A stretch of 64,000 bases of DNA from Arthrobacter sp. NEB 688 (GTDB lineage Bacteria; Actinomycetota; Actinomycetes; Actinomycetales; Dermatophilaceae), in contig NZ_CP053707.1 of the NCBI RefSeq assembly GCF_013201035.1, positions 248,001 through 312,000 on the forward strand, read 5' to 3'. Of this stretch, positions 1 to 64,000 are shown piece after piece. The notes beneath the pieces are model-generated. The model was not told the origin of the DNA. It was given only the letters and a program-made list of their open reading frames with translations, and ran no database searches. Numbering within the stretch: position 1 is the stretch's first letter; each line of letters begins with the position of its first letter. Position numbers and translations under genes: made by a program.

Positions 1-2
1 TG

Positions 3-1946
3 ATGCGCCAGGCACCGAACACCTCGGCGGTCGAGGTCTATCGGGGCAGCGGCACGAGCATCACCAACCGCAACCTCCTGCCGGAGCAGCAGTATCTCTA
101 CACGGTCAACGCCAAGACCGCGGACGGCAAGGCCTCCCCCCTCGCATCGGTCGACGCGACGACGGTCCACACGTGGACGCACGCCACGGTCGCGCCGATG
201 ACCGGCTCCCCCCAGCACGTCCAGTGCCCGCGCACGTCGTGGTGCCTGTCCACCGACGCCGCGAACCGCTACCAGGTGCTCGGCAGCACGGGCTGGTCGA
301 GCCCGGTCGCCATCGACCCGGCGGTGTCGACCGGGCCGAGCCACCTCTCCTGTCCCGTCGTGGGCTGGTGCCTCGCGGTCTCGGCGGACGGCGTGCGGCA
401 GTACACGCGCAGCGCCTGGCAGCCGGTGTCGTCGGTGCCCCAGCCGCCGGCCGGCACCACGGTGACCGCCCTGACCTGCACCTCGCCCACGTGGTGCGTC
501 GCGATGACGAGCGGGACCCGGGCCACCGTCTTCGACGGCACCGGCTGGTCCGCGCAGCAGCCCCTGTCGACCCTGCGCGGCGTCGACTTCTACGACGTCT
601 CGTGCCAGGCTGCCGGCCGCTGCTTCGCCGTCGGGTACTCGCCCACCAGCTTCTCGGCGTGGCGGGCCACCCTCGTCTCCGGCCGGTGGAGCACCGCCTC
701 CCTCGACAAGGTCGGCCAGCCGGTCTCCGAGGTCGACTGCCCCACCAGCAGCTGGTGCATCGCCTCCAGCCAGTGGGGCACCTGGACGGTGTCGGGCACG
801 ACGTGGAGCGCCCGGCGCGCGCCGTCGTCCGTCAACGCGGGCCACGTCATGACCTGCGCCTCGGCATCGACCTGCATCGGGCTCGACCGGAACGGGCGCG
901 GGGTGCGGTGGAACGGGTCCTCGTGGGGGTCGGTCACGACCGTCGTCCCGGCCGGCGTGATCCTCACCGCGGCCTCCTGCGCCAAGGGAGCGACCCCGTG
1001 CACGGCGGTGGACGACCGCGGGAGCGACTACCGCTGGAGCACCTCCGCCGGCTGGCGGCGGATCAGCACCTTCGACCCCACCTCCGGCGGGCTGACCCGC
1101 GTGGCGTGCCCGTCGGCGACGAGCTGCCTGGCGATGGACGCGCGCGGCTGGTTCTACCGCTTCGACGGCACGAGCTGGCGCTCGCCGAGCAAGCCGCTGA
1201 CCGGCCCCGCCGAGCTCGACTGCGCCGCCTCCGGCTTCTGCCTCGCCGTCGAGTCCGTCGCGCCGGCCCGCTACCGCACGCTGTCGAGCGCCGGCGCCTG
1301 GTCCTCGGTGCGCAGCGTCTCCGGGGCGTCGCAGCTCGGCACCCCCGGCTGCTACTCGTCGACGCTGTGCATGGTCATCGACACCCAGGGCGTGGCGTGG
1401 CAGTGGAACGGCACGTCGCTCGTGAAGTCCGGCAGCCCCTTCACCGGGACCGTGGACGCCGGGGTTGACGCGCAGGTGCGCTGCGCGAGCGAGACCCTCT
1501 GCGTGGCGGTCTCGGCCGGCGGATGGTGGTCGCGGTGGACCGGCTCGACGTGGCGGACCCGCGCCCCCCTCCCCGGAGCCCTCTTCGGCGCAGGGCCCGT
1601 CGTCATGGACTGCGCCAGCCCCTCGATGTGCCTCGCCGTCGTGGCGTCGGGAGCCACCGCGCGCTACGACGGCCGCGAGTGGACCGAGCTGGCGCTCACC
1701 AACGGACGGACCCTCGGGAGTCGGCTGGCTGACCTGTCGTGCTCAGGTGCCACCACCTGTCTGGGGGTCTACCCCTGGACGAACACCACGGCGCCGGTCC
1801 GCTGGTCCGGGGACGGGTGGCAGGACGCCGGCCCCTACGGCCGGGAGACCTACGGCGACTCCGTCGACTGCCCCACCGCACGGCAGTGCGTCGTGGTCGG
1901 TCCGGTCGAGGCCACCTGGACCGTGGACCCGGCCGCCGTCGGCTGA
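3..1946 (+). CDS. Secreted Cys-pair repeat protein, 5'-truncated
   Basis: The 647 visible residues begin inside what looks like the second half of a fibronectin type III domain (motif YLYTVNAKTADGKAS near residue 30), so the true start lies left of the window and the ATG at base 3 is probably internal. From about residue 70 to the end there are 14 repeats of roughly 42 residues. Each has a close Cys pair (13 are CX5C, one is CX6C) followed by a small hydrophobic strand, a Gly turn and a W-x-G-x-x-W type strand. This resembles beta-propeller blades, each stapled by a disulfide, which suggests a protein outside the membrane. No catalytic motif is visible; binding or adhesion is only a guess. 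It converges on ispF, with a large hairpin between them. Confidence 0.75.
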   Translation: MRQAPNTSAVEVYRGSGTSITNRNLLPEQQYLYTVNAKTADGKASPLASVDATTVHTWTHATVAPMTGSPQHVQCPRTSWCLSTDAANRYQVLGSTGWSSPVAIDPAVSTGPSHLSCPVVGWCLAVSADGVRQYTRSAWQPVSSVPQPPAGTTVTALTCTSPTWCVAMTSGTRATVFDGTGWSAQQPLSTLRGVDFYDVSCQAAGRCFAVGYSPTSFSAWRATLVSGRWSTASLDKVGQPVSEVDCPTSSWCIASSQWGTWTVSGTTWSARRAPSSVNAGHVMTCASASTCIGLDRNGRGVRWNGSSWGSVTTVVPAGVILTAASCAKGATPCTAVDDRGSDYRWSTSAGWRRISTFDPTSGGLTRVACPSATSCLAMDARGWFYRFDGTSWRSPSKPLTGPAELDCAASGFCLAVESVAPARYRTLSSAGAWSSVRSVSGASQLGTPGCYSSTLCMVIDTQGVAWQWNGTSLVKSGSPFTGTVDAGVDAQVRCASETLCVAVSAGGWWSRWTGSTWRTRAPLPGALFGAGPVVMDCASPSMCLAVVASGATARYDGREWTELALTNGRTLGSRLADLSCSGATTCLGVYPWTNTTAPVRWSGDGWQDAGPYGRETYGDSVDCPTARQCVVVGPVEATWTVDPAAVG

Positions 1947-1953
1947 TCGCCAC

Positions 1954-2035
1954 CTCCGGTCCTCGAGAGGAGGGAACACGCCGAGCCGCACGACCCGCGG
2001 CCTGCGTGTTCCCTCCTCTCGAGGGAGGACCGGAG
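1954..2035. terminator. Large bidirectional terminator hairpin
   Basis: Inverted arms 1954-1980 and 2005-2035 pair over about 27 bp (CTCCGGTCCT and GAGGAGGGAACACG blocks). The right arm has four extra bases, so the stem carries a small bulge. It sits between two convergent genes, as expected for a shared terminator. There is no U-tract, which is usual in high-GC actinobacteria. Confidence 0.75.
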
Positions 2036-2067
2036 CGCCGACAGGCAGCTGACGGGCGCGGCCGGGA

Positions 2068-2556
2068 TCAGGCGCGCGCGACGACGAGGGCGGTCGCGAC
2101 GGCGGCGACGCCGTCACCACGGCCGGTCAGCCCGAGGCCGTCGGTCGTCGTGCCGCTCACCGACACCGGCGCCCCCGCGGCCGCGGACAGCGCCGCCTCC
2201 GCCTCGGCCCGGCGGGTGCCGACCTTGGGTCGGTTGCCGACGACCTGGACCGCGATGTTGCCGATGTCGAAGCCCGCCTCGCCGACGAGCCGGGCGGCCT
2301 CGGCGAGCAGCGTGACGCCCGAGGCGCCGGCGAGCTCCGGGCGGGCCGTGCCGAAGTGCGCCCCGAGGTCGCCGATGCCGGCGGCCGAGAAGAGCGCGTC
2401 GCACGCCGCGTGGGCCGCGACGTCGGCGTCCGAGTGGCCGTCGAGCCCGCGCTCGCCCGGCCAGTGCAGGCCGGCGACCCAGAGCTCGCGCCCCGACCCC
2501 TCCGGCGCCACCGCGTGGACGTCGACTCCGACACCGACCCGGGGCAGCACGCTCAT
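2068..2556 (-). CDS. ispF: 2-C-methyl-D-erythritol 2,4-cyclodiphosphate synthase
   Basis: IspF catalyses the fifth step of the non-mevalonate (MEP) isoprenoid pathway, cyclising CDP-ME 2-phosphate and releasing CMP. The 162 residues match the usual family length. The metal-binding DVH motif is at residues 12-14, GHSDADV follows around residue 40, and the third ligand His is at about residue 49. The conserved C-terminal TTTDGLG stretch is present. It follows ispD by 9 nt on the same strand, so the two are very probably co-transcribed behind carD. The carD-ispD-ispF order is widespread in actinobacteria. Confidence 0.95.
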
Positions 2557-2565
2557 CCCCCGATG

Positions 2566-3267
2566 CTAGGCCCCGGCGACCAGGCGCTCGGCATGGGCGA
2601 GGTCGTCGACGGTCGTCACCTTGAAGGCCCGGGCGTCGCCGTCGACGACGAGCACGTCGTGCCCGAGCTGCTCGACGAGGGCCGCGTCGTCGGTGGCCCC
2701 GGCCCCGCCGGCGTGCGCCGACTCGAGCACCGCCCGCCGGAAGCCCTGGGGCGTCTGGACGGCCCGGAGCGCGCCGCGGTCGGGCGTGCCCGTGACGACC
2801 CCGCGGGCGTCGACGGACTTGACGGTGTCGACGACGGGGATGCCGGGCACGACCCCCGCCGCCCCGGCGCGGACGGCGTCGACGACCCGGGCGAAGACCG
2901 CGACGGGGGTGAGGCAGCGCGCGGCGTCGTGGACGAGCACGACGTCACACCCGGGGTCGAGGGCGGCCAGCCCGGCGGCGACCGAGTCGGTGCGTTCGGC
3001 GCCCCCGGCGACGACGTGCGTCCCGGGGGGCGGGTCGATGCCCGCCCACGCCGGCCCGCCGGGGTCGGCCAGGTCGGCCGGCGCCACGACGACGACCGAC
3101 CGCAGACCGGGCACCTGCGCGACGGTGTCGAGGGCCCAGCCGAGCAGCGGCCGCCCGGCCAGCGGCACGAACGCCTTGGGCATCCCGGCCCCCAGCCGCG
3201 ACCCGGACCCGGCCGCGACGACGACGACGCCCACACCGCGGGTGGCGGTGTGGGCGTCGGTGGTCAC
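2566..3267 (-). CDS. ispD: 2-C-methyl-D-erythritol 4-phosphate cytidylyltransferase
   Basis: IspD transfers CMP from CTP to methylerythritol phosphate, the third MEP-pathway step. The 233 residues carry the nucleotidyltransferase glycine-rich loop VVAAGSGSRLGAGMPKAF near residue 17, with the CTP-binding Arg and Lys, then the VLVHDAARCL motif around residue 113. The GTG start at 3267 leaves 30 nt to the end of carD. A slightly later start is possible because the first ten residues are not conserved. It is the middle gene of the carD-ispD-ispF group. Confidence 0.93.
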   Translation of the reverse strand: MTTDAHTATRGVGVVVVAAGSGSRLGAGMPKAFVPLAGRPLLGWALDTVAQVPGLRSVVVVAPADLADPGGPAWAGIDPPPGTHVVAGGAERTDSVAAGLAALDPGCDVVLVHDAARCLTPVAVFARVVDAVRAGAAGVVPGIPVVDTVKSVDARGVVTGTPDRGALRAVQTPQGFRRAVLESAHAGGAGATDDAALVEQLGHDVLVVDGDARAFKVTTVDDLAHAERLVAGA

Positions 3268-3297
3268 GTCAGTGAGGTCGCCGGAGCGACCGGTGCG

Positions 3298-3780
3298 TCA
3301 GGACGCGAGGACCTCGTCGAGGATGGACTCGGCCTTGTCCTCGTCGGTCTTCTCGGCGAGCGCGAGCTCGGAGACGAGGATCTGGCGCGCCTTGGCCAGC
3401 ATCCGCTTCTCACCGGCGGACAGGCCGCGGTCCTTGTCGCGGCGCCACAGGTCGCGGACGACCTCGGCGACCTTGATGACGTCGCCGGAGGCGAGCTTCT
3501 CGAGGTTGGCCTTGAAGCGGCGCGACCAGTTGGTCGGCTCCTCGGCGTACGGCGTGCGGAGAACCTCGAAGACGCGGTCCAGACCGGCCTTGTCGACGAC
3601 GTCGCGGACGCCGACGAGATCGCAGTTCTCGGCAGGAACCTCGATGACCAGGTCACCCTGCGCGACCTTGAGCTTGAGGTAGAGCTTCTCCTCTCCGCGG
3701 ATCGTGCGGTGCTTGATCTCTTCGATGCGCGCGGCCCCGTGATGCGGGTACACGACCGTCTCGCCGACCTTGAAAACCAT
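3298..3780 (-). CDS. carD: CarD family RNA polymerase-binding regulator
   Basis: CarD binds the RNA polymerase beta subunit and stabilises open promoter complexes, notably at rRNA promoters; it is essential in mycobacteria. The protein has 160 residues from the ATG at 3780. The N-terminal RNAP-interaction domain ([19 protein letters not shown]) is followed by a helical DNA-binding domain with the W-x-R-R family signature ([13 protein letters not shown]). The open frame runs upstream, but the ATG at 3780 has a ribosome site (AAAGGGG) about 10 nt before it and matches the family start. A likely -10 (TATTCT) lies at 3808-3813 on the minus strand. It heads the isoprenoid operon. Confidence 0.95.
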
Positions 3781-4046
3781 GTGGTGTTGTCCCCTTTCGA
3801 GAGCCCCAGAATACCACGACACGCCGATCCGACCCAACGGGAACGGAGGGCGTTTGTGCAGGTCAGAGGGGTGAAATGACGATCCACACGAGAAATTCGG
3901 GGGTTGACAGAACGGTCCGCTGCATGCTTCGCGCGCGACGCGGGCGCGCCGACGAGGCGGTCCCGGAGGGGTGCGCCCGACCCGCCCGGCGACCCGGTGC
4001 GGGAGGTGGCGCGAGCGCTCGCCGGCCCACCGCTATCCTTGGGCGC

Positions 4047-4565
4047 GTGACGACCCGCGCCGCCTCCGCCCTCCGGCTCGCCGGACTCGCCGCCGCCACC
4101 CTCACGGTCTCCGCCTGCGGCGTCTTCTCGCCGGTCCAGACGGACTACCCGTACATCCCGGCGGACGGCGTCGACCTCACGCTGCCCGGGCTCGACCTGC
4201 GCAACATCGCGATCGTCAGCGCCGAGGAGGGCGCGGCCGGCACGCTCATCGGCCAGGCCGTCAACAACGCCGCCGAGCCGGTCGAGATCAGCTTCTCCAT
4301 CGAGGGCGGCCAGGCCGCGACCACCTCGCTGCCGGCGTACTCGGGCGAGGGGCTGGCCGACGCCAAGGTCCGCCTCGAGGCCGTCCCGGTCGCGCCCGGT
4401 GCGATGGTCCAGCTGACCGTCGCCACCCGCGAGGGCGGCCAGAACCTCGTGCTCGTGCCGGTGCTCAGCCCCGAGCTCTACTACGAGGGCCTCGCGCCGA
4501 GCCCCTCCGCCACGACCTCGCCGTCGGCCACGCCGACCGCGACCCCCTCGCCCACCGCGAGCTGA
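4047..4565 (+). CDS. Small lipoprotein with Ser/Thr/Pro-rich tail
   Basis: This 172-residue protein starts at GTG 4047, seven bases after a -10-like TATCCT (4034-4039), so the mRNA is probably leaderless. The N-terminus is a lipoprotein signal ending in VSAC, which would anchor it to the outer face of the membrane. The middle is a compact beta-rich domain of about 120 residues. The C-terminus is a repetitive SPSAT/TPTA tail, probably a flexible wall-spanning linker. I do not recognise the family. Its position next to the SenX3/RegX3 pair (convergent) may or may not be meaningful. Confidence 0.8.
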   Translation: MTTRAASALRLAGLAAATLTVSACGVFSPVQTDYPYIPADGVDLTLPGLDLRNIAIVSAEEGAAGTLIGQAVNNAAEPVEISFSIEGGQAATTSLPAYSGEGLADAKVRLEAVPVAPGAMVQLTVATREGGQNLVLVPVLSPELYYEGLAPSPSATTSPSATPTATPSPTAS

Positions 4566-4620
4566 CCCCGCGCCGACCGCCACCCCGCGCCGGGGCGACG
4601 GACCACGACGACCGGGGCCC

Positions 4621-5301
4621 TCAGGCCTCGAACTTGTAGCCGAGCCCGCGCACGGTGACGATGTGCTGCGGCGCCCCCGGGTCGGTCTCGATCTTGGCGC
4701 GCAGCCGCTTGACGTGGACGTCGAGGGTCTTGGTGTCGCCGACGTAGTCGCTGCCCCAGACGCGGTCGATCAGCTGCCCGCGGGTCAGCACCCGGCCGGT
4801 GTTGCGCAGCAGCATCTCGAGCAGCTCGAACTCCTTGAGCGGCAGCGAGCGCTGCTCGCCGCGGACCGTGACGACGTGCCGCTCGACGTCCATCCGCACC
4901 GGGCCGGCCTCGAGGGTCGTCGGCAGGAGCTCCTCGGGCTCCGCGCCGCGGCGCAGGACGGCCTTGATGCGCGCCAGCAGCTCGCGCGAGGAGTACGGCT
5001 TGGTCACGTAGTCGTCCGCGCCGAGCTCGAGGCCGACGACCTTGTCGATCTCGCTGTCCTTGGCGGTGAGCATGATGACCGGCACGTTCGAGCGCTGGCG
5101 CAGCGCGCGGCAGACGTCGACGCCCGACAGGCCCGGGAGCATCAGGTCGAGCAGCACGAGATCGGCTCCGCCGGTGTCGAACTCGCTCAGGGCGTCGTGC
5201 CCGTTGTCGGCGACCGACACCTCGTAGCCCTCCTTGTTCAGGAGGTAGCTCAGCGGGTCCGAGAACGACTCCTCGTCCTCGACGATCAGGATGCGCGTCA
5301 T
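4621..5301 (-). CDS. regX3: OmpR-type response regulator, RegX3/PhoP-like
   Basis: The 226-residue protein has a receiver domain (RILIVEDEESF at the start, phospho-acceptor Asp in LVLLDLMLPG near residue 52, conserved Lys in TKPYSSREL near residue 101). A winged-helix DNA-binding domain follows (residues 130-226, ending VRGLGYKFEA). The ATG at 5301 overlaps the kinase stop codon (ATGA), so translation is coupled. Partnered with a SenX3-like kinase and divergent from phoU, it is most likely the Pi-starvation regulator acting on the PHO boxes in this window. The symbol follows the mycobacterial pair; PhoP of Streptomyces is the equivalent. Confidence 0.88.
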   Translation of the reverse strand: MTRILIVEDEESFSDPLSYLLNKEGYEVSVADNGHDALSEFDTGGADLVLLDLMLPGLSGVDVCRALRQRSNVPVIMLTAKDSEIDKVVGLELGADDYVTKPYSSRELLARIKAVLRRGAEPEELLPTTLEAGPVRMDVERHVVTVRGEQRSLPLKEFELLEMLLRNTGRVLTRGQLIDRVWGSDYVGDTKTLDVHVKRLRAKIETDPGAPQHIVTVRGLGYKFEA

Positions 5302-6491
5302 GCCGTGCTCTCTTCTCGGGCGACCTCGAGGCCGGGATCCGGCTCGGGCGCGTCGTCGTCGTCGACCGGGGTGGCCGCGACGGGCAGACTCATGGTGAAC
5401 GTCGAGCCGCGCCCCTCCTGGCTCCACACGGTGACCTCGCCGCCGTGGTTGGCGCAGACGTGCTTGACGATCGCGAGGCCGAGGCCGGTGCCGCCCGTGG
5501 CCCGCGAGCGCGCGGCGTCGACCCGGTAGAAGCGCTCGAAGATGCGCTCCTGCTCGGCGGCCGGGATGCCCTGGCCCTGGTCGGTGACGGCGACCTCGAC
5601 GGTCTCGCCGACGCGGCGGGCGCCGAGCCCGACCTTGGTGCCGGGGTCGCTGTAGTTGACCGCGTTGGTCAGGAGGTTGGTCACGGCCGTCACGAGGAGC
5701 TCGCGGTCGCCGAAGACGCGCAGGCCCCGCTCGGTCGCCAGGCCCAGCTCGATGTCCTTGGCCTCGGCGGCGACCTTGACCCGGTCGACGGCCTCGACGA
5801 CGACGGTGCCGACGTCGACGAGCTCGGGCTCGTGGAGGGTGTCGGCGACCTGGAGGCGCGAGAGGTCGACGATCTCCTGGACCAGGCGCCCGAGGCGGGT
5901 GGCCTCGACCCGGATGCGCTGGGCGAAGCGGGTGACCGCGACGGGGTCGTCCTTGGCGTCGAGCACGGCCTCGGCGAGCAGCGAGATGCCGCCGACCGGC
6001 GTCTTCAGCTCGTGGCTGACGTTGGCGACGAAGTCGCGGCGCACCTCCTCGACCCGGCGCGCGTGCGTGTGGTCCTCGGCGAGCAGGAGCACGTGCGCGA
6101 CGCCGAGGGGGGCGACCCGCACGCGCATGACGACGCTGCCGTCGGGGTTGGGGCCGCGGGCGAGGTCGAGCTCGGCCTCGCGGATGACGCCGTCGCGGCG
6201 CACCTGGCGCGCGAGGTGGCGCAGCTCGTGGTGGACGAGCTCCTGGTGGCGCACGAGGCCGTAGGTGACCGCGGGGGCCGACGCCTTGACGACGGCGTCC
6301 GAGGCGTCGACGACGACGGCGATGGAGCGCAGCACCGACAGGACGTCACCGACGCCACGGGCCAGCGGGGGCTCCTCGAGCACCGGTGCCTCGCTGAGGC
6401 TGCGCTCGGACCAGCGCGCCGCGAGCACGGCGACGGCCCCGACGACGAGGCCGGCCGCCCCGCCGAGGCTCGCCGCGATGGTCGCATCCAC
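5298..6491 (-). CDS. senX3: Sensor histidine kinase, SenX3/PhoR-like
   Basis: The protein has 397 residues from GTG 6491. That start lies seven bases after a minus-strand TACCCT hexamer (6499-6504), which fits leaderless initiation better than the longer open frame. One N-terminal membrane segment (SLGGAAGLVVGAVAVLAARW) is followed by a PAS-like region, the H-box with phospho-acceptor His (NVSHELKTPVGG), and an ATPase domain with N-box (NLLTNAVNYS) and G-boxes (DQGQGIP, GTGLGLAIV). It would phosphorylate RegX3, probably under control of PhoU and the Pst transporter. It is divergent from phoU across a 188-bp region holding a PHO box. Confidence 0.88.
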   Translation of the reverse strand: MDATIAASLGGAAGLVVGAVAVLAARWSERSLSEAPVLEEPPLARGVGDVLSVLRSIAVVVDASDAVVKASAPAVTYGLVRHQELVHHELRHLARQVRRDGVIREAELDLARGPNPDGSVVMRVRVAPLGVAHVLLLAEDHTHARRVEEVRRDFVANVSHELKTPVGGISLLAEAVLDAKDDPVAVTRFAQRIRVEATRLGRLVQEIVDLSRLQVADTLHEPELVDVGTVVVEAVDRVKVAAEAKDIELGLATERGLRVFGDRELLVTAVTNLLTNAVNYSDPGTKVGLGARRVGETVEVAVTDQGQGIPAAEQERIFERFYRVDAARSRATGGTGLGLAIVKHVCANHGGEVTVWSQEGRGSTFTMSLPVAATPVDDDDAPEPDPGLEVAREESTA

Positions 6492-6563
6492 GTCGTCAAG
6501 GGTACGGGGGCGCGTCGGGCCCGCCCGGCCATCCGGGGGCCGCGGCGCCCACGGACGCCCGAA

Positions 6564-6607
6564 GTTCACCTCGGCCACGTCTGCGGTTCACCCCCGGGTG
6601 CGATGGT
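6564..6607. promoter_or_regulatory. Candidate PHO box between senX3 and phoU
   Basis: GTTCACC occurs at 6564-6570 and again at 6586-6592, exactly 22 bp apart (two 11-bp turns). A partial unit (GGTGCGATGGT) follows at 6597. This matches the 11-bp direct-repeat architecture of actinobacterial PHO boxes bound by PhoP/RegX3. Its position between the divergent senX3-regX3 and phoU genes suggests autoregulation. Confidence 0.65.
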
Positions 6608-6679
6608 TCCCGGGCGACGGCGCGACCGCCCGGTCCCCGTCGCGCGCCGACGCACCCCCAGCCACGAAGGACCCCAGCC

Positions 6680-7372
6680 GTGATGCGCAAGGCCTACCAC
6701 GAGGAGCTCGACCGGATCGCCGAGAGCCTCGTCGAGATGACCCACCTCGCGGCGTCGGCGATGAGCCGCGCGACGACCGCCCTCCTCGACGCCGACGTCA
6801 GCCTCGCCGACTCCGTCATCGCCGCCGACGCCGAGATCGACCGGATGCGCGAGCAGGTCGACCTGCTCTCCTTCGACCTCATCGCGCTCCAGCAGCCCGT
6901 CGCCACCGACCTGCGGGTCGTCGTCACGAGCATGCGGATGAGCAGCGACATCGAGCGGATGGGCGACCTCGCCCGCCACGTCGCCAAGGTCGCGCGCCTG
7001 CGCTACCCGGCGTCGGCCGTGCCGGCGGAGCTGCGCGGCACCTTCCGCGAGATGGGGACCGTCGCCGAGCTCGTCGTCGAGAAGGCGGGCTCCGTCATCG
7101 CCGCGCGCGACGTCGACGCCGCCCGCGACGTGGCCCGCGAGGACGACGCGATGGACCGCCTGCACCGCGCCCTCTTCACGCACGTGACGGGCAGCGACTG
7201 GCCGCACGGCACCGAGACCGCCGTCGACGTCGTCCTGCTCGGCCGGTACTACGAGCGGTTCGCCGACCACGCGGTGTCCGTCGCCGAGCGCGTCATCTGG
7301 ATCGTCACCGGCGAGTGGGGCGACGAGGCCGCCGGCGGTCACGACGAGGTGTCCGACCACACCGTCGTGTGA
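6680..7372 (+). CDS. phoU: Phosphate transport regulator PhoU
   Basis: PhoU links the Pst transporter to the PhoR/SenX3 kinase and keeps the Pho response off when Pi is plentiful. The 230-residue protein shows the two three-helix PhoU repeats: the first has ADAEIDRMREQVDLLSFDLIALQQPVA and the second DAMDRLHRALF followed by YYERFADHAVSVAER. The repeats carry the metal-ligand ExxD/DxxxD residues. GTG 6680 or the next codon, ATG 6683, could be the start. It is divergent from senX3 and followed 56 bp later by ppk2. Confidence 0.93.
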   Translation: MMRKAYHEELDRIAESLVEMTHLAASAMSRATTALLDADVSLADSVIAADAEIDRMREQVDLLSFDLIALQQPVATDLRVVVTSMRMSSDIERMGDLARHVAKVARLRYPASAVPAELRGTFREMGTVAELVVEKAGSVIAARDVDAARDVAREDDAMDRLHRALFTHVTGSDWPHGTETAVDVVLLGRYYERFADHAVSVAERVIWIVTGEWGDEAAGGHDEVSDHTVV

Positions 7373-7428
7373 CGCAGCAGGTCCCGGAGCGCCTGCCGGC
7401 AGGCCCACCCCGCCGCTAGGCTCGGGAC

Positions 7429-8346
7429 GTGGACGAGCAGCAGCGCCGGTCCGTGACCGAGGACTACGTCGAGGAGCTCGACGAGCTGCATGAGCTCGAC
7501 GAGACCGCAGATGCGGGGGCATCCCGTCCGGGCAAGGCCTGGCAGCACGGCTACCCGTACGACACCAAGCTCCCCCGCGACGAGTACGAGCGGACCAAGC
7601 GCCGGCTGCAGATCGAGCTGCTCAAGCTCCAGCTGCACGTCAAGGAGACCGGCGGCAAGGTGCTCGTCATCTGCGAGGGCCGCGACGCCGCCGGCAAGGG
7701 CGGGGCCATCAAGCGGTTCATGGAGCACCTCAACCCGCGTGGTGCGCGGGTCGTCGCGCTCGAGAAGCCGACCGAGGTCGAGACGACGCAGTGGTACTTC
7801 CAGCGCTACGTCCAGCACCTGCCGAGCGGCGGGGAGCTCGTCTTCATGGACCGCTCCTGGTACAACCGCGCCGGCGTCGAGCGGGTGATGGGCTACTGCT
7901 CCCCCAGCCAGTACCTCGAGTTCATGCGCGAGGCGCCCGAGCTCGAGCGGATGCTCGTCAACTCGGGCATCCACCTCGTCAAGCTGTGGTTCTCGGTCAG
8001 CCGCGAGGAGCAGGCCGCGCGCTTCGCCTCCCGCCAGAACGACCCGGTGCGCCAGTGGAAGCTCTCGCCGACCGACCTCGCGAGCCTGGACAAGTGGGAC
8101 GCCTACACCGAGGCCAAGGAGGCGATGTTCTTCTACACCGACACCGGTGACGCACCGTGGACGGTCGTCAAGAGCAACGACAGGAAGCGCGCCCGCCTCG
8201 AGGCGATGCGGGTCCTGCTCAGCGGCGTCGACTACGCCTCCAAGGACGTCGGCCTCGTGGGCACCCCCGACCCCCTCATCGTCGGGCCGGCCTCGCGCAT
8301 CTTCGAGCCGGGCGAGCACACCGAGCGGGTCCTGCCGCGCCTCTGA
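7429..8346 (+). CDS. ppk2: Polyphosphate kinase 2
   Basis: PPK2 enzymes transfer phosphate between polyphosphate and nucleoside diphosphates, mostly making GTP/ATP from polyP. The 305-residue single-domain protein has the Walker A-like loop EGRDAAGKGGAIKRF, a Walker B-like FMDRSWYNRAGVERVMG, and the lid region SREEQAARFASRQNDPVRQWKLSP, all typical of class I PPK2. GTG 7429 is six bases after TAGGCT (7417-7422), so initiation is probably leaderless. It sits beside phoU, consistent with a polyP/Pi balance role together with the ppk1 gene about 21 kb downstream. Confidence 0.93.
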   Translation: MDEQQRRSVTEDYVEELDELHELDETADAGASRPGKAWQHGYPYDTKLPRDEYERTKRRLQIELLKLQLHVKETGGKVLVICEGRDAAGKGGAIKRFMEHLNPRGARVVALEKPTEVETTQWYFQRYVQHLPSGGELVFMDRSWYNRAGVERVMGYCSPSQYLEFMREAPELERMLVNSGIHLVKLWFSVSREEQAARFASRQNDPVRQWKLSPTDLASLDKWDAYTEAKEAMFFYTDTGDAPWTVVKSNDRKRARLEAMRVLLSGVDYASKDVGLVGTPDPLIVGPASRIFEPGEHTERVLPRL

Positions 8347-8403
8347 GCGACTGCTCGCCCGGATGTGCTGCACCCACCGGGCCCGGTGGGTGATCATGGC
8401 GGC

Positions 8404-10317
8404 GTGAGGCACGCCGAGGGGGACGAGTTCGAGGGCTTCGTCGCCGCGCGCTGGCCGGCCCTCGAGGCCGTCGCGCTCGCCGTGACCCTCGACCCCGCCG
8501 TGGCGCGCGAGGTGACGACGGCGACCCTCACGGCCCTGCACGGGCGATGGTCGGCCGTCGTCGAGGACGGCGCTCCGACGGCCGCCGCGCGATCCGGGCT
8601 GCTGGCCCGCCTGGACGACCGGGGCCCGCGCGACATCGCGACCTCCGGGCCCCCGGTGCCCCCCGAGCTCCTCGACGCCGCCCGGGACCCGTCCGCCCCC
8701 GCCGACCCCGTGCCCGGGGCGCTGCTCACCGCGCTGGCGGCCGAGCCCGCGTGGGTCCGGGCGCGGCTCGCGGCCGTGACCCTGTGGGAGCTCGTCGACG
8801 ACGAGGTCGCGGCGCTCGCGCCGGCGGGGGGCCGGGCGTCGCGCGGTGGCCGGGACGGGGGCCGGGACGGCGTGCTGGGGGCGCTGGACGACGCGCGCGG
8901 CCGGCTGCTCGCCGCGCACCGCGCCGCCCTCGCCTCCACCGGTTCGGCGCCGGCCGACCACCGGGCCCCGGGCGACCTCGCCGACCTCCTCGACCGGCTC
9001 GCCGCCTCGCTGCCCGGCCCGCCCGCCGCGGACGAGCTCGTGCGCGCCCGGCAGCGCGGCGTGCGCCGCCGCTCGCTCGTCGTCGTCGGAGCCCTCGCCG
9101 TCACCGGGGTCGGTGCGGGCACGTGGGCGATGGCGTCGGGCTCGCCGACCCCGACCGCGGCCTCGCCCCGGGCCCGCCCGGCCCCGTCGACGGCCGGACC
9201 CGACGACCCGGCGTGGGCATCGGCCGACCGCTGGCCCCCGCGGGGGGCGCTGGGTCGCGACCCCGAGGTCCAGGCGATGCTCGCGCGGGTCACGCCCGGG
9301 GCGCGGCTGCTCTTCGCCGACGACGTCGAGGGCCGGCGGCTCGTCATCTCCACCGACCCCCAGGTGCCGTCCGAGAGCGGGCTCGTGCTGCGGGCCTGGG
9401 GCGGCCCGGCCGGCACCTCCCCGCGGCGGCTCACCGACGTGCAGATCGGCTACGGGTGGGCCGGTGACACCCGCGACGCCCTCGCGCTCGCCGTCACCGC
9501 GGGACGCGGCTCCGTGCTCGTCGCGCTGAGCCGCCCGTCCGTGCGCGAGGGCCGCTACTCGCTCGTGGTCCGCCCGACGAAGGACGGCCAGGTCCGGCGC
9601 GAGTGGACGCGCTTCACGCTGCGTGACGGGGTCGCGACGACCGTGCTCGGCCGCGACGCCGGGCCGGCGGCCCGCATCCAGCTGGGCGACCTCGACGGCC
9701 CGCTCGCCCGTGAGCTGACGCCGACCGACATGGGGGTCGGGCCGGGTGGGTTCACCGAGTCCACCGTCCAGGAGATCGCCCGGGCGCTCGGGGTCGCGCG
9801 GCGGTCGCTGACGGTCGAGCGCACGAGCCACGTCCTGCCCGACGACAGCTTCCGGGACGTCCTCGGGGTGAAGGGCACCTCGGTCGCCGACACCGTCGTC
9901 GTACGCACCGCCGAGGGCGCCGTCATCCGGTTCGCCTCCTTCCGGGGCGGCTCGAACGGCGAGTCCGCCGAGTACGGCGACCCACCGCTCGTCGTCCCGG
10001 CGGCCGCCGTCCGGGCGCCGTACGTGGCGGCGCTCATCGGCACCCAGGAGAGGGCCCGCTACTTCGTCACCGTCCCGCAGGGCTCGGCCACGGTCCAGCT
10101 GCGCACCGTGACCGGGGTGGCACTCAGCCGGCCGACGCGGGTCCGGGGGCGGGCCGCGGTGGCGCAGCTCGTCACGGGGACCAACGACGAGGACGTCCGG
10201 GTGGTGGCGCGCGGGGCCGACGGGCGGCTGCTGTACGACGACGTGCCCCCGAAGGGACGCGACGTCTTCGACCTCTACGACTTCTTCGGCACCGGCTCGG
10301 GCACCTACTACAGCTGA
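8404..10317 (+). CDS. Fused sigma-like / anti-sigma-like membrane protein, copy 1
   Basis: This protein has 637 residues from GTG 8404, six bases after a GATCAT hexamer that is repeated at the same spacing before its paralogue. Residues 8-50 (FEGFVAARWPALEAV...ALHGRW) align with region 2 of SigE-family ECF sigma factors such as the one at 48887. A second helical stretch (residues 100-180) resembles a worn region 4. A basic stretch and one membrane segment follow at about residues 219-240 (RRRSLVVVGALAVTGVGAGTW). The remaining 390 residues, starting with a Pro/Ser/Thr linker, would be outside the cell. The key promoter-reading residues of a working sigma factor look lost. The function is unknown; the architecture resembles a sigma/anti-sigma pair joined in one chain. 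Confidence 0.8.
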   Translation: MRHAEGDEFEGFVAARWPALEAVALAVTLDPAVAREVTTATLTALHGRWSAVVEDGAPTAAARSGLLARLDDRGPRDIATSGPPVPPELLDAARDPSAPADPVPGALLTALAAEPAWVRARLAAVTLWELVDDEVAALAPAGGRASRGGRDGGRDGVLGALDDARGRLLAAHRAALASTGSAPADHRAPGDLADLLDRLAASLPGPPAADELVRARQRGVRRRSLVVVGALAVTGVGAGTWAMASGSPTPTAASPRARPAPSTAGPDDPAWASADRWPPRGALGRDPEVQAMLARVTPGARLLFADDVEGRRLVISTDPQVPSESGLVLRAWGGPAGTSPRRLTDVQIGYGWAGDTRDALALAVTAGRGSVLVALSRPSVREGRYSLVVRPTKDGQVRREWTRFTLRDGVATTVLGRDAGPAARIQLGDLDGPLARELTPTDMGVGPGGFTESTVQEIARALGVARRSLTVERTSHVLPDDSFRDVLGVKGTSVADTVVVRTAEGAVIRFASFRGGSNGESAEYGDPPLVVPAAAVRAPYVAALIGTQERARYFVTVPQGSATVQLRTVTGVALSRPTRVRGRAAVAQLVTGTNDEDVRVVARGADGRLLYDDVPPKGRDVFDLYDFFGTGSGTYYS

Positions 10318-10372
10318 GCGGACGGTCCGGCGGCCGTCGACGACGGGCCGGCGCCACGACCACCGGCCCGAT

Positions 10373-10653
10373 GGTGTGCTCTCCCGGCCTCCACCCGGTC
10401 CGGGAGGTCTACCTCCCACCCGGCAAGGTTTCCCGCCACTGCGGGGCGTTTCCCTCCCACCCGGCAAGGTTTCCCCGCCACCGCGGGGCGTTTCCCTCCC
10501 ACCCGGCAACGTCTCCCTCTCACCCGGGAGGTTTCCCTCCCACCAGAGTGGGTTTCCCTGCCGGCGCGGGACGTTTCCTCCCGGCCAGGGACGTCTTGCT
10601 CCCACCCCGGGAGGTTTTCCTCCCAGGGTGCGTGGAGTCCGGGAGAGCACACC
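10373..10653. repeat. 281-bp element: terminal inverted repeats around 11 tandem units
   Basis: The ends are 22-bp inverted repeats (10373-10394 and 10632-10653; core GTGCTCTCCCGG) with one mismatch. Between them, 10392-10623 holds 11 degenerate tandem units of 20-25 bp with consensus CACCCGGGAGGTTTCCCTCC. Two neighbouring unit pairs (10417-10457 and 10458-10499) are nearly identical 41-42-bp blocks. Most units could fold as a small GGGAGG/CCTCCC hairpin. It fills the gap between the two paralogous membrane protein genes. No coding potential is convincing. It may be a terminator array, a MITE-like relic or a regulatory array. Confidence 0.85.
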
Positions 10654-10750
10654 GTCGCCGGCCGGTTCGGACGCGCGCCGCGCTCGACCCGGCGCCCGGC
10701 CGGTGGCGCGGTCGGCCCCACCCGGGGCCGCGGCGGGTGATCATGGGCCC

Positions 10751-12727
10751 ATGACGACGAGCCCGACGGTGGCGGCCGACGACGCCGCCCGCTTCGTCGC
10801 CGCCCGCTGGCCCGACCTCGAGGCCGTGGCCCTCGTCTCCCTCCTCGACCCGGGCGCCGCCCGCGAGGTCACCCTCAGCACGCTCGTCGCGCTGCGCCGC
10901 CGCTGGAGCGAGGTCGTCGAGGACGGTGCCCCCACGGCCACCGCCCGTCGCGACCTGATCGACCGTCTCGCCGCCCACCCGCCGACCGCCCGCCCCCCCG
11001 ACCACACGCACCGCACCGGGCGGCCCACCGCCACCGGCCCCGACGACCTCGCCCGTCCCGCCCCACCCGCCGACCCCGTCCACCCGAGCCTGCGCACTGC
11101 CGCCACCGACCCCGACGACCCGGTCCCGGCCGCCCTCCTCGACGCCCTCGCCGCCTCGACCCGCGCCGAGCGCACCGCCCTCGCCGCCGACGTGCTGTGG
11201 GACGGCGACCTCGCCCCCGGGACCGCACCGGTCCTCGCCGCCACACACGACCGGATGCTCGCCGCCCACCGTGCGGCCCGCGCCGCCGCCGGGCGGGCCC
11301 CGGACGACGCCCGCCTCGACGCCGACCTCGACGACCTGCTCCTGCGCCTCGCCCGCGCCCAGCCCGAACCGCCCGACCCCGCAGCGCTCGTCGACGACCG
11401 CACCCGCCGGGGCGCCCGACGCACCCTCCTCCTGGCCGGCGCGGCGACGGTGGCCGCCGGCGCCGCCGGGTGGGCGCTCCTGCGCCGCAACGGCGCAGCC
11501 ACCCCCACCACCGCCTCCCCCCGCCCCTCCACCGCCCCGACGACCGCCGGCCCGGACGACCCCGCCTGGGCCGACTCCTCGCGCTGGCCCGCCCGCGGCC
11601 CGCTGCGCGCCGACCTCGGCATCCAGGCCCTCGTGGCGCGGGCCGGCGCCGGCACGCGCCTGCTCTGGGCCGGCGACCTCGACGACACCCGGGTCGTCAT
11701 CGCCTCCTCCCTCCTCGGCGAGCGAGCCGACAGCACCTCCGTGCGCGTGTGGACGGGCCGCTCCGGCGCCGCCGCCGAGGACCTCGACGAGACCCCCCTC
11801 GGGTTCGACGCCGTCCTCGGGGTCACCGACGTCGTCGCCGTCGGGGTCGAGCGTGCGGACGACGCCGCCCTCGTCGTCCTCACCCGGCCCACCGTCGAGT
11901 CGGCCCGCTTCTCACCGTTCGTGCGGCCCACGAGCTCCGGTGCGGTGCAACGCGACTCGCGGCCCATCCGCCTGCGCAACGGAGTCGGCGCCCTCACCCT
12001 GCGACCCTGGGGCGTCGCCGGGCGCCTCGCCTGCGGTGCCTACGACGGGCCGCCGGTCGCCCCCCGGGCGTGGGGCGACGGCACGCTCACCTCGCTCACC
12101 GCGTCCCCGCTCGACGGCCTCCTCGACCAGGTCGCCTCCGCCACCGGCCTCGCCCGCGAGGACCTGCGCGGCGAGGTCCTCTGCGACTCACCGGTCGTCG
12201 GCAGCGTCCTCGACACCGCCGCGGACTCCCCCACCGGCGGCGACGGCCGCGTCGTGCTCTCGAGCGTCCGCCTCCCCGGGGGCGGGGTCGTGCGCCGGCT
12301 CGACGTCCGCGACGACGGCCGCTCCGGGCGCAGCGGCTTCCTCGTCGTCCCCGCCGTCGCCGTACCGGCCGAGCTCGCCGACGCACCGGCGGTCTACCGC
12401 CTCGACGACGACCCGCCCGGCACCGGCCGCTACCTCGTCGTCGTCCCCGGCGGCGGGTCCACCTGCCAGCTGCTCGCGACGAGCCCCAACGCCTACCCGG
12501 TCTCCAAGGTCACGCCGATGAAGCGGCGCACCGCGGTCGTCTCCGTCGTCAACGCCGACGACGCGGCCGCGTTCCGCCTCGTGGTGCGCGACGCCGGCGG
12601 CCGCCTCACCTACCGGGGCGTCCCGCCGGTCGGGCGCGACCTCCTCGGCGACGAGGACACCGGCTGGCTCGGGCTGCCGGCGCGCGGCAGCCGCGACACC
12701 GTCCCGGTGCTGCCGAACCCGGCCTGA
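10751..12727 (+). CDS. Fused sigma-like / anti-sigma-like membrane protein, copy 2
   Basis: This 658-residue protein is a tandem paralogue of the gene at 8404. Shared blocks include RFVAARWPDLEAVAL near residue 14, SEVVEDGAPTATAR, MLAAHRAARA, the membrane segment near residue 230 (RRTLLLAGAATVAAGAAGWALL), the linker ending TAGPDDPAWA, and a C-terminal domain ending with GGRLTYRGVPPVGRDL. The ATG at 10751 is six bases after GATCAT, the same layout as copy 1. The N-terminal 60 residues resemble sigma region 2 but lack the charged surface expected of an active factor. Copy 2 has a more proline-rich insertion before the region-4-like part. Its function is unknown. Confidence 0.8.
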   Translation: MTTSPTVAADDAARFVAARWPDLEAVALVSLLDPGAAREVTLSTLVALRRRWSEVVEDGAPTATARRDLIDRLAAHPPTARPPDHTHRTGRPTATGPDDLARPAPPADPVHPSLRTAATDPDDPVPAALLDALAASTRAERTALAADVLWDGDLAPGTAPVLAATHDRMLAAHRAARAAAGRAPDDARLDADLDDLLLRLARAQPEPPDPAALVDDRTRRGARRTLLLAGAATVAAGAAGWALLRRNGAATPTTASPRPSTAPTTAGPDDPAWADSSRWPARGPLRADLGIQALVARAGAGTRLLWAGDLDDTRVVIASSLLGERADSTSVRVWTGRSGAAAEDLDETPLGFDAVLGVTDVVAVGVERADDAALVVLTRPTVESARFSPFVRPTSSGAVQRDSRPIRLRNGVGALTLRPWGVAGRLACGAYDGPPVAPRAWGDGTLTSLTASPLDGLLDQVASATGLAREDLRGEVLCDSPVVGSVLDTAADSPTGGDGRVVLSSVRLPGGGVVRRLDVRDDGRSGRSGFLVVPAVAVPAELADAPAVYRLDDDPPGTGRYLVVVPGGGSTCQLLATSPNAYPVSKVTPMKRRTAVVSVVNADDAAAFRLVVRDAGGRLTYRGVPPVGRDLLGDEDTGWLGLPARGSRDTVPVLPNPA

Positions 12728-12731
12728 CCGC

Positions 12732-12751
12732 TCCGGGGCAGGCGCCCCGGA
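12732..12751. terminator. Short GC hairpin between convergent genes
   Basis: TCCGGGGC (12732-12739) pairs with GCCCCGGA (12744-12751) around a 4-nt loop. It lies between the convergent copy-2 membrane protein gene and gpmA. Confidence 0.5.
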
Positions 12752-12757
12752 CGGGCC

Positions 12758-13495
12758 TCAGCGACCCTGGTTCGCCACCGCCGCGGCAGCGGACGCCGCG
12801 GCCTCGGGGTCGAGGTACTCACCCGGGCCGGTGGGCATGAAGTCGTCACCGAGCCGGTAGACGAGCGGCATCCCGGTGGGGATGTTCAGCCCGGCGATGT
12901 CGTCGTCGCTGATGCCGTCGAGGTGCTTGACGAGGGCGCGCAGGCTGTTGCCGTGCGCCGTCACGAGGACGGTGCTCCCCGCCGCGAGGTCGGAGCGGAG
13001 CTCGTTCTCCCAGTAGGGCATCATCCGCGGGATGACGTCGGCGAGGCACTCGGTGGCCGGCACGTCGACCCCGGCGTAGCGCGGGTCGCCGGCCTGGTCG
13101 AACTCGCTGCCGGCCGCGATGGGCGGCGGCGGGGTGTCGAAGGACCGACGCCAGAGCATGAACTGCTCGTCGCCGTACTTGTCGCGGGTCGCCGCCTTGT
13201 CGAGCCCCTGGAGGGCGCCGTAGTGGCGCTCGTTGAGGCGCCAGCTGCGGTGCACCGGCACCCAGTGGCGGTCGCACGCGTCGAGCGCGAGGTTGGCCGT
13301 CGTGATCGCGCGGCGCAGGACCGAGGTGTGGACGACGTCCGGCAGGAGGCCGGCGTCACGCATCAGCTGGCCGCCGCGCACGGCCTCCGCACGCCCCTTC
13401 TCGGTGAGGTCGACGTCGACCCACCCGGTGAAGAGGTTCTTCTGGTTCCAGTCGGACTCGCCGTGGCGCAGGAGGATCAGCGTGTGCTCCGTCAT
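12758..13495 (-). CDS. gpmA: 2,3-bisphosphoglycerate-dependent phosphoglycerate mutase
   Basis: This glycolytic enzyme interconverts 3- and 2-phosphoglycerate. The 245 residues are full length for the dPGM family. The catalytic [10 protein letters not shown] (His near residue 11) is at the N-terminus, the [10 protein letters not shown] loop follows, then [14 protein letters not shown], and the second catalytic His is in [19 protein letters not shown] 13495 is six bases after a minus-strand TAGGCT (13502-13507), so it is probably leaderless. Its neighbourhood with mshA, a YbjN gene and senX3-regX3 recalls the M. tuberculosis Rv0486-Rv0491 order. Confidence 0.95.
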
Positions 13496-13577
13496 GCCGC
13501 CAGCCTAGCGAGCCGGGGCGCGCACGGAACCGGCCATCCGCCACCGTGGACACGCCCGCGGACGCGCGCCGCCGGCG

Positions 13578-14099
13578 TCAGGCGGGGTCCTCGCGCGGCG
13601 GGTCGCCCGGCCGCTCGAGGATGTGGCGGAAGGCCTCGAGGTTGCGCAGGCTCTCACCGCGCGACACCCGCCACTCCCACTCCTTGCGCATCGAGGAGAG
13701 AAAGCCCATGACGAGGAGCTCGTTGAACGGCTCGTCGGCCGCGGCGAGCACGACCCCGAGGACCTGGTCGAGGTAGTCGGCGTCGACGCCGGCCAGCGGT
13801 ACCCGGCCGGTGACGAAGACGTCGCCGGAACGGTCCACGGCGTACGCGAGCCCGGGCAGGCGCAGGTTGCGGCTGAGCAGGAAGCGGTAGACCTCGCCGT
13901 GGTTCTCGTCGGGGTTGCGGATGACGAACGCCGACACCGACAGCGCCGACTCGCCGCAGACGAGCGAGACGACGGTCTTGAGCTTCTTCTCGCCCGGCAG
14001 CGCGACGACGACCTCGTCGTCGCGGGCGCCGGCCTCCCACTCGAGGCCGGACTCGTCGAGGAACGCCCGCACGGTGGCGAGCACGTCGGGGGTGCTCAC
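13578..14099 (-). CDS. YbjN domain protein
   Basis: This 173-residue protein starts at GTG 14099, overlapping the mshA stop (GTGA). The sequence has the YbjN / type III secretion chaperone-like fold pattern: an N-terminal helix ([13 protein letters not shown]), a beta-sheet ([35 protein letters not shown]), a short [16 protein letters not shown] motif and a final helix. Its position after mshA matches Rv0487 of M. tuberculosis. No enzymatic residues are visible. The family is usually described as sensory or chaperone-like; its role here is unknown. Confidence 0.85.
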
Positions 14100-15412
14100 G
14101 GGATGACCGCCTGCGGCACGCCCGCGATGCGCTGCGCCCCGTGGATGGAGACGTCCTTCGGCCGGGCCAGCGCCTCGCCGTACACCTCGAGCAGCCGCTC
14201 GGCCGTGTGCTCCCACCCGAAGCCGCGGGCGTGCTCGACCGCCTTCGGGGACAACGTCGCCCGCAGCACCGGGTCGAGCGCGACCCGCCCCAGCGCGGTC
14301 GCCCAGTCGGCGGTGTCGTGCCCGTCGACGAGCAGGCCGCCGTCCCCGACCGCGGTCGGCAGGCCGCCGACGTTCGCGGCGACGACCGGCGTCCCGCACG
14401 CCTGGGCCTCGACGGCGACGAGGCCGAACGACTCGTTGTGCGAGGGCACGGCGACGACGTCGGCCGCGCGGTACCAGCGGGCGAGCGTGGCCCGGTCGAC
14501 CGGCGGGACGAGCCGCAGCCGGTCGCCGATGCCGAGCGAGGTCGCGAGCGCGTCCAGACCCATCGGCGTCCGCGCGCCGGTGCCGCTCGCACCCCCGAGC
14601 ACGGCGACGACGAGCCGCTCGCGCACGTCCGGGCGGCGGCGCACGAGCTCGGCTGCGGCGCGCACGAGGACGTCCGGGGCCTTGAGCGGCTGGACCCGAC
14701 CGACGAAGAGGAGCAGGACGGCGTCGGCGGGCAGGCCGAGCTCGGCGCGGGCCTGCGCGACCGGGCCCGGCGTGAACGTCGCGAGGTCGACACCGGGGGC
14801 CGCCACGGCCACGCGCGCCGGGTCGGCGTCGTAGAGCTCGACGAGCTCGCGCGCCTCGCGCCTGGTGTTCGCGACGAGCCGGTCGGCCGCCTCGACGACC
14901 TGCGACTCGCCGATCTCGCGGCCGCGCGGCTCGGGCTCGTCGCCGTCGGCGAGGTGGAGGTTCTTGACGCGGGCCATCGTGTGCATCGAGTGCACGAGCG
15001 GCACGCCCCACCGGTCGGCGGCGAGCCAGCCGACCTGCCCCGAGAGCCAGTAGTGGGAGTGCACGAGGTCGTAGTAGCCGAGCGGCGCGTGGGCCGCGAC
15101 CCGCATCATGCCGGCGGCGAAGGCGCACAGCTGCCCCGGCAGGTCCTCCTTCGAGAGGCCCTCGTACGGGCCGGCGGCGACGTGCCGGACGACGACCCCG
15201 GGCTCGACCTCGACGACCTCGGCCTGGGCCGCGCTCGTCGTCCGCGTGAAGAGGTCGACCTGCGTCCCGAGGCGGGCCAGCCGGCGTGCGACCTCGAGGA
15301 CGTAGACGTTCATCCCCCCGGCGTCACCCGTCCCGGGCTGCGCGAGCGGGGAGGTGTGCACCGTGACCATCGCGACCCGGTGCGGGCGCGGGGCACCGGC
15401 GGGGTCGGTCAT
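14096..15412 (-). CDS. mshA: D-inositol-3-phosphate glycosyltransferase (mycothiol)
   Basis: MshA joins N-acetylglucosamine from UDP-GlcNAc to inositol 3-phosphate, the first step of mycothiol synthesis. The 438-residue GT4 protein has the N-terminal [22 protein letters not shown] motif that holds the acceptor site, the HSHYWLSG motif, the Rossmann [17 protein letters not shown] segment and the sugar-nucleotide-binding [23 protein letters not shown] motif. The ATG at 15412 overlaps the stop of the upstream membrane protein (ATGA). The last mycothiol enzyme, mshD, is about 12 kb away at 27530. Confidence 0.95.
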
Positions 15413-16209
15413 GGGATCGAGTCTTCCACGTCGGCCCTGGGGGTGTCCGTGACGGTCACGACGGCCCGCGGCGACCAGACGTGGATGCCGATGCGGCCGT
15501 CCTGGCGCAGGTCGACCGCGCGCGGGACCCGCACCGGGGCGATGGAGACGTCGGTCCCGAGCACCCAGGTGAACGCCGGCTGCTCGGTCTCGACCGGGTC
15601 GACCCAGTAGGCCCGTTCGCGCAGGTTGCGCTCGGGCAGGGCCGGGGCGATGCCCGTCGTCGCCGGGCGCCAGTCGAGGTTGACCGCGACGGCCGAGGCG
15701 CCGGGGACGGCGACGTCCATCCGGATGCGCCCGTCGGTCGGCTCGAACCGGATGCGCAACGGCAGGCTGCCCGTCGCGTCGTGGACGACCCCGCTGTAGG
15801 TGACGGTCTCGTCGTCGCGGCTCACGGCGTCGATGCTCACTGCCGAGTAGACGCGCGAGACCTCCTCGCGCGGGTGCTCGCCGTCGGCGTCGACCGTGCC
15901 GGTCATCGCGACGACGGGCGCCCCCTTGGTCACGGTGTCGGCGAGGACGGTGCTGCCCCGCTGCAGCCGGAAGCCGCGGTCGTAGAGCGTGACGGTGAGC
16001 CCGGCCCCGAGCGACTGGACGCCGAACGCGCCCTGGGCCACCTGGAGCAGGCCGGGCTCGGCGTCGACGATGCCGATGTCGCGGGCCAGGACGCGGGGCA
16101 CCCACGAGGTCAGGCCGAGGACGAGCGCCGCCGTCAGCGAGAGCACGAGCGAGACCATCGACAGGCTCACCCGCCGCTCGCGCCCCTCGGAGCGCCACCA
16201 CGTCAGCAC
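15409..16209 (-). CDS. Membrane-anchored exported protein of unknown function
   Basis: This 266-residue protein starts at GTG 16209, six bases after TACGCT (16216-16221, minus strand). One N-terminal membrane helix lies at about residues 15-42 ([22 protein letters not shown]). It is followed by an extracytoplasmic beta-rich domain of about 220 residues without recognisable catalytic motifs. It is translationally coupled to mshA and the YbjN gene. The coupling does not prove a mycothiol role. Confidence 0.75.
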
Positions 16210-16306
16210 CGACCCAGCGTATGTCGACGGGCCGGGTGCCCGGCGCCGGGTGCACCGGACCTCGACGGCGTGGGGATGCCGCCGCGCGCCGCCCTAGGCT
16301 GGGCCG

Positions 16307-17110
16307 GTGGCCGGCCAGCGACCCGTGGGTGTCATCACCCGCGGCACCACCAACCCCAACCGGCTGCGGCGGTGCGACCGCTGGCTCGCCGGCCCGCAGG
16401 CGTGGCGGCTGCGCCGGGCCGGCACCTCCCCCGTCGTCGTCGACCTCGGCTACGGCGCCTCCCCCGTCACGGCCCTCGAGCTGCACGACCGGCTGCGGCG
16501 GGTGCGCCCCGACGTCGAGGTGGTGGGCGTCGAGATCGACCCGGCGCGCGTGGCCGCCGCGCGGCCCCTCGAGCGTCCGGGGCTGCGCTTCGTGCGCGGC
16601 GGCTTCGAGGTGCCGCTGCCCGGCGGGGCGCGACCGGTGCTCGTGCGCGCCTTCAACGTCCTGCGGCAGTACGACGAGGACGAGGTCGAGCGGGCCTGGG
16701 CCACGGTCGTCGAGCGGCTGGCGCCCGGCGGGCTGCTCGTCGACGGCACGTGCGACGAGCTCGGCCGGCTCGCGGCGTGGGTCGCGGTCGGCGCCGACGG
16801 CCCCGAGACGCTGACGCTCTCGTGGCGGCTGCGCGGGCTCGAGCGGCCCGGCGTCGTCGCCGAGCGCCTGCCGAAGGCCCTCATCCACCGCAACGTGCCG
16901 GGCGAGCCGGTGCACGCGCTGCTCGGCGCGCTCGACGACGCGTGGCTGCGGCAGGCGCCGCTCGCGTCCTACGGGGTGCGGCAGCGGTTCATCGCGACGG
17001 CCGCCGCGCTCCGGGAGGCCGGCTGGCCGCTCGTCGGCGGACCGTCACGCTGGCGGCTCGGCGAGCTGACGCTCGACTGGGCCGCCGTCGCGCCTCACCA
17101 GGGGCCGTAG
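16307..17110 (+). CDS. Class I SAM-dependent methyltransferase
   Basis: This 267-residue protein has the SAM-binding motif [17 protein letters not shown] near residue 46, an acidic motif II ([14 protein letters not shown]), and a later [38 protein letters not shown] segment typical of Rossmann methyltransferases. The substrate cannot be told. GTG 16307 is six bases after TAGGCT (16295-16300), so it is probably leaderless. The 3' end overlaps the convergent DUF2516 gene by 16 bp. Confidence 0.85.
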
Positions 17111-17427
17111 GGGCCCTGCCGCCCGGTGCTGCCGCGGCCCGTCACCTGGTCGAGCGCCGGCTTGACGTCGGCGAGGTAGACGCCGGCGCCGATGAGCGCC
17201 GCGATGCCGAGCAGGCCGAGGGCCGCCGGGCTCGCCGCGGTCGCGAAGCCGATGAGTGCGGCGACGCCCGTCACGAGCATCCAGAAGTTCTTCGTCCGCT
17301 TGCCGGCCGCGACGAACGCGTCGGGGCGCCGACGGACGCAGTCGACGAGGGCCCAGAGCTCGACGCCGAGCGCGGCGATCGAGAGCACCAGGTAGACGGC
17401 GTACTGCGCGTTGGCCAGCCAGCTCAT
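17095..17427 (-). CDS. DUF2516 family membrane protein
   Basis: This 110-residue protein has an N-terminal helix (NAQYAVYLVLSIAALGVELWALVDCVRRR) and two more hydrophobic segments (NFWMLVTGVAALIGFAT and LGLLGIAALIGAGVYLADV). It matches the small DUF2516 family. In M. tuberculosis the homologue Rv0476 sits next to hbhA and the XRE gene Rv0474, and the same three families lie within 3 kb here. ATG 17427 is six bases after TAGGCT on the minus strand. Its function is unknown. Confidence 0.85.
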   Translation of the reverse strand: MSWLANAQYAVYLVLSIAALGVELWALVDCVRRRPDAFVAAGKRTKNFWMLVTGVAALIGFATAASPAALGLLGIAALIGAGVYLADVKPALDQVTGRGSTGRQGPYGPW

Positions 17428-17443
17428 GACCCCAGCCTAGGTG

Positions 17444-17869
17444 TCAGACGTCGAGGAGGATGGTCACCGGGCCGTCACCGACGAGCTCGACCTCCATGTG
17501 CGCCCCGAACCGACCGGTCGCCACCTCGACGCCCCGCTCGCGCAGCTCGGCCACGACCGCCTCGACGAGCGGCTCCGCGACCGGGCCGGGCGCGGCGGCG
17601 TTCCACGACGGACGCCGGCCCTTGCGGGTGTCGGCGTAGAGGGTGAACTGGCTGACGACGAGCACCGGCGCCCCCTCGTCGAGCACCGAGCGCTCGTCGT
17701 GGAGGATGCGCAGCTCGGCGATCTTGCGGGCGAGCGTCGCCACCTGCTCGGGCCCGTCGTCGTGGGTCGCCCCGACGAGGGCCACGAGCCCCGGCCGGTC
17801 GATCGCACCGACGACCTCGCCCTCGACGCGGACGGCCGCCCGCGTCACCCGCTGGAGGACCGTCCTCAC
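17444..17869 (-). CDS. dtd: D-aminoacyl-tRNA deacylase
   Basis: DTD hydrolyses D-amino acids mischarged onto tRNA. The 141-residue protein has the family's [22 protein letters not shown] motif and the C-terminal [23 protein letters not shown], which includes the Gly-cis-Pro-type loop region. GTG 17869 overlaps the asparaginase stop (GTGA), so the two are co-translated. Confidence 0.95.
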
Positions 17870-18876
17870 GCGCGCCCCGCGTCGAGCCCGACGGCGACGA
17901 CGGCCCCGACCGGGGCGCCGTGGCCGAGGACGGGCGCGTCCTCGAGCCGTGCGTAGGCGTCCGACGCGACCCCGAGCCGGCGCAGCACGGCCGCGAGGAT
18001 GACGGGCCGGGCGCGCTGGCCGCCGTCGGCGACCTTGAGCGCGATGCCCCGGCCGTCGGGCAGCCCGACCGCGTAGACCGACTCGGCGCCGTCCTTGGCG
18101 ACGACGCCCGCCGTGCCGCGGATCAGCGCGGTGACGTCGCGCCGGGTGCCGCCGAGCATCTCGGGGTGGGCGCGGACGGCCTCGGCGACCCGGCCCTCGT
18201 CGGTGCCCGGGTCGGCGGCGGCGACGCGGCCGAACGCCCGCGCGAGGCCGGCGAGCGACACGGCCATCACCGGGGCGCCGCAGCCGTCGACCGCCGTGGC
18301 CGCGACCGGCTCGCCGGCGAGGTCGGCCAGCGTGGCGTCCATCAGGCGCTGGAGCGGGTGCTGCGGGTCGAGGTAGGTCGTGGGGTCCCAGCCGGCGGCG
18401 CGGCAGGCGGCGAGCATCCCCGCGTGCTTGCCGGAGCAGTTCTGGGCGAGCGGGGAGGCGGCCCGACCGGCGGCGAGCCAGGCGTCGCGCTCCTGCGGGT
18501 CGTAGGGCAGGTCGGGGGTGTTCTGCAGGTCGGCCTCGGTCAGGCCGGCGCCCTCGAGCATCGCGCGGACCCCGTCGAGGTGGAAGGCCTCGCCGCTGTG
18601 GCTGGCGCTCGCGAGGGCGAGGTGCGGCGGCGGCAGCTCCAGGCCGGCGCGCAGCATCGCCACGGCCTGGACCGGCTTGTTGGAGCTGCGCGGGAAGACC
18701 GGGTCGTCGGCGGCGCCCCAGGCCTGCTCGAGGCTGCCGTCGGGGGCGGTGACGGCGACGCTCGCGCGGTGCGCGGACTCGACGACCCCGCCGCGCACGA
18801 CGTGGGCGAGGACGGGGGCGTCCGCCAGCGCGGGCGGGGTGGGCAGGGCGGCGGGGCGGGCAGCGGGCTCGGACAC
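17866..18876 (-). CDS. Asparaginase, thermolabile type II (PF06089-like)
   Basis: The 336-residue protein matches the asparaginase family typified by Rhizobium etli, unrelated in fold to AnsA/AnsB. Signature segments are the catalytic [15 protein letters not shown] near residue 60, [15 protein letters not shown], the Lys/Ser-containing [19 protein letters not shown], and [20 protein letters not shown] 18876 is seven bases after a minus-strand TAGGGT (18884-18889), so the start is probably leaderless. It overlaps dtd. The likely reaction is L-asparagine to aspartate and ammonia. Confidence 0.88.
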
Positions 18877-18934
18877 GCCTGCGACCCTAGCGCCGCCGCT
18901 CCCCCGGGGCGCTCCCCCGCCTCACCGGTCGAGA

Positions 18935-18982
18935 GACGAGAACGTGCCGTGCGCCCCGGGGGGCACACGGCACGTTCTCGTC
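18935..18982 (-). terminator. 22-bp stem terminator after the HbhA-like gene
   Basis: GACGAGAACGTGCCGTGCGCCC-type arms (18935-18956 and 18961-18982) pair over 22 bp with one mismatch around a CGGG loop. It lies 12 nt beyond the stop of the HbhA-like gene and upstream of the asparaginase promoter. Confidence 0.75.
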
Positions 18983-18993
18983 GTTCGTCCGGG

Positions 18994-19698
18994 TCAGTCG
19001 CCGACCTTGGCGGCGCCGGCCTCGACCGCCTTCTCGACGGCCTTGACCGTCTTGCGGGCGCTCGTCGTGGCGGCCTTCGCGGAGGAGGTCGTCTTCTTCG
19101 CGGCCTTCTTGGTCGTCGTGCTCGTGCGCTTGGCCGCGGTGCGCGTGCGCTTGGCGGCGGCGGTGACCTCGGTCTCGGCGACCTTGGCGTCCTGCTCGAC
19201 GGTCTCGGTGACGACGTCGGTGGCCTTGGCGGCCTCCTTGCGGCCGACCGTGACGGTGGCCTTGGCGGAGCGCTCGACCTCGGCGGCGGCCTTGCGGGCG
19301 GTCGTGACCGCACCCTTGGCCTGCGCGACGGTGGTCTCGGCCTGGGCGACGAGGTCCTTCGTGGCCTGCTGGCGACGGATGCGGGCGACGATGTCCTTGC
19401 CGCGCAGGACGAGGTCGTCGTAGCCCTCGGAGACCTTGCCGCCGACGACGAGGCCCTGGTTGACGGCGAGGGCCGGGAGGTCCTTGACCTGGCCGGCGAC
19501 GGTGGTGACGCGGGCCTGGATGGCGGCGGGGGCGAGGTCGGCGCGAGCGGCCTCGACACGCTTGGTCATCTCGGCGCGGCGGGCGTCGGCGCGCTTCTGG
19601 GCCTCACGGACCTTCTCGACGGCGAGGTCGGTGGCGCCGGCGAGGGCGTAGAGGGGGGTGGTGTCGACGGTCTTGCGGAGGTCGTCCTTGACGGCCAT
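18994..19698 (-). CDS. HbhA-like heparin-binding / Lys-Ala-rich protein
   Basis: The 234-residue protein has an N-terminal domain (DLRKTVDTTPLYALAGATDLAVEKVREAQ) matching the mycobacterial heparin-binding haemagglutinin HbhA. A long coiled-coil-like helix follows, then a basic C-terminal tail full of Lys/Ala/Thr repeats (KKAAKKTTSSAKAA). In mycobacteria this family binds heparan sulfate and affects lipid inclusions; in soil relatives the role is less clear. ATG 19698 has a good ribosome site (AAGGAGC). It follows the XRE gene as Rv0475 follows Rv0474. Confidence 0.85.
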   Translation of the reverse strand: MAVKDDLRKTVDTTPLYALAGATDLAVEKVREAQKRADARRAEMTKRVEAARADLAPAAIQARVTTVAGQVKDLPALAVNQGLVVGGKVSEGYDDLVLRGKDIVARIRRQQATKDLVAQAETTVAQAKGAVTTARKAAAEVERSAKATVTVGRKEAAKATDVVTETVEQDAKVAETEVTAAAKRTRTAAKRTSTTTKKAAKKTTSSAKAATTSARKTVKAVEKAVEAGAAKVGD

Positions 19699-19781
19699 GG
19701 TGGGCTCCTTCGTGGGGGGTCTGCGGTGCTGACGGTGTCTGGGTGGCCCGGCGGGCGGCGCTGCCGTGGGGCGGTGCGGCC

Positions 19782-20156
19782 TCAGGGCCGGGCGTCGTCC
19801 TCGACGTAGGACTCGTAGATGTCGAGGAGGGTCTTCTTCTGCCGCGGGGTGAGGCGGGGGTCCTCGGCGAGCGCCCGACGGACGTCGGGGGCGTCGTCCG
19901 GGGACGCGGCGTGCTCGGCGTCGAGGATGCCGGCGCGCACGTAGAGCGACTCGGCCGAGACCTCGAGGCCCTTCGCGAGCTGCTGGAGGATCTCGGCGCT
20001 CGGGCGCTTGAGCCCGCGCTCGATCTGCGACAGGTAGGGGTTCGACACCCCGGCGAGCTCGCTGAGCTGACGCAGGGAGAGCCGGGCGGACCGGCGCTGC
20101 TCGCGCAGGTACTCCCCGAGGCTCTCGCCCAGGTCGTTCAGCGGGTTCTTGCTCAT
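19782..20156 (-). CDS. XRE family regulator, Rv0474-like
   Basis: This 124-residue protein has an HTH (LREQRRSARLSLRQLSELAGVSNPYLSQIERGLKRPSAEIL) and a family-specific tail (LEVSAESLYVRAGILD, then LTPRQKKTLLDIYESYVEDD). It closely resembles Rv0474 of M. tuberculosis, which is next to hbhA there too. ATG 20156 is chosen because GGAGG lies just before it; the longer frame would run through the operator and a repeat hairpin. A dyad at 20169-20203 directly upstream is the likely self-operator. Confidence 0.9.
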   Translation of the reverse strand: MSKNPLNDLGESLGEYLREQRRSARLSLRQLSELAGVSNPYLSQIERGLKRPSAEILQQLAKGLEVSAESLYVRAGILDAEHAASPDDAPDVRRALAEDPRLTPRQKKTLLDIYESYVEDDARP

Positions 20157-20168
20157 GCCTCCAGTGTG

Positions 20169-20203
20169 CTTGCTCCAGTTAGCAAAATGCAAACTGGGGC
20201 AAG
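20169..20203. promoter_or_regulatory. 35-bp dyad operator upstream of the XRE gene
   Basis: CTTGCTCCAGTTAGCA (20169-20184) and TGCAAACTGGGGCAAG (20188-20203) are inverted repeats with 14 of 16 matches around AAA. The A/T-rich core stands out from the GC-rich surroundings. It sits 13 bp before the XRE start, where autoregulatory operators of such proteins lie. Confidence 0.65.
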
Positions 20204-20233
20204 CGTGAGTCGGGCCACACCACCCCGACATGC

Positions 20234-20287
20234 CGCGAACATGTGTGAACTCGCCGGAGAACACCGGCGAGTTCACACACGTTCGCG
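20234..20287. repeat. GCGAACGTGTGTGAA-family hairpin, copy 1
   Basis: A 54-bp palindrome: outer arms CGCGAACATGTGTGAAC and GTTCACACACGTTCGCG with one mismatch, inner core TCGCCGG/CCGGCGA. It lies 15 bp past the DUF4395 stop and before the XRE promoter, so it probably ends DUF4395 transcription. Copies 2 and 3 are at 20883 and 33050. Confidence 0.85.
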
Positions 20288-20301
20288 GAGAGCCTGGGGG
20301 G

Positions 20302-20808
20302 TCAGGCGGCGGCGGCCTCGTGGCGGCGGCGCAGCGAGATGTCGGCGCACTCGACGCAGGTGTCGTCCGAGACGACGCCGAGGCGCATCAGCTGGGCGAA
20401 GGCGAAGCAGCCGGCGCAGAAGCCGACGAAGGCCTCGAGCGCGGCGAAGAGCGTGAGCACCGAGAGGAGCACGACGGTGACGACCGGGGCGCCGAGCGCG
20501 AGGGCGAGCGTGCCGGCGGCGGTGAACGCCAGGCCGATGCCCTGCGCGAACCGCTTCGGGGCGCCGGAGACCATCCGGGGCTCGCCCAGGCGCGGCGCGA
20601 CGACCTGCGTCGCGAGGCGACCGAAGGGGTCGAAGCGGGGGCCGGCGGCGACGCGCAGGGCGAAGCCGACGGCGAGGACGGCGGTCAGCCACAGCCAGCC
20701 GGTCGCGAGCGCCACGACGGCGACGAGGACGACCTGCGCGGCGACGGCCCGCGCGGCCTTCTCGTTGACGACCGCCGGGAAACCGATCAGTGAACGCATG
20801 GAGGCCAT
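20302..20808 (-). CDS. DUF4395 family membrane protein
   Basis: This 168-residue protein has an N-terminal RSLIGFPAVVNEKAARAVAAQV motif, two pairs of membrane helices (VVLVAVVALATGWLWLTAVLAVGFALRV; two more around residues 95-130), the linker RFDPFGRLATQVVAP, and a Cys pair FCAGC near residue 135 with a second pair CVEC near the C-terminus. This matches DUF4395, often found near thioredoxin-like genes. ATG 20808 is preferred because a CATAAT hexamer lies nine bases before it; ATG 20799 is an alternative. The role is unknown. Confidence 0.85.
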   Translation of the reverse strand: MASMRSLIGFPAVVNEKAARAVAAQVVLVAVVALATGWLWLTAVLAVGFALRVAAGPRFDPFGRLATQVVAPRLGEPRMVSGAPKRFAQGIGLAFTAAGTLALALGAPVVTVVLLSVLTLFAALEAFVGFCAGCFAFAQLMRLGVVSDDTCVECADISLRRRHEAAAA

Positions 20809-20882
20809 AACGCTGGATTATGCGACCGGCATTCCCCGGCTGCCGCCCGGTCCACCCCTCGGACCCCACCGCCAGGCCCCAC

Positions 20883-20936
20883 CGCGAACGTGTGTGAACA
20901 CGCCGGTGAAGACCGGCGTGTTCACACACGTTCGCG
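20883..20936. repeat. GCGAACGTGTGTGAA-family hairpin, copy 2
   Basis: A perfect 54-bp palindrome with outer arms CGCGAACGTGTGTGAAC and core ACGCCGGT/ACCGGCGT around GAAG. It lies 24 bp beyond the stop of the BKACE gene (minus strand), consistent with a terminator. Confidence 0.85.
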
Positions 20937-20959
20937 GGAGGGGGAGGGTGCCGCGAGGG

Positions 20960-21820
20960 TCAGCGGGTGGGGCGGCGGTCCTTGATGCCGAGCAGCTCGC
21001 GCGCCTGCTCGCTCGTCAGGGCCGGGCGCTGCATCGTCGCCGCGAGCTCCGCGGCCCGGGCCACGAGCTCGTCGTTGTGCTGGACGACCTGGCCACGCCG
21101 GTAGACGACGTTGTCCTCCATCCCGACCCGCAGGTGCCCGCCGGCCGAGAGCGCCGCGGCCATCACCGGCAGGTGTCCGCGGCCGATGCCGGTCGCCGAC
21201 CACGAGGTCACCTCGGGCGGCAGCATGGCCACGCCGGCCATGAGCGCCGCGGTCGTCGCGGGCATCCCACCGGGCACGCCGGTGACGAAGTCGACGTGCA
21301 CCCGGCCGCCGAACGGCAGCCCGTGGGTGTCGAGGAGCCGCGCGAGGGCGTGGACGTGCCCGAGGTCGAAGAGCTCGAACTCGGGGACGACCTCGCGCTC
21401 CTGCGCCTGGACGTAGAGGTCGCTCATGAACCCCCACGGGTTGAGGAACACGTCGTCGCCGAAGTTCGTCGTGCCGCAGGTGAGCGAGCAGGAGTCCGGC
21501 TCGGCGTCGAGGACGGTGAGGCGCTGCTCGAGCGGGTCGTGCACCGAGCCGCCGGTCGAGAGCTGGACGACGAGGTCGGTGGCCTCGCGCAGCGCGTCGA
21601 CCGCCGCGCGCAGGTACCCGCCGTCGAGCGTCGGACGGTGCTCGGCGTCGCGGATGTGCAGGTGGACGAGCGAGGCGCCGGCGGCCTCGCAGCGCTGCGC
21701 GGTCTCGACGACCTCCTCGAGGGTCGTCGGCAGCTGCGGGAGGTCGGCCTTGGCGTGCTCCGCCCCGGTCGGCGCGACGGTGATGAGGGTGCCGGTCACC
21801 CCGGCGGACGGCGTCGTCAT
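20960..21820 (-). CDS. Beta-keto acid cleavage enzyme (BKACE, DUF849)
   Basis: BKACE enzymes split beta-keto acids with acetyl-CoA to give acetoacetate and a CoA ester, the model being 3-keto-5-aminohexanoate cleavage in lysine fermentation. The 286-residue TIM barrel has the Zn-binding LVHLHIRDAEHRP (two His) near residue 51, the STGG substrate loop, PEFELFDLGHVHAL around residue 145 and GMEDNVVYRRG near the end. The true substrate cannot be inferred. A CAGGAT hexamer lies six bases before ATG 21820. Confidence 0.88.
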   Translation of the reverse strand: MTTPSAGVTGTLITVAPTGAEHAKADLPQLPTTLEEVVETAQRCEAAGASLVHLHIRDAEHRPTLDGGYLRAAVDALREATDLVVQLSTGGSVHDPLEQRLTVLDAEPDSCSLTCGTTNFGDDVFLNPWGFMSDLYVQAQEREVVPEFELFDLGHVHALARLLDTHGLPFGGRVHVDFVTGVPGGMPATTAALMAGVAMLPPEVTSWSATGIGRGHLPVMAAALSAGGHLRVGMEDNVVYRRGQVVQHNDELVARAAELAATMQRPALTSEQARELLGIKDRRPTR

Positions 21821-21895
21821 GGCGTCATCCTGTCAGGCTCGACCGCCCGACCGCCATCCGGCGCCGATGCACCCACGCCGGAGGATCTTCGGCAA

Positions 21896-22927
21896 TCAGC
21901 CCCGAACGACGACGGTCTGTGCGGCCGAGATGCCGTCGACGACGAAATCGACGTCCTCGGCGACCGACCGCTTGACGACGGCGAGCGCGACCGGCCCGTC
22001 CTCGTGGTGGCGCGCGACGCTCGTCAGCCGCCCGACCTCGCGGCCCTCGAGCGTGACCGGCGACCCGACGGCCGGCAGGACGTGCCCGGAGCCGTCGAGG
22101 TGGAGGAAGACGACCCGCCGCGGCGGCCGCCCGAGGTTGTGGACCCGGGCGATCGTCTCCTGGCCGCGGTAGCAGCCCTTGTGCAGGTGCACGGCCGTGC
22201 GCAGCCAGTCGACCTCGTGCGGGATGGTGCGGTGGTCGGTCTCGTGCCCGAACCGCGGGCGCCACGCGGCGACGCGCAGTGCCTCGGCCGCCCAGGTGCC
22301 GGCGAGCGGCCGGTCACCGACGGCGGCCTCGATCCCGCCGCGCGGCACGAGCAGCTCGCGCCACGCCCGGCCCTCGCCGGCGTGCCCCTCGACCGGGCCG
22401 TAGGCGGCGGTGTCACCGACGAGCCGGGGCCACGGGTCGACCCAGGCGAGCGGCTCGCCGTCGGCGGACTCGGAGCCGACGGGCTCGCCGAGGACGGCCC
22501 AGGCGTCGCTGACGTCGGCGACCTCGACGCGCAGCATGAAGCGCATCGACTCCAGCCACGCGACGAGCGCGGGCGCGGTGCCGGGCTCGAGCGAGAGCCA
22601 CGTCGTGGCGCCGTCGTCGACGACGTGCAGCGCGTGCTCGACGTGGCCCTTGGGCGAGAGCACGAGCGACTCCGCGGAGCTGCGCGGCGCCAGCCCGGCC
22701 AGCTGCTGGGTCGTCATCGAGTGCAGCCAGGTGAGCCGATCGGGGCCGCTCACCGTGACGACGCCGCGGTGCGAGAGGTCGACGACGGCCAGCCCCTCGG
22801 CCAGCAGGCGCTGCTCGCGCATCGGGTCGCCGTAGTGGGCGGCGACCCCGGCGTCGAGCCCCTCGCCCTCGACCGCACCGTGGCGGTCGAGCAGCGGGGA
22901 GCGGGTGGTCTGGACGGATGCGGTCAC
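21896..22927 (-). CDS. ygfZ: YgfZ/GcvT-like folate-binding protein
   Basis: YgfZ proteins bind tetrahydrofolate and support assembly or repair of iron-sulfur enzymes, including tRNA thiolation enzymes. The 343-residue protein has a GcvT-like N-terminal part (VVDLSHRGVVTVSGPDRLTWLHSMTTQ) and the diagnostic KGCYRGQETIARVHNLGRPPRR motif near residue 245. GTG 22927 overlaps the fur stop (GTGA), so the longer frame is rejected and the two genes are coupled. Confidence 0.92.
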   Translation of the reverse strand: MTASVQTTRSPLLDRHGAVEGEGLDAGVAAHYGDPMREQRLLAEGLAVVDLSHRGVVTVSGPDRLTWLHSMTTQQLAGLAPRSSAESLVLSPKGHVEHALHVVDDGATTWLSLEPGTAPALVAWLESMRFMLRVEVADVSDAWAVLGEPVGSESADGEPLAWVDPWPRLVGDTAAYGPVEGHAGEGRAWRELLVPRGGIEAAVGDRPLAGTWAAEALRVAAWRPRFGHETDHRTIPHEVDWLRTAVHLHKGCYRGQETIARVHNLGRPPRRVVFLHLDGSGHVLPAVGSPVTLEGREVGRLTSVARHHEDGPVALAVVKRSVAEDVDFVVDGISAAQTVVVRG

Positions 22928-23343
22928 GGGTCCTCCCGGCAGGTGCGGCACAGCCCGTGGACGGCGGCGTGACCGACGTCGGCGGCGAAGCCGAGGCGGT
23001 CGTCGACCCGGGCCACCAGCTCGTCGGCGACGTCGAGCGGGAGCTCGCCGACCCAGCCGCAACCGCGGCAGACGAGGTGGAGGTGGGTCGCGTGCTCGGC
23101 CAGGTGGTAGCTGGGGCTGCGGTGGTCGACGTGCGTGTGGGCGATCAGCCCGAGCTCCTGGAGCGCGTCGAGCGAGCGGTAGACGGTCGAGACCGGCACG
23201 GCGCCCCCACCGTCGGTGGCGACGGCGTCGGCCACCTCGTCGGGGGTGGCGTGCCCGAGCCGGCCCACGGCCGCGAGCACGCGCTCGCGCTGCGTCGTCA
23301 GACGCTTGCCGCGCGCACGCAGGCGCTCACCGAGGTCGCTCAC
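22924..23343 (-). CDS. Fur family metal-dependent repressor
   Basis: This 139-residue protein has an N-terminal winged helix (KRLTTQRERVLAAV through VPVSTVYRSLDALQELGLI) and a dimerisation domain with the HLHLVCRGCGW motif and a final CRTC pair forming the structural zinc site. The sequence cannot settle whether it senses zinc, iron or another metal; the Cys-rich form is common in Zur/FurB proteins. GTG 23343 is six bases after a TACATT hexamer, so the mRNA is probably leaderless. It is divergent from the LCP gene. Confidence 0.9.
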   Translation of the reverse strand: MSDLGERLRARGKRLTTQRERVLAAVGRLGHATPDEVADAVATDGGGAVPVSTVYRSLDALQELGLIAHTHVDHRSPSYHLAEHATHLHLVCRGCGWVGELPLDVADELVARVDDRLGFAADVGHAAVHGLCRTCREDP

Positions 23344-23401
23344 CCCTCCAATGTAGGCCGACCCCCGGACGTCACCCAGCCCGCCTTCCTACACTGACCC
23401 G

Positions 23402-24469
23402 GTGAGCGGACAGAACCTCGACCTGCTCGGGTTCGGTGACGACCGCCCCGAGCGCCCCGACGACGCCCCCGACGAGGGCGGGCAGCGCCCCCCGCGGCGG
23501 CGCCTGCGCCGGGTGCTGACCGTCGTCGGCGTGCTCGTCCTGCTCGTCGCGCTCGCCGTCGGCGGGTTCGTCGGCTACCTCGGCTGGCGCGTCTCCGACA
23601 ACGTCACGCAGGCCGACCTCCTGCCGACCGCGCCGCCGCCGACCGTCGCCTCCGACGGCACGCCGATCACGATCGGCCGCGACAAGGGCACGAACTTCCT
23701 GCTGATCGGGTCCGACAGCCGGGGCGCCGACCGCGGTCGCGCCGACGTCATCGTCCTCGTCCACGTGCCGAAGGACCCGACGTCCATCCAGATGGTCCAC
23801 TTCCCCCGCGACCTCTTCGTCGACATCCCGGGCCACGGCAAGAACAAGATCAACGCCGCCTACGCGTTCGGGGGCGAGCCGCTGCTCGTCGAGACCCTCC
23901 AGGACCTCGTCGGCATCAAGATCGACCACGTCGCCCGCACCGACTTCGAGGGCTTCAAGAACATGACGGACGCCGTCGGCGGCGTGCGCGTCTACGCCGA
24001 GGAGGGCAACGACGCGAACGGCAACGGCGGCAAGGCCATCCAGAAGGGTTGGAACACCCTCGACGGCGAGCAGGCGCTGGCGTTCGTCCGCGAGCGCTAC
24101 GAGCTGAGCGAGGGCGACATCTCCCGCGGCAAGCGCCAGCTGGCGTTCGTCAAGGCGCTGCTGCTCAAGGCGACGAGCGGCGAGACCGTCCGCAACCCGC
24201 TGGCCGTCGCCCGGTTCGCCGACGCCGCGACGAAGAACCTCGTCGTCGACCGGGACCTGAGCATCGGGACGATGAAGGACTACGCCCTCGAGCTGCGCGG
24301 CATCCGCGCCTCGGACGTCGTCTTCGCGACGGCGCCGTTCTCCGGCTTCGGGACGGACCCGAACGCGGGCAGCATCGACATCGTCGACGAGCAGGGCATG
24401 GCGCTGCTCGGCAAGGCGCTGCGCGCGGACCGGATGGACGACTACCTCGACGTCTACGTCGCCCCCTGA
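23402..24469 (+). CDS. LytR-CpsA-Psr (LCP) family cell-wall glycopolymer ligase
   Basis: LCP enzymes attach wall glycopolymers such as arabinogalactan or teichoic acids to peptidoglycan. This 355-residue protein has a short cytoplasmic N-terminus, one membrane helix (VLTVVGVLVLLVALAVGGFVGYL), and the LCP domain: LLIGSDSRGADRGRADVIVLVHV, the Arg-containing HFPRDLFVDIPGHGKNKINAAYAFGG, and later QALAFVRERYELSEGDISRGKRQ. GTG 23402 is six bases after TACACT (23390-23395), so it is probably leaderless. Confidence 0.92.
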   Translation: MSGQNLDLLGFGDDRPERPDDAPDEGGQRPPRRRLRRVLTVVGVLVLLVALAVGGFVGYLGWRVSDNVTQADLLPTAPPPTVASDGTPITIGRDKGTNFLLIGSDSRGADRGRADVIVLVHVPKDPTSIQMVHFPRDLFVDIPGHGKNKINAAYAFGGEPLLVETLQDLVGIKIDHVARTDFEGFKNMTDAVGGVRVYAEEGNDANGNGGKAIQKGWNTLDGEQALAFVRERYELSEGDISRGKRQLAFVKALLLKATSGETVRNPLAVARFADAATKNLVVDRDLSIGTMKDYALELRGIRASDVVFATAPFSGFGTDPNAGSIDIVDEQGMALLGKALRADRMDDYLDVYVAP

Positions 24470-24504
24470 CCCCCAGGTCCAGAGGGGCCCGGGGGCGCCC
24501 GGCG

Positions 24505-25014
24505 TCACTCGACGCGCTTGAGCTCCGCGGAGACGTGGGACTGCAGCGGCTTCCCGACGGCGGCCATGTCCATGACCCACATGAGGTTGGAGTTGACGTA
24601 CCCGTAGAGCCGGTGCGCCGCCGTGTACTCCTTGGCGTCGGGGCTGCGCATCACGCCGTCGGTGCGCAGCTCGACCTTGGCGGGCTCGGCGACGCCGGCG
24701 TACATCTCGACGAAGCCGGTGGGGTGCGCGAGGAGCAGCTCGACGTTGGTGCCGTCGGACGCCTCGGTCACCGGGCGCCAGAAGCCGGTCTCGGTCGCGA
24801 GCGGGCGGACCTGGTTGCCCTCGTCGTCGAGGAGCCAGGTACGCGACTCCCAGCGCAGGAAGCGGCGGCCGTCGTGGCTGCAGACGACCTCCTGCCCGAA
24901 CCGCTGCGACTCGATGGTCGGGTAGCCGACGAGGCCGGCCCCCGCCCAGGTGCCGACGAGCCAGGCGAGGGGGGCGAGATCCTCGTGGAGGGTGGTGTCG
25001 AGCGTGAAGACCAT
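24505..25014 (-). CDS. Nitrobindin-like heme-binding beta-barrel
   Basis: Nitrobindins bind ferric heme in a ten-stranded barrel and isomerise peroxynitrite to nitrate. The 169-residue protein shows the lipocalin-like LVGTWAGAGLVGYPTIE motif near residue 19 and the C-terminal GKPLQSHVSAELKRV, whose His is the expected proximal heme ligand. ATG 25014 is seven bases after a minus-strand TAGACT (25022-25027). Its promoter is interleaved with that of the divergent DsrE gene, so both are probably leaderless. Confidence 0.88.
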   Translation of the reverse strand: MVFTLDTTLHEDLAPLAWLVGTWAGAGLVGYPTIESQRFGQEVVCSHDGRRFLRWESRTWLLDDEGNQVRPLATETGFWRPVTEASDGTNVELLLAHPTGFVEMYAGVAEPAKVELRTDGVMRSPDAKEYTAAHRLYGYVNSNLMWVMDMAAVGKPLQSHVSAELKRVE

Positions 25015-25027
25015 AGGGTCCAGTCTA
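25014..25027. promoter_or_regulatory. Symmetric bidirectional -10 for nitrobindin and DsrE genes
   Basis: TAGGGT (25014-25019, plus strand) and TAGACT (25027-25022, minus strand) lie back to back. Each is seven bases from its own start codon (25027 plus, 25014 minus). The block CATAGGGTCCAGTCTATG is near-palindromic, and each -10 overlaps the other gene's first codon. Polymerase could occupy only one direction at a time. Confidence 0.65.
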
Positions 25028-25398
25028 TGGATGACGCCGCCTCCACCCTCGTCGTCAAGGTCACGTGCGGTCCGGAGGCCCCCGAGCGGCTGGCCCAGGG
25101 CCTCACCGTCGCGGCCACGGCGCTCGCGTCCGGGCTGGAGGTGAGCCTCTGGCTGACGGGGGACGCCGCGTGGATGGCGGTGCCGGGGCGGGCCGAGGCA
25201 GTCGACCTGCCGCACTCCGCGCCGCTGGCCGAGCTGCGCGACGCGGTGCTGGAGGGCGGCCGGGTCACGGTCTGCGGCCAGTGCGCGGCCCGGCGGGACC
25301 TCACCGTCGACGACCTGCTGCCCGGGGCGACCATCCGCGGGGCCGCCGCGTTCGTCGAGGAGGTCGTGGCGCCGGCGACGCGGGCGCTCGTCTACTGA
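25027..25398 (+). CDS. DsrE family protein
   Basis: This 123-residue protein has the DsrE/F fold pattern: LVVKVTCGPEAPERLAQGLTVAATALASGLEVSLWLTGDAAW, then a VTVCGQCAARRDL segment with a CxxC pair near residue 80 and the LLPGATIRGAAAFVEEV end. Family members act in sulfur relay or as small redox/regulatory proteins. ATG 25027 is seven bases after TAGGGT. The partner is unknown; the Cys pair could be redox-active. Confidence 0.8.
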   Translation: MDDAASTLVVKVTCGPEAPERLAQGLTVAATALASGLEVSLWLTGDAAWMAVPGRAEAVDLPHSAPLAELRDAVLEGGRVTVCGQCAARRDLTVDDLLPGATIRGAAAFVEEVVAPATRALVY

Positions 25399-25418
25399 GC
25401 CGGCGGTGGCCCATCGGG

Positions 25419-25509
25419 GCGTGCAGCAATCGACACTTTCGTCAGTTGGTGCACGCACCACCGACCCCGGAGCGTGCAGGAATCGACACTTTCGTCACTT
25501 TCTGCACGC
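25419..25509. repeat. Two tandem 38-bp palindromic repeats between convergent genes
   Basis: Copies at 25419-25456 and 25472-25509 share GCGTGCAG, then AATCGACACTTTCGTCA, then TGCACGC. The ends of each copy pair with each other (GCGTGCA/TGCACGC), so each can fold as a hairpin. They fill the gap between the convergent DsrE gene and the membrane protein gene and may serve as a double terminator. Confidence 0.8.
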
Positions 25510-25514
25510 GTCGG

Positions 25515-26513
25515 TCAGCCGACGAGCCAGAGCGAGATGCCGTAGGCGACGACCCCCGGCACGAGCAGCGACGCGGCCCCGGTCGCCAGCTGACAGCGGA
25601 CCGCGGTGACCGGCGGCAGGACGACGAGGGTGCGGCGCAGCGCGTGCGCGACGGCCGAGCAGAGGACGCCGACGAGGGCGGCCGTCCCCGCCCCGGGCCC
25701 CCCGAGGACGCTCGCCGTGACGAGCGCACCCGCGCCGCCGAGGAGCATCGAGAGCGGGAGCAGCCACCCACGCAACACCCGGACCCCGGCGGCGAGGTCG
25801 GCGAGCGAGCCGACGGCGACGGCCACGAGCGCGGCCGTCGCGAGGTCGGTCGGGCGGGGCGAGCGGGCCAGCGGCAGCCACGTCGTGCCCACGGCGACGA
25901 GGCCGAGGCCGAACGCGGTGATGCCGATCGACTCCGTGAGGCGCGGGCGGCCGTCACGCCGGACGATCTGGTGGACGAACATCACGCCGAGCGCGACGGC
26001 GAGCGCCACCGGCACGAGCCGCAGCCACGGCTCGTCGGAGGTCGCGGCCCCGGCCGCCGGCGCGAGCACGCCGGCCACACCGACCGCGAGGGAGGCCCCG
26101 AAGCGGCTCGAGCTGCCGAGCAGGCGCGGCCAGCCCCACGCGACGACGAGGCCGGTCCAGGCGAGGCCCGCCGCGAGGACGACGGCGTCGGTGCGCAGGG
26201 CGAGGACGAGGAGCGCGCCGAGGACGAGCGTGACGGCCACGACCAGCGGCCGCACGACGGTCGCCATCTCGGGCAGGACCGGGTGCCGGCGCAGCGACTC
26301 CAGCCGGGCGCGGCGCGAGGCCCGCGTCTCGACGGCGGAGGCGCCGTCCCCCGAGGCGCCGTCCACCGGCGCGTCCGCGGGGACGGTGTCGAGCGCCGTC
26401 ACGCCGGGCGCGCCGTCCCCCGAGGCACCGTCGGCCCCCACGGGCGCGTCGGATGCCTCGGCGCCTGCGCCGTCCGGGTGCTCGTCCACGCCCGGCATCC
26501 TCGCATCACCCAC
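25515..26513 (-). CDS. Polytopic membrane protein of unknown function
   Basis: The first roughly 75 residues of this 332-residue protein are acidic, Ala/Gly-rich and low complexity. The rest holds about eight to nine hydrophobic segments ([55 protein letters not shown] and others) with Arg-rich loops. No family is recognised. The GTG at 26513 overlaps the MoaD-like stop; ATG 26498 is an alternative. It sits where the exported protein Rv0817c lies beside the GlnR/mshD genes in M. tuberculosis, but the similarity was not tested. Confidence 0.75.
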
Positions 26514-26799
26514 CGGCGAACGGCGGGAGCACCTCGACCGTGGCCCCCGGCGGGAGGGGGTCGTCCCCGGAGGCCGCGAGGCCGTCGACGAGGACCGAGC
26601 AGACGGGCAGCACCGCGGCGAGCCCCGGCCGGGCCTGCGCGAGGGCGGCGATCAGGCCGCCGACCGTCGGCGGCGCCGGCACGCTCTCGCCGTCGACCCC
26701 GGCCGCGGCCCGGGCCCCGGCCCAGTAGCGCACCGTGACGACCGCCCCCGCGGAGGCGTCTGTCCCATCGGAGGCCGTGGCCCCGTGCCGTACGTCCAT
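26506..26799 (-). CDS. MoaD/ThiS-like sulfur-carrier protein
   Basis: This 97-residue protein ends in PPFAGG; the C-terminal Gly-Gly is the hallmark that is adenylated and thiocarboxylated in MoaD/ThiS proteins. The ubiquitin-like pattern is visible ([66 protein letters not shown]). MoaD (molybdopterin) and ThiS (thiamine) roles cannot be separated. The start is 21 bp from the divergent GlnR-like gene. The terminal GG is followed directly by the overlapping membrane-protein gene. Confidence 0.85.
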
Positions 26800-26806
26800 G
26801 ACCGCC

Positions 26807-26813
26807 TATCCTG
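26807..26813. promoter_or_regulatory. Overlapping divergent -10 hexamers
   Basis: TATCCT on the plus strand (26807-26812) and CAGGAT on the minus strand (26813-26808) are almost the same base pairs. Each is eight bases from its own ATG (26821 plus, 26799 minus). This is a second symmetric bidirectional promoter, for the MoaD-like and GlnR-like genes. Confidence 0.55.
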
Positions 26814-26820
26814 TGGGGCG

Positions 26821-27528
26821 ATGGCCCACCTGCTGCTGTTGACGAACACCTTGGCCCCCGCGGCCGAGGTCCTCCCGGCGCTCGGGCTGCTCAGCCACCA
26901 TGTTCGCATCCTCCCGGCGGAGGCGTCGGCGCTCGTCGACGCACCCGACGCGGACGGGGTGCTCGTCGACGCCCGCCGCGAGCTGGCGATGGCACGCTCC
27001 CTCTGCCGCGTCCTCACGACGACCGGGGTGTCGGGGCCGCTGTTCGCCGTCGTCACCGAGGGCGGGCTCGCCGGCCTGACGAGCGAGTGGGGCCTCGACG
27101 ACGTCCTCCTCGACACCGCCGGCCCGGCCGAGGTCGAGGCCCGGCTGCGGCTCGCGCTCGGCCGCCGCGCCGAGACGGCCGACGACGAGGCCGGGCCCAT
27201 CACGGCCGGGGCGCTCGTCATCGACGAGGCCACCTACTCCGTGCGGCTGCGCGGGCGGCTGCTCGACCTCACGTACAAGGAGTTCGAGCTCCTCAAGTAC
27301 CTCGCGCAGCACCCGGGCCGTGTCTACACGCGCTCGCAGCTGCTCCAGGAGGTCTGGGGCTACGACTACTTCGGCGGCACCCGCACCGTCGACGTCCACG
27401 TGCGCCGGCTGCGGGCGAAGCTCGGCACCGAGCACGAGCTGCTCATCGGCACGGTGCGCAACGTGGGCTACCGCTTCGTCCCGGAGGCCGCGGGCGTCGA
27501 CGGCGAGCTCGAGGAGGTCGAGGGCTGA
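26821..27528 (+). CDS. GlnR-like winged-helix response regulator
   Basis: This 235-residue OmpR-type regulator has an atypical receiver: the usual N-terminal acidic pocket is missing (starts [14 protein letters not shown]) and the acceptor region reads [10 protein letters not shown]. The DNA-binding domain is typical ([53 protein letters not shown]). This matches the orphan GlnR/Rv0818 family, which controls nitrogen genes without classical phosphorylation. The adjacency with mshD matches Rv0818-Rv0819. Confidence 0.88.
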
Positions 27529-27529
27529 C

Positions 27530-28411
27530 GTGGGCGACACCATCCACCTGGAGGCCGTCGACGGCGACCTCGCCGCGGCCCTGCGCGGGCTGTGGGCCCG
27601 GGCCGAGGAGGCCGACGGGGTCGGCGCGGTCTCGGAGGCCTTCCGGCTGGCCGTCGGTCCCGCGCGCGACGGGGTCGTCCACCTCGTGCGGCGCGAGGGC
27701 GACGAGGTCGTCGGGTACGCGCAGGTCGCGTCCGCCGGAACCCCCGACGCCGTCGCCGAGCTCGTCGTCGACGCGGCGCACCGGCGCGCCGGGCACGGCT
27801 GCGCGCTGCTCGACGCCGCCCTCGCCGAGGACACCCGCTCGGTGTGGGCGCACGGCGACCTGCCGGCCGCCCGGTCGCTCGCGGCGTCCGCCGGGCTCGA
27901 GCGCACCCGCGAGCTGTTCCGGATGGCCCGTCCGCTCACCGCCGACGACGCCACCGACCCGGTCCTGCCCGAGGGCTGCACGGCGCGGGCCTTCGAGCCG
28001 GGGCGCGACGACGAGGACTGGGTCGCGCTCAACGCCGCCGCCTTCGCGCACCATCCCGAGCAGGGCCGGCTCACGGTGGCCGACCTGCGCGAGCGGATGG
28101 AGCAGGACTGGTTCGACCCCGAGGGCTTCATCCTCGTCGAGCGCGACGGCCGCGTCGTGGCCTTCCACTGGACCAAGGTCGAACCCGGTTCCAGGAGCGG
28201 AGAGGTCTACGTCGTGGGGGTCGACCCGGCCGAGCAGGGCCACGGCCTCGGCGGCCCGCTGACCCGCCTCGGCACGGCGCACCTGGCCCGCCGCGGCCTG
28301 GCCGAGGTCGAGCTCTACGTCGACGGCGACAACACCGCGGCGCGGCGCACGTACGCGCGGCTCGGCTTCGAGGACGCCGCGGTCGACGTGCAGTACACCG
28401 TCCCCCGCTGA
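27530..28411 (+). CDS. mshD: Mycothiol synthase
   Basis: MshD acetylates Cys-GlcN-Ins, the last step of mycothiol synthesis. The 293-residue protein has two GNAT domains. The first contains VAELVVDAAHRRAGHGCALLDAAL; the catalytic second contains GEVYVVGVDPAEQGHGLGGPLTRLGTAHLARRGLAEVELYVDGDNTAARRTYARLGF, with a full acetyl-CoA loop. It starts at GTG 27530, one base after the regulator's stop codon, so the pair is co-transcribed. Confidence 0.93.
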   Translation: MGDTIHLEAVDGDLAAALRGLWARAEEADGVGAVSEAFRLAVGPARDGVVHLVRREGDEVVGYAQVASAGTPDAVAELVVDAAHRRAGHGCALLDAALAEDTRSVWAHGDLPAARSLAASAGLERTRELFRMARPLTADDATDPVLPEGCTARAFEPGRDDEDWVALNAAAFAHHPEQGRLTVADLRERMEQDWFDPEGFILVERDGRVVAFHWTKVEPGSRSGEVYVVGVDPAEQGHGLGGPLTRLGTAHLARRGLAEVELYVDGDNTAARRTYARLGFEDAAVDVQYTVPR

Positions 28412-28432
28412 CCCTCCCCCGCCTCCGTCCCG

Positions 28433-28480
28433 GCTACACCGCAGTACCCGTCGCTGCAGCAACACTTACTGCGGTGTAGC
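28433..28480 (+). terminator. Palindromic terminator after mshD
   Basis: GCTACACCGCAGTA (28433-28446) and TACTGCGGTGTAGC (28467-28480) pair perfectly over 14 bp. The 20-nt loop itself contains the palindrome GCTGCAGC. It lies 21 bp beyond the mshD stop. Confidence 0.75.
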
Positions 28481-28554
28481 GCGCGACGGGCCTCGGGAGG
28501 GCACGCCGGGCGCCCCGGGTGGCGCGAGCGGGCGGGCAGCGGGAGAGTGCCCGC

Positions 28555-29649
28555 ATGCGCCGATCGCTGCCCGCCGCCCTCGTCTCCGTCGCCGCGCTCG
28601 CGGCCTCCCTCGTCGCCGCCGCTCCGGCGCACGCCGCGGGCGCTGACCGTCACCACGCCCCCCGCCTCGCCACCTCCACCCGGGTGGTCGACGCCGACCA
28701 GTCCTTCCGCGGCCTCGACGCCGTCGACCGGCGCACGGCCTGGGTCGCGGGCGGCAGCGTGTCGGGCGGCCCCGGCGGCGTGTGGCGCACCCACGACGGC
28801 GGCCGGCACTGGACCGACGTCTCGCCGCCGCAGACCGAGGGGCTGAACTTCCGCGACGTCGAGGTCACCGGGCGCGGCACGGTCACCGTGCTGGCCATCG
28901 GCGAGGGCGAGGCCTCCCGCATCTACCGCACCCGCGACGACGGTCGGACGTGGACCGAGACCTTCCGCAGCACCGAGCCCGCCGCGTTCTACAACTGCCT
29001 CGCGTTCTTCCCCGGGGGCCGCACCGGCCTCGCGGTGAGCGACCCGGTCGACGGCCGCTTCCGCATCGCCCGCACCACCGACGGCGGGCGCTCGTGGCGG
29101 GTCCTGCCGAGCACCGGGATGCCCGACAGCACCGGTGAGGCCAACTTCTCCGCCAGCGGCGAGTGCCTCACCGTCTCCGGGCGCGACGCGTGGTTCGGCA
29201 GCGGCGGCGAGCGCTCGCGGGTCTTCCGCTCGGGCGACCTCGGCCGCACCTGGACGGCCACCGACTCGCGCATCCCGGCCGGCGAGGCGGCGGGCGTCTT
29301 CGGCATCGCGGTCCGACCGGGTGTCGGCGGGCTCGCCGTCGGCGGCGACTTCTCCGCCCCGGACGACGGCGCGGACGCCACCTCGGTGAGCCGCGACGGC
29401 CGGCGCTGGGCCTCGGCCGGCGACCTGGAGCACCTCGGCGAGGACGTCGCCTGGCTGCCCGGCGTCCGCCGGGGCGCGGTCACGGTCGGCGAGAGCGGCG
29501 AGGTCGGCGGCGTCAGCGTGACGCTGGATGCCGGGCGCTCCTGGTACCGGCTCTCCGACACCGGGTTCCACACCGTCGACTGCACCACCGACGGCTCCTG
29601 CTGGGCCGCCGGGGGCAAGGGCCGTGTCGCGCGGGTGTCCATCGGCTGA
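28555..29649 (+). CDS. Secreted BNR/YCF48-type beta-propeller protein
   Basis: This 364-residue protein has a Sec signal peptide (MRRSLPAALVSVAALAASLVAAAPAHA). It has about six blades with the BNR/Asp-box pattern (WRTHDGGRHWTDV, YRTRDDGRTWTET, ARTTDGGRSWRVL, FRSGDLGRTWTAT, SVTLDAGRSWYRL). Such repeats occur in sialidases and in photosystem assembly factors (YCF48); no sialidase Arg triad or catalytic Tyr is evident. It is probably a secreted binding protein. ATG 28555 is preferred because it opens the signal peptide and follows GGGAGA. Confidence 0.85.
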   Translation: MRRSLPAALVSVAALAASLVAAAPAHAAGADRHHAPRLATSTRVVDADQSFRGLDAVDRRTAWVAGGSVSGGPGGVWRTHDGGRHWTDVSPPQTEGLNFRDVEVTGRGTVTVLAIGEGEASRIYRTRDDGRTWTETFRSTEPAAFYNCLAFFPGGRTGLAVSDPVDGRFRIARTTDGGRSWRVLPSTGMPDSTGEANFSASGECLTVSGRDAWFGSGGERSRVFRSGDLGRTWTATDSRIPAGEAAGVFGIAVRPGVGGLAVGGDFSAPDDGADATSVSRDGRRWASAGDLEHLGEDVAWLPGVRRGAVTVGESGEVGGVSVTLDAGRSWYRLSDTGFHTVDCTTDGSCWAAGGKGRVARVSIG

Positions 29650-29701
29650 ACCGGCCGTGAGCGGGCTGACCGCCCGGGCACGGACCTGACAGGATGGACG
29701 C

Positions 29702-32014
29702 ATGACGGACGAGACGGCGGTGGACGTCGAGGAGCAGGGCGGGACGGCGCGCGACGCCGCGGCCGACGCGTCGGCCGAGGGCGCCATCGTCAGCGAGGTC
29801 TCCATCGCGAGCGCCTCGGCCACGGAGACCCGGCAGCAGCCGCGCAGCGCCAACGGTCGCTTCGTCCGCGGCGCGCACCACGCCGAGCCCGAGGACGACG
29901 AGGGCCTGCCCGCCGACCGCTTCCTCGACCGCGAGATCTCGTGGCTGCAGTTCAACGAGCGTGTCCTCCAGCTCGCGGCCGACGACAACGTCCCGCTCCT
30001 CGAGCGCGCGCGCTACCTCGCGATCTTCGCCTCGAACCTCGACGAGTTCTTCATGGTCCGCGTCGCCGGGCTCAAGCGGCGCATCGCCACGGGCATCGCC
30101 GTGCGCTCGGCGTCCGGCCTCGAGCCGCGCGAGGTCCTCGAGCAGATCAGCCTCGTCGCGCACGAGCTGATGACGATGCAGGCCCGCGTCTACGCCGAGC
30201 AGGTGCGCCCGGCGCTGGAGTCCGAGGGCGTGACGATCGTCCACTGGGACGCCCTCTCCGACGACGAGCGCGAGCGGCTGGGCGGCGTCTTCACCTCGCG
30301 CCTCTTTCCCGTGCTCACCCCGCTGGCCGTCGACCCGGCGCACCCCTTCCCGTACATCTCGGGCCTCTCGCTCAACCTCGCGGTCATCCTCGTCAACCCG
30401 CGCACCGGAAAGGAGCACTTCGCCCGCGTCAAGGTGCCGCCGATGCTCCCGCGGCTCGTGCGCGTCGAGCCCGGGCCGGACGAGTCCCCGCTCGCCGACA
30501 TGTACGACACCCGGTTCGTGCCGCTCGAGGACGTCATCGCGGCGCACCTCGACCAGCTCTTCCCGGGGATGGAGATCCGCGAGCACTTCACCTTCCGGGT
30601 GACGCGCAACGAGGACCTCGAGGTCGAGGAGGACGACAACGAGAACCTCCTCACCGCGCTCGAACGCGAGCTGACCCGGCGCCGCTTCGGCCCGCCGGTG
30701 CGCCTCGAGGTCGAGGAGGACATCGACGACCACGTCCTCGACCTCATCGTCCGCGAGCTCGGGGTCAACGGCACCGAGGTCTACCGGCTGCCCGCGCCCC
30801 TGGACCTGCGCGCGCTCAACGTCATCGCCGACCTCGAGCGCTCCGAGCTGCACTTCGAGCCGTTCGTGCCGCGCACCAACGCCGACCTCGCGCCGACCGA
30901 GTCGGCCAAGGCGCGCGACATCTTCGCCTCGATCCGCAAGCAGGACGTGCTGCTCCAGCACCCGTACGACTCGTTCTCGACCTCGGTGCAGGCGCTGCTC
31001 GAGCAGGCCGCGTCCGACCCCAAGGTCCTCGCGATCAAGCAGACGCTCTACCGCACGAGCGGCGACAGCCCCATCATCGACGCCCTCATCGACGCCGCCG
31101 AGGCCGGCAAGCAGGTGCTCGCGGTCGTCGAGATCAAGGCCCGCTTCGACGAGGAGAACAACATCTCCTGGGCCCGCAAGCTCGAGCACGCGGGCGTCCA
31201 CGTCGTCTACGGCATCGTCGGGCTCAAGACCCACGCGAAGCTCTGCCTCGTCATCCGCCAGGAGGCGGAGGGGATGCGCCGCTACTGCCACGTCGGCACG
31301 GGCAACTACAACCCGAAGACCGCGCGCCTCTACGAGGACCTCGGGCTGCTCACCGACGACGAGCAGGTGGGCGAGGACCTCAGCCGCCTGTTCAACCAGC
31401 TGTCGGGCATCGCCCCGCGCAGCAAGTTCCGCCGCCTCCTCGTCGCGCCGCGCTCGGTCCGCTCGGGCCTCGTCGCGCACATCCACCAGGAGATCGAGCA
31501 CGAGCGCGCGGAGCCGGGCAGCGGCTACATCGGCCTCAAGGTCAACTCCATCGTCGACGAGCAGATCATCGACGCCCTCTACCGCGCCTCGCAGGCCGGC
31601 GTGCGGGTGCAGCTGTGGGTGCGCGGCATCTGCGCGCTGCGGCCGGGGGTGCCGGGGCTGTCCGAGTCGATCGAGGTGCGCTCGGTGCTCGGGCGCTTCC
31701 TCGAGCACTCGCGCATCTTCTTCTTCGGCGGCGGGGGCGACCCGCTCGTCTACATCGGCAGCGCCGACATGATGCACCGCAACCTCGACCGCCGCGTCGA
31801 GGCACTCGTCCGGCTCACCGACCCGCGGCACATCGACGACCTGCGCTCGCTCATGGAACGCGGTGCGGCAGAGAAGTACTCGCACTGGGCGCTGGGGCCC
31901 GACGGTCGATGGACGCGCCACCACCTCGACGAGGAGGGCCAGCCGCTCGAGGACCTGCAGTCGGCGCTCGTCGAGATGCACGCCAAGCGCCGCCGCAAGG
32001 CCCGGCGCCGCTGA
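29702..32014 (+). CDS. ppk1: Polyphosphate kinase 1
   Basis: PPK1 makes polyphosphate from ATP at the inner membrane. The 770-residue protein has a roughly 65-residue low-complexity N-terminal extension, then the N domain ([20 protein letters not shown]), the head domain, and two PLD-like C-terminal domains. The C-domain motif [22 protein letters not shown] carries the His that becomes phosphorylated; [18 protein letters not shown] is in the second. ATG 29702 is six bases after CAGGAT. It is followed by a Nudix gene, as ppk1 is followed by mutT1 in mycobacteria. With ppk2, it suggests strong polyP metabolism. Confidence 0.95.
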
Positions 32015-32025
32015 TCGGCGCCGCC

Positions 32026-32970
32026 GTGCCGACGACGATCCCGGCCGCCGGGACCCTCCCCTGGCGGGTGCGCGGCCACGCGCTGCAGGTGGCCCTCGTG
32101 CACCGCCCGCGCTACGACGACTGGGCCTGGGCCAAGGGCAAGCTCGACGCCGGCGAGGAGTGGGCGCCGGCCGCCGCCCGGGAGACCGAGGAGGAGACCG
32201 GGCTGCGGGTGCGCCTCGGGGTGCCGCTGCCCGAGGCCCGGTACACGATGCTCGACAAGGACGGCCGGCCCGCCGACAAGGTGGTGCGCTACTGGGCGGC
32301 GCGCGTCGTCGGGGGCAGCGGCGAGCTGGTCAACGAGATCGACGACGTCGCGTGGCTCGACCCGCGCGAGGCCCACGACCGGCTCGACTACGCCCGCGAC
32401 CGCGAGCAGCTGCGCGCCCTCGTCCGCCACCACCAGGCCGGCTCGCTCGACACCTGGCCGCTCGTGGTCGTCCGGCACGCCCGCGCCGTCGCGCGCGGCG
32501 CGTGGTCCGGGGGCGACGACACGCTGCGGCCCCTCGACGCCGCCGGCGTGACCCGGGCCTCGGCGCTGGTCGGGGTGCTCGCGGCGTACGCGCCCCGACG
32601 GGTCGTCAGCTCCCCGTCCGTGCGCTGCGTCGCGACCGTGGCGCCCTTCGCCGACTCGGCCGGGCTCGGCGTCCGCACCCGCGGCGGGCTGTCGGAGGAG
32701 GGCTTCGAGGAGGACCCCACGAAGGCCCCGCGGCGCGTCCTGCGCCTGCTCGAGGCGGGCCGGCCGACCGTGCTCTGCTCGCACGGCCCGGTGCTCCCCG
32801 CGGTGCTCGAGGTGCTCGCGCCCCTGGCGGCGGACGCCTCCGCGGCCGACCGGGCGCTGCTGCTCGCGGCGGCCGACGCGAAGCTCGTCAAGGGCGAGGC
32901 CCTCGTCCTGCACGTCGCCGGCACCGGGGCGGCGGCCCGCGTCGTCGCCGTCGAGCGCCACCTGCCCTGA
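32026..32970 (+). CDS. Nudix hydrolase-histidine phosphatase fusion, MutT1-like
   Basis: The N-terminal Nudix domain of this 314-residue protein has the full box GKLDAGEEWAPAAARETEEETGL. The C-terminal SixA/phosphoglycerate-mutase-like domain has the catalytic VVVRHARAVARG and LCSHGPVLPAV histidines. Mycobacterial MutT1 has the same layout and degrades 8-oxo-GTP and diadenosine polyphosphates, and it also lies beside ppk1. GTG 32026 begins 11 nt after the ppk1 stop, so it is co-transcribed. Confidence 0.9.
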   Translation: MPTTIPAAGTLPWRVRGHALQVALVHRPRYDDWAWAKGKLDAGEEWAPAAARETEEETGLRVRLGVPLPEARYTMLDKDGRPADKVVRYWAARVVGGSGELVNEIDDVAWLDPREAHDRLDYARDREQLRALVRHHQAGSLDTWPLVVVRHARAVARGAWSGGDDTLRPLDAAGVTRASALVGVLAAYAPRRVVSSPSVRCVATVAPFADSAGLGVRTRGGLSEEGFEEDPTKAPRRVLRLLEAGRPTVLCSHGPVLPAVLEVLAPLAADASAADRALLLAAADAKLVKGEALVLHVAGTGAAARVVAVERHLP

Positions 32971-33049
32971 CCCGCACCTCGCACCCCGAAGCTCGACCCC
33001 ATCCGCGGCCCACCCCACCCCGGAGCCCGACCCCACCCGCGCCCCCATC

Positions 33050-33101
33050 GCGAACGTGTGTGAAGAACGTCGTCATGCCGACGTCCTTCACACACGTTCG
33101 C
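33050..33101. repeat. GCGAACGTGTGTGAA-family hairpin, copy 3
   Basis: The outer arms GCGAACGTGTGTGAAG and CTTCACACACGTTCGC pair perfectly. The core differs from copies 1 and 2 (ACGTCG/CGACGT around TCATG) yet still pairs. It is 80 bp past the Nudix stop and about 95 bp before the PHO box. The rest of the 342-bp gap 32971-33312 holds no gene. Confidence 0.85.
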
Positions 33102-33196
33102 AGGGCGGTGCGGGGGCGTCCCGGGGCGTCGTCGTCGCCCGCGACACGCACCCGTCCCCGTGGCCTGACCAACCCGTCGGCCGATGCTCGGGTGCT

Positions 33197-33251
33197 GTTC
33201 ACGCCCCGTTCACCGGTGACGGGCCACGGCGTCACCCGGCCTCCTTACCGT
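33197..33251 (+). promoter_or_regulatory. Candidate PHO box and -10 of pstS
   Basis: Two adjacent 11-bp units, GTTCACGCCCC (33197-33207) and GTTCACCGGTG (33208-33218), match the actinobacterial PHO box layout. TACCGT at 33246-33251 is a plausible -10, putting the box over the -35 region as expected for PhoP/RegX3 activation. The GTG start of pstS is 61 bp downstream. Confidence 0.7.
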
Positions 33252-33312
33252 CCTCAGCGTCGGACATCGATGTCCGGCACCACGACTCCCTTGACCTCCG
33301 AGAGGCACACCA

Positions 33313-34437
33313 GTGAAGACCCTCCGTTTCGGCCAGCTCGCGAGCATCGCCCTGGTCGGCTCCATCGCCCTTGCGGGGTGCGGTTCGGACAACAACGCGG
33401 GCACCGGCGCCACCGCCGGCAGCGGCTCGAGCGGCTCCGCCGCCACCGCGGACTGCTTCGACGGCACCCTGAACGCCGAGGGCTCCTCCGCCCAGAAGAA
33501 CGCGTTCGACGAGGCCGCCGCCTCCTACAAGGCCGCATGCACCGGCGCCCAGGTCAACTACAACCCGACCGGCTCCGGCGCGGGCATCAAGCAGATGATC
33601 GCCGGCCAGGTCGACTTCGCCGGCTCCGACTCGGCGCTGAAGACCGAGGAGAAGGACGGGATCGTCGAGTCCGACGCCGCCGCGCAGACCTGCGGCTCCC
33701 CCGCCTGGAACCTCCCGATGGTCACCGGTCCGATCGCGATCGCGTTCAACGTCAAGGGCGTCGACTCGCTCACCCTGACGCCGGCCGTCGCCGCCGACAT
33801 CTTCGCCGGCAAGATCACCACCTGGAACGACCCGAAGATCGCGGCGGTCAACTCCGGCGTCACCCTCCCGTCGACCGCCATCAAGGTCTTCTTCCGCTCC
33901 GACGAGTCGGGCACGACCGAGAACTTCACCAAGTACCTCTCGGCCGCCTCCGACGGTGGCTGGACGGCCGAGCCGGCGAAGAAGTGGACCGGCACGGGCG
34001 AGGGCAAGGAGAAGTCCGCCGGTGTCGCCGAGGGCGTCAAGTCCACCGACGGCGGCATCACCTACGTCGAGTGGAGCTACGCGAAGGACAACGACCTCGG
34101 TGTCGCGAAGGTCGACAACGGCGCCGGCGCCGTCGAGCTGACCGGCGAGACCGTCGGCAAGGCCGTCGAGGCCGCCCAGCCCGACGGCGAGGGCAACGAC
34201 CTGCGCCTCAAGCTCGACTACGCGACCCAGGAGGCCGGCGCCTACCCGATCCTCCTCGTCACCTACGAGATCGTCTGCTCCAAGAACAAGGACGCCGAGA
34301 AGGGCAAGAACATCAAGTCCTTCCTCAAGCACTTCGCCTCCGCGGACGTGCAGAAGAGCCTCGAGGAGATCGGCTACGCCCCGCTCCCCAGCTCGGTCCA
34401 GACCAAGGTCGAGGCCGCCATCGAGGCCCTGTCCTGA
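33313..34437 (+). CDS. pstS: Phosphate-binding lipoprotein PstS
   Basis: PstS is the surface-anchored, high-affinity Pi-binding component of the Pst ABC importer. The 374-residue protein has a lipoprotein signal ending LAGC, a Gly/Ser linker, and the Pi-binding pattern: GSSAQKNAF, YNPTGSGAGIKQMIAGQVDFAGSDSAL, and RSDESGTTENFTKYL. Start GTG 33313 follows GAGAGG. It leads pstSCAB; a strong hairpin after it probably keeps PstS levels above those of the channel proteins. Confidence 0.95.
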   Translation: MKTLRFGQLASIALVGSIALAGCGSDNNAGTGATAGSGSSGSAATADCFDGTLNAEGSSAQKNAFDEAAASYKAACTGAQVNYNPTGSGAGIKQMIAGQVDFAGSDSALKTEEKDGIVESDAAAQTCGSPAWNLPMVTGPIAIAFNVKGVDSLTLTPAVAADIFAGKITTWNDPKIAAVNSGVTLPSTAIKVFFRSDESGTTENFTKYLSAASDGGWTAEPAKKWTGTGEGKEKSAGVAEGVKSTDGGITYVEWSYAKDNDLGVAKVDNGAGAVELTGETVGKAVEAAQPDGEGNDLRLKLDYATQEAGAYPILLVTYEIVCSKNKDAEKGKNIKSFLKHFASADVQKSLEEIGYAPLPSSVQTKVEAAIEALS

Positions 34438-34476
34438 CCAGTATCGGCCGGCGGCCGCGGCCGCTGACCTGACCGC

Positions 34477-34507
34477 GAGGGGGCGGGCCCGACCGGCCCG
34501 CCCCCTC
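34477..34507 (+). terminator. Attenuator-type hairpin between pstS and pstC
   Basis: GAGGGGGCGGGCC (34477-34489) pairs with GGCCCGCCCCCTC (34495-34507) over 13 bp with a 5-nt loop. It may stop part of the transcripts after pstS or protect the pstS mRNA end. Confidence 0.75.
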
Positions 34508-34547
34508 CGGCACGACCACCATCCGACGAGAGAACTGCGAGGAAGCC

Positions 34548-35567
34548 GTGTCGACCTCCATCACCGGCCGCTCGGCCGCCGACGAGCTGCCCGGACCCGA
34601 CGGACGCCCACCGCTCCACGGGGACGGCGCCGGCACCGGTCGCCTCGGTGACCGGCTCTTCGGCGGGGCCGCCACGGCCTCCGGTGTCTTCGTCATCGCC
34701 CTCGTCACGCTCGTCGGCGTCTTCCTCGTCGCGCAGGCCGTCCCGGCCCTCCAGGCCAACCAGGCCAACTTCCTCACATCGCGCGAGTGGAGCACCGCCG
34801 GCGCGAACCCGCGGTTCGGCATCGTCGACCTGCTGTGGGCGACCGTCGTCACCTCGGTCATCGCGATGGCCATCGCCGTGCCGCTCGGGGTGGCCATCGC
34901 CCTCTTCATCACGCAGTACGCGCCGGCCTGGCTCTCGCGGCCGGCCGCGGCGACCATCGACCTGCTCGCCGCCGTCCCCTCCATCGTCTTCGGCTTCTGG
35001 GGGCTGACCATCGCCGGGCAGTACTTCGAGCCCGTCGCGAGCGTCATCGACGGGGCGCTCGGCTGGATCCCCTTCTTCGCCGAGTCCGAGGACGGACCGA
35101 GCGCCAAGAGCACGCTCGCGTTCGCCGGCGTCATCCTCGCGATCATGGTGCTCCCGATCGTCACCGCCATCTCGCGCGAGGTGTTCGCGCAGGTGCCGAC
35201 CCCCCACAAGGAGGGCGCCCTCGCCCTCGGCGCGACGCAGTGGGAGATGATCCGCACCGCCGTCCTGCCGTTCGGCAAGCCGGGGGTCATCAGCGCCGCG
35301 ATGCTCGGCCTCGGGCGGGCCCTGGGCGAGACCCTCGCGGTCACCATCCTCCTGTCGGCGCTCAACGAGGGCTCGGCGTTCTCGTCCTCGATCTTCAACG
35401 GGGGCGCGACGTTCGCCTCGAAGATCGCCCTCGGCATCCAGGAGGCGAACTCGGCCACGAGCACCGGGGCCCTCGTCGCCGCCGGGCTCGTCCTCTTCGT
35501 CCTGACCTTCGTCGTCAACGCGATCGCCCGCCTCATCATCGAGCGCAGGAAGGCCTTCACCGAATGA
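34548..35567 (+). CDS. pstC: Phosphate ABC transporter permease PstC
   Basis: PstC forms half of the Pi channel with PstA. The 339-residue protein has about six membrane helices after a roughly 40-residue polar N-terminus. The ABC-permease coupling motif EALALGATQWEMIRTAVLPFGKPG-type is present (KEGALALGATQWEM), followed by the GRALGETLAVTILLSA segment. GTG 34548 is preceded by GAGGAAG. Its stop overlaps the pstA start. Confidence 0.95.
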   Translation: MSTSITGRSAADELPGPDGRPPLHGDGAGTGRLGDRLFGGAATASGVFVIALVTLVGVFLVAQAVPALQANQANFLTSREWSTAGANPRFGIVDLLWATVVTSVIAMAIAVPLGVAIALFITQYAPAWLSRPAAATIDLLAAVPSIVFGFWGLTIAGQYFEPVASVIDGALGWIPFFAESEDGPSAKSTLAFAGVILAIMVLPIVTAISREVFAQVPTPHKEGALALGATQWEMIRTAVLPFGKPGVISAAMLGLGRALGETLAVTILLSALNEGSAFSSSIFNGGATFASKIALGIQEANSATSTGALVAAGLVLFVLTFVVNAIARLIIERRKAFTE

Positions 35568-36490
35568 GCACCATCGAGCTCGAGGCCGGCCGCCGCGGCG
35601 GAAGCCCCGCCCCGGCCGCGCCGCCCGCCCTCGGTCCCAAGTCGGGGTCACGAGCGTTGCGCGACAACCTCGCCCGCATCGTCATGTGGTCGGCGTTCGC
35701 CCTCGGCGTCATCCCCCTCGTCTGGATCCTCGTCTCGACGGCCCTCAAGGGCGGCTCGATGCTGCTCGAGTCGCAGTGGTGGACGAACTCGCAGTCCGGG
35801 ATCACCGACCGCCGGGTCGGCGGCGGTGCCGTGCACGCCATCCAGGGCACGCTGATCCAGGCGGCCGTGACCGCCGCGATCTCGGTGCCGGTCGGCATCA
35901 TGACCGCGGTCTACCTCGTCGAGTACGGCCGGGGCCGGCTGGCGCGCACCGTCTCCTTCATGGTCGACATCCTCACCGGCATCCCCTCGATCGTCGCCGC
36001 GCTGTTCGTCTACGCGCTGTGGGTCACGACGTTCGGCTTCCAGCGGGTCGCCTTCGCGGTGTGCCTCGCGCTCGTGCTGCTGATGATCCCGACGATCGTC
36101 CGCTCGACCGAGGAGATGCTCAAGCTCGTGCCGAACGAGCTGCGCGAGGCGTCGTACGCCCTCGGCGTGCCGAAGTGGAAGACCATCTTCAAGGTGGTTC
36201 TCCCGACGGCGTTCTCGGGCATCGTCACCGGCGTGCTGCTCGGCATCGCGCGCGTCATGGGCGAGACGGCTCCGCTGCTCGTGCTCGGGCCGTACACGCC
36301 GGTCATCGTCACCGACCTGTTCGCGACGAACATGGCGACCCTGCCGACGATGATCAACCAGAGCCGCAGCGAGAACCTCCAGCCGGCGCTCGACCGGGTC
36401 TGGGGCGCGGCGCTCACCCTCATCCTCCTGATCTTCCTGCTGAACCTGCTCGGTCGCTTCGTCGGCCGGTTCAGCAAGGTCAAGAGCTGA
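35564..36490 (+). CDS. pstA: Phosphate ABC transporter permease PstA
   Basis: This 308-residue protein has six predicted membrane helices and the coupling loop [23 protein letters not shown] plus [16 protein letters not shown]. It starts at ATG 35564, overlapping the pstC stop (ATGA), so the two channel subunits are made in step. It acts with PstC in the membrane to pass Pi received from PstS, powered by PstB. Confidence 0.95.
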
Positions 36491-36551
36491 AACCCCCTCT
36501 CCCCCAACGCCCCCCCGACCACCCACCCGGGACGAAAGAGACACCCACACC

Positions 36552-37328
36552 ATGGCCAAGCGCATCGACGTCAAGGACCTCGACATCTACTACGGCGACT
36601 TCAAGGCCGTCGAGGGCGTGACGATGACGGTGGAGCCCCGCTCCGTCACCGCCTTCATCGGCCCCTCCGGCTGCGGCAAGTCGACGGTCCTGCGCACGCT
36701 CAACCGGATGCACGAGGTGATCCCTGGCGGGCGGGTGAACGGGTCGGTCATGCTCGACGACCAGGACCTCTACGCCTCCTCGATGGACCCCGTCGCCGTG
36801 CGGCGGACGGTCGGCATGGTGTTCCAGCGGCCGAACCCCTTCCCCACGATGTCGATCCGCGACAACGTCGCCGCCGGGCTGCGGCTCAACGGGCTGAAGA
36901 ACAAGAAGAAGCTCGACGAGGTCGTCGAGACCTCGCTCAAGGGCGCCAACCTCTGGAACGAGGTCAAGGACCGGCTCGACAAGCCCGGCGCCGGCCTCTC
37001 GGGCGGTCAGCAGCAGCGGCTGTGCATCGCGCGGGCGATCGCGGTCAACCCGCAGGTGCTCCTCATGGACGAGCCGTGCTCCGCGCTCGACCCGATCTCG
37101 ACGCTGGCCATCGAGGACCTCGTCAACGAGCTGAAGTCCGAGTACACGATCGTCATCGTCACGCACAACATGCAGCAGGCGGCCAGGGTCTCGGACCAGA
37201 CGGCGTTCTTCAACCTCAAGGCGACCGGCGAGCCCGGGCGCCTCGTCGAGGTCGGCGACACCCAGCGGATCTTCTCCAACCCGACCGAGAAGGCGACCGA
37301 GGACTACATCAGCGGCCGCTTCGGCTGA
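36552..37328 (+). CDS. pstB: Phosphate ABC transporter ATP-binding protein PstB
   Basis: PstB is the ATPase of the Pst importer. The 258 residues include the Walker [10 protein letters not shown] near residue 38, the Q-loop (VFQRPNPFP), the ABC signature [15 protein letters not shown], Walker [14 protein letters not shown] and the switch His in [13 protein letters not shown] 36552 is 61 nt after pstA. It is the last gene of the operon; an ATTGCGAGTT-family palindrome 37 bp downstream probably ends the transcript. Confidence 0.96.
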
Positions 37329-37364
37329 CCCGCCGCGCCACCCACCCCCACCTCCCGGGCTTTC

Positions 37365-37440
37365 CCGACTTATTGCGAGTTCCGCCGCTCGACACGCCTT
37401 CGCGCGGCGCGTCGGGCGGCGGAACTCGCAATCAGTGGGG
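37365..37440. repeat. ATTGCGAGTT-family palindrome, copy 1
   Basis: Arms of about 35 bp (37365-37399 and 37406-37440) pair at 31 of 35 positions. The left arm reads TTATTGCGAGTTCCGCCGC; the right arm, read in complement, TGATTGCGAGTTCCGCCGC. It follows pstB and precedes the AbiEi-like gene. Copy 2, in the opposite orientation, is at 38537. Confidence 0.85.
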
Positions 37441-37541
37441 ATGACACGGCGCCGTCCACAGGCTGCCGGGTCGCCGAGCGTCATCCACAGATGTCCAGCG
37501 GCGTCTGGTGACGGTCGGGCCCACGTCCCAGCATCGTCCAG

Positions 37542-38657
37542 ATGCTGCTCCCCGACCTGACCGCGCTGCCCCAGCCCTTCTTCCTCGACGACGCCGCTGC
37601 CGCCGGCATCACCCGGCACCAGGTGACCCGCGAGGTCGGCCGCGGCGTGCTCACGCGCGTGCACCGGGGCCTGTACGCCGTGGCGGACGGGTGGAACGGG
37701 ACGCCGCCGTGGCAGCAGCAGCTGGGACTCGCCGCCGCTGCTCATCGCGCCCACCCGGGGCACGTGACGAGCCACCACAGCGCCGCCGGCCTGCACGGTC
37801 TCCCCCTCCCGCAGCAGGGTCTGCACCAGGCCGTCCTCACCGTGGAGGACACCTCGACCACCAGCCGTCACGCCTGGCTCGACCTGCGGCACGGCGAGCT
37901 CCCGGACGCAGAACGCACCCTGGTCGCCGACGTCCCGCTGACGACGGTGCCGCGGACGGTGGTCGACTGCGCCCGCTCCCTCCATCGGCCCGACGCGGTG
38001 GCGGTCGCCGATGCTGCACTGCGCGCCGGGCACTGCACGTCGCACGAGCTCGTGGCGGTGCGGCGTGGGCAACGGCGCTGGCCGGGTGTCACGGGCGCCG
38101 ACGCCGTCTTCGCGTTCGCCGACCCCCGGCGCGAGAGCTGGCTCGAGTCGGCCTCCGCCGTCACGCTGCACGGGTGGGGGATGCCGCTCGGTGTACCGCA
38201 GGTCGACGTGTTCAGCCTGGACGGCGAGTGGCTGGCCCGGGTCGACGTGGCGTGGGCCGAACTCGGGGTCGTGGGCGAGGCAGACGGCCGGGGGAAGTTC
38301 CTCGGCGACCCGGAGCTCGGCCTCGGCGATGCCCCGACGGACGTGGCCGCCCGGCTGCTGCACTCGCACGACCGCGCCGAGTCCCTCCGTTCGGTGGGGC
38401 TCCAGGTGGTGCGGTGGACGTCGGCGGAGCGCATCGCCAGGCCCCAGGCGGTGGTCGCGCGCTGGCACCGCGCCGTCGGCGCCGCGGCCGTCACCCCGCA
38501 CCGGGCGCTGCTCCGGTGCACCTGCTGCGGCATCCCTGCGACTGATTGCGAGTTCGACCGCTTTCCCGGCCTCACACCGGCGCGTCGAGCGACACAACTC
38601 GCAATAAGTCGGGTCGTGGGGACGAGGGGTCAGGTGAGGGGGGAGAGCAGGGCGTAG
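37542..38657 (+). CDS. AbiEi-like N-domain fused to PD-(D/E)XK-like nuclease domain
   Basis: The N-terminal part of this 371-residue protein (FFLDDAAAAGITRHQVTREVGRGVLTRVHRGLYAV) is the winged-helix domain of AbiEi antitoxins. The middle (HSAAGLHGLPLP, VPRTVVDCARSL, ADAALRAG) is the rest of that fold. Residues from about 200 (RRESWLESASAVTLHGWGMPLGVPQ through RVDVAWAELGVVGEADGRGKFL) look like a PD-(D/E)XK/DUF559-type nuclease core with spaced E, D, E and K. No AbiEii toxin lies nearby, so it is not a classical toxin-antitoxin pair. The last roughly 45 residues are encoded by a repeat palindrome and run 28 bp into the convergent pit gene. It is flanked by two palindromes. Confidence 0.75.
   Translation: MLLPDLTALPQPFFLDDAAAAGITRHQVTREVGRGVLTRVHRGLYAVADGWNGTPPWQQQLGLAAAAHRAHPGHVTSHHSAAGLHGLPLPQQGLHQAVLTVEDTSTTSRHAWLDLRHGELPDAERTLVADVPLTTVPRTVVDCARSLHRPDAVAVADAALRAGHCTSHELVAVRRGQRRWPGVTGADAVFAFADPRRESWLESASAVTLHGWGMPLGVPQVDVFSLDGEWLARVDVAWAELGVVGEADGRGKFLGDPELGLGDAPTDVAARLLHSHDRAESLRSVGLQVVRWTSAERIARPQAVVARWHRAVGAAAVTPHRALLRCTCCGIPATDCEFDRFPGLTPARRATQLAISRVVGTRGQVRGESRA
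38537..38615. repeat. ATTGCGAGTT-family palindrome, copy 2 (inverted)
   Basis: Outer arms GACTGATTGCGAGTT and AACTCGCAATAAGTC pair at 14 of 15 positions; the inner part pairs only patchily. The TGATTGCGAGTT arm is on the left here and on the right in copy 1, so the two copies are in opposite orientation around the AbiEi-like gene. It lies inside that gene's 3' end and 15 bp past the pit stop. Confidence 0.8.
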
Positions 38658-39625
38658 ACGAGGGCCGCGGCGAGGCCGGCGCCGGGGAAGGTCAGCACCC
38701 ACCCGATGACGATGGAGCGCGCCACGCCCCAGCGCACCGCCTTGGCCGAGCGCGTCGCCCCGGCGCCGGTGATCGCCGCCGTGATCGCGTGCGTCGTCGA
38801 GACCGGCGCCCCGGTCATCGTCGCCACCCAGAGCACGGACGCCGCCGACGCCTCCGCCGCGAACCCCTGCGGCGGGTCGAGGTGGATGATGCCGCGCCCC
38901 AGCGTGCGGATGATCCGCCAGCCGCCGGCGTACGTCCCGAGCGAGAGCACCACGGCCGACAGCGCCAGCACCCACCACGGGACGGAGGACTCGTCGGCGC
39001 CCCGGTGCCCGCCCGCGACGAGCGCGAGCACGACGACGCCGGCGGTCTTGGACGCGTCCTGCATCCCGTGGCCGAACGCCATCGCTGCCGCCGACACCGT
39101 CTGCGCGTACCGGAAGCCGCGCTGCGCCGGCCCCGGCCGCGCCCCCCGGAACACCCAGAGGATGAGCGTCATCAACGCGAAGCCGCCGACGAGGCCGACG
39201 ACCGGCGACACGACCATCGGGACGACGACCTTGTCGAGGATGCTGTCCCACTTGACGGTCGCGCCGGCCGCGAGCGCCGCCCCGCCGAGCCCGCCGATCA
39301 GCGCGTGCGTCGAGGACGACGGCAGCCCCCGCCACCACGTGAGCAGGTTCCAGCCGGTCGCGCCGAGCAGCGCCCCGACGCACAGGACGATCCCCGTCGG
39401 CCCGGTCGGCACCGAGACGATGTCGCCGCCGACGGTCTCGGCCACGCGCACCCCGACGAACCCACCGGCGAGGTTCATGACGGCCGCGAGCACGAGGGCG
39501 ATCCGGGGCGTCAGCGCCCGCGTCGAGACGGAGGTCGCGATGGCGTTCGCGGAGTCGTGGAAGCCGTTCGTGTACGTGAAGGCCATCGCGAGGACGACGA
39601 CGAGGGCCGCGGGCCACCACTCCAC
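38630..39625 (-). CDS. pit: Low-affinity inorganic phosphate transporter (PiT)
   Basis: PiT proteins import metal-phosphate complexes with protons or sodium. The 331-residue membrane protein has the first PiT repeat TYTNGFHDSANAIATSVSTRALTP near residue 17 and the second one as FGHGMQDASKTAGVVVLAL, with about nine helices. It starts directly after the DUF47 gene, 6 nt apart, and is convergent with the AbiEi-like gene. Confidence 0.94.
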   Translation of the reverse strand: MEWWPAALVVVLAMAFTYTNGFHDSANAIATSVSTRALTPRIALVLAAVMNLAGGFVGVRVAETVGGDIVSVPTGPTGIVLCVGALLGATGWNLLTWWRGLPSSSTHALIGGLGGAALAAGATVKWDSILDKVVVPMVVSPVVGLVGGFALMTLILWVFRGARPGPAQRGFRYAQTVSAAAMAFGHGMQDASKTAGVVVLALVAGGHRGADESSVPWWVLALSAVVLSLGTYAGGWRIIRTLGRGIIHLDPPQGFAAEASAASVLWVATMTGAPVSTTHAITAAITGAGATRSAKAVRWGVARSIVIGWVLTFPGAGLAAALVYALLSPLT

Positions 39626-39631
39626 GACGGG

Positions 39632-40255
39632 TCAGGACTCCCGGACGGCGATCGCCTCGACGGTCATCGCGACGTGCTCGAAGCCGTTCGCGGTGGCCTC
39701 GAGCGCGTCGATGATGTCCTTGTGCTTCATGACCGTCAGGGGGTCGGCCTTCTTGGCGTTGAACAGCTCGGCGAGCATCCGGCGGTACTGCTTGTTCGCG
39801 CGGTTCTCGAGCCGGTTGATCTCGACCCAGTACGCGTCCATCTCCTTGAGGGAGCGCAGGCGGGGCATCGCGTCGAGGGTCAGCTCGGCCATCCGCGAGA
39901 TGACCTCGACCTGCTTGGCGACGCGCGGCATCAGCTCGTCGACGCGGTAGAGGACGATGAGGTCGACCGCGGCCTCCATGAGGTCGACGCACTGGTCGAG
40001 CGCGACCGCGAGGGCGTGGATGTCGGAGCGGTCGAACGGGGTGACGAAGGACCCGCCGACCTTGCGGACGATGGCCCGGGTGGCGTCGTCGGCGGCGGCC
40101 TCGATCTCGTGCATCTGCTCGAGGATGACCCCGCGCTCGTCGGCGTCGGCCGCCAGGAGCGCGGTCAGCGCCCCCGCGCCCTCGACGAGCTGTCGGGCCG
40201 AGTCGGCGAACAGCGCGAAGAAGGAGGGGTCCGAGGGGGTGAGGCGAAAGCCCAC
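39632..40255 (-). CDS. DUF47 / PhoU-like Pit accessory protein
   Basis: This 207-residue all-helical protein starts with FRLTPSDPSFFALFADSARQLVEGA and has the PhoU-like motif EQMHEIEAAADDATRAIVRKVGGSFVTPFDRSDIHALAVALDQCVDLMEAAVDLI. This family is nearly always encoded beside pit and is thought to control its activity. GTG 40255 is preceded by GGGAG; a TAGCCT -10 lies at 40296-40301 (minus strand). It forms a two-gene operon with pit. Confidence 0.92.
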   Translation of the reverse strand: MGFRLTPSDPSFFALFADSARQLVEGAGALTALLAADADERGVILEQMHEIEAAADDATRAIVRKVGGSFVTPFDRSDIHALAVALDQCVDLMEAAVDLIVLYRVDELMPRVAKQVEVISRMAELTLDAMPRLRSLKEMDAYWVEINRLENRANKQYRRMLAELFNAKKADPLTVMKHKDIIDALEATANGFEHVAMTVEAIAVRES

Positions 40256-40322
40256 GATGAAGGTCTCCCGGGAAGCGGCCTGGTGCTCGGGTACAGGCTA
40301 GGCCCCGACCCGCCCCCGTGCG

Positions 40323-40547
40323 TCAGGACCCCGGATCCCGAGCGGCCGCGTCGTCGTCACCCGCGGCATCACCGTGCGCGTCGTCGGCGTCCGACGGCGG
40401 CGTCTGCGCCCCGTCGACCCCGAGGATGGCGTCGATGTGCTCCTGGTCCATCGGGCCGTCGCTCGCGGTGGCCTCGATGACGAGCGCTCCGACGAGCGTG
40501 ATCTCCTCCTGGAGCTCGTCGTCCGTCAGCGGGTCGTCGGGGCTCAT
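40323..40547 (-). CDS. Small acidic protein
   Basis: This 74-residue protein is acidic, with a conserved-looking helical core (LTDDELQEEITLVGALVIEATASDGPMDQEHIDAILGV) and a low-complexity Asp/Ala tail. ATG 40547 is six bases after TACGGT (40554-40559, minus strand), the same leaderless layout as many neighbours, which supports it as a real gene. No family is recognised. Confidence 0.65.
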   Translation of the reverse strand: MSPDDPLTDDELQEEITLVGALVIEATASDGPMDQEHIDAILGVDGAQTPPSDADDAHGDAAGDDDAAARDPGS

Positions 40548-40858
40548 CCGGCCACCGTAGGGGCAAACGCGCCGCCGCGGCCGGACGCCGACGATGTCGG
40601 GGGCCGCGGCGTCGAGGGCGGCGCACTTAGGGGTCGAGGACGGGCCGCGGACGATGAGGTGGGTGCCGGACCGGGAGCGCCTCACGGCGCGTGGCCGCTC
40701 GTAGCGGCTGATGTTGGGACCCGGGGCTGCCGCGGCCCGGCACCCACGAGAGACACTAACGCGTGCCCCGGCCCGGGATGTTCCCGACGGGGGAACCGAT
40801 CCTCGGGGAAGTGAACGCCCCGGGGCCGAGCGGGTCCCCGCGGGATCCCGGTCGGGCC
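40548..40858. other. 311-bp intergenic region without a recognised gene
   Basis: It holds the promoter of the small acidic gene at its left edge. The rest is GC-rich with several short dyads (for example around 40695-40712 and 40830-40850). No protein reading, tRNA or confident riboswitch fold was seen. Confidence 0.4.
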
Positions 40859-41503
40859 TCAGTCCAGCTCGCCGGTGCGCCAGAGGCGGGCGCTGACCCG
40901 CAGGTCCTCGCCCGTGGCCAGCAGCGCGGCGCCGCTGCGGGTGAGGTCGGTGGCCGACAGGGGGTCGAGGACGTCGTGGTCGTTCGCGAGGTCGGCGCGG
41001 CCGGCGGCGATGACCGCGCAGAAGGCGGACGCCCGCTCGAGCGCGACGGCGAGGTCGCCGTCGAACACCCCGGCGAGGATCTGGTCGGCGACGCGCATCA
41101 GCTCGGCGGGCTCGGGCGGCTCCGCGATGCCCGCCACGGCGTGCGCGACGTCGGTGAACCGGATGCCGGCGGCGTACTCGCGGCTCGCGGCCTCGGGGCT
41201 GCGGCGCACCCACTCGCGCAGCGCGTAGAGCCGCCACAGCGCCCCGGGCAGCGAGCGCCCGGGCCGGGCGGACCACAGGTCGGCGACCGTCGAGAGCCCG
41301 AGGTCGTCGACGAGCGAGACGAGGCGGGAGGTGACCTGCGGGTCGTGCGCGGCGCGGCCCGCCCCGACGAGGATGGCCGCGGTCTGGTGCGCCATCTCCG
41401 TCGTCTCGGCCGGGCCGGGCGAGGTGCCGCCGTGGGCCTCGAGCGCGTCGGGGCCGAAGCGCACCGGCCGGCGCGGTACGGGGCGTCCTCCGTCGCTCGT
41501 CAT
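40859..41503 (-). CDS. Conserved-looking hypothetical cytoplasmic protein
   Basis: This 214-residue protein, mostly helical, includes a run of short helices (TEMAHQTAAILVGAGRAAHDPQVTSRLVSLVDDLGLSTVADLWSARPGRSLPGALWRLYALREWV) and a C-terminal part ending GEDLRVSARLWRTGELD. No signal or membrane segment and no catalytic motif are visible. ATG 41503 is six bases after GAGACT, a passable -10. The function is unknown. Confidence 0.7.
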   Translation of the reverse strand: MTSDGGRPVPRRPVRFGPDALEAHGGTSPGPAETTEMAHQTAAILVGAGRAAHDPQVTSRLVSLVDDLGLSTVADLWSARPGRSLPGALWRLYALREWVRRSPEAASREYAAGIRFTDVAHAVAGIAEPPEPAELMRVADQILAGVFDGDLAVALERASAFCAVIAAGRADLANDHDVLDPLSATDLTRSGAALLATGEDLRVSARLWRTGELD

Positions 41504-41645
41504 CCCGGCAGTCTCGCACCCCGAGCCGGGCGCGGCGGCGCGGTGGTCCATCCGACCGCCCTCACCAGCGCCGATGCCGACCGCCCCGGCTAGGTTGGAG
41601 GGACCGCCGTGCCCGCCGGGCACTCCCGCACCCCGGAGGACGACC

Positions 41646-42767
41646 ATGGCCACCGACGCACCCGTCGCGAGCGCCCGCCGCGAGCCCGGGGCCGGCCGCG
41701 ACCGGGCCCCCGACTCCCCCACCGAGGTCAGCCGGCGCGGCTGGCGCACGACGGCCAAGGCCGCCTTCGCCGAGTTCCAGCGCGACCAGTGCACCGACCT
41801 CGCCGCGGCCCTCACGTACTACTCGGTCCTCGCGGTCTTCCCGGCGCTCCTCGCGCTCGTCTCGCTGCTGGGCGTCTTCGGGCAGGGCGAGTCCACGACC
41901 CAGGCCCTGCTCGACGTCGTGCGTCAGCTCGGCCAGGGCGACGCCGCCGACCAGCTGTCGGGCCCCATCCGCTCGATGGTCGGGGCCAGTGGCGCCGGCT
42001 TCGCGCTCGTCCTCGGCATCGGCACCGCCCTCTTCTCGGCCTCGGGCTACGTCGGTGCCTTCGGGCGGGCGCTCAACCGGGTCTACCAGGTGCCCGAGGG
42101 CCGGCCGGTGTGGAAGCTGCGCCCGCAGCAGGTGCTCATCACCCTGGGCCTCGTCGTCATGGCCGGGCTCGTCCTCGTCGGGCTCGTCGTCAGCGGGCCG
42201 CTGGCCGACGTCGTCGGCAGCCGGATCGGGCTCCAGACGGCCACCGTCACGGTCTTCACGGTCGCCAAGTGGCCGGTGATGCTCGGCGTCGTCGTCGTCA
42301 TGGTGGCGGTCCTCTACTACTGGACGCCCAACGTGCGCCAGCCCCGCTTCCGCTGGGTGTCGGTCGGGGCGGCGGTCGCCATCGGGCTCTGGCTGGTCGC
42401 CTCGATCGGCTTCGGCTTCTACGTGACGACCTTCGGCTCCTACGCCAAGACCTACGGCTCGCTCGCCGGCATCGTCGTCTTCCTCCTCTGGCTGTGGATC
42501 ACCAACCTCGCGCTGCTCTTCGGCGCCGAGGTCGACGCCGAGCTCGAGCGGGTCCGCGAGCTCGAGGCGGGCATCAAGGCCGAGCACACCGTCCAGCTGC
42601 CGCTCAAGGACGCCTCGGGCGCCGAGAAGGCCAAGGAGAAGCTCGACGAGCGGGTGCGGGCCGGACGCCGGCTGCGGCGCGGCGTCCCCGAGCCCCGGCC
42701 GCACGACGAGCGGGCCGACTCCGTCGAGCTCGAGCCGCTCCCCTCGCAGGGCGCCCGCCGCCGCTGA
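41646..42767 (+). CDS. YihY/BrkB family membrane protein
   Basis: This 373-residue protein has a cytoplasmic N-terminus with FAEFQRDQCTDLAAALTYYSVLAVFPALLALVSLLG, the hallmark of the YihY/UPF0761 family, then about five more helices, the FSASGYVGAFGRALNRVYQVPEGRPVWKLRPQQ loop, YYWTPNVRQPRFRWVSVGAAVAIGLWLVASIGFGFYV and a charged C-terminal tail. Proposed roles include transport or tRNA processing (as RNase BN, since withdrawn). ATG 41646 follows GGAGGA. The function is open. Confidence 0.9.
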   Translation: MATDAPVASARREPGAGRDRAPDSPTEVSRRGWRTTAKAAFAEFQRDQCTDLAAALTYYSVLAVFPALLALVSLLGVFGQGESTTQALLDVVRQLGQGDAADQLSGPIRSMVGASGAGFALVLGIGTALFSASGYVGAFGRALNRVYQVPEGRPVWKLRPQQVLITLGLVVMAGLVLVGLVVSGPLADVVGSRIGLQTATVTVFTVAKWPVMLGVVVVMVAVLYYWTPNVRQPRFRWVSVGAAVAIGLWLVASIGFGFYVTTFGSYAKTYGSLAGIVVFLLWLWITNLALLFGAEVDAELERVRELEAGIKAEHTVQLPLKDASGAEKAKEKLDERVRAGRRLRRGVPEPRPHDERADSVELEPLPSQGARRR

Positions 42768-42795
42768 GCCGGCGACGGGCACCCCCGGCGGGCGG

Positions 42796-44127
42796 TCAGC
42801 GGGCGGTCAGCGCCTCCGGCAGGCGCTCGGCGCGGGCGTCGACGTCGGCCGAGATGCGGTCCAGCTCACCGAGGGTGCGCTGGGCGGCGGCCGGCGGGAC
42901 GGGCCGCGCGCAGGTCGAGGTGAGGGCGTCGACGAGGACCCGGTTGGCCGCCGGGAGGGTCGGGGCGTCCGCCGTGTACTGGCGCCCGCCGAAGGCCACG
43001 CTCGCCTGCCGGGTGCCGTCGGCCGAGGTGAAGACGAGCGTGATCGTCCCGAAGGACGCGCCGTCGTGGCCGTAGAGCGTGCCGTACCGCCCGGACGCGT
43101 CGGGGCAGGGGTCGCTCGCCCGGTAGATGCCCAGGCCGTAGGCGATCGGCTCGGTGGTGCGCGGGGTGAGCAGCTGCGCCAGGGACTTCTTCGAGACGAG
43201 CTTCCCGGCCATGAGGGAGCGGTAGAACGCGCCGATGTCGGCCGCGCTCGCGACGACCGCGCCGGCCGAGGAGAAGACGCTCGAGCTCGTGCCGTCGAGC
43301 AGGTAGGGCCGCTCGAGCACCGCGTAGTCGCCGATGTGCGCCGGCCCGGCGAAGGTCCGCCCGGTCGTGGGGAAGCGGGCGTCGCGCATCCCGGCGGGCC
43401 GGAAGACCCGCTGCTGCAGCAGAGAGCCGACCGAGCGGTGCGTGGCACGCTGGAGCATGAGCCCGACGACGACGTAGTTGGTGTTCGAGTAGCCGTAGGA
43501 GGTCCCGGGCTCGAACAGCCACGGCTGCGAGAGACCGGCCCGCACGAGCTGCCGGTCGGTGCGGTCGCGGGTCAGGACGTCGACGAGCTCCGTGCCGGTC
43601 TCGGCGTCCCCGAGCAGCGGCAGGATGTAGTCGGGCAGGCCGCTGCGGTGGCTGAGCAGCTGCTCGAGGGTGACGTCGCCGTGGCCGGGCAGCAGGCCGG
43701 GCCAGACGTCGTCGACCGTCGTCTCGAGGCTCCAGCGCTTGCGGTCGACCTCCTGCAGCGCGAGCACGGCGACCATCGCCTTCGTCACGCTGGCGACCCG
43801 GGCGGTGTCGCCGGGCCGGGCCGGACGGGCGGCGTCGATGGTGCGCACGCCGGCGGCACCCTCCCAGGCCCGACCGGTCGCGCCGCGGCTGTGGGCGACG
43901 GCGCCGACGGCCCCCGCGGCGGTCAGCTCCTCGAGCCGCTGGTCCAGGCGCGCCCGGGCCGCCGCCCGGTCGTCCCCGGCCGGGGCGGAGGCGGCGCCGG
44001 AGGGTGCGGCGGCCACCGGGGCGGGGGCGGCGCTCGCAGCACCGGAGGCGCCGGCGACGGTCAGGGCGCCGACGGCCCCGAGGGCGAGGGCGGTGCGCAG
44101 GCGACGGACGTGGCGGGTGGTGGTCAT
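42796..44127 (-). CDS. Secreted serine hydrolase, beta-lactamase/DD-peptidase fold
   Basis: This 443-residue protein has a signal peptide (LRTALALGAVGALTVAGASGAASAAP), then the class C beta-lactamase-like domain with the catalytic SVTK (SxxK), YSNTN (YxN) and GHDGASFGT (HxG) motifs. Such proteins act as D-Ala-D-Ala carboxypeptidases, esterases or amidases; true beta-lactamase activity cannot be inferred. ATG 44127 is chosen because it opens the signal peptide and follows GAGGGGA. It is divergent from the kinase gene. Confidence 0.88.
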   Translation of the reverse strand: MTTTRHVRRLRTALALGAVGALTVAGASGAASAAPAPVAAAPSGAASAPAGDDRAAARARLDQRLEELTAAGAVGAVAHSRGATGRAWEGAAGVRTIDAARPARPGDTARVASVTKAMVAVLALQEVDRKRWSLETTVDDVWPGLLPGHGDVTLEQLLSHRSGLPDYILPLLGDAETGTELVDVLTRDRTDRQLVRAGLSQPWLFEPGTSYGYSNTNYVVVGLMLQRATHRSVGSLLQQRVFRPAGMRDARFPTTGRTFAGPAHIGDYAVLERPYLLDGTSSSVFSSAGAVVASAADIGAFYRSLMAGKLVSKKSLAQLLTPRTTEPIAYGLGIYRASDPCPDASGRYGTLYGHDGASFGTITLVFTSADGTRQASVAFGGRQYTADAPTLPAANRVLVDALTSTCARPVPPAAAQRTLGELDRISADVDARAERLPEALTAR

Positions 44128-44388
44128 CGGGTCCCCTCGGTCGGTGGTGGGTCGCGGCGGGCTGCCGCCCCTGCCGTCTACCGGGGCGACGGGGCGCACC
44201 GGCTCCCCCGCGGGACGGGTCCTGCCCTCCCCCTCGCGTGTGAGGCCGGGCCGGGATGTGAGGCGTGGGACGGGTGGGGTGCACGCGAGGTGAACTTCTC
44301 GACAAACCCTCAACACCGCAGGTCAGGGTTGGCGAGCGCGGCCTCCGGACGCGCGTACAGTCGACACCGTGCGAACGAGTCGACACCG

Positions 44389-45531
44389 GTGAACCGGCTG
44401 CAGCAGGGGTACCGCCTCGGGGGCCGGTACCTGCTCGGCTCGCGCATCGCCTCCGGCGGGATGGGTGACGTCTGGCGCGCCGACGACGAGGTCCTCGACC
44501 GCACGGTCGCCGTCAAGGTCCTGCGCCCCAGCACCGAGAGCGAGCCGGTGTTCGCCCGGCGCTTCCGCGACGAGGCCCTCTACACGGCGGCCCTCGCGCA
44601 CCCGAACATCGCGACCGTCTACGACTACGGCGAGGAGGACCACCTCGCCTACCTCGTGATGGAGCTCGTCGACGGCGAGCCGCTCTCGGCCCTCGTCCGC
44701 CGGGAGGGCGCCCTCGCCCCCGACCGGGTGCGCTCGGTCGTCGCGCAGGCCGCGCTGGCGCTCGGTGTCGCGCACGAGGCCGGGGTGGTGCACCGCGACG
44801 TCAAGCCGGCGAACATCCTGCTCACCGCCGACGGCACCGTGAAGCTCACCGACTTCGGCATCGCCCGAGCGCTCGACGGCAGCGGCCACACGCTGACCGG
44901 CGAGGTCGTCGGCACGCCGCACTACCTCTCGCCGGAGCAGGCCCTCGGGGAGGCCGCCACGGGCGCCAGCGACCTGTACGCCCTCGGCATCGTGGCGCAC
45001 GAGATGCTCACCGGCAGAAGGCCGTTCGATCGCAACACGCCGGTCGCGACCGCGCTGGCGCAGGTCCACGACCCGCCGCCCCCGCTGCCGGAGCACGTCA
45101 CCGGCGCGCTGCGCACGCTCGTCGAGCAGTGCCTCGCGAAGCGCCCCGAAGAGCGCCCCGCCAGCGCACGCGAGCTCGGCGAGCGGCTCGGCGACGTCGA
45201 CGCCGAGCCCGCGGCCGACGTCGCCGCCCACCACGTCCGGGGGCACGCCCTCTCCGCCGAGCGCCGGTCGGCCGACGAGGCGGCCGCAGCCGCCGCGGCG
45301 CCCGTCCGCGACCCCTCGCCGACCCCCACGACCCCGGTGGCGCCCCTGGGCCACCCCCACGGCCGTCGGCGCCGTCGAGCGCTGCACCACGAGCGCGGCA
45401 GCGTGCCGGCCGGTCCGTCCGTGACGGTCGGCGAGGACGGCGTCCGCCGCGTCCACTGGGCGTGGCTGCCCGCGACGGCGGTCATCGCCGCGACCTTCGC
45501 CGTCGGGCTGGTGCTCGCCCTCACCCGCTGA
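44389..45531 (+). CDS. Membrane Ser/Thr protein kinase
   Basis: The Hanks-type kinase domain of this 380-residue protein spans residues 8-270: GGMGDVWRADDE (P-loop), VAVKVL (catalytic Lys), VVHRDVKPANILL, LTDFGIARAL, GTPHYLSPEQ. A 90-residue disordered Ala/Pro/Arg-rich linker leads to one C-terminal membrane helix (WLPATAVIAATFAVGLVLAL) with only three residues outside, so there is no PASTA or other external sensor. It starts at GTG 44389; a TACAGT -10 lies at 44356-44361, giving a leader of about 20 nt. Confidence 0.9.
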   Translation: MNRLQQGYRLGGRYLLGSRIASGGMGDVWRADDEVLDRTVAVKVLRPSTESEPVFARRFRDEALYTAALAHPNIATVYDYGEEDHLAYLVMELVDGEPLSALVRREGALAPDRVRSVVAQAALALGVAHEAGVVHRDVKPANILLTADGTVKLTDFGIARALDGSGHTLTGEVVGTPHYLSPEQALGEAATGASDLYALGIVAHEMLTGRRPFDRNTPVATALAQVHDPPPPLPEHVTGALRTLVEQCLAKRPEERPASARELGERLGDVDAEPAADVAAHHVRGHALSAERRSADEAAAAAAAPVRDPSPTPTTPVAPLGHPHGRRRRRALHHERGSVPAGPSVTVGEDGVRRVHWAWLPATAVIAATFAVGLVLALTR

Positions 45532-45654
45532 GCAGGCCCCCGCCGCCGCCCTCGCCGGGCCCCTCGCAGGGGCCGCGCGACCCCCGCGGGAACACCAGCG
45601 GCTCCCCCACCGTTCACCGAGCAGACGCACCTTCGTCAAACTTGAGACAAAGCT

Positions 45655-45683
45655 TTGACAAGGGTCCCTGACCTCGACATACT
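45655..45683 (+). promoter_or_regulatory. Consensus-like promoter of the DUF4193 gene
   Basis: TTGACA (45655-45660), a 17-bp spacer and CATACT (45678-45683) make the most consensus-like housekeeping promoter in the window. The palindrome CAAAGCTTTG overlaps its upstream edge (45648-45657) and could be a regulator site. The gap 45532-45654 otherwise holds nothing recognisable. Confidence 0.65.
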
Positions 45684-45738
45684 CATGGCTCCGGCCTCAC
45701 CGCCCCAGCCGACCCAGCTCGACCGAGAGGTGCTTGAC

Positions 45739-46032
45739 ATGGCAACCGACTACGACGCTCCCCGGGTCCGTGACGGCGAAGAGGAGAAGTCCGACAACAT
45801 CATCGAGCTCGACGCCGCCCGCTCCCGCGGGACCAGCGTCGACCTCCTCGAGGAGGACACCGAGGCCGTCGACGGCCTCACCCTCCCCGGCGCGGACCTG
45901 TCCGACCTCTCGCTCGAGGTGCGGGTCATCCCGCGCCAGGCCGACGAGTTCTCGTGCATCAGCTGCTTCCTCCTCGTGCACCGCTCGCAGGAGTCCAAGC
46001 CCGGCACGAGCATCTGCCTCGACTGCGCCTGA
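45739..46032 (+). CDS. DUF4193 zinc-ribbon-like protein
   Basis: This 97-residue protein has an acidic N-terminal half (VDLLEEDTEAVDGLTLPGADLSDLSLEVRVIP) and a C-terminal pair of CxxC motifs (FSCISCFLLVHRSQ and SICLDCA), probably binding zinc. This is the actinobacterial DUF4193 family of unknown function, often near sigma factor or dut genes. ATG 45739 follows GAGAGG. A strong promoter and terminator frame it as a monocistronic, well-expressed gene. Confidence 0.9.
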   Translation: MATDYDAPRVRDGEEEKSDNIIELDAARSRGTSVDLLEEDTEAVDGLTLPGADLSDLSLEVRVIPRQADEFSCISCFLLVHRSQESKPGTSICLDCA

Positions 46033-46066
46033 CCGTCCGGAACCACCGCACGACCCGCACGACCCC

Positions 46067-46097
46067 GATGGCCGCACTCTTCCGGAGTGCGGCCATC
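46067..46097. terminator. Bidirectional terminator after the DUF4193 gene
   Basis: GATGGCCGCACTC (46067-46079) and GAGTGCGGCCATC (46085-46097) pair perfectly over 13 bp with a TTCCG loop. It lies between the convergent DUF4193 gene and the small membrane protein gene. Confidence 0.85.
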
Positions 46098-46112
46098 CCG
46101 CGTCCCGGGGCC

Positions 46113-46451
46113 TCAGGGGGCGCCGGGGGTGCGGGCGACGTCCCGGCAGGAGCTCGACGGGTCGCCCGAGGACGCGGGGAAGACGGTGTCGAGGTCGATG
46201 CCCTGCTTCTGCGCGACGGCGCCGAGCAGGCGGCACATGTCCTCGACCTGCGCGCTCGACGCGGCGTCGCCGCCGTCCACGACCTGGGTCACGACGTCCC
46301 TCGCGTTGCCCGCGGCGCCGCACGAGGCCAGCAGGATGATGACGAGCACGACGTTGACCCACGTCTGGAGCCGGACGAGCGGCGGACCGGTCGGGCCGCT
46401 CGGCGGCGGCTCGAAGGCCGGGACGGGTGGCGGCGTGGCGGGTGCGGACAT
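46113..46451 (-). CDS. Small single-pass membrane protein
   Basis: This 112-residue protein has a Pro-rich N-terminus, one hydrophobic segment (VRLQTWVNVVLVIILLASC) near residues 28-46 and a roughly 60-residue outer part with two Cys (MCRLLGAV and SSSCRDVA) that could pair. No family is recognised. ATG 46451 follows AGGGGAG. Confidence 0.65.
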   Translation of the reverse strand: MSAPATPPPVPAFEPPPSGPTGPPLVRLQTWVNVVLVIILLASCGAAGNARDVVTQVVDGGDAASSAQVEDMCRLLGAVAQKQGIDLDTVFPASSGDPSSSCRDVARTPGAP

Positions 46452-46631
46452 GGAGGTGCTCCCCTTCGCTCGTGGTCCGACGGACCGTGCGCCCACGAGT
46501 GTGCCGGTCCGGGGCCGCTCGGACCATCAGGCTGCGCCGGCGCCGGCCGGGTGACGACGAGGGCGGTCACCGGCGGTCTGCCCGCAACCGGCTGCTGCGC
46601 AGCCGTGTCGGGGACGCGTCCCGAGAGATGC

Positions 46632-47693
46632 CTACTCGCAGACGATCCCGTCGGAGTCACCGTCGCGGTACCAGCCGTACTCCGGGTCCCGGCCGCGCGT
46701 GTAGGGGCCGTGGCCGGCGGCCTTCGCCGCCCGGCAGGTGGCGAAGCGGGGGTCGCGCGCAGCCTCCGGTCGGGCCGGCGCCGGAGGACGCGGTGTCGTC
46801 GGTGCCGACTGCTCGGGCGACCCGCCGAGGGGGATGCGCCGCGCCGTCGGCAGCGGCTGCCCGGGGCACCTCGCGAGGACGCGCTCGGTCGCCGCGCGCT
46901 CCGCGGCGGTCATCCAGAGGCGGTACCGGATCTTGACGGCCACCTGCCGGGCGACGTACGCGCAGCGGCCGGCCGCGCGCGGGGGCAGCCAGGTGGCGGC
47001 GTCGCCGTCACCCTTGGCCGCGTTGGTCGGGCCGTCGACGGCCAGGAGGTTGAGCGGGTCGTTGGCGAAGGCGGTCAGGGTGGACGCCGGCCAGCGTTGC
47101 GCCCCCTTCTGCCAGGCGTCCGAGAGCGCGACGACGTGGTCGACCTGCACGGCGCCCGACGTGCCCGCGCCCCGCACGAAGCGGAGGGTGCGCCCGGTGT
47201 AGGGGTCGTGCAGCGAGCCCGAGAGCACGACGCACCCGCGCGTCCCACCCCTGAGCGTGACGTCCGTGAGGTCCCTGCGCAGCACGTCGTTGCGGGTGTC
47301 GCAGCCGTTGCGGTCGGCGTCGGCCCAGGCCTGCCCGAAGCGGTCCCGGTCGTAGCCCGTCCTCGGCGCGCGACCCTTGACCGGGATGCCGGCGAGGGCC
47401 GCCAGGGCCGGACCCCGGGGCTTCGGGGACGCGGAGGGCGGCGCGGACGCCGGAGCCGGTGTGGCCACCGGCGGAGGCGTCGAGCGGGTGGGGGTCGGGG
47501 TCGGAGTGACCGTCGACGGCGTCCGCGTGTGGGTCGCGGTCGGCGCAGCGACGGGGGCATCGGCCTCCGCGCCGGCGCAGCCGGTCAGCATCAGGGCCAC
47601 GAGAGCGCCGGCGGCCACGGCGACCCGACCACCGGATGCATGTCGGCCTCGTCGACCATCCTGAACGTGGTCAGGTGTCCCGGTGTGCCGCAC
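46632..47693 (-). CDS. Exported DUF1524-type HNH nuclease with Excalibur domain
   Basis: This protein has about 353 residues. A hydrophobic lipoprotein-like signal ends LTGC near residue 37, a Thr/Pro-rich linker follows, then the DUF1524/GmrSD-like nuclease domain (RDLTDVTL, VQVDHVVALSDAWQKGAQRW with the catalytic His, and NDPLNLLAVDGPTNAAKGDGDAATWLPP). A C-terminal Excalibur calcium-binding motif (DGDSDGIVCE) ends the protein. It is probably a secreted DNase. The start is uncertain: GTG 47693 is six bases after CATCCT and would include the signal peptide's basic end. Confidence 0.82.
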   Translation of the reverse strand: MRHTGTPDHVQDGRRGRHASGGRVAVAAGALVALMLTGCAGAEADAPVAAPTATHTRTPSTVTPTPTPTRSTPPPVATPAPASAPPSASPKPRGPALAALAGIPVKGRAPRTGYDRDRFGQAWADADRNGCDTRNDVLRRDLTDVTLRGGTRGCVVLSGSLHDPYTGRTLRFVRGAGTSGAVQVDHVVALSDAWQKGAQRWPASTLTAFANDPLNLLAVDGPTNAAKGDGDAATWLPPRAAGRCAYVARQVAVKIRYRLWMTAAERAATERVLARCPGQPLPTARRIPLGGSPEQSAPTTPRPPAPARPEAARDPRFATCRAAKAAGHGPYTRGRDPEYGWYRDGDSDGIVCE

Positions 47694-47797
47694 CGGGACA
47701 GGATGCCTTCCAGGGCCGGCCGCCTCCTCGAGGCTCGCGGAGCGCCGACCGAACGGACGACCTCGGCGTGCGGGACGCGGTGCTCCGCCCCGTCGAC

Positions 47798-48034
47798 CTA
47801 GAGGCGCTCGTCGGTGCGCCGCGCCGTGGCCCGCTGCCTCACCACGGCCACGCCCGCCGCGACGACGACCGCCACCACGCCCAGGACGCTGACGAACAGC
47901 TGCGTCCCGAGGGCGAACAGCAGCCCGAGCCCCATCCAGAACAGGCCGTAGCCCGCGACCGCCGCGAAGGCGACGGCGAGAGCGGCGACGACGACCGACC
48001 CGGTCGTGACCCGACGGCCCGAGGAGGTGCTCAC
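47798..48034 (-). CDS. Small two-helix membrane protein
   Basis: This 78-residue protein has two hydrophobic segments (GSVVVAALAVAFAAVAGYGLFWMGLGLLF and LFVSVLGVVAVVVAAGVAVV) and an Arg-rich C-terminus. GTG 48034 is six bases after CATGCT; GTG 48055 is an alternative. The family is unknown. Confidence 0.6.
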   Translation of the reverse strand: MSTSSGRRVTTGSVVVAALAVAFAAVAGYGLFWMGLGLLFALGTQLFVSVLGVVAVVVAAGVAVVRQRATARRTDERL

Positions 48035-48178
48035 GGGTCCAGCATGCCCGCCCACCCCACCACGGGGCCATCGACGGCTCGGCCGGACGGACGGGATCTG
48101 CCCTGTTCACCGGGTGTGCTGTCCTCCCGCCGTGGTCTCATGGTCGCCGGCCACGCGCACAGGAGGACGGAGGCACCG

Positions 48179-48775
48179 ATGGCTCGACGCCTGGGAGCGC
48201 TGCTGCTCGGCCTCTCGCTGACCGCCCTGGCCGGGTGCGGCTCGACCTCGGCGACGGCCGGCGCCGACGGCACGGCGCCCGTCCCCCGGACCCTGGCCCC
48301 GGCCCCCGCCGGGCCCTCCACCGGCCTGACGGCGATCCAGGGCACGGTCCTCGGCCTCCCGGACGGCGAGCGCGCGACGGTCCACCTCGAGATCTGGCCC
48401 GCCGACGACGACACGAAGGTCGGCGAGGCGGTCGACATCCGGTCCACCCCGGAGGTCGAGACCGACCCCTCCGGGCACTGGTCCGTCGCGATCGACCCCT
48501 CCGACCTCGGCCGGAAGTACTTCTCCACGAAGAGCCCCGTCCTCAACGTCGACGTCGCGGTGCGGGCCGGCGACGTCGGGGCCTCGTGGTCGGTGCCGCT
48601 GTGGTTCCTCGTGGCGGACGGCGTCTGGCGCAGCGACCAGTACGCGACCATCGACGACCGCGTCGTGGACCTCACGATGGACCTCGCCGCGCAGCAGGTC
48701 ACCACCACCAGCTCGGTCGGCGAGAGCGAGACGCAGGCCCTGCCCGTCATGCCCTTCACCGCGCCGTCGGGCTGA
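48179..48775 (+). CDS. Lipoprotein with carboxypeptidase-regulatory-like domain
   Basis: This 198-residue protein has a lipoprotein signal ending LAGC, a Pro/Thr linker, and a roughly 150-residue beta-rich domain (TAIQGTVLGLPDGERATVHLEIWPA, PSGHWSVAIDPSDL) resembling extracellular beta-sandwich domains. No catalytic residues are evident. ATG 48179 follows AGGAGGACGGAGG. It precedes the sigma factor gene on the same strand by 111 bp. Confidence 0.7.
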   Translation: MARRLGALLLGLSLTALAGCGSTSATAGADGTAPVPRTLAPAPAGPSTGLTAIQGTVLGLPDGERATVHLEIWPADDDTKVGEAVDIRSTPEVETDPSGHWSVAIDPSDLGRKYFSTKSPVLNVDVAVRAGDVGASWSVPLWFLVADGVWRSDQYATIDDRVVDLTMDLAAQQVTTTSSVGESETQALPVMPFTAPSG

Positions 48776-48886
48776 CCCCTCGCAGCGGCGCGACACCCGG
48801 AGCGGCCGACATCCACCCGTGGACGGGGTGATGTGCGTACTCATGGGTGAGGCGGCGGGGACCCGGCCGCACGACGAGGAGGGGAC

Positions 48887-49405
48887 ATGGCGGATCGCGA
48901 GGCGTTCGACGCCTACGTGCGCGAGCGGTGGGGCCCGCTGCTGCGCACGGCCGTCCTGCTGACGGGCGACCGCCACTCCGCGGAGGACCTCGTGCAGGAG
49001 ACGCTGGTCCGTGCCGCGCAGCACTGGAGCCGGGTCGACCCGGCGACGCCCGACGCCTACGTCCGCCGCATCCTCTACACGCGCTCGGTCGATGCCTGGC
49101 GCTGGCGACGCCATCAGCCGGACCCGGTCGACTCCTCCACCGAGGGACGCACCCCGCGGTCGCACCCGTCCGACGACGCCGACGTCCGCGTCACGCTCGA
49201 GGCGGCCCTGCGTCGCCTCACCCCGCGGCAGCGCGCGGTCCTCGTCGCCCGCTTCTACGAGGACCGCACGGAGGTCGAGACCGCGCGGGTGCTCGGCTGC
49301 TCCGTCAGCACCGTCAAGTCCCAGACCCGGCACGCCCTCGAGCGGCTGCGCGTCCTCGCGCCCGAGCTCGCCGCCACCTTCGGACGGGAGGGGAGCCTGC
49401 GATGA
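48887..49405 (+). CDS. SigE-family ECF RNA polymerase sigma factor
   Basis: Region 2 of this 172-residue protein (FDAYVRERWGPLLRTAVLLTGDRHSAEDLVQETLVRAAQHW) and region 4 (LTPRQRAVLVARFYEDRTEVETARVLGCSVSTVKSQTRHALERLR) are intact, as in the actinobacterial SigE family. The stop overlaps the start of a membrane partner, the usual sigma/anti-sigma arrangement. The two fused proteins at 8404 and 10751 look like relics of the same two-gene design. Confidence 0.92.
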   Translation: MADREAFDAYVRERWGPLLRTAVLLTGDRHSAEDLVQETLVRAAQHWSRVDPATPDAYVRRILYTRSVDAWRWRRHQPDPVDSSTEGRTPRSHPSDDADVRVTLEAALRRLTPRQRAVLVARFYEDRTEVETARVLGCSVSTVKSQTRHALERLRVLAPELAATFGREGSLR

Positions 49406-50754
49406 CCCCCGACACCCTGACCACCGCCCTCCAGCACCTCGTGGACGGCGTCGACGACGCCTCCGGGCCGGCGCCCGAGGCACTGTGGGCCGGCGGGCGA
49501 CGCCGCCGCCGGGCCGCACGCGCCGTCCCCCTGCTCGCGGCCGCCTGTGTGGCCGCGCTCGTCGCCCTCCTCGCGTGGCCGGCCGGCTCCCCGCGGGCCG
49601 CGGTCCCGGCCGTCCGCGTCGACGACGGTCCCGTCCGCTTCACGTCCTACCCCGGCGCGATCCCGAAGCCGCCCGTCGTGACCGAGACCTCGACGCCCGG
49701 GACCACCGCGGCCGTCGTCCTGGGCGAGGACCCGGCCCGCCCGTGGGTCGTCTCCCCCACCGGGCAGGTGCGACGTCTCGTCCTCGACACCGACGTGCCG
49801 GTGCCCACGGAGGCCGGCCCGTCGCTGTCGCCGGACGGCCGGTGGCTCGCCCGCGGCCCGGTCCTCACCGACCTGCGCACCGGCACCACCGTCCCCGGGC
49901 TCCGCGCGCGCTCGACGCTCGAGCGCCGGTGGACGCCGCCCGAGCAGCCCGCCTTCTGGTCACCCGACTCCTCGCGCGTCCTCGTCGCCGGCGTGAACCA
50001 GGGCATCCCGGTGTCGGTGGGCGTCGTCGTCGCGACGGACGGCTCGACCGCCGACGCGCCCCTGGTCGACGACGCCGTCCAGCCCGTCGTCGCCGGATGG
50101 CTGGACGACGACACCGTGCTGGCGCTGCAGCCCTCCGGCTCCCCCACCGTGCTGGACCTCTACCGCTGGACCGTCGGCGACCCCACCTGGACCCCGACCG
50201 GCGCGACCGTCTCGTGGGGCGACCCCGAGGCCCCGGGGATGCGTGCCGACCTTTCCCCCGACGGCACGCGGCTGCTGCTCACCCAGGGTGAGGTCGACCC
50301 CGACAGCGGCGTGATCGCCGGGACCCACGCGATGCTCTTCGACACGCGGACGGGTCGAGGGCTCGGGCAGCCGTCGCCCGACGGAACCCTGGACCCCGCT
50401 CACTACCTGCAGGGGTCGTTCTTCGGCTGGGACGGGTGGGGCTGCCGGCCGGCCTGGAAGGACGGGCTGCCCGTCCACGCCGACGGGGACGTGGCGGGGT
50501 TCGTCGAGGACCCCGGCGCGCGGTACTCGGGCCGGTCGGGCTCCGCCTTCGACCTCGTCGCGGTCTCGGCTCTGTACGACGGAGCGTGTGTCTCGTTCGC
50601 GGGCAACGAGCTCCGCGGCACCCCGCAGGTCGACACCCGAGCCGTCTGGACCGAGCGACTCGTCCGGTGGGGTCCGTGGGTGCTGCTCGGCTTCGCGGTC
50701 GTCCTGGTCGTCCTGTGGCGCCGTCGCCGACGTCACCCGGTGCGGATGTCGTGA
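49402..50754 (+). CDS. Membrane partner of the SigE-family sigma factor
   Basis: This 450-residue protein has a short cytoplasmic helix pair (LTTALQHLVDGVDDASGPAPEALWAGGRRRRRA), a membrane segment near residue 45, an outer domain of about 350 residues with PD40/WD-like blades (GPSLSPDGRWLARG, AFWSPDSSRVLVAG, MRADLSPDGTRLLLTQG), and a second membrane helix near the C-terminus (WGPWVLLGFAVVLVVLW). It probably holds or releases the sigma factor in response to an external signal. ATG 49402 overlaps the sigma stop (ATGA). Confidence 0.85.
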   Translation: MTPDTLTTALQHLVDGVDDASGPAPEALWAGGRRRRRAARAVPLLAAACVAALVALLAWPAGSPRAAVPAVRVDDGPVRFTSYPGAIPKPPVVTETSTPGTTAAVVLGEDPARPWVVSPTGQVRRLVLDTDVPVPTEAGPSLSPDGRWLARGPVLTDLRTGTTVPGLRARSTLERRWTPPEQPAFWSPDSSRVLVAGVNQGIPVSVGVVVATDGSTADAPLVDDAVQPVVAGWLDDDTVLALQPSGSPTVLDLYRWTVGDPTWTPTGATVSWGDPEAPGMRADLSPDGTRLLLTQGEVDPDSGVIAGTHAMLFDTRTGRGLGQPSPDGTLDPAHYLQGSFFGWDGWGCRPAWKDGLPVHADGDVAGFVEDPGARYSGRSGSAFDLVAVSALYDGACVSFAGNELRGTPQVDTRAVWTERLVRWGPWVLLGFAVVLVVLWRRRRRHPVRMS

Positions 50755-50767
50755 GCGGTCGGGCCGG

Positions 50768-51310
50768 TCAGACCTCGAGGTCCCCGGCAGTCGTGACCGT
50801 GGCGTAGGAGTCGGCGAGGGCGGCGAGGAACGCGGCGTGCACGTCGGCCGCGACGACCGTGCGTCCGCCGAACTCGAGGTCCGGTGCCGCGCAGGCGTCC
50901 GCGACGACGGTGACCGTGAGCCCGAGGTCGGCGGCGGCCCGGACGGTTGCGTCGACGCAGAGGCTCGTCATCATCCCGGCGACGACGAGGGAGTCGACGC
51001 CGAGGCCGTCGAGCATCGCCCGGAGGTCGGTGTCGCGGAACGCGTTCGGGAAGGCCTTCTGCACCACGGGCTCGCCGTCCTGCGGCGCGACCCGGTGGTG
51101 GATCTCGACCCCGGGAGTGCCCGGCCGGAAGAAGTCGGCCTCCGGGTCGTCCCAGACGTGCTGCACGTGGACGACCGGGTGGCCGGCGGCGCGGAACCGG
51201 CCGAGGACGTCCGCGGCGTGCTCGGCGGCCTTGTCGGGCCCGACGAGGGGGAAGGCGCCCCCCGGGAAGTAGTCGTCCTGGATGTCGATGAGGAGGAGCG
51301 CGGTGGTCAT
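50768..51310 (-). CDS. Isochorismatase-family cysteine hydrolase
   Basis: This 180-residue protein has the catalytic triad pattern of the family: Asp in LLLIDIQDDYF, Lys in VVQKAFPNAF and Cys in TSLCVDATVRAAADLG. Members hydrolyse amides such as nicotinamide or related small molecules; the substrate cannot be named. A cis-peptide VVAGMMTSLCVD loop is present. Confidence 0.9.
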   Translation of the reverse strand: MTTALLLIDIQDDYFPGGAFPLVGPDKAAEHAADVLGRFRAAGHPVVHVQHVWDDPEADFFRPGTPGVEIHHRVAPQDGEPVVQKAFPNAFRDTDLRAMLDGLGVDSLVVAGMMTSLCVDATVRAAADLGLTVTVVADACAAPDLEFGGRTVVAADVHAAFLAALADSYATVTTAGDLEV

Positions 51311-51433
51311 CGGTGTCCTGTCGTCAGGGGCCGCCTCGGAGGCGGCACGGTCGTCGGTTCCATCCCAGCACGGCCGAGCCTGCCGAGGGCCCGGCGCGCC
51401 CTCCGGCCACCTCGCCCGTGCCGGGTCGACGCC

Positions 51434-51988
51434 TCAGCCGGTGGACTGGTCCTCGGCGCCGAGCCCGTCGAAGGCCTTGGTGCGCCCCTCGGGGTCGAGC
51501 GTCGTCAGCAGCCCGTCGCAGATGGCGCGCAGCTGGTCGACCTGCTCGGCGTCGAGGCCGTCTAACACCCGGCCGCGGACCTCCTCGACGTGGCCCGGGG
51601 CGGCGGCGACGACGGCGTCCCAGCCCACCTCGGTGAGGTGCGCGTTGGTCGCCCGCCCGTCGCCGGGGCACGGCAGGCGCTCGACGAGACCGCGGTCCTC
51701 CAGGCGCCGGACGACGTGCGAGAGCCGGGGCAACGTCGAGTTGGTCCCGCGCGCGAGGGCGGTCATCCGCAGCACCCGCCCGGGCGCCTCGGAGAGCCGT
51801 GCGAGGAGGTAGTACTCGAAGAAGGTGAGCCCGGCGTCGCGCCGCAGCTGGGAGTCGAGGGCTCCCGGCAGGAGCTCGAGGACGGAGACGACCCGCATCC
51901 ACGCGGCGCGCTCCGGGGCCGTGAGCCACCGGGTCCCGTCGTCGGGCGCGCCGCCGGACGACGGGGGGCGGGGCGTGGAGGCGGGCAC
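51434..51988 (-). CDS. MarR family regulator
   Basis: The winged helix of this 184-residue protein includes LTFFEYYLLARLSEAPGRVLRMTALARGTNSTLPRLSHVVRRLEDRGLVERLPCPGDGRATNAHLTEVG. GTG 51988 is six bases after CAGACT, so the TTG-initiated longer frame is less likely. It is divergent from the NADP-dependent reductase-like gene across 93 bp that contain two GTTGT-type inverted repeats, probably its operators. Confidence 0.88.
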   Translation of the reverse strand: MPASTPRPPSSGGAPDDGTRWLTAPERAAWMRVVSVLELLPGALDSQLRRDAGLTFFEYYLLARLSEAPGRVLRMTALARGTNSTLPRLSHVVRRLEDRGLVERLPCPGDGRATNAHLTEVGWDAVVAAAPGHVEEVRGRVLDGLDAEQVDQLRAICDGLLTTLDPEGRTKAFDGLGAEDQSTG

Positions 51989-52010
51989 GGACCCAGTCTG
52001 CCCGCTCGAT

Positions 52011-52059
52011 GGTTGTTGAGACAACTATTCGGTGCTACGTTGGTTGTAGCAACAACCAA
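52011..52059. promoter_or_regulatory. Two MarR-type operators
   Basis: TTGGTTGTAGCAACAACCAA (52040-52059) is a dyad with perfect 8-bp arms. GTTGTTGAGACAAC (around 52012-52025) is a second site with the same GTTGT half. They lie between the divergent marR gene and the reductase-like gene and cover the TACGTT -10 at 52036-52041. Confidence 0.7.
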
Positions 52060-52081
52060 CGATCGTCGAGGAGACACCGTC

Positions 52082-52657
52082 ATGACCGCAGTGACCATCA
52101 TCGGAGCGGGGTCCATGGGCTCGGCCATCGCCGCCCTGGCCGAGAAGGGCGGCAGCAGCGTCCAGGTGCTCGGCCGCGACGGCGCCGACCAGGCCGTGAC
52201 CGGCGACGTCGTCGTCCTCGCGGTCCCCTACCCGGCGCTGCGCGAGATCGCGACCGCCCGGTCCGCCGAGCTGGCCGGCAAGGTCGTCGTCGACATCACC
52301 AACCCGCTCGACTTCCAGACCTTCGACGCGCTCGTCGTCCCGGCCGACTCCTCCGCGGCCGCCGAGCTCGCGGCGCTCCTCCCGGACTCGCACGTCGTCA
52401 AGGCCTTCAACACCAACTTCGTCGCGACCCTCACCTCGGGCGAGGTCGCCGGTCGGCCGACCACCGTGCTCGTCGCGGGCGACGACGCCGACGCCAAGGC
52501 CACGCTCGCCGAGGTCGTCACGGCCGCCGGGCTGCGCGCCGTCGACGCCGGCAGCCTGCGCCGCGCCCGCGAGCTCGAGGCCCTCGGCTTCGTCCAGCTG
52601 ACCCTCGCCGTCGGCGAGAAGACCCCGTGGACGGGCGGTTTCGCGCTCGAGGCCTGA
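52082..52657 (+). CDS. NADPH-dependent F420 reductase-like protein
   Basis: This 191-residue Rossmann protein starts VTIIGAGSMGSAIAALAEKGG and has VVVLAVPYPALREI, VVDITNPLDF and VVKAFNTNFVATL, matching the NADP-oxidoreductase/F420-dependent family (COG2085). The in vivo cofactor partner is uncertain. ATG 52082 follows GGAG. Probable control is by the adjacent MarR protein. Confidence 0.85.
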   Translation: MTAVTIIGAGSMGSAIAALAEKGGSSVQVLGRDGADQAVTGDVVVLAVPYPALREIATARSAELAGKVVVDITNPLDFQTFDALVVPADSSAAAELAALLPDSHVVKAFNTNFVATLTSGEVAGRPTTVLVAGDDADAKATLAEVVTAAGLRAVDAGSLRRARELEALGFVQLTLAVGEKTPWTGGFALEA

Positions 52658-52677
52658 GCCGACCGACCGCAGCACGA

Positions 52678-52713
52678 GAGCCCCCGCACCGGCACCTGCC
52701 GGCGCGGGGGCTC
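52678..52713. terminator. Bidirectional terminator hairpin
   Basis: GAGCCCCCGCACCGGC (52678-52693) and GCCGGCGCGGGGGCTC (52698-52713) pair with one mismatch around a 4-nt loop. It separates the convergent reductase-like and MFS genes. Confidence 0.85.
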
Positions 52714-52738
52714 CGTCGTCGATCGTGGCGGCCGGCCC

Positions 52739-53923
52739 TCAGACGAGGGCGGGCTCGCGGGCCTCGGCGGGCTCGGCCGTCCGGGCGGAGCGCCGGGCGA
52801 CCACGAGGACGACGAGCCCGAGGGCCGTGACCGCGGCGCCGGCCCAGATCGGCGAGGTGTAGCCGAGGCCGGCCGCGATGGTCATCCCGCCGACCCAGGC
52901 GCCGAGGGCGTTGCCGACGTTGAACGCGGCGATGTTCGCCCCCGAGGCGAGGGTCGGGGCCTGGCCCGCGAACCGCATGATGCGCATCTGCAGGCCCGGC
53001 ACGGTGGCGAAGCCGAAGCCGCCCATGAGCACGAGCAGGACGACGGTGGCGGCCTGCGAGCGCGCGGCGAGCGCGAAGGCGACCATGACGAGGGTGAGCC
53101 CCGTGAGGACGAGCACGAGCGTGCGGTCGACGTCGCGGTCGGCGGCGCGCCCGCCGAGCAGGTTGCCCGCGAAGAGGCCGACCCCGAAGAGGACGAGGAG
53201 CCACGGGACCCAGCCGGCGGCGAAGCCCGAGACGCCGGTCAGCGTGTAGGCGATGTAGGTGAAGGCGCCGAACATCCCGCCGAAGCCGAGGACCGTCACG
53301 ACGAGCGAGAGCCAGACCTGACCGCTCGCGAAGGCCCGCACCTCGGTGCGCAGGCTCGTCGGCTGCCGCCCCTGCGCGCCGGCGGACGGGACGAGGACGG
53401 CGATGGCCACGAGCGCGAGGACGCCGATGCCGGTGATCGCCCAGAAGGTCGAGCGCCAGCCGTGGGCCTGGCCGAGGAAGGTGCCGAACGGCACGCCCAG
53501 CACGTTGGCGACGGTGAGGCCGGCGAACATCGTCGCGACGGCGCCCGCGCGCCGCTCGGGGGCGACGAGGCCGGCGGCGACGACCGACCCGATGCCGAAG
53601 AACGCCCCGTGGCACAGGGCCGCGACGACCCGGCCGGCCATGAGCAGGCCGTAGGTGGGGGCCAGCGCCGAGATGAGGTTGCCCGCGACGAAGAGCACCA
53701 TGAGGCCGAGCAGCACCGGCTTGGGGCGCAGCCGGGCGGTGGCCATCGTCAGCAGGACGCCGCCGACCGCGACGGAGAGCGCGTAGCCAGAGATGAGCCA
53801 CCCGGCGGTGGCCTCGGTGACGCCGAGGTCGCCGGCGACGTCGGGCAGGAGCCCGGCGATGACGAACTCGGTGAGCCCGATGCCGAAGCCGCCGGCGGCG
53901 AGGGCGAGGAGTGCGAGGGGCAT
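52739..53923 (-). CDS. MFS drug/sugar efflux transporter
   Basis: This 394-residue protein has 12 predicted helices, with the DHA1-family motif A-like loop (ATARLRPKPVLLGLMVLF) and the N-terminal GFGIGLTEFVIAGLLPDVAGDLGVTEATAGWLISGYALSVAVGG typical of AraJ/Cmx-type exporters. The substrate is unknown. ATG 53923 follows AAGGA. It is divergent from a second marR gene across an operator region. Confidence 0.9.
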   Translation of the reverse strand: MPLALLALAAGGFGIGLTEFVIAGLLPDVAGDLGVTEATAGWLISGYALSVAVGGVLLTMATARLRPKPVLLGLMVLFVAGNLISALAPTYGLLMAGRVVAALCHGAFFGIGSVVAAGLVAPERRAGAVATMFAGLTVANVLGVPFGTFLGQAHGWRSTFWAITGIGVLALVAIAVLVPSAGAQGRQPTSLRTEVRAFASGQVWLSLVVTVLGFGGMFGAFTYIAYTLTGVSGFAAGWVPWLLVLFGVGLFAGNLLGGRAADRDVDRTLVLVLTGLTLVMVAFALAARSQAATVVLLVLMGGFGFATVPGLQMRIMRFAGQAPTLASGANIAAFNVGNALGAWVGGMTIAAGLGYTSPIWAGAAVTALGLVVLVVARRSARTAEPAEAREPALV

Positions 53924-53957
53924 GACTGGTCCTTCTCGTGATGAGTGCACGCGGCGG

Positions 53958-54008
53958 TATCCCGCGTCTGCAAGTAACTGGGACGACGTTAGTTGCAGAC
54001 GCGGGATA
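53958..54008. promoter_or_regulatory. Dyad operator between MFS and marR genes
   Basis: TATCCCGCGTCTGCAA (53958-53973) and TTGCAGACGCGGGATA (53993-54008) are perfect 16-bp inverted repeats 19 bp apart. A further partial copy (TTGCAAGACGCGATA) follows at 54009-54023. They fit MarR dimer binding to control both genes. Confidence 0.75.
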
Positions 54009-54060
54009 TTGCAAGACGCGATATGATGGTGACGCACGTGGACGACGAGGAGGAGGACCG

Positions 54061-54498
54061 ATGGGGATCAGCGACACCGCGGTCGAGGTGCGCGCGCAGG
54101 GCTGGCGCCGGCTCACCGCGCTGCACGGGCTCATCGAGTCGACGCTCGAGCGCTCGCTCACCGAGGAGCACGGGTTGTCCGTCGTCGAGTACACCGTCCT
54201 CGACACGCTCTCGCGCCAGGACGGGTGGCACCTGCGGATGACGCAGCTCGGCCGCGCGGCCGCGCTCTCCCCCAGCGCCGCCACCCGGCTCGTCAACCGC
54301 CTCGAGGACCGCGGCCTCCTGACGCGCATCCTCTGCGCGGACGACCGGCGCGGCATCTACACCGAGCTGACGCCCGCAGGGCGCGACCTGCTCGAGCGCG
54401 CCCGTCCCACCGCCGACGACGCACTGCACGGAGCGGTCGAGCAGGCCCGCGACACACCGGAGCTCGCCGACCTCGTCGACGCCGCAGGCCTCGCCTGA
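54061..54498 (+). CDS. MarR family regulator of the MFS gene
   Basis: The winged helix of this 145-residue protein includes LSVVEYTVLDTLSRQDGWHLRMTQLGRAAALSPSAATRLVNRLEDRGLLTRILCADDRRGIYTELTPAG. ATG 54061 follows GAGGAGG. Divergence from the MFS exporter and the shared dyad suggest it represses that exporter until a ligand arrives. Confidence 0.9.
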   Translation: MGISDTAVEVRAQGWRRLTALHGLIESTLERSLTEEHGLSVVEYTVLDTLSRQDGWHLRMTQLGRAAALSPSAATRLVNRLEDRGLLTRILCADDRRGIYTELTPAGRDLLERARPTADDALHGAVEQARDTPELADLVDAAGLA

Positions 54499-54501
54499 GG
54501 G

Positions 54502-55068
54502 TCAGGCCTCGGGGCTCGTCGGCAGGTCCTCGAAGACCTCGAACGAGTAGCCGGTGTCGCGGTGGACCCGGCTGAGCAGCTGCACCGAAGAGACCTCCCA
54601 CTCGGGGCTCTCGTAGCGCCCCAGCGCCTCGACGACCTGCTCGAGCACGGGCACGGTCGTGGCGTCGGTGACCTTCGCGACGGTGAGCCGCGGCACGAAG
54701 AGGCGGCGGTCGACGTAGAAGGCGTGGTCGGCGACGAGCGGGGGCAGGTTGCGGGCGATGTGGGCCAGGTGCTCGACGTCGCCCTGCACCTTGAGGGCGA
54801 TGCTCGGGTCGGTCTCGTCCTCGAGCGCCCAGACGCCCGAGAGCCGGATGCGGGCCTTGAGCCCGAAGCGACGGGTCGGCCAGTAGAGCGCCTCGTGCAG
54901 ACGCCGCGCATCCGGGACCGTGAGGTTGCCGAGCCCGATGATCCGCAGCCGGAAGGCCCCCGCGTGGGTGAGCTCGAGCTGCTGGGCGGCGCCGGGGACG
55001 CGCGCGACGATGCCCGTGACCGCCTCACGGACGTGGTCCGGCGGCAGCACCGCCACGGACAGCTGCAT
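54502..55068 (-). CDS. 2'-5' RNA ligase-like (2H phosphoesterase) protein, catalytic His lost
   Basis: This 188-residue protein follows the 2H phosphoesterase/LigT length and layout. The two expected HxT/S motifs read RLRIIGLG (near residue 41) and PRLTVAKV (near residue 130), so both catalytic His appear replaced by Arg. It may bind RNA or nucleotides without cleaving, or be a family call error. ATG 55068 starts close to the conserved MQLSVAVLPPDHV. It is convergent with the marR gene. Confidence 0.75.
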   Translation of the reverse strand: MQLSVAVLPPDHVREAVTGIVARVPGAAQQLELTHAGAFRLRIIGLGNLTVPDARRLHEALYWPTRRFGLKARIRLSGVWALEDETDPSIALKVQGDVEHLAHIARNLPPLVADHAFYVDRRLFVPRLTVAKVTDATTVPVLEQVVEALGRYESPEWEVSSVQLLSRVHRDTGYSFEVFEDLPTSPEA

Positions 55069-55340
55069 GTCACCTCCTCACCCTCGTCGTCCGGTTCCAC
55101 GACATCGTGGCACCGCTGGCCCTCGTGTGCCGGGAGGCACGGGCCTGTGCGGACCGAACCACCCCGAGCCGGAGCGCCGCGCAGGCCGACTCGTCGCGCC
55201 GCGCCCGTCCCGGCCGCCGCCGGACCTCGGGCCCCGCGCCACCGGGAGTGGCCGGAGGTGACGCTACCCTCGGTCACGCGGGTGCGCGGGACATCCGGGC
55301 CACGGGGTGTCCTCGACCGGTCCGAAGTGCCTCCACCCCC

Positions 55341-55416
55341 GGGCCTCTAGCTCAACGGTCAGAGCTGCGGACTTTTAATCCGTAGGTTGTGGGTTCGAAT
55401 CCCACGGGGCCCACCA
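55341..55416 (+). tRNA. tRNA-Lys (anticodon TTT), CCA encoded
   Basis: The 76-nt cloverleaf has acceptor GGGCCTC/GGGGCCC, D arm GCTC/GAGC, anticodon loop CTTTTAA, T arm GTGGG TTCGAAT CCCAC, discriminator A and CCA. It is the attachment site of the element that follows: the integrase gene lies 0.6 kb downstream and the tRNA 3' end should be the left att core. Confidence 0.95.
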
Positions 55417-55637
55417 AAGCCGCAGGTCAACCGCGGTACCGCTGATCGCTCGCACCCCGAAATCAGGGGGGTGTGGCGATATGTGTGGCTACATCCCGTC
55501 ACTTCCGCCGGTCGGAGCAGGAGCTCTGCCACGGACATCGGCCCCGCCAGATCACCCTCACGGCGACGGCTCGCGATGTGGTCAACGGCATCTGCTGTGG
55601 TTGACTCCGGCGAACCCATTTCGTGGAAAGGAACCAC

Positions 55638-55961
55638 ATGGCCCAGCGAACGGTCACGATTTTCTCGGACGACCTCGATGGCAAGGAGAGCTCGGACATC
55701 GAGACAGTCGCATTCGGCTTCGACGGCGCCAGCTACGAGATCGACCTGTCGAAGAAGAACCGCGCTGCGATGGAGAAGGCTCTTGCGCCGTACCTCAACG
55801 CAGCGCGCAGGGCGACGAGCACCCGCGCACGCGCTACCCCTGCTCGCCGCGAAACCGTGACCTCGGATGACCGTGAGTGGCTGCGCAAGAACGGCTTTCC
55901 GGACGTCAAGGACCGGGGCCGGCTTCCCAGGGCAGCGATCGATGCGCTGAAGGGCCGCTGA
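55638..55961 (+). CDS. lsr2: Lsr2-like nucleoid protein
   Basis: This 107-residue protein has an N-terminal oligomerisation domain (VTIFSDDLDGKESSDIETVAFGFDGASYEIDLSKKNRAAMEKALAPYL), a basic linker, and a C-terminal DNA-binding domain (VTSDDREWLRKNGFPDVKDRGRLPRAAIDALKG) with the RGR AT-hook-like motif. Lsr2 silences AT-rich foreign DNA. As element cargo between the tRNA and integrase, it could quiet the element or act on host Lsr2. ATG 55638 follows AAAGGAA. Confidence 0.93.
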   Translation: MAQRTVTIFSDDLDGKESSDIETVAFGFDGASYEIDLSKKNRAAMEKALAPYLNAARRATSTRARATPARRETVTSDDREWLRKNGFPDVKDRGRLPRAAIDALKGR

Positions 55962-56001
55962 CAGCTCGACTGCATTGCCGCGTCTTTCGACGCTCGCGCT
56001 C

Positions 56002-57171
56002 TCACTCATTGCGCGCTATCCCGCCGTCGGTCGAGCCTTCCAGTGACTCCAACACCTCGGCCATCGCCGACGTTACGGCACGACGTCCCATGTAGACGTC
56101 CTGGGTCATCGAGATTCTCGAGTGCCCGAGCTGATCGGCAATCATTCGCGCACTCGCGCCGCTGCTGTCGAGAATGGTCGCGACCGTCTTTCGGTACGTA
56201 TGTGGGGTGACCCATTCGAATTGCGTTCCCTGCCGGACCCGACGGAATGCAGCGCCGACGTTGTTGCGGTCGCGATAGCCGCCTTTGGCGTCGGCGAAGA
56301 CGGGTCCATCGCTGATGCCCAGGCGGTCTCCTCGTGCGCGGAGCATCGTCAGGCACCAGCCCGGCAGCACCAGCACGCGGTAACTCGATCGCGACTTCAA
56401 CCGTGAGGCGATCAGCCCCTTGCCGTTCACGCGGATCACCGTGCGCTCGACGCTGACGACGCCTCGGTCGAAGTCGATGTCGGACCATCGCACGCCTAGG
56501 GCTTCGCCCAAACGCAGTCCTGTGGCGAGGACGAACCGCGCGAGCTCCGGGAGGTCACGCCGGCGGGCGAACTCATCCTCGTCAAGGACCGATAGCCACT
56601 CATGGACCTCGCTCGGCGTCAGCGCCTTCGCCGTACGGTCCCGATCGAGCTCGAGCGGTGTGACGTCACGGACGGGGTTCGTCGTCAGCCCGCCCTGGCG
56701 CACGGCCCAACCGCAGATCCCAGACAGAATGGTGCGGCACAGCTTCGCCGTCGCATAGCCCTTGGTCCGCAGGACCCCTTGGAGGAAGCGGTCGAGCCGG
56801 GCGGTGGTGGTCTCCGCCAGCAGCAACTCACCCAGCTGAGGGACAACGTGTCGCTTGACGGCGTGCCGGTACAGGTCGAGCGTCGAGGGGCTCCTCGTTC
56901 CCCGCTCGACACGCTCCTCGATCGAGGCAAGCCACGCGGCGGCCGCCGTCGACAAGGGCATCGCGGCCGCTACCCGATCCTGCTCCCCTCCCTCCAAGAC
57001 CCGGTTCAGCTCGCTCATGACCGCACGCCTGGCAGCTGCACGGGTCGGAGCGCTCTTCCGTATTCGTTGGCGGCGGCCGCTGAAGTCCCGGTAGTAGACG
57101 GTCGCAGACGTGCTGCGCCCTCTGGCTGCGTAGGAAATCTCGCCGTACTCACCGATGCCCAGTCGCCTCAT
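56002..57171 (-). CDS. int: Tyrosine recombinase (AICE integrase)
   Basis: This 389-residue protein has an N-terminal arm-binding domain, a core-binding SAM-like domain (residues 80-165) and a catalytic domain with Arg in ATGLRLGEALGVRW, HxxR as TPHTYRKTVATIL, LGH in QLGHSRISMTQDVYMGR and the nucleophile Tyr in the latter. It would integrate the element at tRNA-Lys. The start ATG 57171 overlaps the excisionase stop. Confidence 0.95.
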   Translation of the reverse strand: MRRLGIGEYGEISYAARGRSTSATVYYRDFSGRRQRIRKSAPTRAAARRAVMSELNRVLEGGEQDRVAAAMPLSTAAAAWLASIEERVERGTRSPSTLDLYRHAVKRHVVPQLGELLLAETTTARLDRFLQGVLRTKGYATAKLCRTILSGICGWAVRQGGLTTNPVRDVTPLELDRDRTAKALTPSEVHEWLSVLDEDEFARRRDLPELARFVLATGLRLGEALGVRWSDIDFDRGVVSVERTVIRVNGKGLIASRLKSRSSYRVLVLPGWCLTMLRARGDRLGISDGPVFADAKGGYRDRNNVGAAFRRVRQGTQFEWVTPHTYRKTVATILDSSGASARMIADQLGHSRISMTQDVYMGRRAVTSAMAEVLESLEGSTDGGIARNE

Positions 57172-57371
57172 GACGCCACGTTCGTTGAGAGGCCGGCCAC
57201 CCACGCCTTGACGTCCTCGGGGCGGTAACGCAGTCGTCGACCCACACGGCGACCAGGAGGGCCCACCCCCTGCCCTCGCCACGAGTAAAGAGTCTGGATC
57301 GGAACGCCGAGGTAGTAGCTCGCGTCTTCTACGCTCCAGAGGCGATCCTCGGCGAGCAGGTTGCCGTTCAT
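57168..57371 (-). CDS. xis: Excisionase-like HTH protein
   Basis: This 67-residue protein is a MerR-type HTH (LWSVEDASYYLGVPIQTLYSWRGQGVGPPGRRVGRRLRYRPEDVKAWV) as in AICE excisionases. It overlaps both rep (upstream) and int (downstream) by ATGA junctions, so production is coupled. It would bend att DNA and favour excision. Confidence 0.9.
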   Translation of the reverse strand: MNGNLLAEDRLWSVEDASYYLGVPIQTLYSWRGQGVGPPGRRVGRRLRYRPEDVKAWVAGLSTNVAS

Positions 57372-58879
57372 CCGGCAGCCCTCCTGGTTATCGAACGGGC
57401 AGTTGCCGAACGACTCTCCACAGGAGGGTCGCTGCCGCATAAAGCCTTGGCCTGCTCGTACTGCTCGCGCCATCTGCGACGTTGGACGACGGCCTCCATG
57501 ATGATGCTGGCCGACGAGCCTCCGTGGCTGACGACGGCCGACCAGAGGAAGCGCGCGTCGCCGTCCGAGGCCACGACATCGGCAGCCATCCGTCGCGCCG
57601 ACTCGACCTCGATGCCCGCCTCCTCGAGCGCTTGGCGGACGACGGCGGCGCGGTCAGCCTTGTGGTCCGCGAGCGTCTTCCCGGACCATCCGCGCGAGAC
57701 CAGGACCCGTCGCCCACCGACACCCAGGTGCTCTCGGTCGTGCGCCTTGCTGAGGCACCGTCCGGGGACGAGTCCGGCGCTGACGGTTCGTGGTTGAACA
57801 CCGAACCGCAGCCAGTTCGCGCAGTCGGGGGAGCAGGGCAGCCACCGAACCTCGGCATGGAGGCGGTCGATGTGGGCCTCGTACGAGGCGTTCGCGTCCC
57901 TGGCGTACGTCTCCCCTACGGCCTTGGTCAGATACTTCGTGAGGTAGCGGACTGAGCGGTCGGCATCTGGGGAGCCGGCGAGCAGCCCCTGGATGTCGAT
58001 CTGCGATCCGAATCGGAGAACGTGCGCCGGCCGAGCGAGAGGCTGCCTGTCCAACTCGTCCAGCGCCTCGGCCCACGTTTGAAGAGGAAGCCCGGTGATC
58101 GGATCGAGGTAGTCGAGGCCGTCCCACACCGGGAGCTCACTGACGTACACAGGATCGTCCATCGGCGGCCACCACAGCTGGTGGTAAGTCGCTGTGGTGA
58201 CCTCCTTGATGACGGCCCGGGGGATGGCTCCCCGAACGGCGACGTGGAAGTGTGGCGCGAGCCGCCGTTGCCCTTCGACGGCCCCGAAGTACTGCACCTT
58301 GTAGCCGGCGCACCGCCTGAGGTTCTGGAACCAGCGGTCGAGAAGTTTGGGGAAGTGGAGAGCGTCCAGAGCTGCTCGACGGTAGTCGTACTGCGCGAAG
58401 TCCCGAGGGGTGCCCGTTCCAGGAAGGATCCGTCCGTATCCCGGCAGCGTCAGCGTGATGAACATGGAGGGGCGGTAGGTGCGCCCCTCCGGCGACTCGA
58501 AGACCCGACCGACTGTTCTGTCCTCCTGTGAAATCCGCGGCAGATCCGGCGCGTCGCTTCGGCGGCTGGTTGAGCGAGTCCTGGCAACTGACTCTGGTTC
58601 AGGGAGTGACGTTTCAGCCCCGGCCACAACGACCTCTTGTAGCCGCTCAGGTTCCTCCGCGAGGTGCCAGCCCGCCAGGCACTGCGTCATCCGCAACTTC
58701 CTCGCCCGGGCGGCACACGAGGGGCAACGTGACTCTCGCGTCGACTGACAGGGCAGCGCGATGACCGAGGCTGCGCCGGTCTCCCGGTCGACGACCCTCC
58801 GCAACAACGGCCGGATGCAGACCTGTTCCTTGACGGCATACTCCTGTACCGCCTCGAGCGGAACGTCAGACAGCCTCAT
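57368..58879 (-). CDS. RepSA-type replication initiator
   Basis: This 503-residue protein matches the pSAM2 RepSA family. A Cys-containing N-terminal part (CPSCAARARKLRMTQ) is followed by the HUH core (FITLTLPGYGR, then APHFHVAVRG with the paired His) and a Tyr-containing YLTKYLTK segment as the nicking candidate. It would start rolling-circle replication of the excised circle. The 5' end overlaps whiB by 14 bp. Confidence 0.9.
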   Translation of the reverse strand: MRLSDVPLEAVQEYAVKEQVCIRPLLRRVVDRETGAASVIALPCQSTRESRCPSCAARARKLRMTQCLAGWHLAEEPERLQEVVVAGAETSLPEPESVARTRSTSRRSDAPDLPRISQEDRTVGRVFESPEGRTYRPSMFITLTLPGYGRILPGTGTPRDFAQYDYRRAALDALHFPKLLDRWFQNLRRCAGYKVQYFGAVEGQRRLAPHFHVAVRGAIPRAVIKEVTTATYHQLWWPPMDDPVYVSELPVWDGLDYLDPITGLPLQTWAEALDELDRQPLARPAHVLRFGSQIDIQGLLAGSPDADRSVRYLTKYLTKAVGETYARDANASYEAHIDRLHAEVRWLPCSPDCANWLRFGVQPRTVSAGLVPGRCLSKAHDREHLGVGGRRVLVSRGWSGKTLADHKADRAAVVRQALEEAGIEVESARRMAADVVASDGDARFLWSAVVSHGGSSASIIMEAVVQRRRWREQYEQAKALCGSDPPVESRSATARSITRRAAG

Positions 58880-59261
58880 CGAGATCCCTCGCTAACGTCG
58901 CCCTGGCAGCCTCTCTGACAACCGCATCGAGGGATTCCCCACGGTGGAGCCGCGCATCAAGGAGAGTTCGCTCCTCGGGTGCGAAACCTCCCCAAATGCC
59001 GTACTCCTCGCCGTAGAGCAACGCGGCAGCCAAGCAGCGCCGCCTCACGGGACAGGCCACGCACGCCTGCCGTGCCATCCGCGCAGCCGGCGTTCGAAGA
59101 TCGGCAAACCACGCGCCTGACCGGTCGCCGGCGCAGCGACCCCGAAGGCGCCAGCGAAGCCCGTCGAGCTCCTTGATCACGGATGGGGTAGTCCTCACGT
59201 GGGCGAGTGGCTGCCCGAAGGTGCGGAAGGCCACGCGGTGATGGTTGTCGCTGGAGGTCAT
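58866..59261 (-). CDS. WhiB-like iron-sulfur regulator
   Basis: This 131-residue protein has the four Cys of the Wbl [4Fe-4S] site: one in GRCAGD, then ACVACPVRRRC, and the turn motif GIWGGFAPEER. Wbl proteins bind the principal sigma factor. It lies inside the transfer/replication operon between the FtsK/TraB gene and rep, so it may time element activity to redox or developmental state. Confidence 0.92.
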   Translation of the reverse strand: MTSSDNHHRVAFRTFGQPLAHVRTTPSVIKELDGLRWRLRGRCAGDRSGAWFADLRTPAARMARQACVACPVRRRCLAAALLYGEEYGIWGGFAPEERTLLDARLHRGESLDAVVREAARATLARDLDEAV

Positions 59262-60703
59262 GCTGCTTCTCCCTGGTCTCGGTCGTTGTGGGGCTCGTCC
59301 GAGGTCGGGGACGGCGACAGCGAGGCGGACAGACTCAGGACGTCCTCGTCACTCAGGTACGACGCGCGGACCCGGCGCACGTCTCGAGTTCCCTCGGTGC
59401 GGATGTAGGCGACGCCGGGTGTGAGCTCGGAGATGTGGTCGGCGCGGGCTCCACGCTCACGGGCGCCGTCACCGAGCACCATGTCGACCTGGATGGGGTT
59501 GTCCAACCTCATCGCGATCCGCGTCGGGAAGAGGTCTCGCCATCCGACGACGTCCTTCCCCGGGTCCTGCACGGCGGCGATGACGGTGATGCCCACCGCC
59601 CGGCCCTGGGTGAGCAGCAGCCCGAGCGAGTGCTCGATGCGTCGGACGACCGAGCGTTCCGCGAAGGCGCTGAGCGTGGCGAGCTCGTCGATGACGACGA
59701 CCAGGTGCGGACTGTCGGATGAAGGACTGTGCGAACGGAGTCCGTGCGTCGACAGGTCCAGGCTGCGCCGGCTCTTGAGGTCGACGGCCTCCTCCAAGAG
59801 GTCACACATCGCCTCCGGATGCCCGCCTTCGAACCTGGCGAAAGCGCCCCGCCCGAGGCCGAGCTCCATGCCGCCCTTCGGGTCGATGGCCCAGACCTGG
59901 ACCCAGCCTTGCTTGATGGCTGGCGAGAGGCCGTGGATCAGGCTCCAGAGGACCGATCCCTTGCCGGCTCCAGTTGCGCCCGCGATGAGCGCGTGTGTGC
60001 CTTCGACCCTGAAGCGCCAGGCCTTGCCGTCGTCCCCCATGCCGAGTGGCACGCCAGCGAGCGCAACTGGTCCGGCAGGTACTGGAGGCACCACCCGCGC
60101 CAAGGGGTCATGTCGTCGGAGCTCGAGCCACACGCGTCCGGGCCGGGCGAGGACTACGCGAGCATCGGCCACGTGGAAGGCGTGCCCCACGGCCTCGGCC
60201 CGCCGCGCGACATCGTCTGGTGTCAGACCCACAGGAAGCCGTAGGAGCAGCCGGTCGATGCCGGCCGAGCTGACAGTGACTCGCAGAATGATGGGAATCC
60301 TGTGCCGCGCGGGTTCATCGTGGACCACCACCCCGTGCGGATGCACGACGAGTCCGCACCGGGTCGCGACGCGGTGCCACCGGAACCGGTACACGGGAGC
60401 CCTCCACAGGAGCGCAAGCCGTGGACCGGTAACTCTGTGGAACGACTCTGGCCGCGCCAACCGCCAACCGACGAGCCCAGCGACCACCGTCGTCGCCACC
60501 CCGGCTCCCGCCCGGAGCCCGCCGAGCCAGGCTAGAACCAGACAGACGCCGAGGGTTCCTGCCGTCAGCGGGTGCCGACAGAGGACGACGACGCCCCCGA
60601 CGACTAGCCTCGCGAGAAGCCAGATACTCCGCACGACGGCCTCGAGAGTCATCGACAGCGGGTCGTCGGCCTCGGTGATGATTTGGGAATGGTGCAACTT
60701 CAC
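59258..60703 (-). CDS. FtsK/SpoIIIE-type DNA transfer protein (TraB/TraSA-like)
   Basis: This 481-residue protein has two N-terminal membrane segments (LLARLVVGGVVVLCRHP and GVCLVLAWLGGLRAG), then the ATPase domain with Walker A GATGAGKGS and Walker B LVVVIDELATLSAFAERS. AICEs of this type move double-stranded DNA using a single hexameric TraB pump and short clt sites. The GTG start overlaps the previous stop (GTGA). Confidence 0.9.
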   Translation of the reverse strand: MKLHHSQIITEADDPLSMTLEAVVRSIWLLARLVVGGVVVLCRHPLTAGTLGVCLVLAWLGGLRAGAGVATTVVAGLVGWRLARPESFHRVTGPRLALLWRAPVYRFRWHRVATRCGLVVHPHGVVVHDEPARHRIPIILRVTVSSAGIDRLLLRLPVGLTPDDVARRAEAVGHAFHVADARVVLARPGRVWLELRRHDPLARVVPPVPAGPVALAGVPLGMGDDGKAWRFRVEGTHALIAGATGAGKGSVLWSLIHGLSPAIKQGWVQVWAIDPKGGMELGLGRGAFARFEGGHPEAMCDLLEEAVDLKSRRSLDLSTHGLRSHSPSSDSPHLVVVIDELATLSAFAERSVVRRIEHSLGLLLTQGRAVGITVIAAVQDPGKDVVGWRDLFPTRIAMRLDNPIQVDMVLGDGARERGARADHISELTPGVAYIRTEGTRDVRRVRASYLSDEDVLSLSASLSPSPTSDEPHNDRDQGEAA

Positions 60704-60951
60704 ATCAGCTCCTGCAGCACTTCGTGGTGGAGGTCGCGGATGAGCGCCACGACGTCCCGGATGCGCCGCTCGAGCTGCAGCAGCGCCTCGTCCAGACCTC
60801 GATCGGGGCAGTCGTGGAGCATCGTCCGGAGCTGCACAATGGAGTCGTCGAGCACCTCGACCCCTCGTACAAGCAGGTGCGTGCTGGCCGGCAGGTCGTC
60901 AGGTCCGACGCCCAGAAGATTCGCCCACTCCAACGGCGTCCCGCTGCGCAT
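60700..60951 (-). CDS. Small AICE protein of unknown function
   Basis: This 83-residue, mostly helical, acidic protein includes VRGVEVLDDSIVQLRTMLHDCPDRGLDEALLQLERRIRDVVALIRDLHHEV. It is coupled to the FtsK-like gene (GTGA) and to the preceding small gene (TGATG). No family was recognised. Confidence 0.7.
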   Translation of the reverse strand: MRSGTPLEWANLLGVGPDDLPASTHLLVRGVEVLDDSIVQLRTMLHDCPDRGLDEALLQLERRIRDVVALIRDLHHEVLQELM

Positions 60952-61199
60952 CACGCGCTCCGGTTGAGGTCCGTCAAGGTCTCGGTCACCCGGACACCCG
61001 CCTCCGCGAGCGACCTCGAGGCGGAAGAGAGCATGATGACGAGCTCCTCGTCGGGGCCGGCCGCGAGAGCTACGCGCAGGCGGGTCACCTCGTCGTGGAT
61101 CTCGGCGATCTGACGGGCCTTGTTCCGCAGCGCCCACGGGAGCTCCTTGCGGCCGACCCCCAAGGTCTCCGTCCACGCCACGGTGTCGACGGCACGCAT
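60951..61199 (-). CDS. Small helical AICE protein
   Basis: This 82-residue protein is predicted to be two long helices (GRKELPWALRNKARQIAEIHDEVTRLRVALAAGPDEELVIMLSSASRSLAEAGVRVTETLTDL). It begins one base after the Pra-like gene's end region and is coupled to the next gene. The function is unknown. Confidence 0.7.
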   Translation of the reverse strand: MRAVDTVAWTETLGVGRKELPWALRNKARQIAEIHDEVTRLRVALAAGPDEELVIMLSSASRSLAEAGVRVTETLTDLNRSA

Positions 61200-61200
61200 G

Positions 61201-61629
61201 TCACGCCGCCCGGCCCTCGCTGGAGGTCGCCGACTTGGCGGCCGCCTTGCCCGGGGCGTGCATCGAGTCCGCGCGGTACGACCACGCGATCCGCGGGCGG
61301 TTGCCGTTGTCGTCGATGTAGGCGAGGGCCGTCAGTCCGTCGAACTCGACGGGCGTGAAGGGAGAGGCGCTGTCGTTGGCCGGCGGGACCGGCTGCACCT
61401 TCGCGAGGAACTTGATGCTGACCGTCTTGGACTTCTTGGGTGCCTCGGGGTCGGCGTCGAGGACATCCATCGACCAGATGAACTCGCCGGTCTCCTTGTC
61501 GGTCTGCTGGACCTTCACCTCCCGGGTGGACTGCTCGAAGTCGAGGACCGCGGTGACAGGCGAGACGATGTACGCCCCGTGTGGGAACACCTCGTGGTGC
61601 GAGATCCTGAACCGTCGTGCAAGGGCCAT
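61201..61629 (-). CDS. Pra-like replication/integration/excision activator
   Basis: This 142-residue protein starts MALARRFRISHHEVFPHGAYIV and includes VLDFEQSTREVKVQQTDKETGEFIWSMDVLDADPE and FTPVEFDGLTALAYIDDNGNRPRIAWSYRADSM, as in the AICE family named plasmid replication, integration and excision activators (Pra in pSAM2). As first gene of the eight-gene minus-strand operon, it is well placed to switch the operon on. It is divergent from the XRE-DUF5919 gene. Confidence 0.85.
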   Translation of the reverse strand: MALARRFRISHHEVFPHGAYIVSPVTAVLDFEQSTREVKVQQTDKETGEFIWSMDVLDADPEAPKKSKTVSIKFLAKVQPVPPANDSASPFTPVEFDGLTALAYIDDNGNRPRIAWSYRADSMHAPGKAAAKSATSSEGRAA

Positions 61630-61715
61630 GGCATTTCCTTCCCGAGAACTGGATAGCCGATTCGGCTCACACCAGAAGACCGTTATCCACAGGACGCCGA
61701 TACCACCTCGCGGGA

Positions 61716-61737
61716 CGTCTCGGGACGTCCTACCGTT
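61716..61737. promoter_or_regulatory. Direct repeat operator and -10 before the XRE gene
   Basis: Two adjacent 10-bp repeats, CGGGACGTCT and CGGGACGTCC, lie just before TACCGT (61732-61737). They sit in the 143-bp space between the Pra-like and XRE genes and are the best candidate operator for the element's repressor. A related AACGTCC occurs just downstream at 61754-61760. Confidence 0.6.
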
Positions 61738-61772
61738 GTTCGAAAGGGCCGCAAACGTCCTCAGGAGGGCTC

Positions 61773-62510
61773 ATGGCCAACGACCGACTCAGGAGCGCGC
61801 TCGCCGCCGCGGGGATGACCTCCAGCCAGCTAGGTGATCGCATCGAAGTCGACCCCAAAACGGTTGACCGGTGGGTCAGCAACGGGCGGATGCCGCACCG
61901 GTCCAACCGCCAGCGAGTCGCAGCGGCCTTGACGCAGGATGAGGCATACCTGTGGCCCGAGGCCTTCAGCGATGCATCAGCATCGCGAGCCAGCCAAGCG
62001 GAGGTCGTCGGCGTCTACCCGAACCGCGGATCCATCCCGACGGCGCTGTGGCAGAGCCTCTTCGACGGCGCGGTCGAGTCGATAGACATCGTCGCGTTCG
62101 CTGCGAGCTTCCTGCACGACACCATGCCCGACGTCGATGATCAACTGCTCAAGAAGGCGCGATCCGGGGTGCGCGTGCGCTTGGCCTTCGGCGATCCAGA
62201 CTGCGCTGCCGTCGCACTTCGAGGTGACGACGAAGGCATCGGTCCATCGCTGGCTGATCGATGCCGTCTCACGTGGAAGTACGTCGAGCCGCTGCTGGGT
62301 GTATCAGAGATCGAAGCTCGAGCCCACAGCACGACGCTCTACTGCTCAATGTTCCGGTTCGACGGTGACCTGCTCGCCAACCATCACCTCTTCGGGGCTG
62401 CTGCGAACCACTCACCAGTTCTTCACGTGAGGCGTCTTGTTGGGGGCCGGCTCTTCGACCACCACATGCGGTCCTTCGAGCGGGTCTGGGACGCCGCGCT
62501 ACCGCAGTAA
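61773..62510 (+). CDS. XRE-DUF5919 regulator of the AICE
   Basis: This 245-residue protein has an HTH at residues 1-70 (LRSALAAAGMTSSQLGDRIEVDPKTVDRWVSNGRMPHRSNRQRVAAAL), then a phospholipase-D-like DUF5919 domain with HSTTLYCSMFRFDGDLLANHHLFG. Its location opposite the Pra-like gene makes it the probable maintenance repressor (KorSA-like in role). The PLD-like domain may sense a ligand; nuclease activity is unproven. ATG 61773 follows AGGAGG. Confidence 0.85.
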   Translation: MANDRLRSALAAAGMTSSQLGDRIEVDPKTVDRWVSNGRMPHRSNRQRVAAALTQDEAYLWPEAFSDASASRASQAEVVGVYPNRGSIPTALWQSLFDGAVESIDIVAFAASFLHDTMPDVDDQLLKKARSGVRVRLAFGDPDCAAVALRGDDEGIGPSLADRCRLTWKYVEPLLGVSEIEARAHSTTLYCSMFRFDGDLLANHHLFGAAANHSPVLHVRRLVGGRLFDHHMRSFERVWDAALPQ

Positions 62511-62583
62511 CGCCATCAGCGCTCGGACAGAACGTGCCCCGTTGGCGACTTCGTGCTCGACGTACGGGGCTATCGTCTTGAGC

Positions 62584-63054
62584 ATGGGCAGGGTCGACTA
62601 CATCGATGATCCCGAGGCGCCGACAGCGAACAGCGTCGTTCCCTCAGTCGTGGCGATCGTTCGAGACGGAGTAGGCCGAATCCTCCTGATTCACAAGACC
62701 GACAACAACCTTTGGGCGCTGCCTGGAGGGGGTCACGAGATCGGCGAGTCGATCTCCGAGACGGTCGTGCGCGAGGTCAAAGAGGAGACTGGCTACGACG
62801 TCGCGGTCGAGGCGATCACTGGTACGTATACGAACCCCCGTCACGTCATGGCCTACGACGACGGCGAGGTCCGGCAACAGTTCTCGATCGCCTTCCGTGC
62901 CCGTCTCATCGGCGGCCAAGCTCGCACGAGCAGCGAAAGCAGTGAGGTCGAGTGGGTCAGGCCTGAAGACCTCCCTGCCTTGGACCTCCACCCGTCAATG
63001 CGGCTTCGCATCCAGCACGCGCTAGAGGACCGCAACTCCCCATTCCTCGGCTGA
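62584..63054 (+). CDS. Nudix hydrolase on the AICE
   Basis: This 156-residue protein has the Nudix box GGGHEIGESISETVVREVKEETGY intact, preceded by LLIHKTDNNLWALPG. pSAM2 encodes a Nudix-motif protein (Pif) that blocks redundant transfer, so a role in element immunity is possible; a nucleotide-cleaning role is the alternative. ATG 62584 is seven bases after TATCGT (62571-62576). It overlaps the convergent HD gene by 33 bp. Confidence 0.88.
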   Translation: MGRVDYIDDPEAPTANSVVPSVVAIVRDGVGRILLIHKTDNNLWALPGGGHEIGESISETVVREVKEETGYDVAVEAITGTYTNPRHVMAYDDGEVRQQFSIAFRARLIGGQARTSSESSEVEWVRPEDLPALDLHPSMRLRIQHALEDRNSPFLG

Positions 63055-63576
63055 CGTGCGGCTGGCCGCGCGGGCGCAGCAGGCAAAAAGATACTCCGAT
63101 GACTTAAGCACTGCGCGATGCACCGGATCGCTCGTGCCATAGCGAGCAACGATCTCAGCGATCCGGTCGGCGACGCCTGTGTCAGTGCCTACAGGTGAAA
63201 CGGTGAGATCACACAGGATCAACGTGTCCAGCAGCTGCTGCGGAGGTCGCGCGTAGGCCATCAGTTCACCCAGCAAAGCTCGCTCGTCCGCTTCGAACTC
63301 CGCCCCTGTGTGGAAGGCCACGAGTGACACAACCATCGGATCCACGTTGCGCGAGGCGAGCCAGGCGGCACCGTCCAGCGCGTGCAGACCGGTGTAGGCG
63401 ACGGTCGGGGCGTATCCGATGTCATGTAGCCACGCAGCTGACACGAGGGGGTTCTCGTCCACGTCGTTGGTCAATCGCTGAGCGCGCGCCGCTACGCCTT
63501 CCACATGCCGCCAACGTCGCGGGTGGGAGTCGATCAGACACCCTTCCGCGAGCTGACGTGCCTCAGAAGGTCGCAT
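63022..63576 (-). CDS. HD domain phosphohydrolase on the AICE
   Basis: The HD motif of this 184-residue protein is in SAAWLHDIGYAPTV, with an upstream His in RHVEGVAARAQRL and later Asp in LILCDLTVSP, as in metal-dependent phosphohydrolases. The substrate is unknown. ATG 63576 is close to both a TATCTT hexamer and GGAGG. It is convergent with, and overlaps, the Nudix gene. Confidence 0.85.
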   Translation of the reverse strand: MRPSEARQLAEGCLIDSHPRRWRHVEGVAARAQRLTNDVDENPLVSAAWLHDIGYAPTVAYTGLHALDGAAWLASRNVDPMVVSLVAFHTGAEFEADERALLGELMAYARPPQQLLDTLILCDLTVSPVGTDTGVADRIAEIVARYGTSDPVHRAVLKSSEYLFACCARAASRTSAEEWGVAVL

Positions 63577-63821
63577 GCCTCCAAGATACGCAGCAGCCGC
63601 GGACGGGCTTGCCTAGACGCTCACCTCTACACCTACCGGGGAACGCTGGGTACTCGTCCTGGTGCTGCGCCACCCCTCGGGCTCGCGGAGCGAGGTTCCT
63701 AGTTCCTACCCGCCCCGGCTATTGACCCGCGGGAGGGCTCAGGCCACGACCCGCACGAAGGAACGGGTGGCGCCCAGCCAGTCGCCTGTAGTCTGTGAGC
63801 ACTCAAGTGCAGGAGGAGCAG

Positions 63822-64000
63822 GTGGCGCGGACCTTGCCAGTCCAAAGGGCCAGCGGGTTGTCCCATCCGGAAGGGGTTGACCCGCCTGATCGCCTGCGCC
63901 TCTCTGTCACTGATGCATGCAACTTCGCTTGCTCTTTTTGCCACAATGAAGGCTCGTTTCAAACGCAGATTTCCTCGCGCAACCAGTTGCACCCCGAAGA
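63822..64000 (+). CDS. Radical SAM protein, 3'-truncated by window edge
   Basis: The 59 visible residues include RLRLSVTDACNFACSFCHNEG: a CX3CX2C cluster in the MoaA-like context SVTDACNF. GTG 63822 follows AGGAGG; in-frame GTGs at 63807 and 63795 are less likely. A TAGTCT -10 lies at 63789-63794. It belongs to the element's cargo arm; the reaction cannot be inferred from the fragment. Confidence 0.85.
   Translation, partial: MARTLPVQRASGLSHPEGVDPPDRLRLSVTDACNFACSFCHNEGSFQTQISSRNQLHPE

Follow-up and report, generated by a model that had tools for sequence, protein, structure and literature searches.

Sigma factors fused to anti-sigma or membrane parts are described in ECF36, ECF48, ECF52, ECF53 and ECF243 (IutY). 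The portion of PMC8999054 available to us presents these fusions as sigmas that are regulated by proteolysis, or expected to be so, as has been shown for IutY, and says that the extensions of ECF48, ECF52 and ECF53 hold a zinc-finger domain. A sigma domain put to another use is found in PhyR, the sigma-like anti-anti-sigma response regulator of alphaproteobacteria (PMC8103513, accessible part). Related, too, are the sigma/partner operons of the SigE family, recognized by the NCBIfam model TIGR02983 (curated cut-off 141.55 bits), which consist of two genes, keep regions 2 and 4 intact and score above that cut-off.

Here, we describe two tandem genes, copies A and B, that resemble each of these systems in part. 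Like the ECF fusions, they place a sigma domain and a membrane regulator in one chain; unlike them, as far as the available portion of PMC8999054 describes those proteins, copies A and B have lost positions that contact core polymerase and DNA, and the nine Pfam families listed at E 0.1 across 31 members include no zinc-finger (ZAS) domain. To judge from homology and residue loss, they may share with PhyR, as the accessible part of PMC8103513 portrays it, a sigma domain whose contacts to promoter and core are degenerate; in the fused proteins, however, the head is joined to the membrane partner that belongs to it, and a receiver domain was not among the Pfam matches found in copies A and B or in the 31 members (nine families listed, E 0.1). 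The TIGR02983 operons at the gpm locus and at position 48887 show the same order of parts, and at the gpm locus the outer domain is homologous as well. A first-pass annotation knew of no described family of this kind, a statement that needs narrowing: fusions of ECF sigmas to membrane parts are on record, but, in what we have of PMC8999054, as working sigmas under regulation. Sigma/anti-sigma fusions and sigma mimics are each known on their own; a literature search covering titles and abstract openings listed no conserved, apparently transcription-dead single-chain version.

Results

The window, a stretch of 64,000 nucleotides, holds copy A (8404..10317, 637 aa, GTG start) and copy B (10751..12727, 658 aa, ATG start) in tandem on the plus strand, each encoding a fused pseudo-sigma membrane protein, with 39% identity between them. 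Synteny identifies phoU (6680..7372, plus strand; TIGR02135, E 1.9e-56) as the conserved left neighbour and the phosphoglyceromutase gene gpm (12758..13495, minus strand; NF010718, E 3.1e-131) as the conserved right neighbour; polyphosphate kinase 2 (7429..8346, plus strand; TIGR03707, E 2.4e-110) is a neighbour in some genomes. A minus-10-like GATCAT precedes each start codon by 6 nt (copy A, 8392..8397; copy B, 10739..10744; both on the plus strand), from which we infer leaderless starts. The pattern NANNNT occurs 6 nt before the start in 21 of 27 fused genes examined, against 7 of 540 other upstream positions, an enrichment that supports GTG 8404 and ATG 10751 as the starts.

Both proteins have the order of parts first proposed for them: a sigma-like head, a basic segment, one hydrophobic helix and a large outer domain. 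On the plus strand, copy A comprises a sigma region 2-like part (residues 1-70, 8404..8613), a region 4-like part located by profile alignment only (residues about 100-172, 8701..8919), a basic pre-membrane segment (residues about 185-224, 8956..9075), a single hydrophobic helix (residues 225-243, 9076..9132) and the outer domain (9133..10314). The corresponding plus-strand parts of copy B are a region 2-like part (10751..10975), a shortened region 4-like remnant placed approximately by residue alignment (11114..11278), a single hydrophobic helix (residues 226-244, 11426..11482) and an outer domain (11483..12724). The helices are the strongest hydrophobic windows, with mean hydropathy 1.78 in copy A and 1.83 in copy B, and are assigned by hydropathy only.

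The heads descend from SigE-family sigma factors, as judged by several comparisons. TIGR02983 matches copy A over residues 3-67 (E 9.3e-7, 28.9 bits) and copy B over residues 10-77 (E 6.3e-4, 19.7 bits), both far below the score that the family's cut-off demands; at E 0.01, the model matches 26 of 31 fused members and misses the other 5. BLASTP against the sigma factor at 48887, a single comparison for each copy, gives E 4e-4 for copy A and 0.005 for copy B, in agreement with the earlier alignment of the head block to region 2 of that factor. A profile comparison of the kind that the first-pass annotation had called for gave a match: by hhalign, the heads of the genus align with intact SigE-family sigmas over 160 columns spanning regions 2 to 4 (probability 97.8, E 9.5e-13; at most 1.8 in 50 shuffled controls), establishing homology over both regions. 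The supposed region 4-like part is seen at the profile level, and single-sequence search is silent on it; region 4 is poorly kept in both copies (among relatives, the L034 and L036 proteins have kept more), and a Gly/Arg-rich stretch lies close to the recognition-helix position of copy A. A Pfam scan of the two copies returned no sigma domain match. A profile of fused proteins only (A2) matches the 48887 sigma (probability 97.0, 151 columns) and, among PDB chains, the sigmas FliA (E 1.7e-4) and ECF SigE (E 0.004). It also matches many genes of the class sample over the head part alone, G475 for example (E 4.7e-24, profile positions 2-161), all as candidate matches by profile.

We then tabulated residues in 16 intact sigmas (12 adjoining gpm and 4 elsewhere; G196, with its sigma in two frames, is excluded) and 32 fused proteins. 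The fused set leaves out G132, whose head is in another frame than its outer part; G002, at a contig end; the relics G165 and G091; and the L154 and L156 proteins. G117 is without its N-terminus at a contig end, and for G133 and G147 the start codon is uncertain. The roles assigned to individual sigma residues, the region 2.2 glutamine among them, are partly general background. Much of the fold core is kept in the fused proteins (W49 in 31/31, P58 in 32/32, R119 in 31/32), and D30 is nearly invariant across the 32. The region 2.2 positions are lost (Q39 0/31, E35 1/31, D36 4/31), as are others in the regions that touch core polymerase and DNA, whose regional roles follow the accessible part of PMC7406223 (Y61, K147 and R152, each 0/32). 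Some contact-region positions are partly retained (R75 14/20, R156 23/32), and several others are intermediate; as a set, the region 2.2 and DNA-contact positions conserved in the SigE family are not conserved in the fused proteins.

Sister genera carry the unfused counterpart at the corresponding locus, as an intact sigma and a membrane partner whose outer domain is homologous to the fused one. This pair adjoins gpm in 13 genomes of 4 genera; in 12 of these the sigma reads as a single open frame, and the intact orthologue L045 scores 169.9 bits with TIGR02983, above the cut-off. The overlapping operon and the membrane helix lead us to read the split partner as a putative anti-sigma factor; two split partners scanned against two family libraries were given a name by neither. 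The pre-membrane segment of the fused proteins matches the N-termini of split partners by profile (probability 91.8, E 7.3e-7, 42 columns), and the outer domain is common to fused proteins and split partners at the gpm locus; a PDB search with this domain gave weak matches at best (top E 0.01). The suggestions that a sigma/anti-sigma operon had fused, and that the junction mirrors the start of a split partner, both hold up on this evidence.

The intact split version had been placed at 48887-50754, and we rejected that pair. Its sigma (48887..49405, plus strand; TIGR02983 155.1 bits, above the cut-off) is a SigE-family paralogue, and its membrane partner (49402..50754, plus strand) has an outer domain unrelated to the fused one (probability 5.9, 13 columns), so that both serve for comparison only.

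Members of the genus were first found with full-length copy A and others via the outer domain; a single-sequence search of genome contigs found no relative. The labels amount to 20 fused, 14 split, 26 none and 1 relic, the split count including the relic G091, which has a frameshifted partner and no intact sigma at the locus and is not among the 13 split genomes. Genera with the fused form and genera with the split form are intermixed, at 7 changes each. For the outer-domain tree the number of changes needed is 2, and a single branch sets the fused rows apart in 4% of 200 bootstrap trees. Because of the intermixing, one fusion and several are both compatible with the data for lineage I and cannot be told apart.

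The description of the genes as decayed is not supported. In all 8 pairs of fused genes, dN/dS stays below 1 in the head as well as in the outer part (region 2 part 0.15-0.68, linker plus region 4 0.24-0.88, outer part 0.12-0.49), which, with W49 and P58 kept, indicates repurposing rather than decay. Intact sigmas show 0.10-0.26 (5 pairs); the fused heads change faster, and their constraint is therefore weaker. The gene duplication noted at the outset is well supported, with 100/98 for the copy B clade (G000, G003, G010, G005) and 98/92 for the copy A clade; on their sequences, the copies are paralogues that separated before the species did. A second fused pseudo-sigma, lineage II, stands elsewhere in the same genome and has an unrelated outer domain. 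In 13 rows of this lineage (G009 left out; G032 and G022 long-branched, with 25-27% outer identity), Q39, Y61, W73 and K147 are lost (each 0/13) and W49 (12/12), P58, R63 and R119 (each 13/13) are retained; deep support in the tree of the heads is weak. One relative carries a fused copy beside an intact pair.

Discussion

The explanation that we favour, with the scales tipped slightly its way, is that these proteins are fused, transcription-dead descendants of a sigma factor and its partner that act as a closed unit in a receptor. It builds on the ancestry, fusion, residue loss, constraint and recurrence documented above at the level of sequence. The reading frames of a SigE-family sigma and of the membrane partner that overlaps it, which is a putative anti-sigma, fused. 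The sigma part kept much of the fold core but lost positions in the regions that, in sigma factors, contact core RNA polymerase and the minus-10 and minus-35 DNA. Hydropathy and homology suggest a membrane-anchored product with the sigma-like head inside and the former sensor domain outside; they are likewise consistent with the head docking on its own pre-membrane segment, most likely as a permanently closed sigma/anti-sigma unit. That unit would serve a receptor as its cytoplasmic module, and the receptor would signal by protein-protein binding instead of by transcription. Of the earlier proposal that sigma activity was lost, the residue part stands, needed positions being gone across the 32 members; the loss of activity itself we infer.

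Among the alternatives, the one that fares best, though we think it unlikely, is a membrane-tethered sigma mimic in which a signal lets the head bind the anti-sigma segment of paralogous SigE-family pairs and free their sigmas, in the manner of PhyR and NepR. PhyR provides the precedent of a degenerate sigma domain titrating an anti-sigma factor (PMC8103513, accessible part), and the NCBIfam PhyR model weakly matches one fused member (E 0.0042) and the lineage II protein (E 0.0045). Possible targets exist, as genome G000 keeps other SigE-like sigmas, with 21 TIGR02983 matches at E 1e-5 and 3 listed above the cut-off; the same threshold also gives matches in 8 of 14 genomes used as controls, which means that the 21 are not all of the SigE family. 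However, the head has its own partner segment in cis, and class I anti-sigmas, by the available part of PMC7406223, bind region 2.1/2.2 and region 4 surfaces, where the fused proteins have lost residues.

It is improbable that the head is a decaying leftover and the outer domain alone matters. The faster change of the head relative to intact sigmas, the shortened region 4 of copy B and the dN/dS of up to 0.88 in linker plus region 4 would fit, but W49, P58, R119 and D30 stay nearly invariant over 32 members with long branches, and lineage II has a like pattern of loss and retention. Titration of RNA polymerase by the membrane sensor, which the first-pass annotation had entertained on the strength of a sigma-derived head, is very improbable, because the region 2.2 positions are gone in nearly all members. 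That the head is a still-working sigma freed from the membrane by proteolysis, like IutY and as expected for ECF52, we regard as scarcely credible: fusions with the same order of sigma, pre-membrane segment, helix and outer domain are described in the accessible part of PMC8999054, but core- and DNA-contact positions are lost over 32 members and region 4 is eroded in copies A and B.

If the closed-receptor explanation is taken further, actinomycetes may repeatedly have made single-chain membrane receptors, which took on a new role in signalling, out of sigma/anti-sigma operons, a generalization that we advance tentatively, at somewhat less than even chances. We propose it as a class, one that the literature search did not list, because there are two or more lineages whose outer domains are unrelated, and a genome in which a fused copy sits next to an intact pair; the path would run from frame fusion at the overlapping stop and start, through loss of the contacts to polymerase and DNA, to long maintenance and duplication of the sigma head. 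For annotation, the fused proteins are unlikely to be sigma factors despite a sigma-model match over their first 70 residues. If the proposal is right, it shows a way for a transcription factor to merge with its putative inhibitor into one membrane protein that has no part in transcription, and the present-day stages of that conversion (split, fused beside split, fused alone and duplicated) could be compared with one another, making its steps testable.

Fused genes at the phoU/gpm locus

Copy A (window 8404-10317) and copy B (window 10751-12727), neighbouring genes for membrane proteins that join a sigma-like N-terminal part, the head, to a C-terminal outer domain, share 39% identity and lie in a one-contig genome of 4.08 Mb. 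They are flanked by phoU and a polyphosphate kinase 2 gene on one side and by the phosphoglyceromutase gene (gpm) on the other, a neighbourhood conserved across much of the family sample examined. Six related loci come from the named collection (Phycicoccus jejuensis, Phycicoccus sp. HDW14, P. sonneratiae, Nostocoides sp. Soil756, a Dermatophilaceae MAG and Kineosporia rhizophila). The Kineosporia rhizophila locus (L140:3956-8091) holds two SigE-family sigma/partner pairs in tandem; over 59 residues, the first of these sigmas shares 44% identity with the head of copy A.

Both copies have a GATCAT box 6 nt before the start codon. NANNNT stands at exactly this distance in 21 of 27 fused genes examined and in 3/9 intact sigma genes, for some of which the start was guessed; among other upstream positions, 7 of 540 carry it. 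The box spacing suggests that the fused genes are transcribed leaderless. A tandem array of approximately 21-bp units (consensus CCGGGAAGGTTTCCCTCCCAC; window 10400-10625) separates copy A from copy B, with near matches elsewhere in the genome (e.g., G000:C1:1990047-1990126).

Copy A was matched in 11 of 12 genus genomes, with a partial match in G002 and none in G011. The duplication proposed in the first-pass annotation is upheld by the tree and is old, because copies A and B form separate supported clades and both are present in G000 (the window's genome), G003, G010 and G005. The same annotation had called the proteins decayed, a view not borne out by dN/dS: by a simple method applied to GC-rich genomes, each of the eight pairs of fused genes compared gave values under 1, in the head as well as in the outer part. 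Values for split partners (0.34-0.64, 4 pairs) were similar to those of the fused proteins, and those for intact sigmas were lower (0.10-0.26, 5 pairs).

Sigma ancestry of the heads

Single sequences give modest support for descent of the head from a sigma factor: TIGR02983 matches copy A (E 9.3e-7) and copy B (E 6.3e-4) in region 2 only and far under its cut-off, and a Pfam scan of the two proteins returned no sigma domain. Among 31 fused members, 26 match TIGR02983 at E 0.01 and two match Pfam Sigma70_r4_2 at E 0.1. Profile support, likewise from sequence, is strong. The profile check that had been proposed aligned 17 genus heads with 16 intact sigmas over 160 columns (probability 97.8, E 9.5e-13), and the 15 heads from other genera reached a probability of 99.3, as against a maximum of 1.8 in column-shuffled controls (n=50). 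A profile built solely from fused proteins picked up sigma chains in the PDB and, at 1e-10, matched 112 of 197 class-sample genomes, most of the matches listed spanning approximately positions 3-161, that is, the head. G496, from another family, encodes a fused pseudo-sigma whose outer domain is related (L154:2457-4346; TIGR02983 E 6.1e-8).

The unfused form at the same locus

Using gpm, matched in 116 of 119 family genomes, as an anchor for reading the adjoining interval in relatives, we found a split pair in 13 genomes of 4 genera, with the outer-domain protein encoded by its own gene beside a SigE-family sigma; in one of these (G021) the contig stops short of phoU. The sigma is a single open frame in 12 of the 13 genomes and two frames in G196, and in the pairs examined the partner gene's start overlaps the sigma gene's 3' end. 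Split and fused outer domains can be aligned along their length, with 12 invariant columns and identities of 21-44% to the first row, and the junction segment of the fused proteins matches the split partner's N-terminus (probability 91.8). The earlier suggestion of a fused sigma/partner operon thus finds its counterpart in sister genera that keep the two as separate genes, and the head almost certainly represents a sigma factor joined to a membrane partner. The split state is probably the older, because re-evolution of a working sigma from fused heads is not expected.

The partner profile matches 43 of 186 family genomes (13 of 53 genera), three of them, from one genus, over only about the first 75 positions. 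It matches 17 of 297 genomes in the order sample, where those outside the family are only eight, all weak and all in family f16. Relics of the outer-domain gene without an intact sigma lie between phoU and gpm in G165 (L123:3168-3956) and beside gpm in G091 (L037:1634-2908).

Residues lost and kept

We compared 16 intact sigmas with 32 fused heads at positions common to at least 15 of the 16. Kept are W49 (31/31), P58 (32/32), R119 (31/32), D30 (30/31), W17 (29/31), R63 (28/32) and A34 (28/31). Lost are Q39 and L27 (both 0/31), E35 (1/31), D36 and V38 (both 4/31), Y61 (0/32), W73 (0/20), K147, S148 and R152 (all 0/32) and Q149 (1/31). Intermediate positions include F9 (21/31), R75 (14/20), P115 (18/32), G140 (18/29) and R156 (23/32). 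In PMC7406223, contact with the beta-prime clamp is assigned to regions 2.1/2.2 and contact with the minus-35 element to parts of region 4; many of the lost positions fall within these regions, where some others are retained. Sigma activity has very likely been lost from the fused heads.

A second lineage

The fused-only profile also matched a gene elsewhere in the window's genome (G000:C1:3256987-3258756, minus strand; L153:1988-3757), whose product joins a sigma-like head and a helix to an outer domain unlike that of the first lineage. This second lineage was matched in 11 of 12 genus genomes (without the head in G002) and not in G008; G011 has two such genes in tandem and none of the first lineage. 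Profile comparison found no relation between the outer domains of the two lineages (probability 0.1), and that of the second matched a split partner in G027 (probability 99.8). There, a fused copy lies directly upstream of an intact sigma/partner pair, and its head clusters with the three intact sigmas of second-lineage kind (SH-aLRT 97). Second-lineage heads lack Q39, Y61, W73 and K147 (all 0/13) and keep W49 (12/12) and P58, R63 and R119 (13/13); in contrast to the first lineage, E35 is retained in 9 of 13. On these grounds, fusion with residue loss most likely happened at least twice.

In G577 (L155:2253-3530), the frame changes within sigma region 4, so that the first part of what is otherwise a good sigma shares an open frame with its partner; this may be either an intermediate on a fusion route or an error in sequencing. 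In G538 (L156:2-4246), a sigma-like head shares its frame with a hydrophobic stretch and one other domain; we read its head as retaining region 2 in part, with an altered recognition helix.

Possible function and relation to known proteins

The main rival to the reading we propose is that the head acts as a sigma mimic. The residue losses disfavour both titration of RNA polymerase by the head, raised in the first-pass annotation, and the idea that proteolysis frees a working sigma from the membrane. That annotation also knew of no described family. Sigma-like mimics (PMC8103513) and ECF sigmas fused to membrane regulators (PMC8999054) have each been described, and in the literature covered by our search we found no description of the two combined in a conserved, recurrent form. 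We propose, at roughly even chances and by inferred steps from sequence to function, that the fused protein would be a single-chain membrane receptor whose cytoplasmic side may form a closed, transcription-dead sigma/anti-sigma unit.
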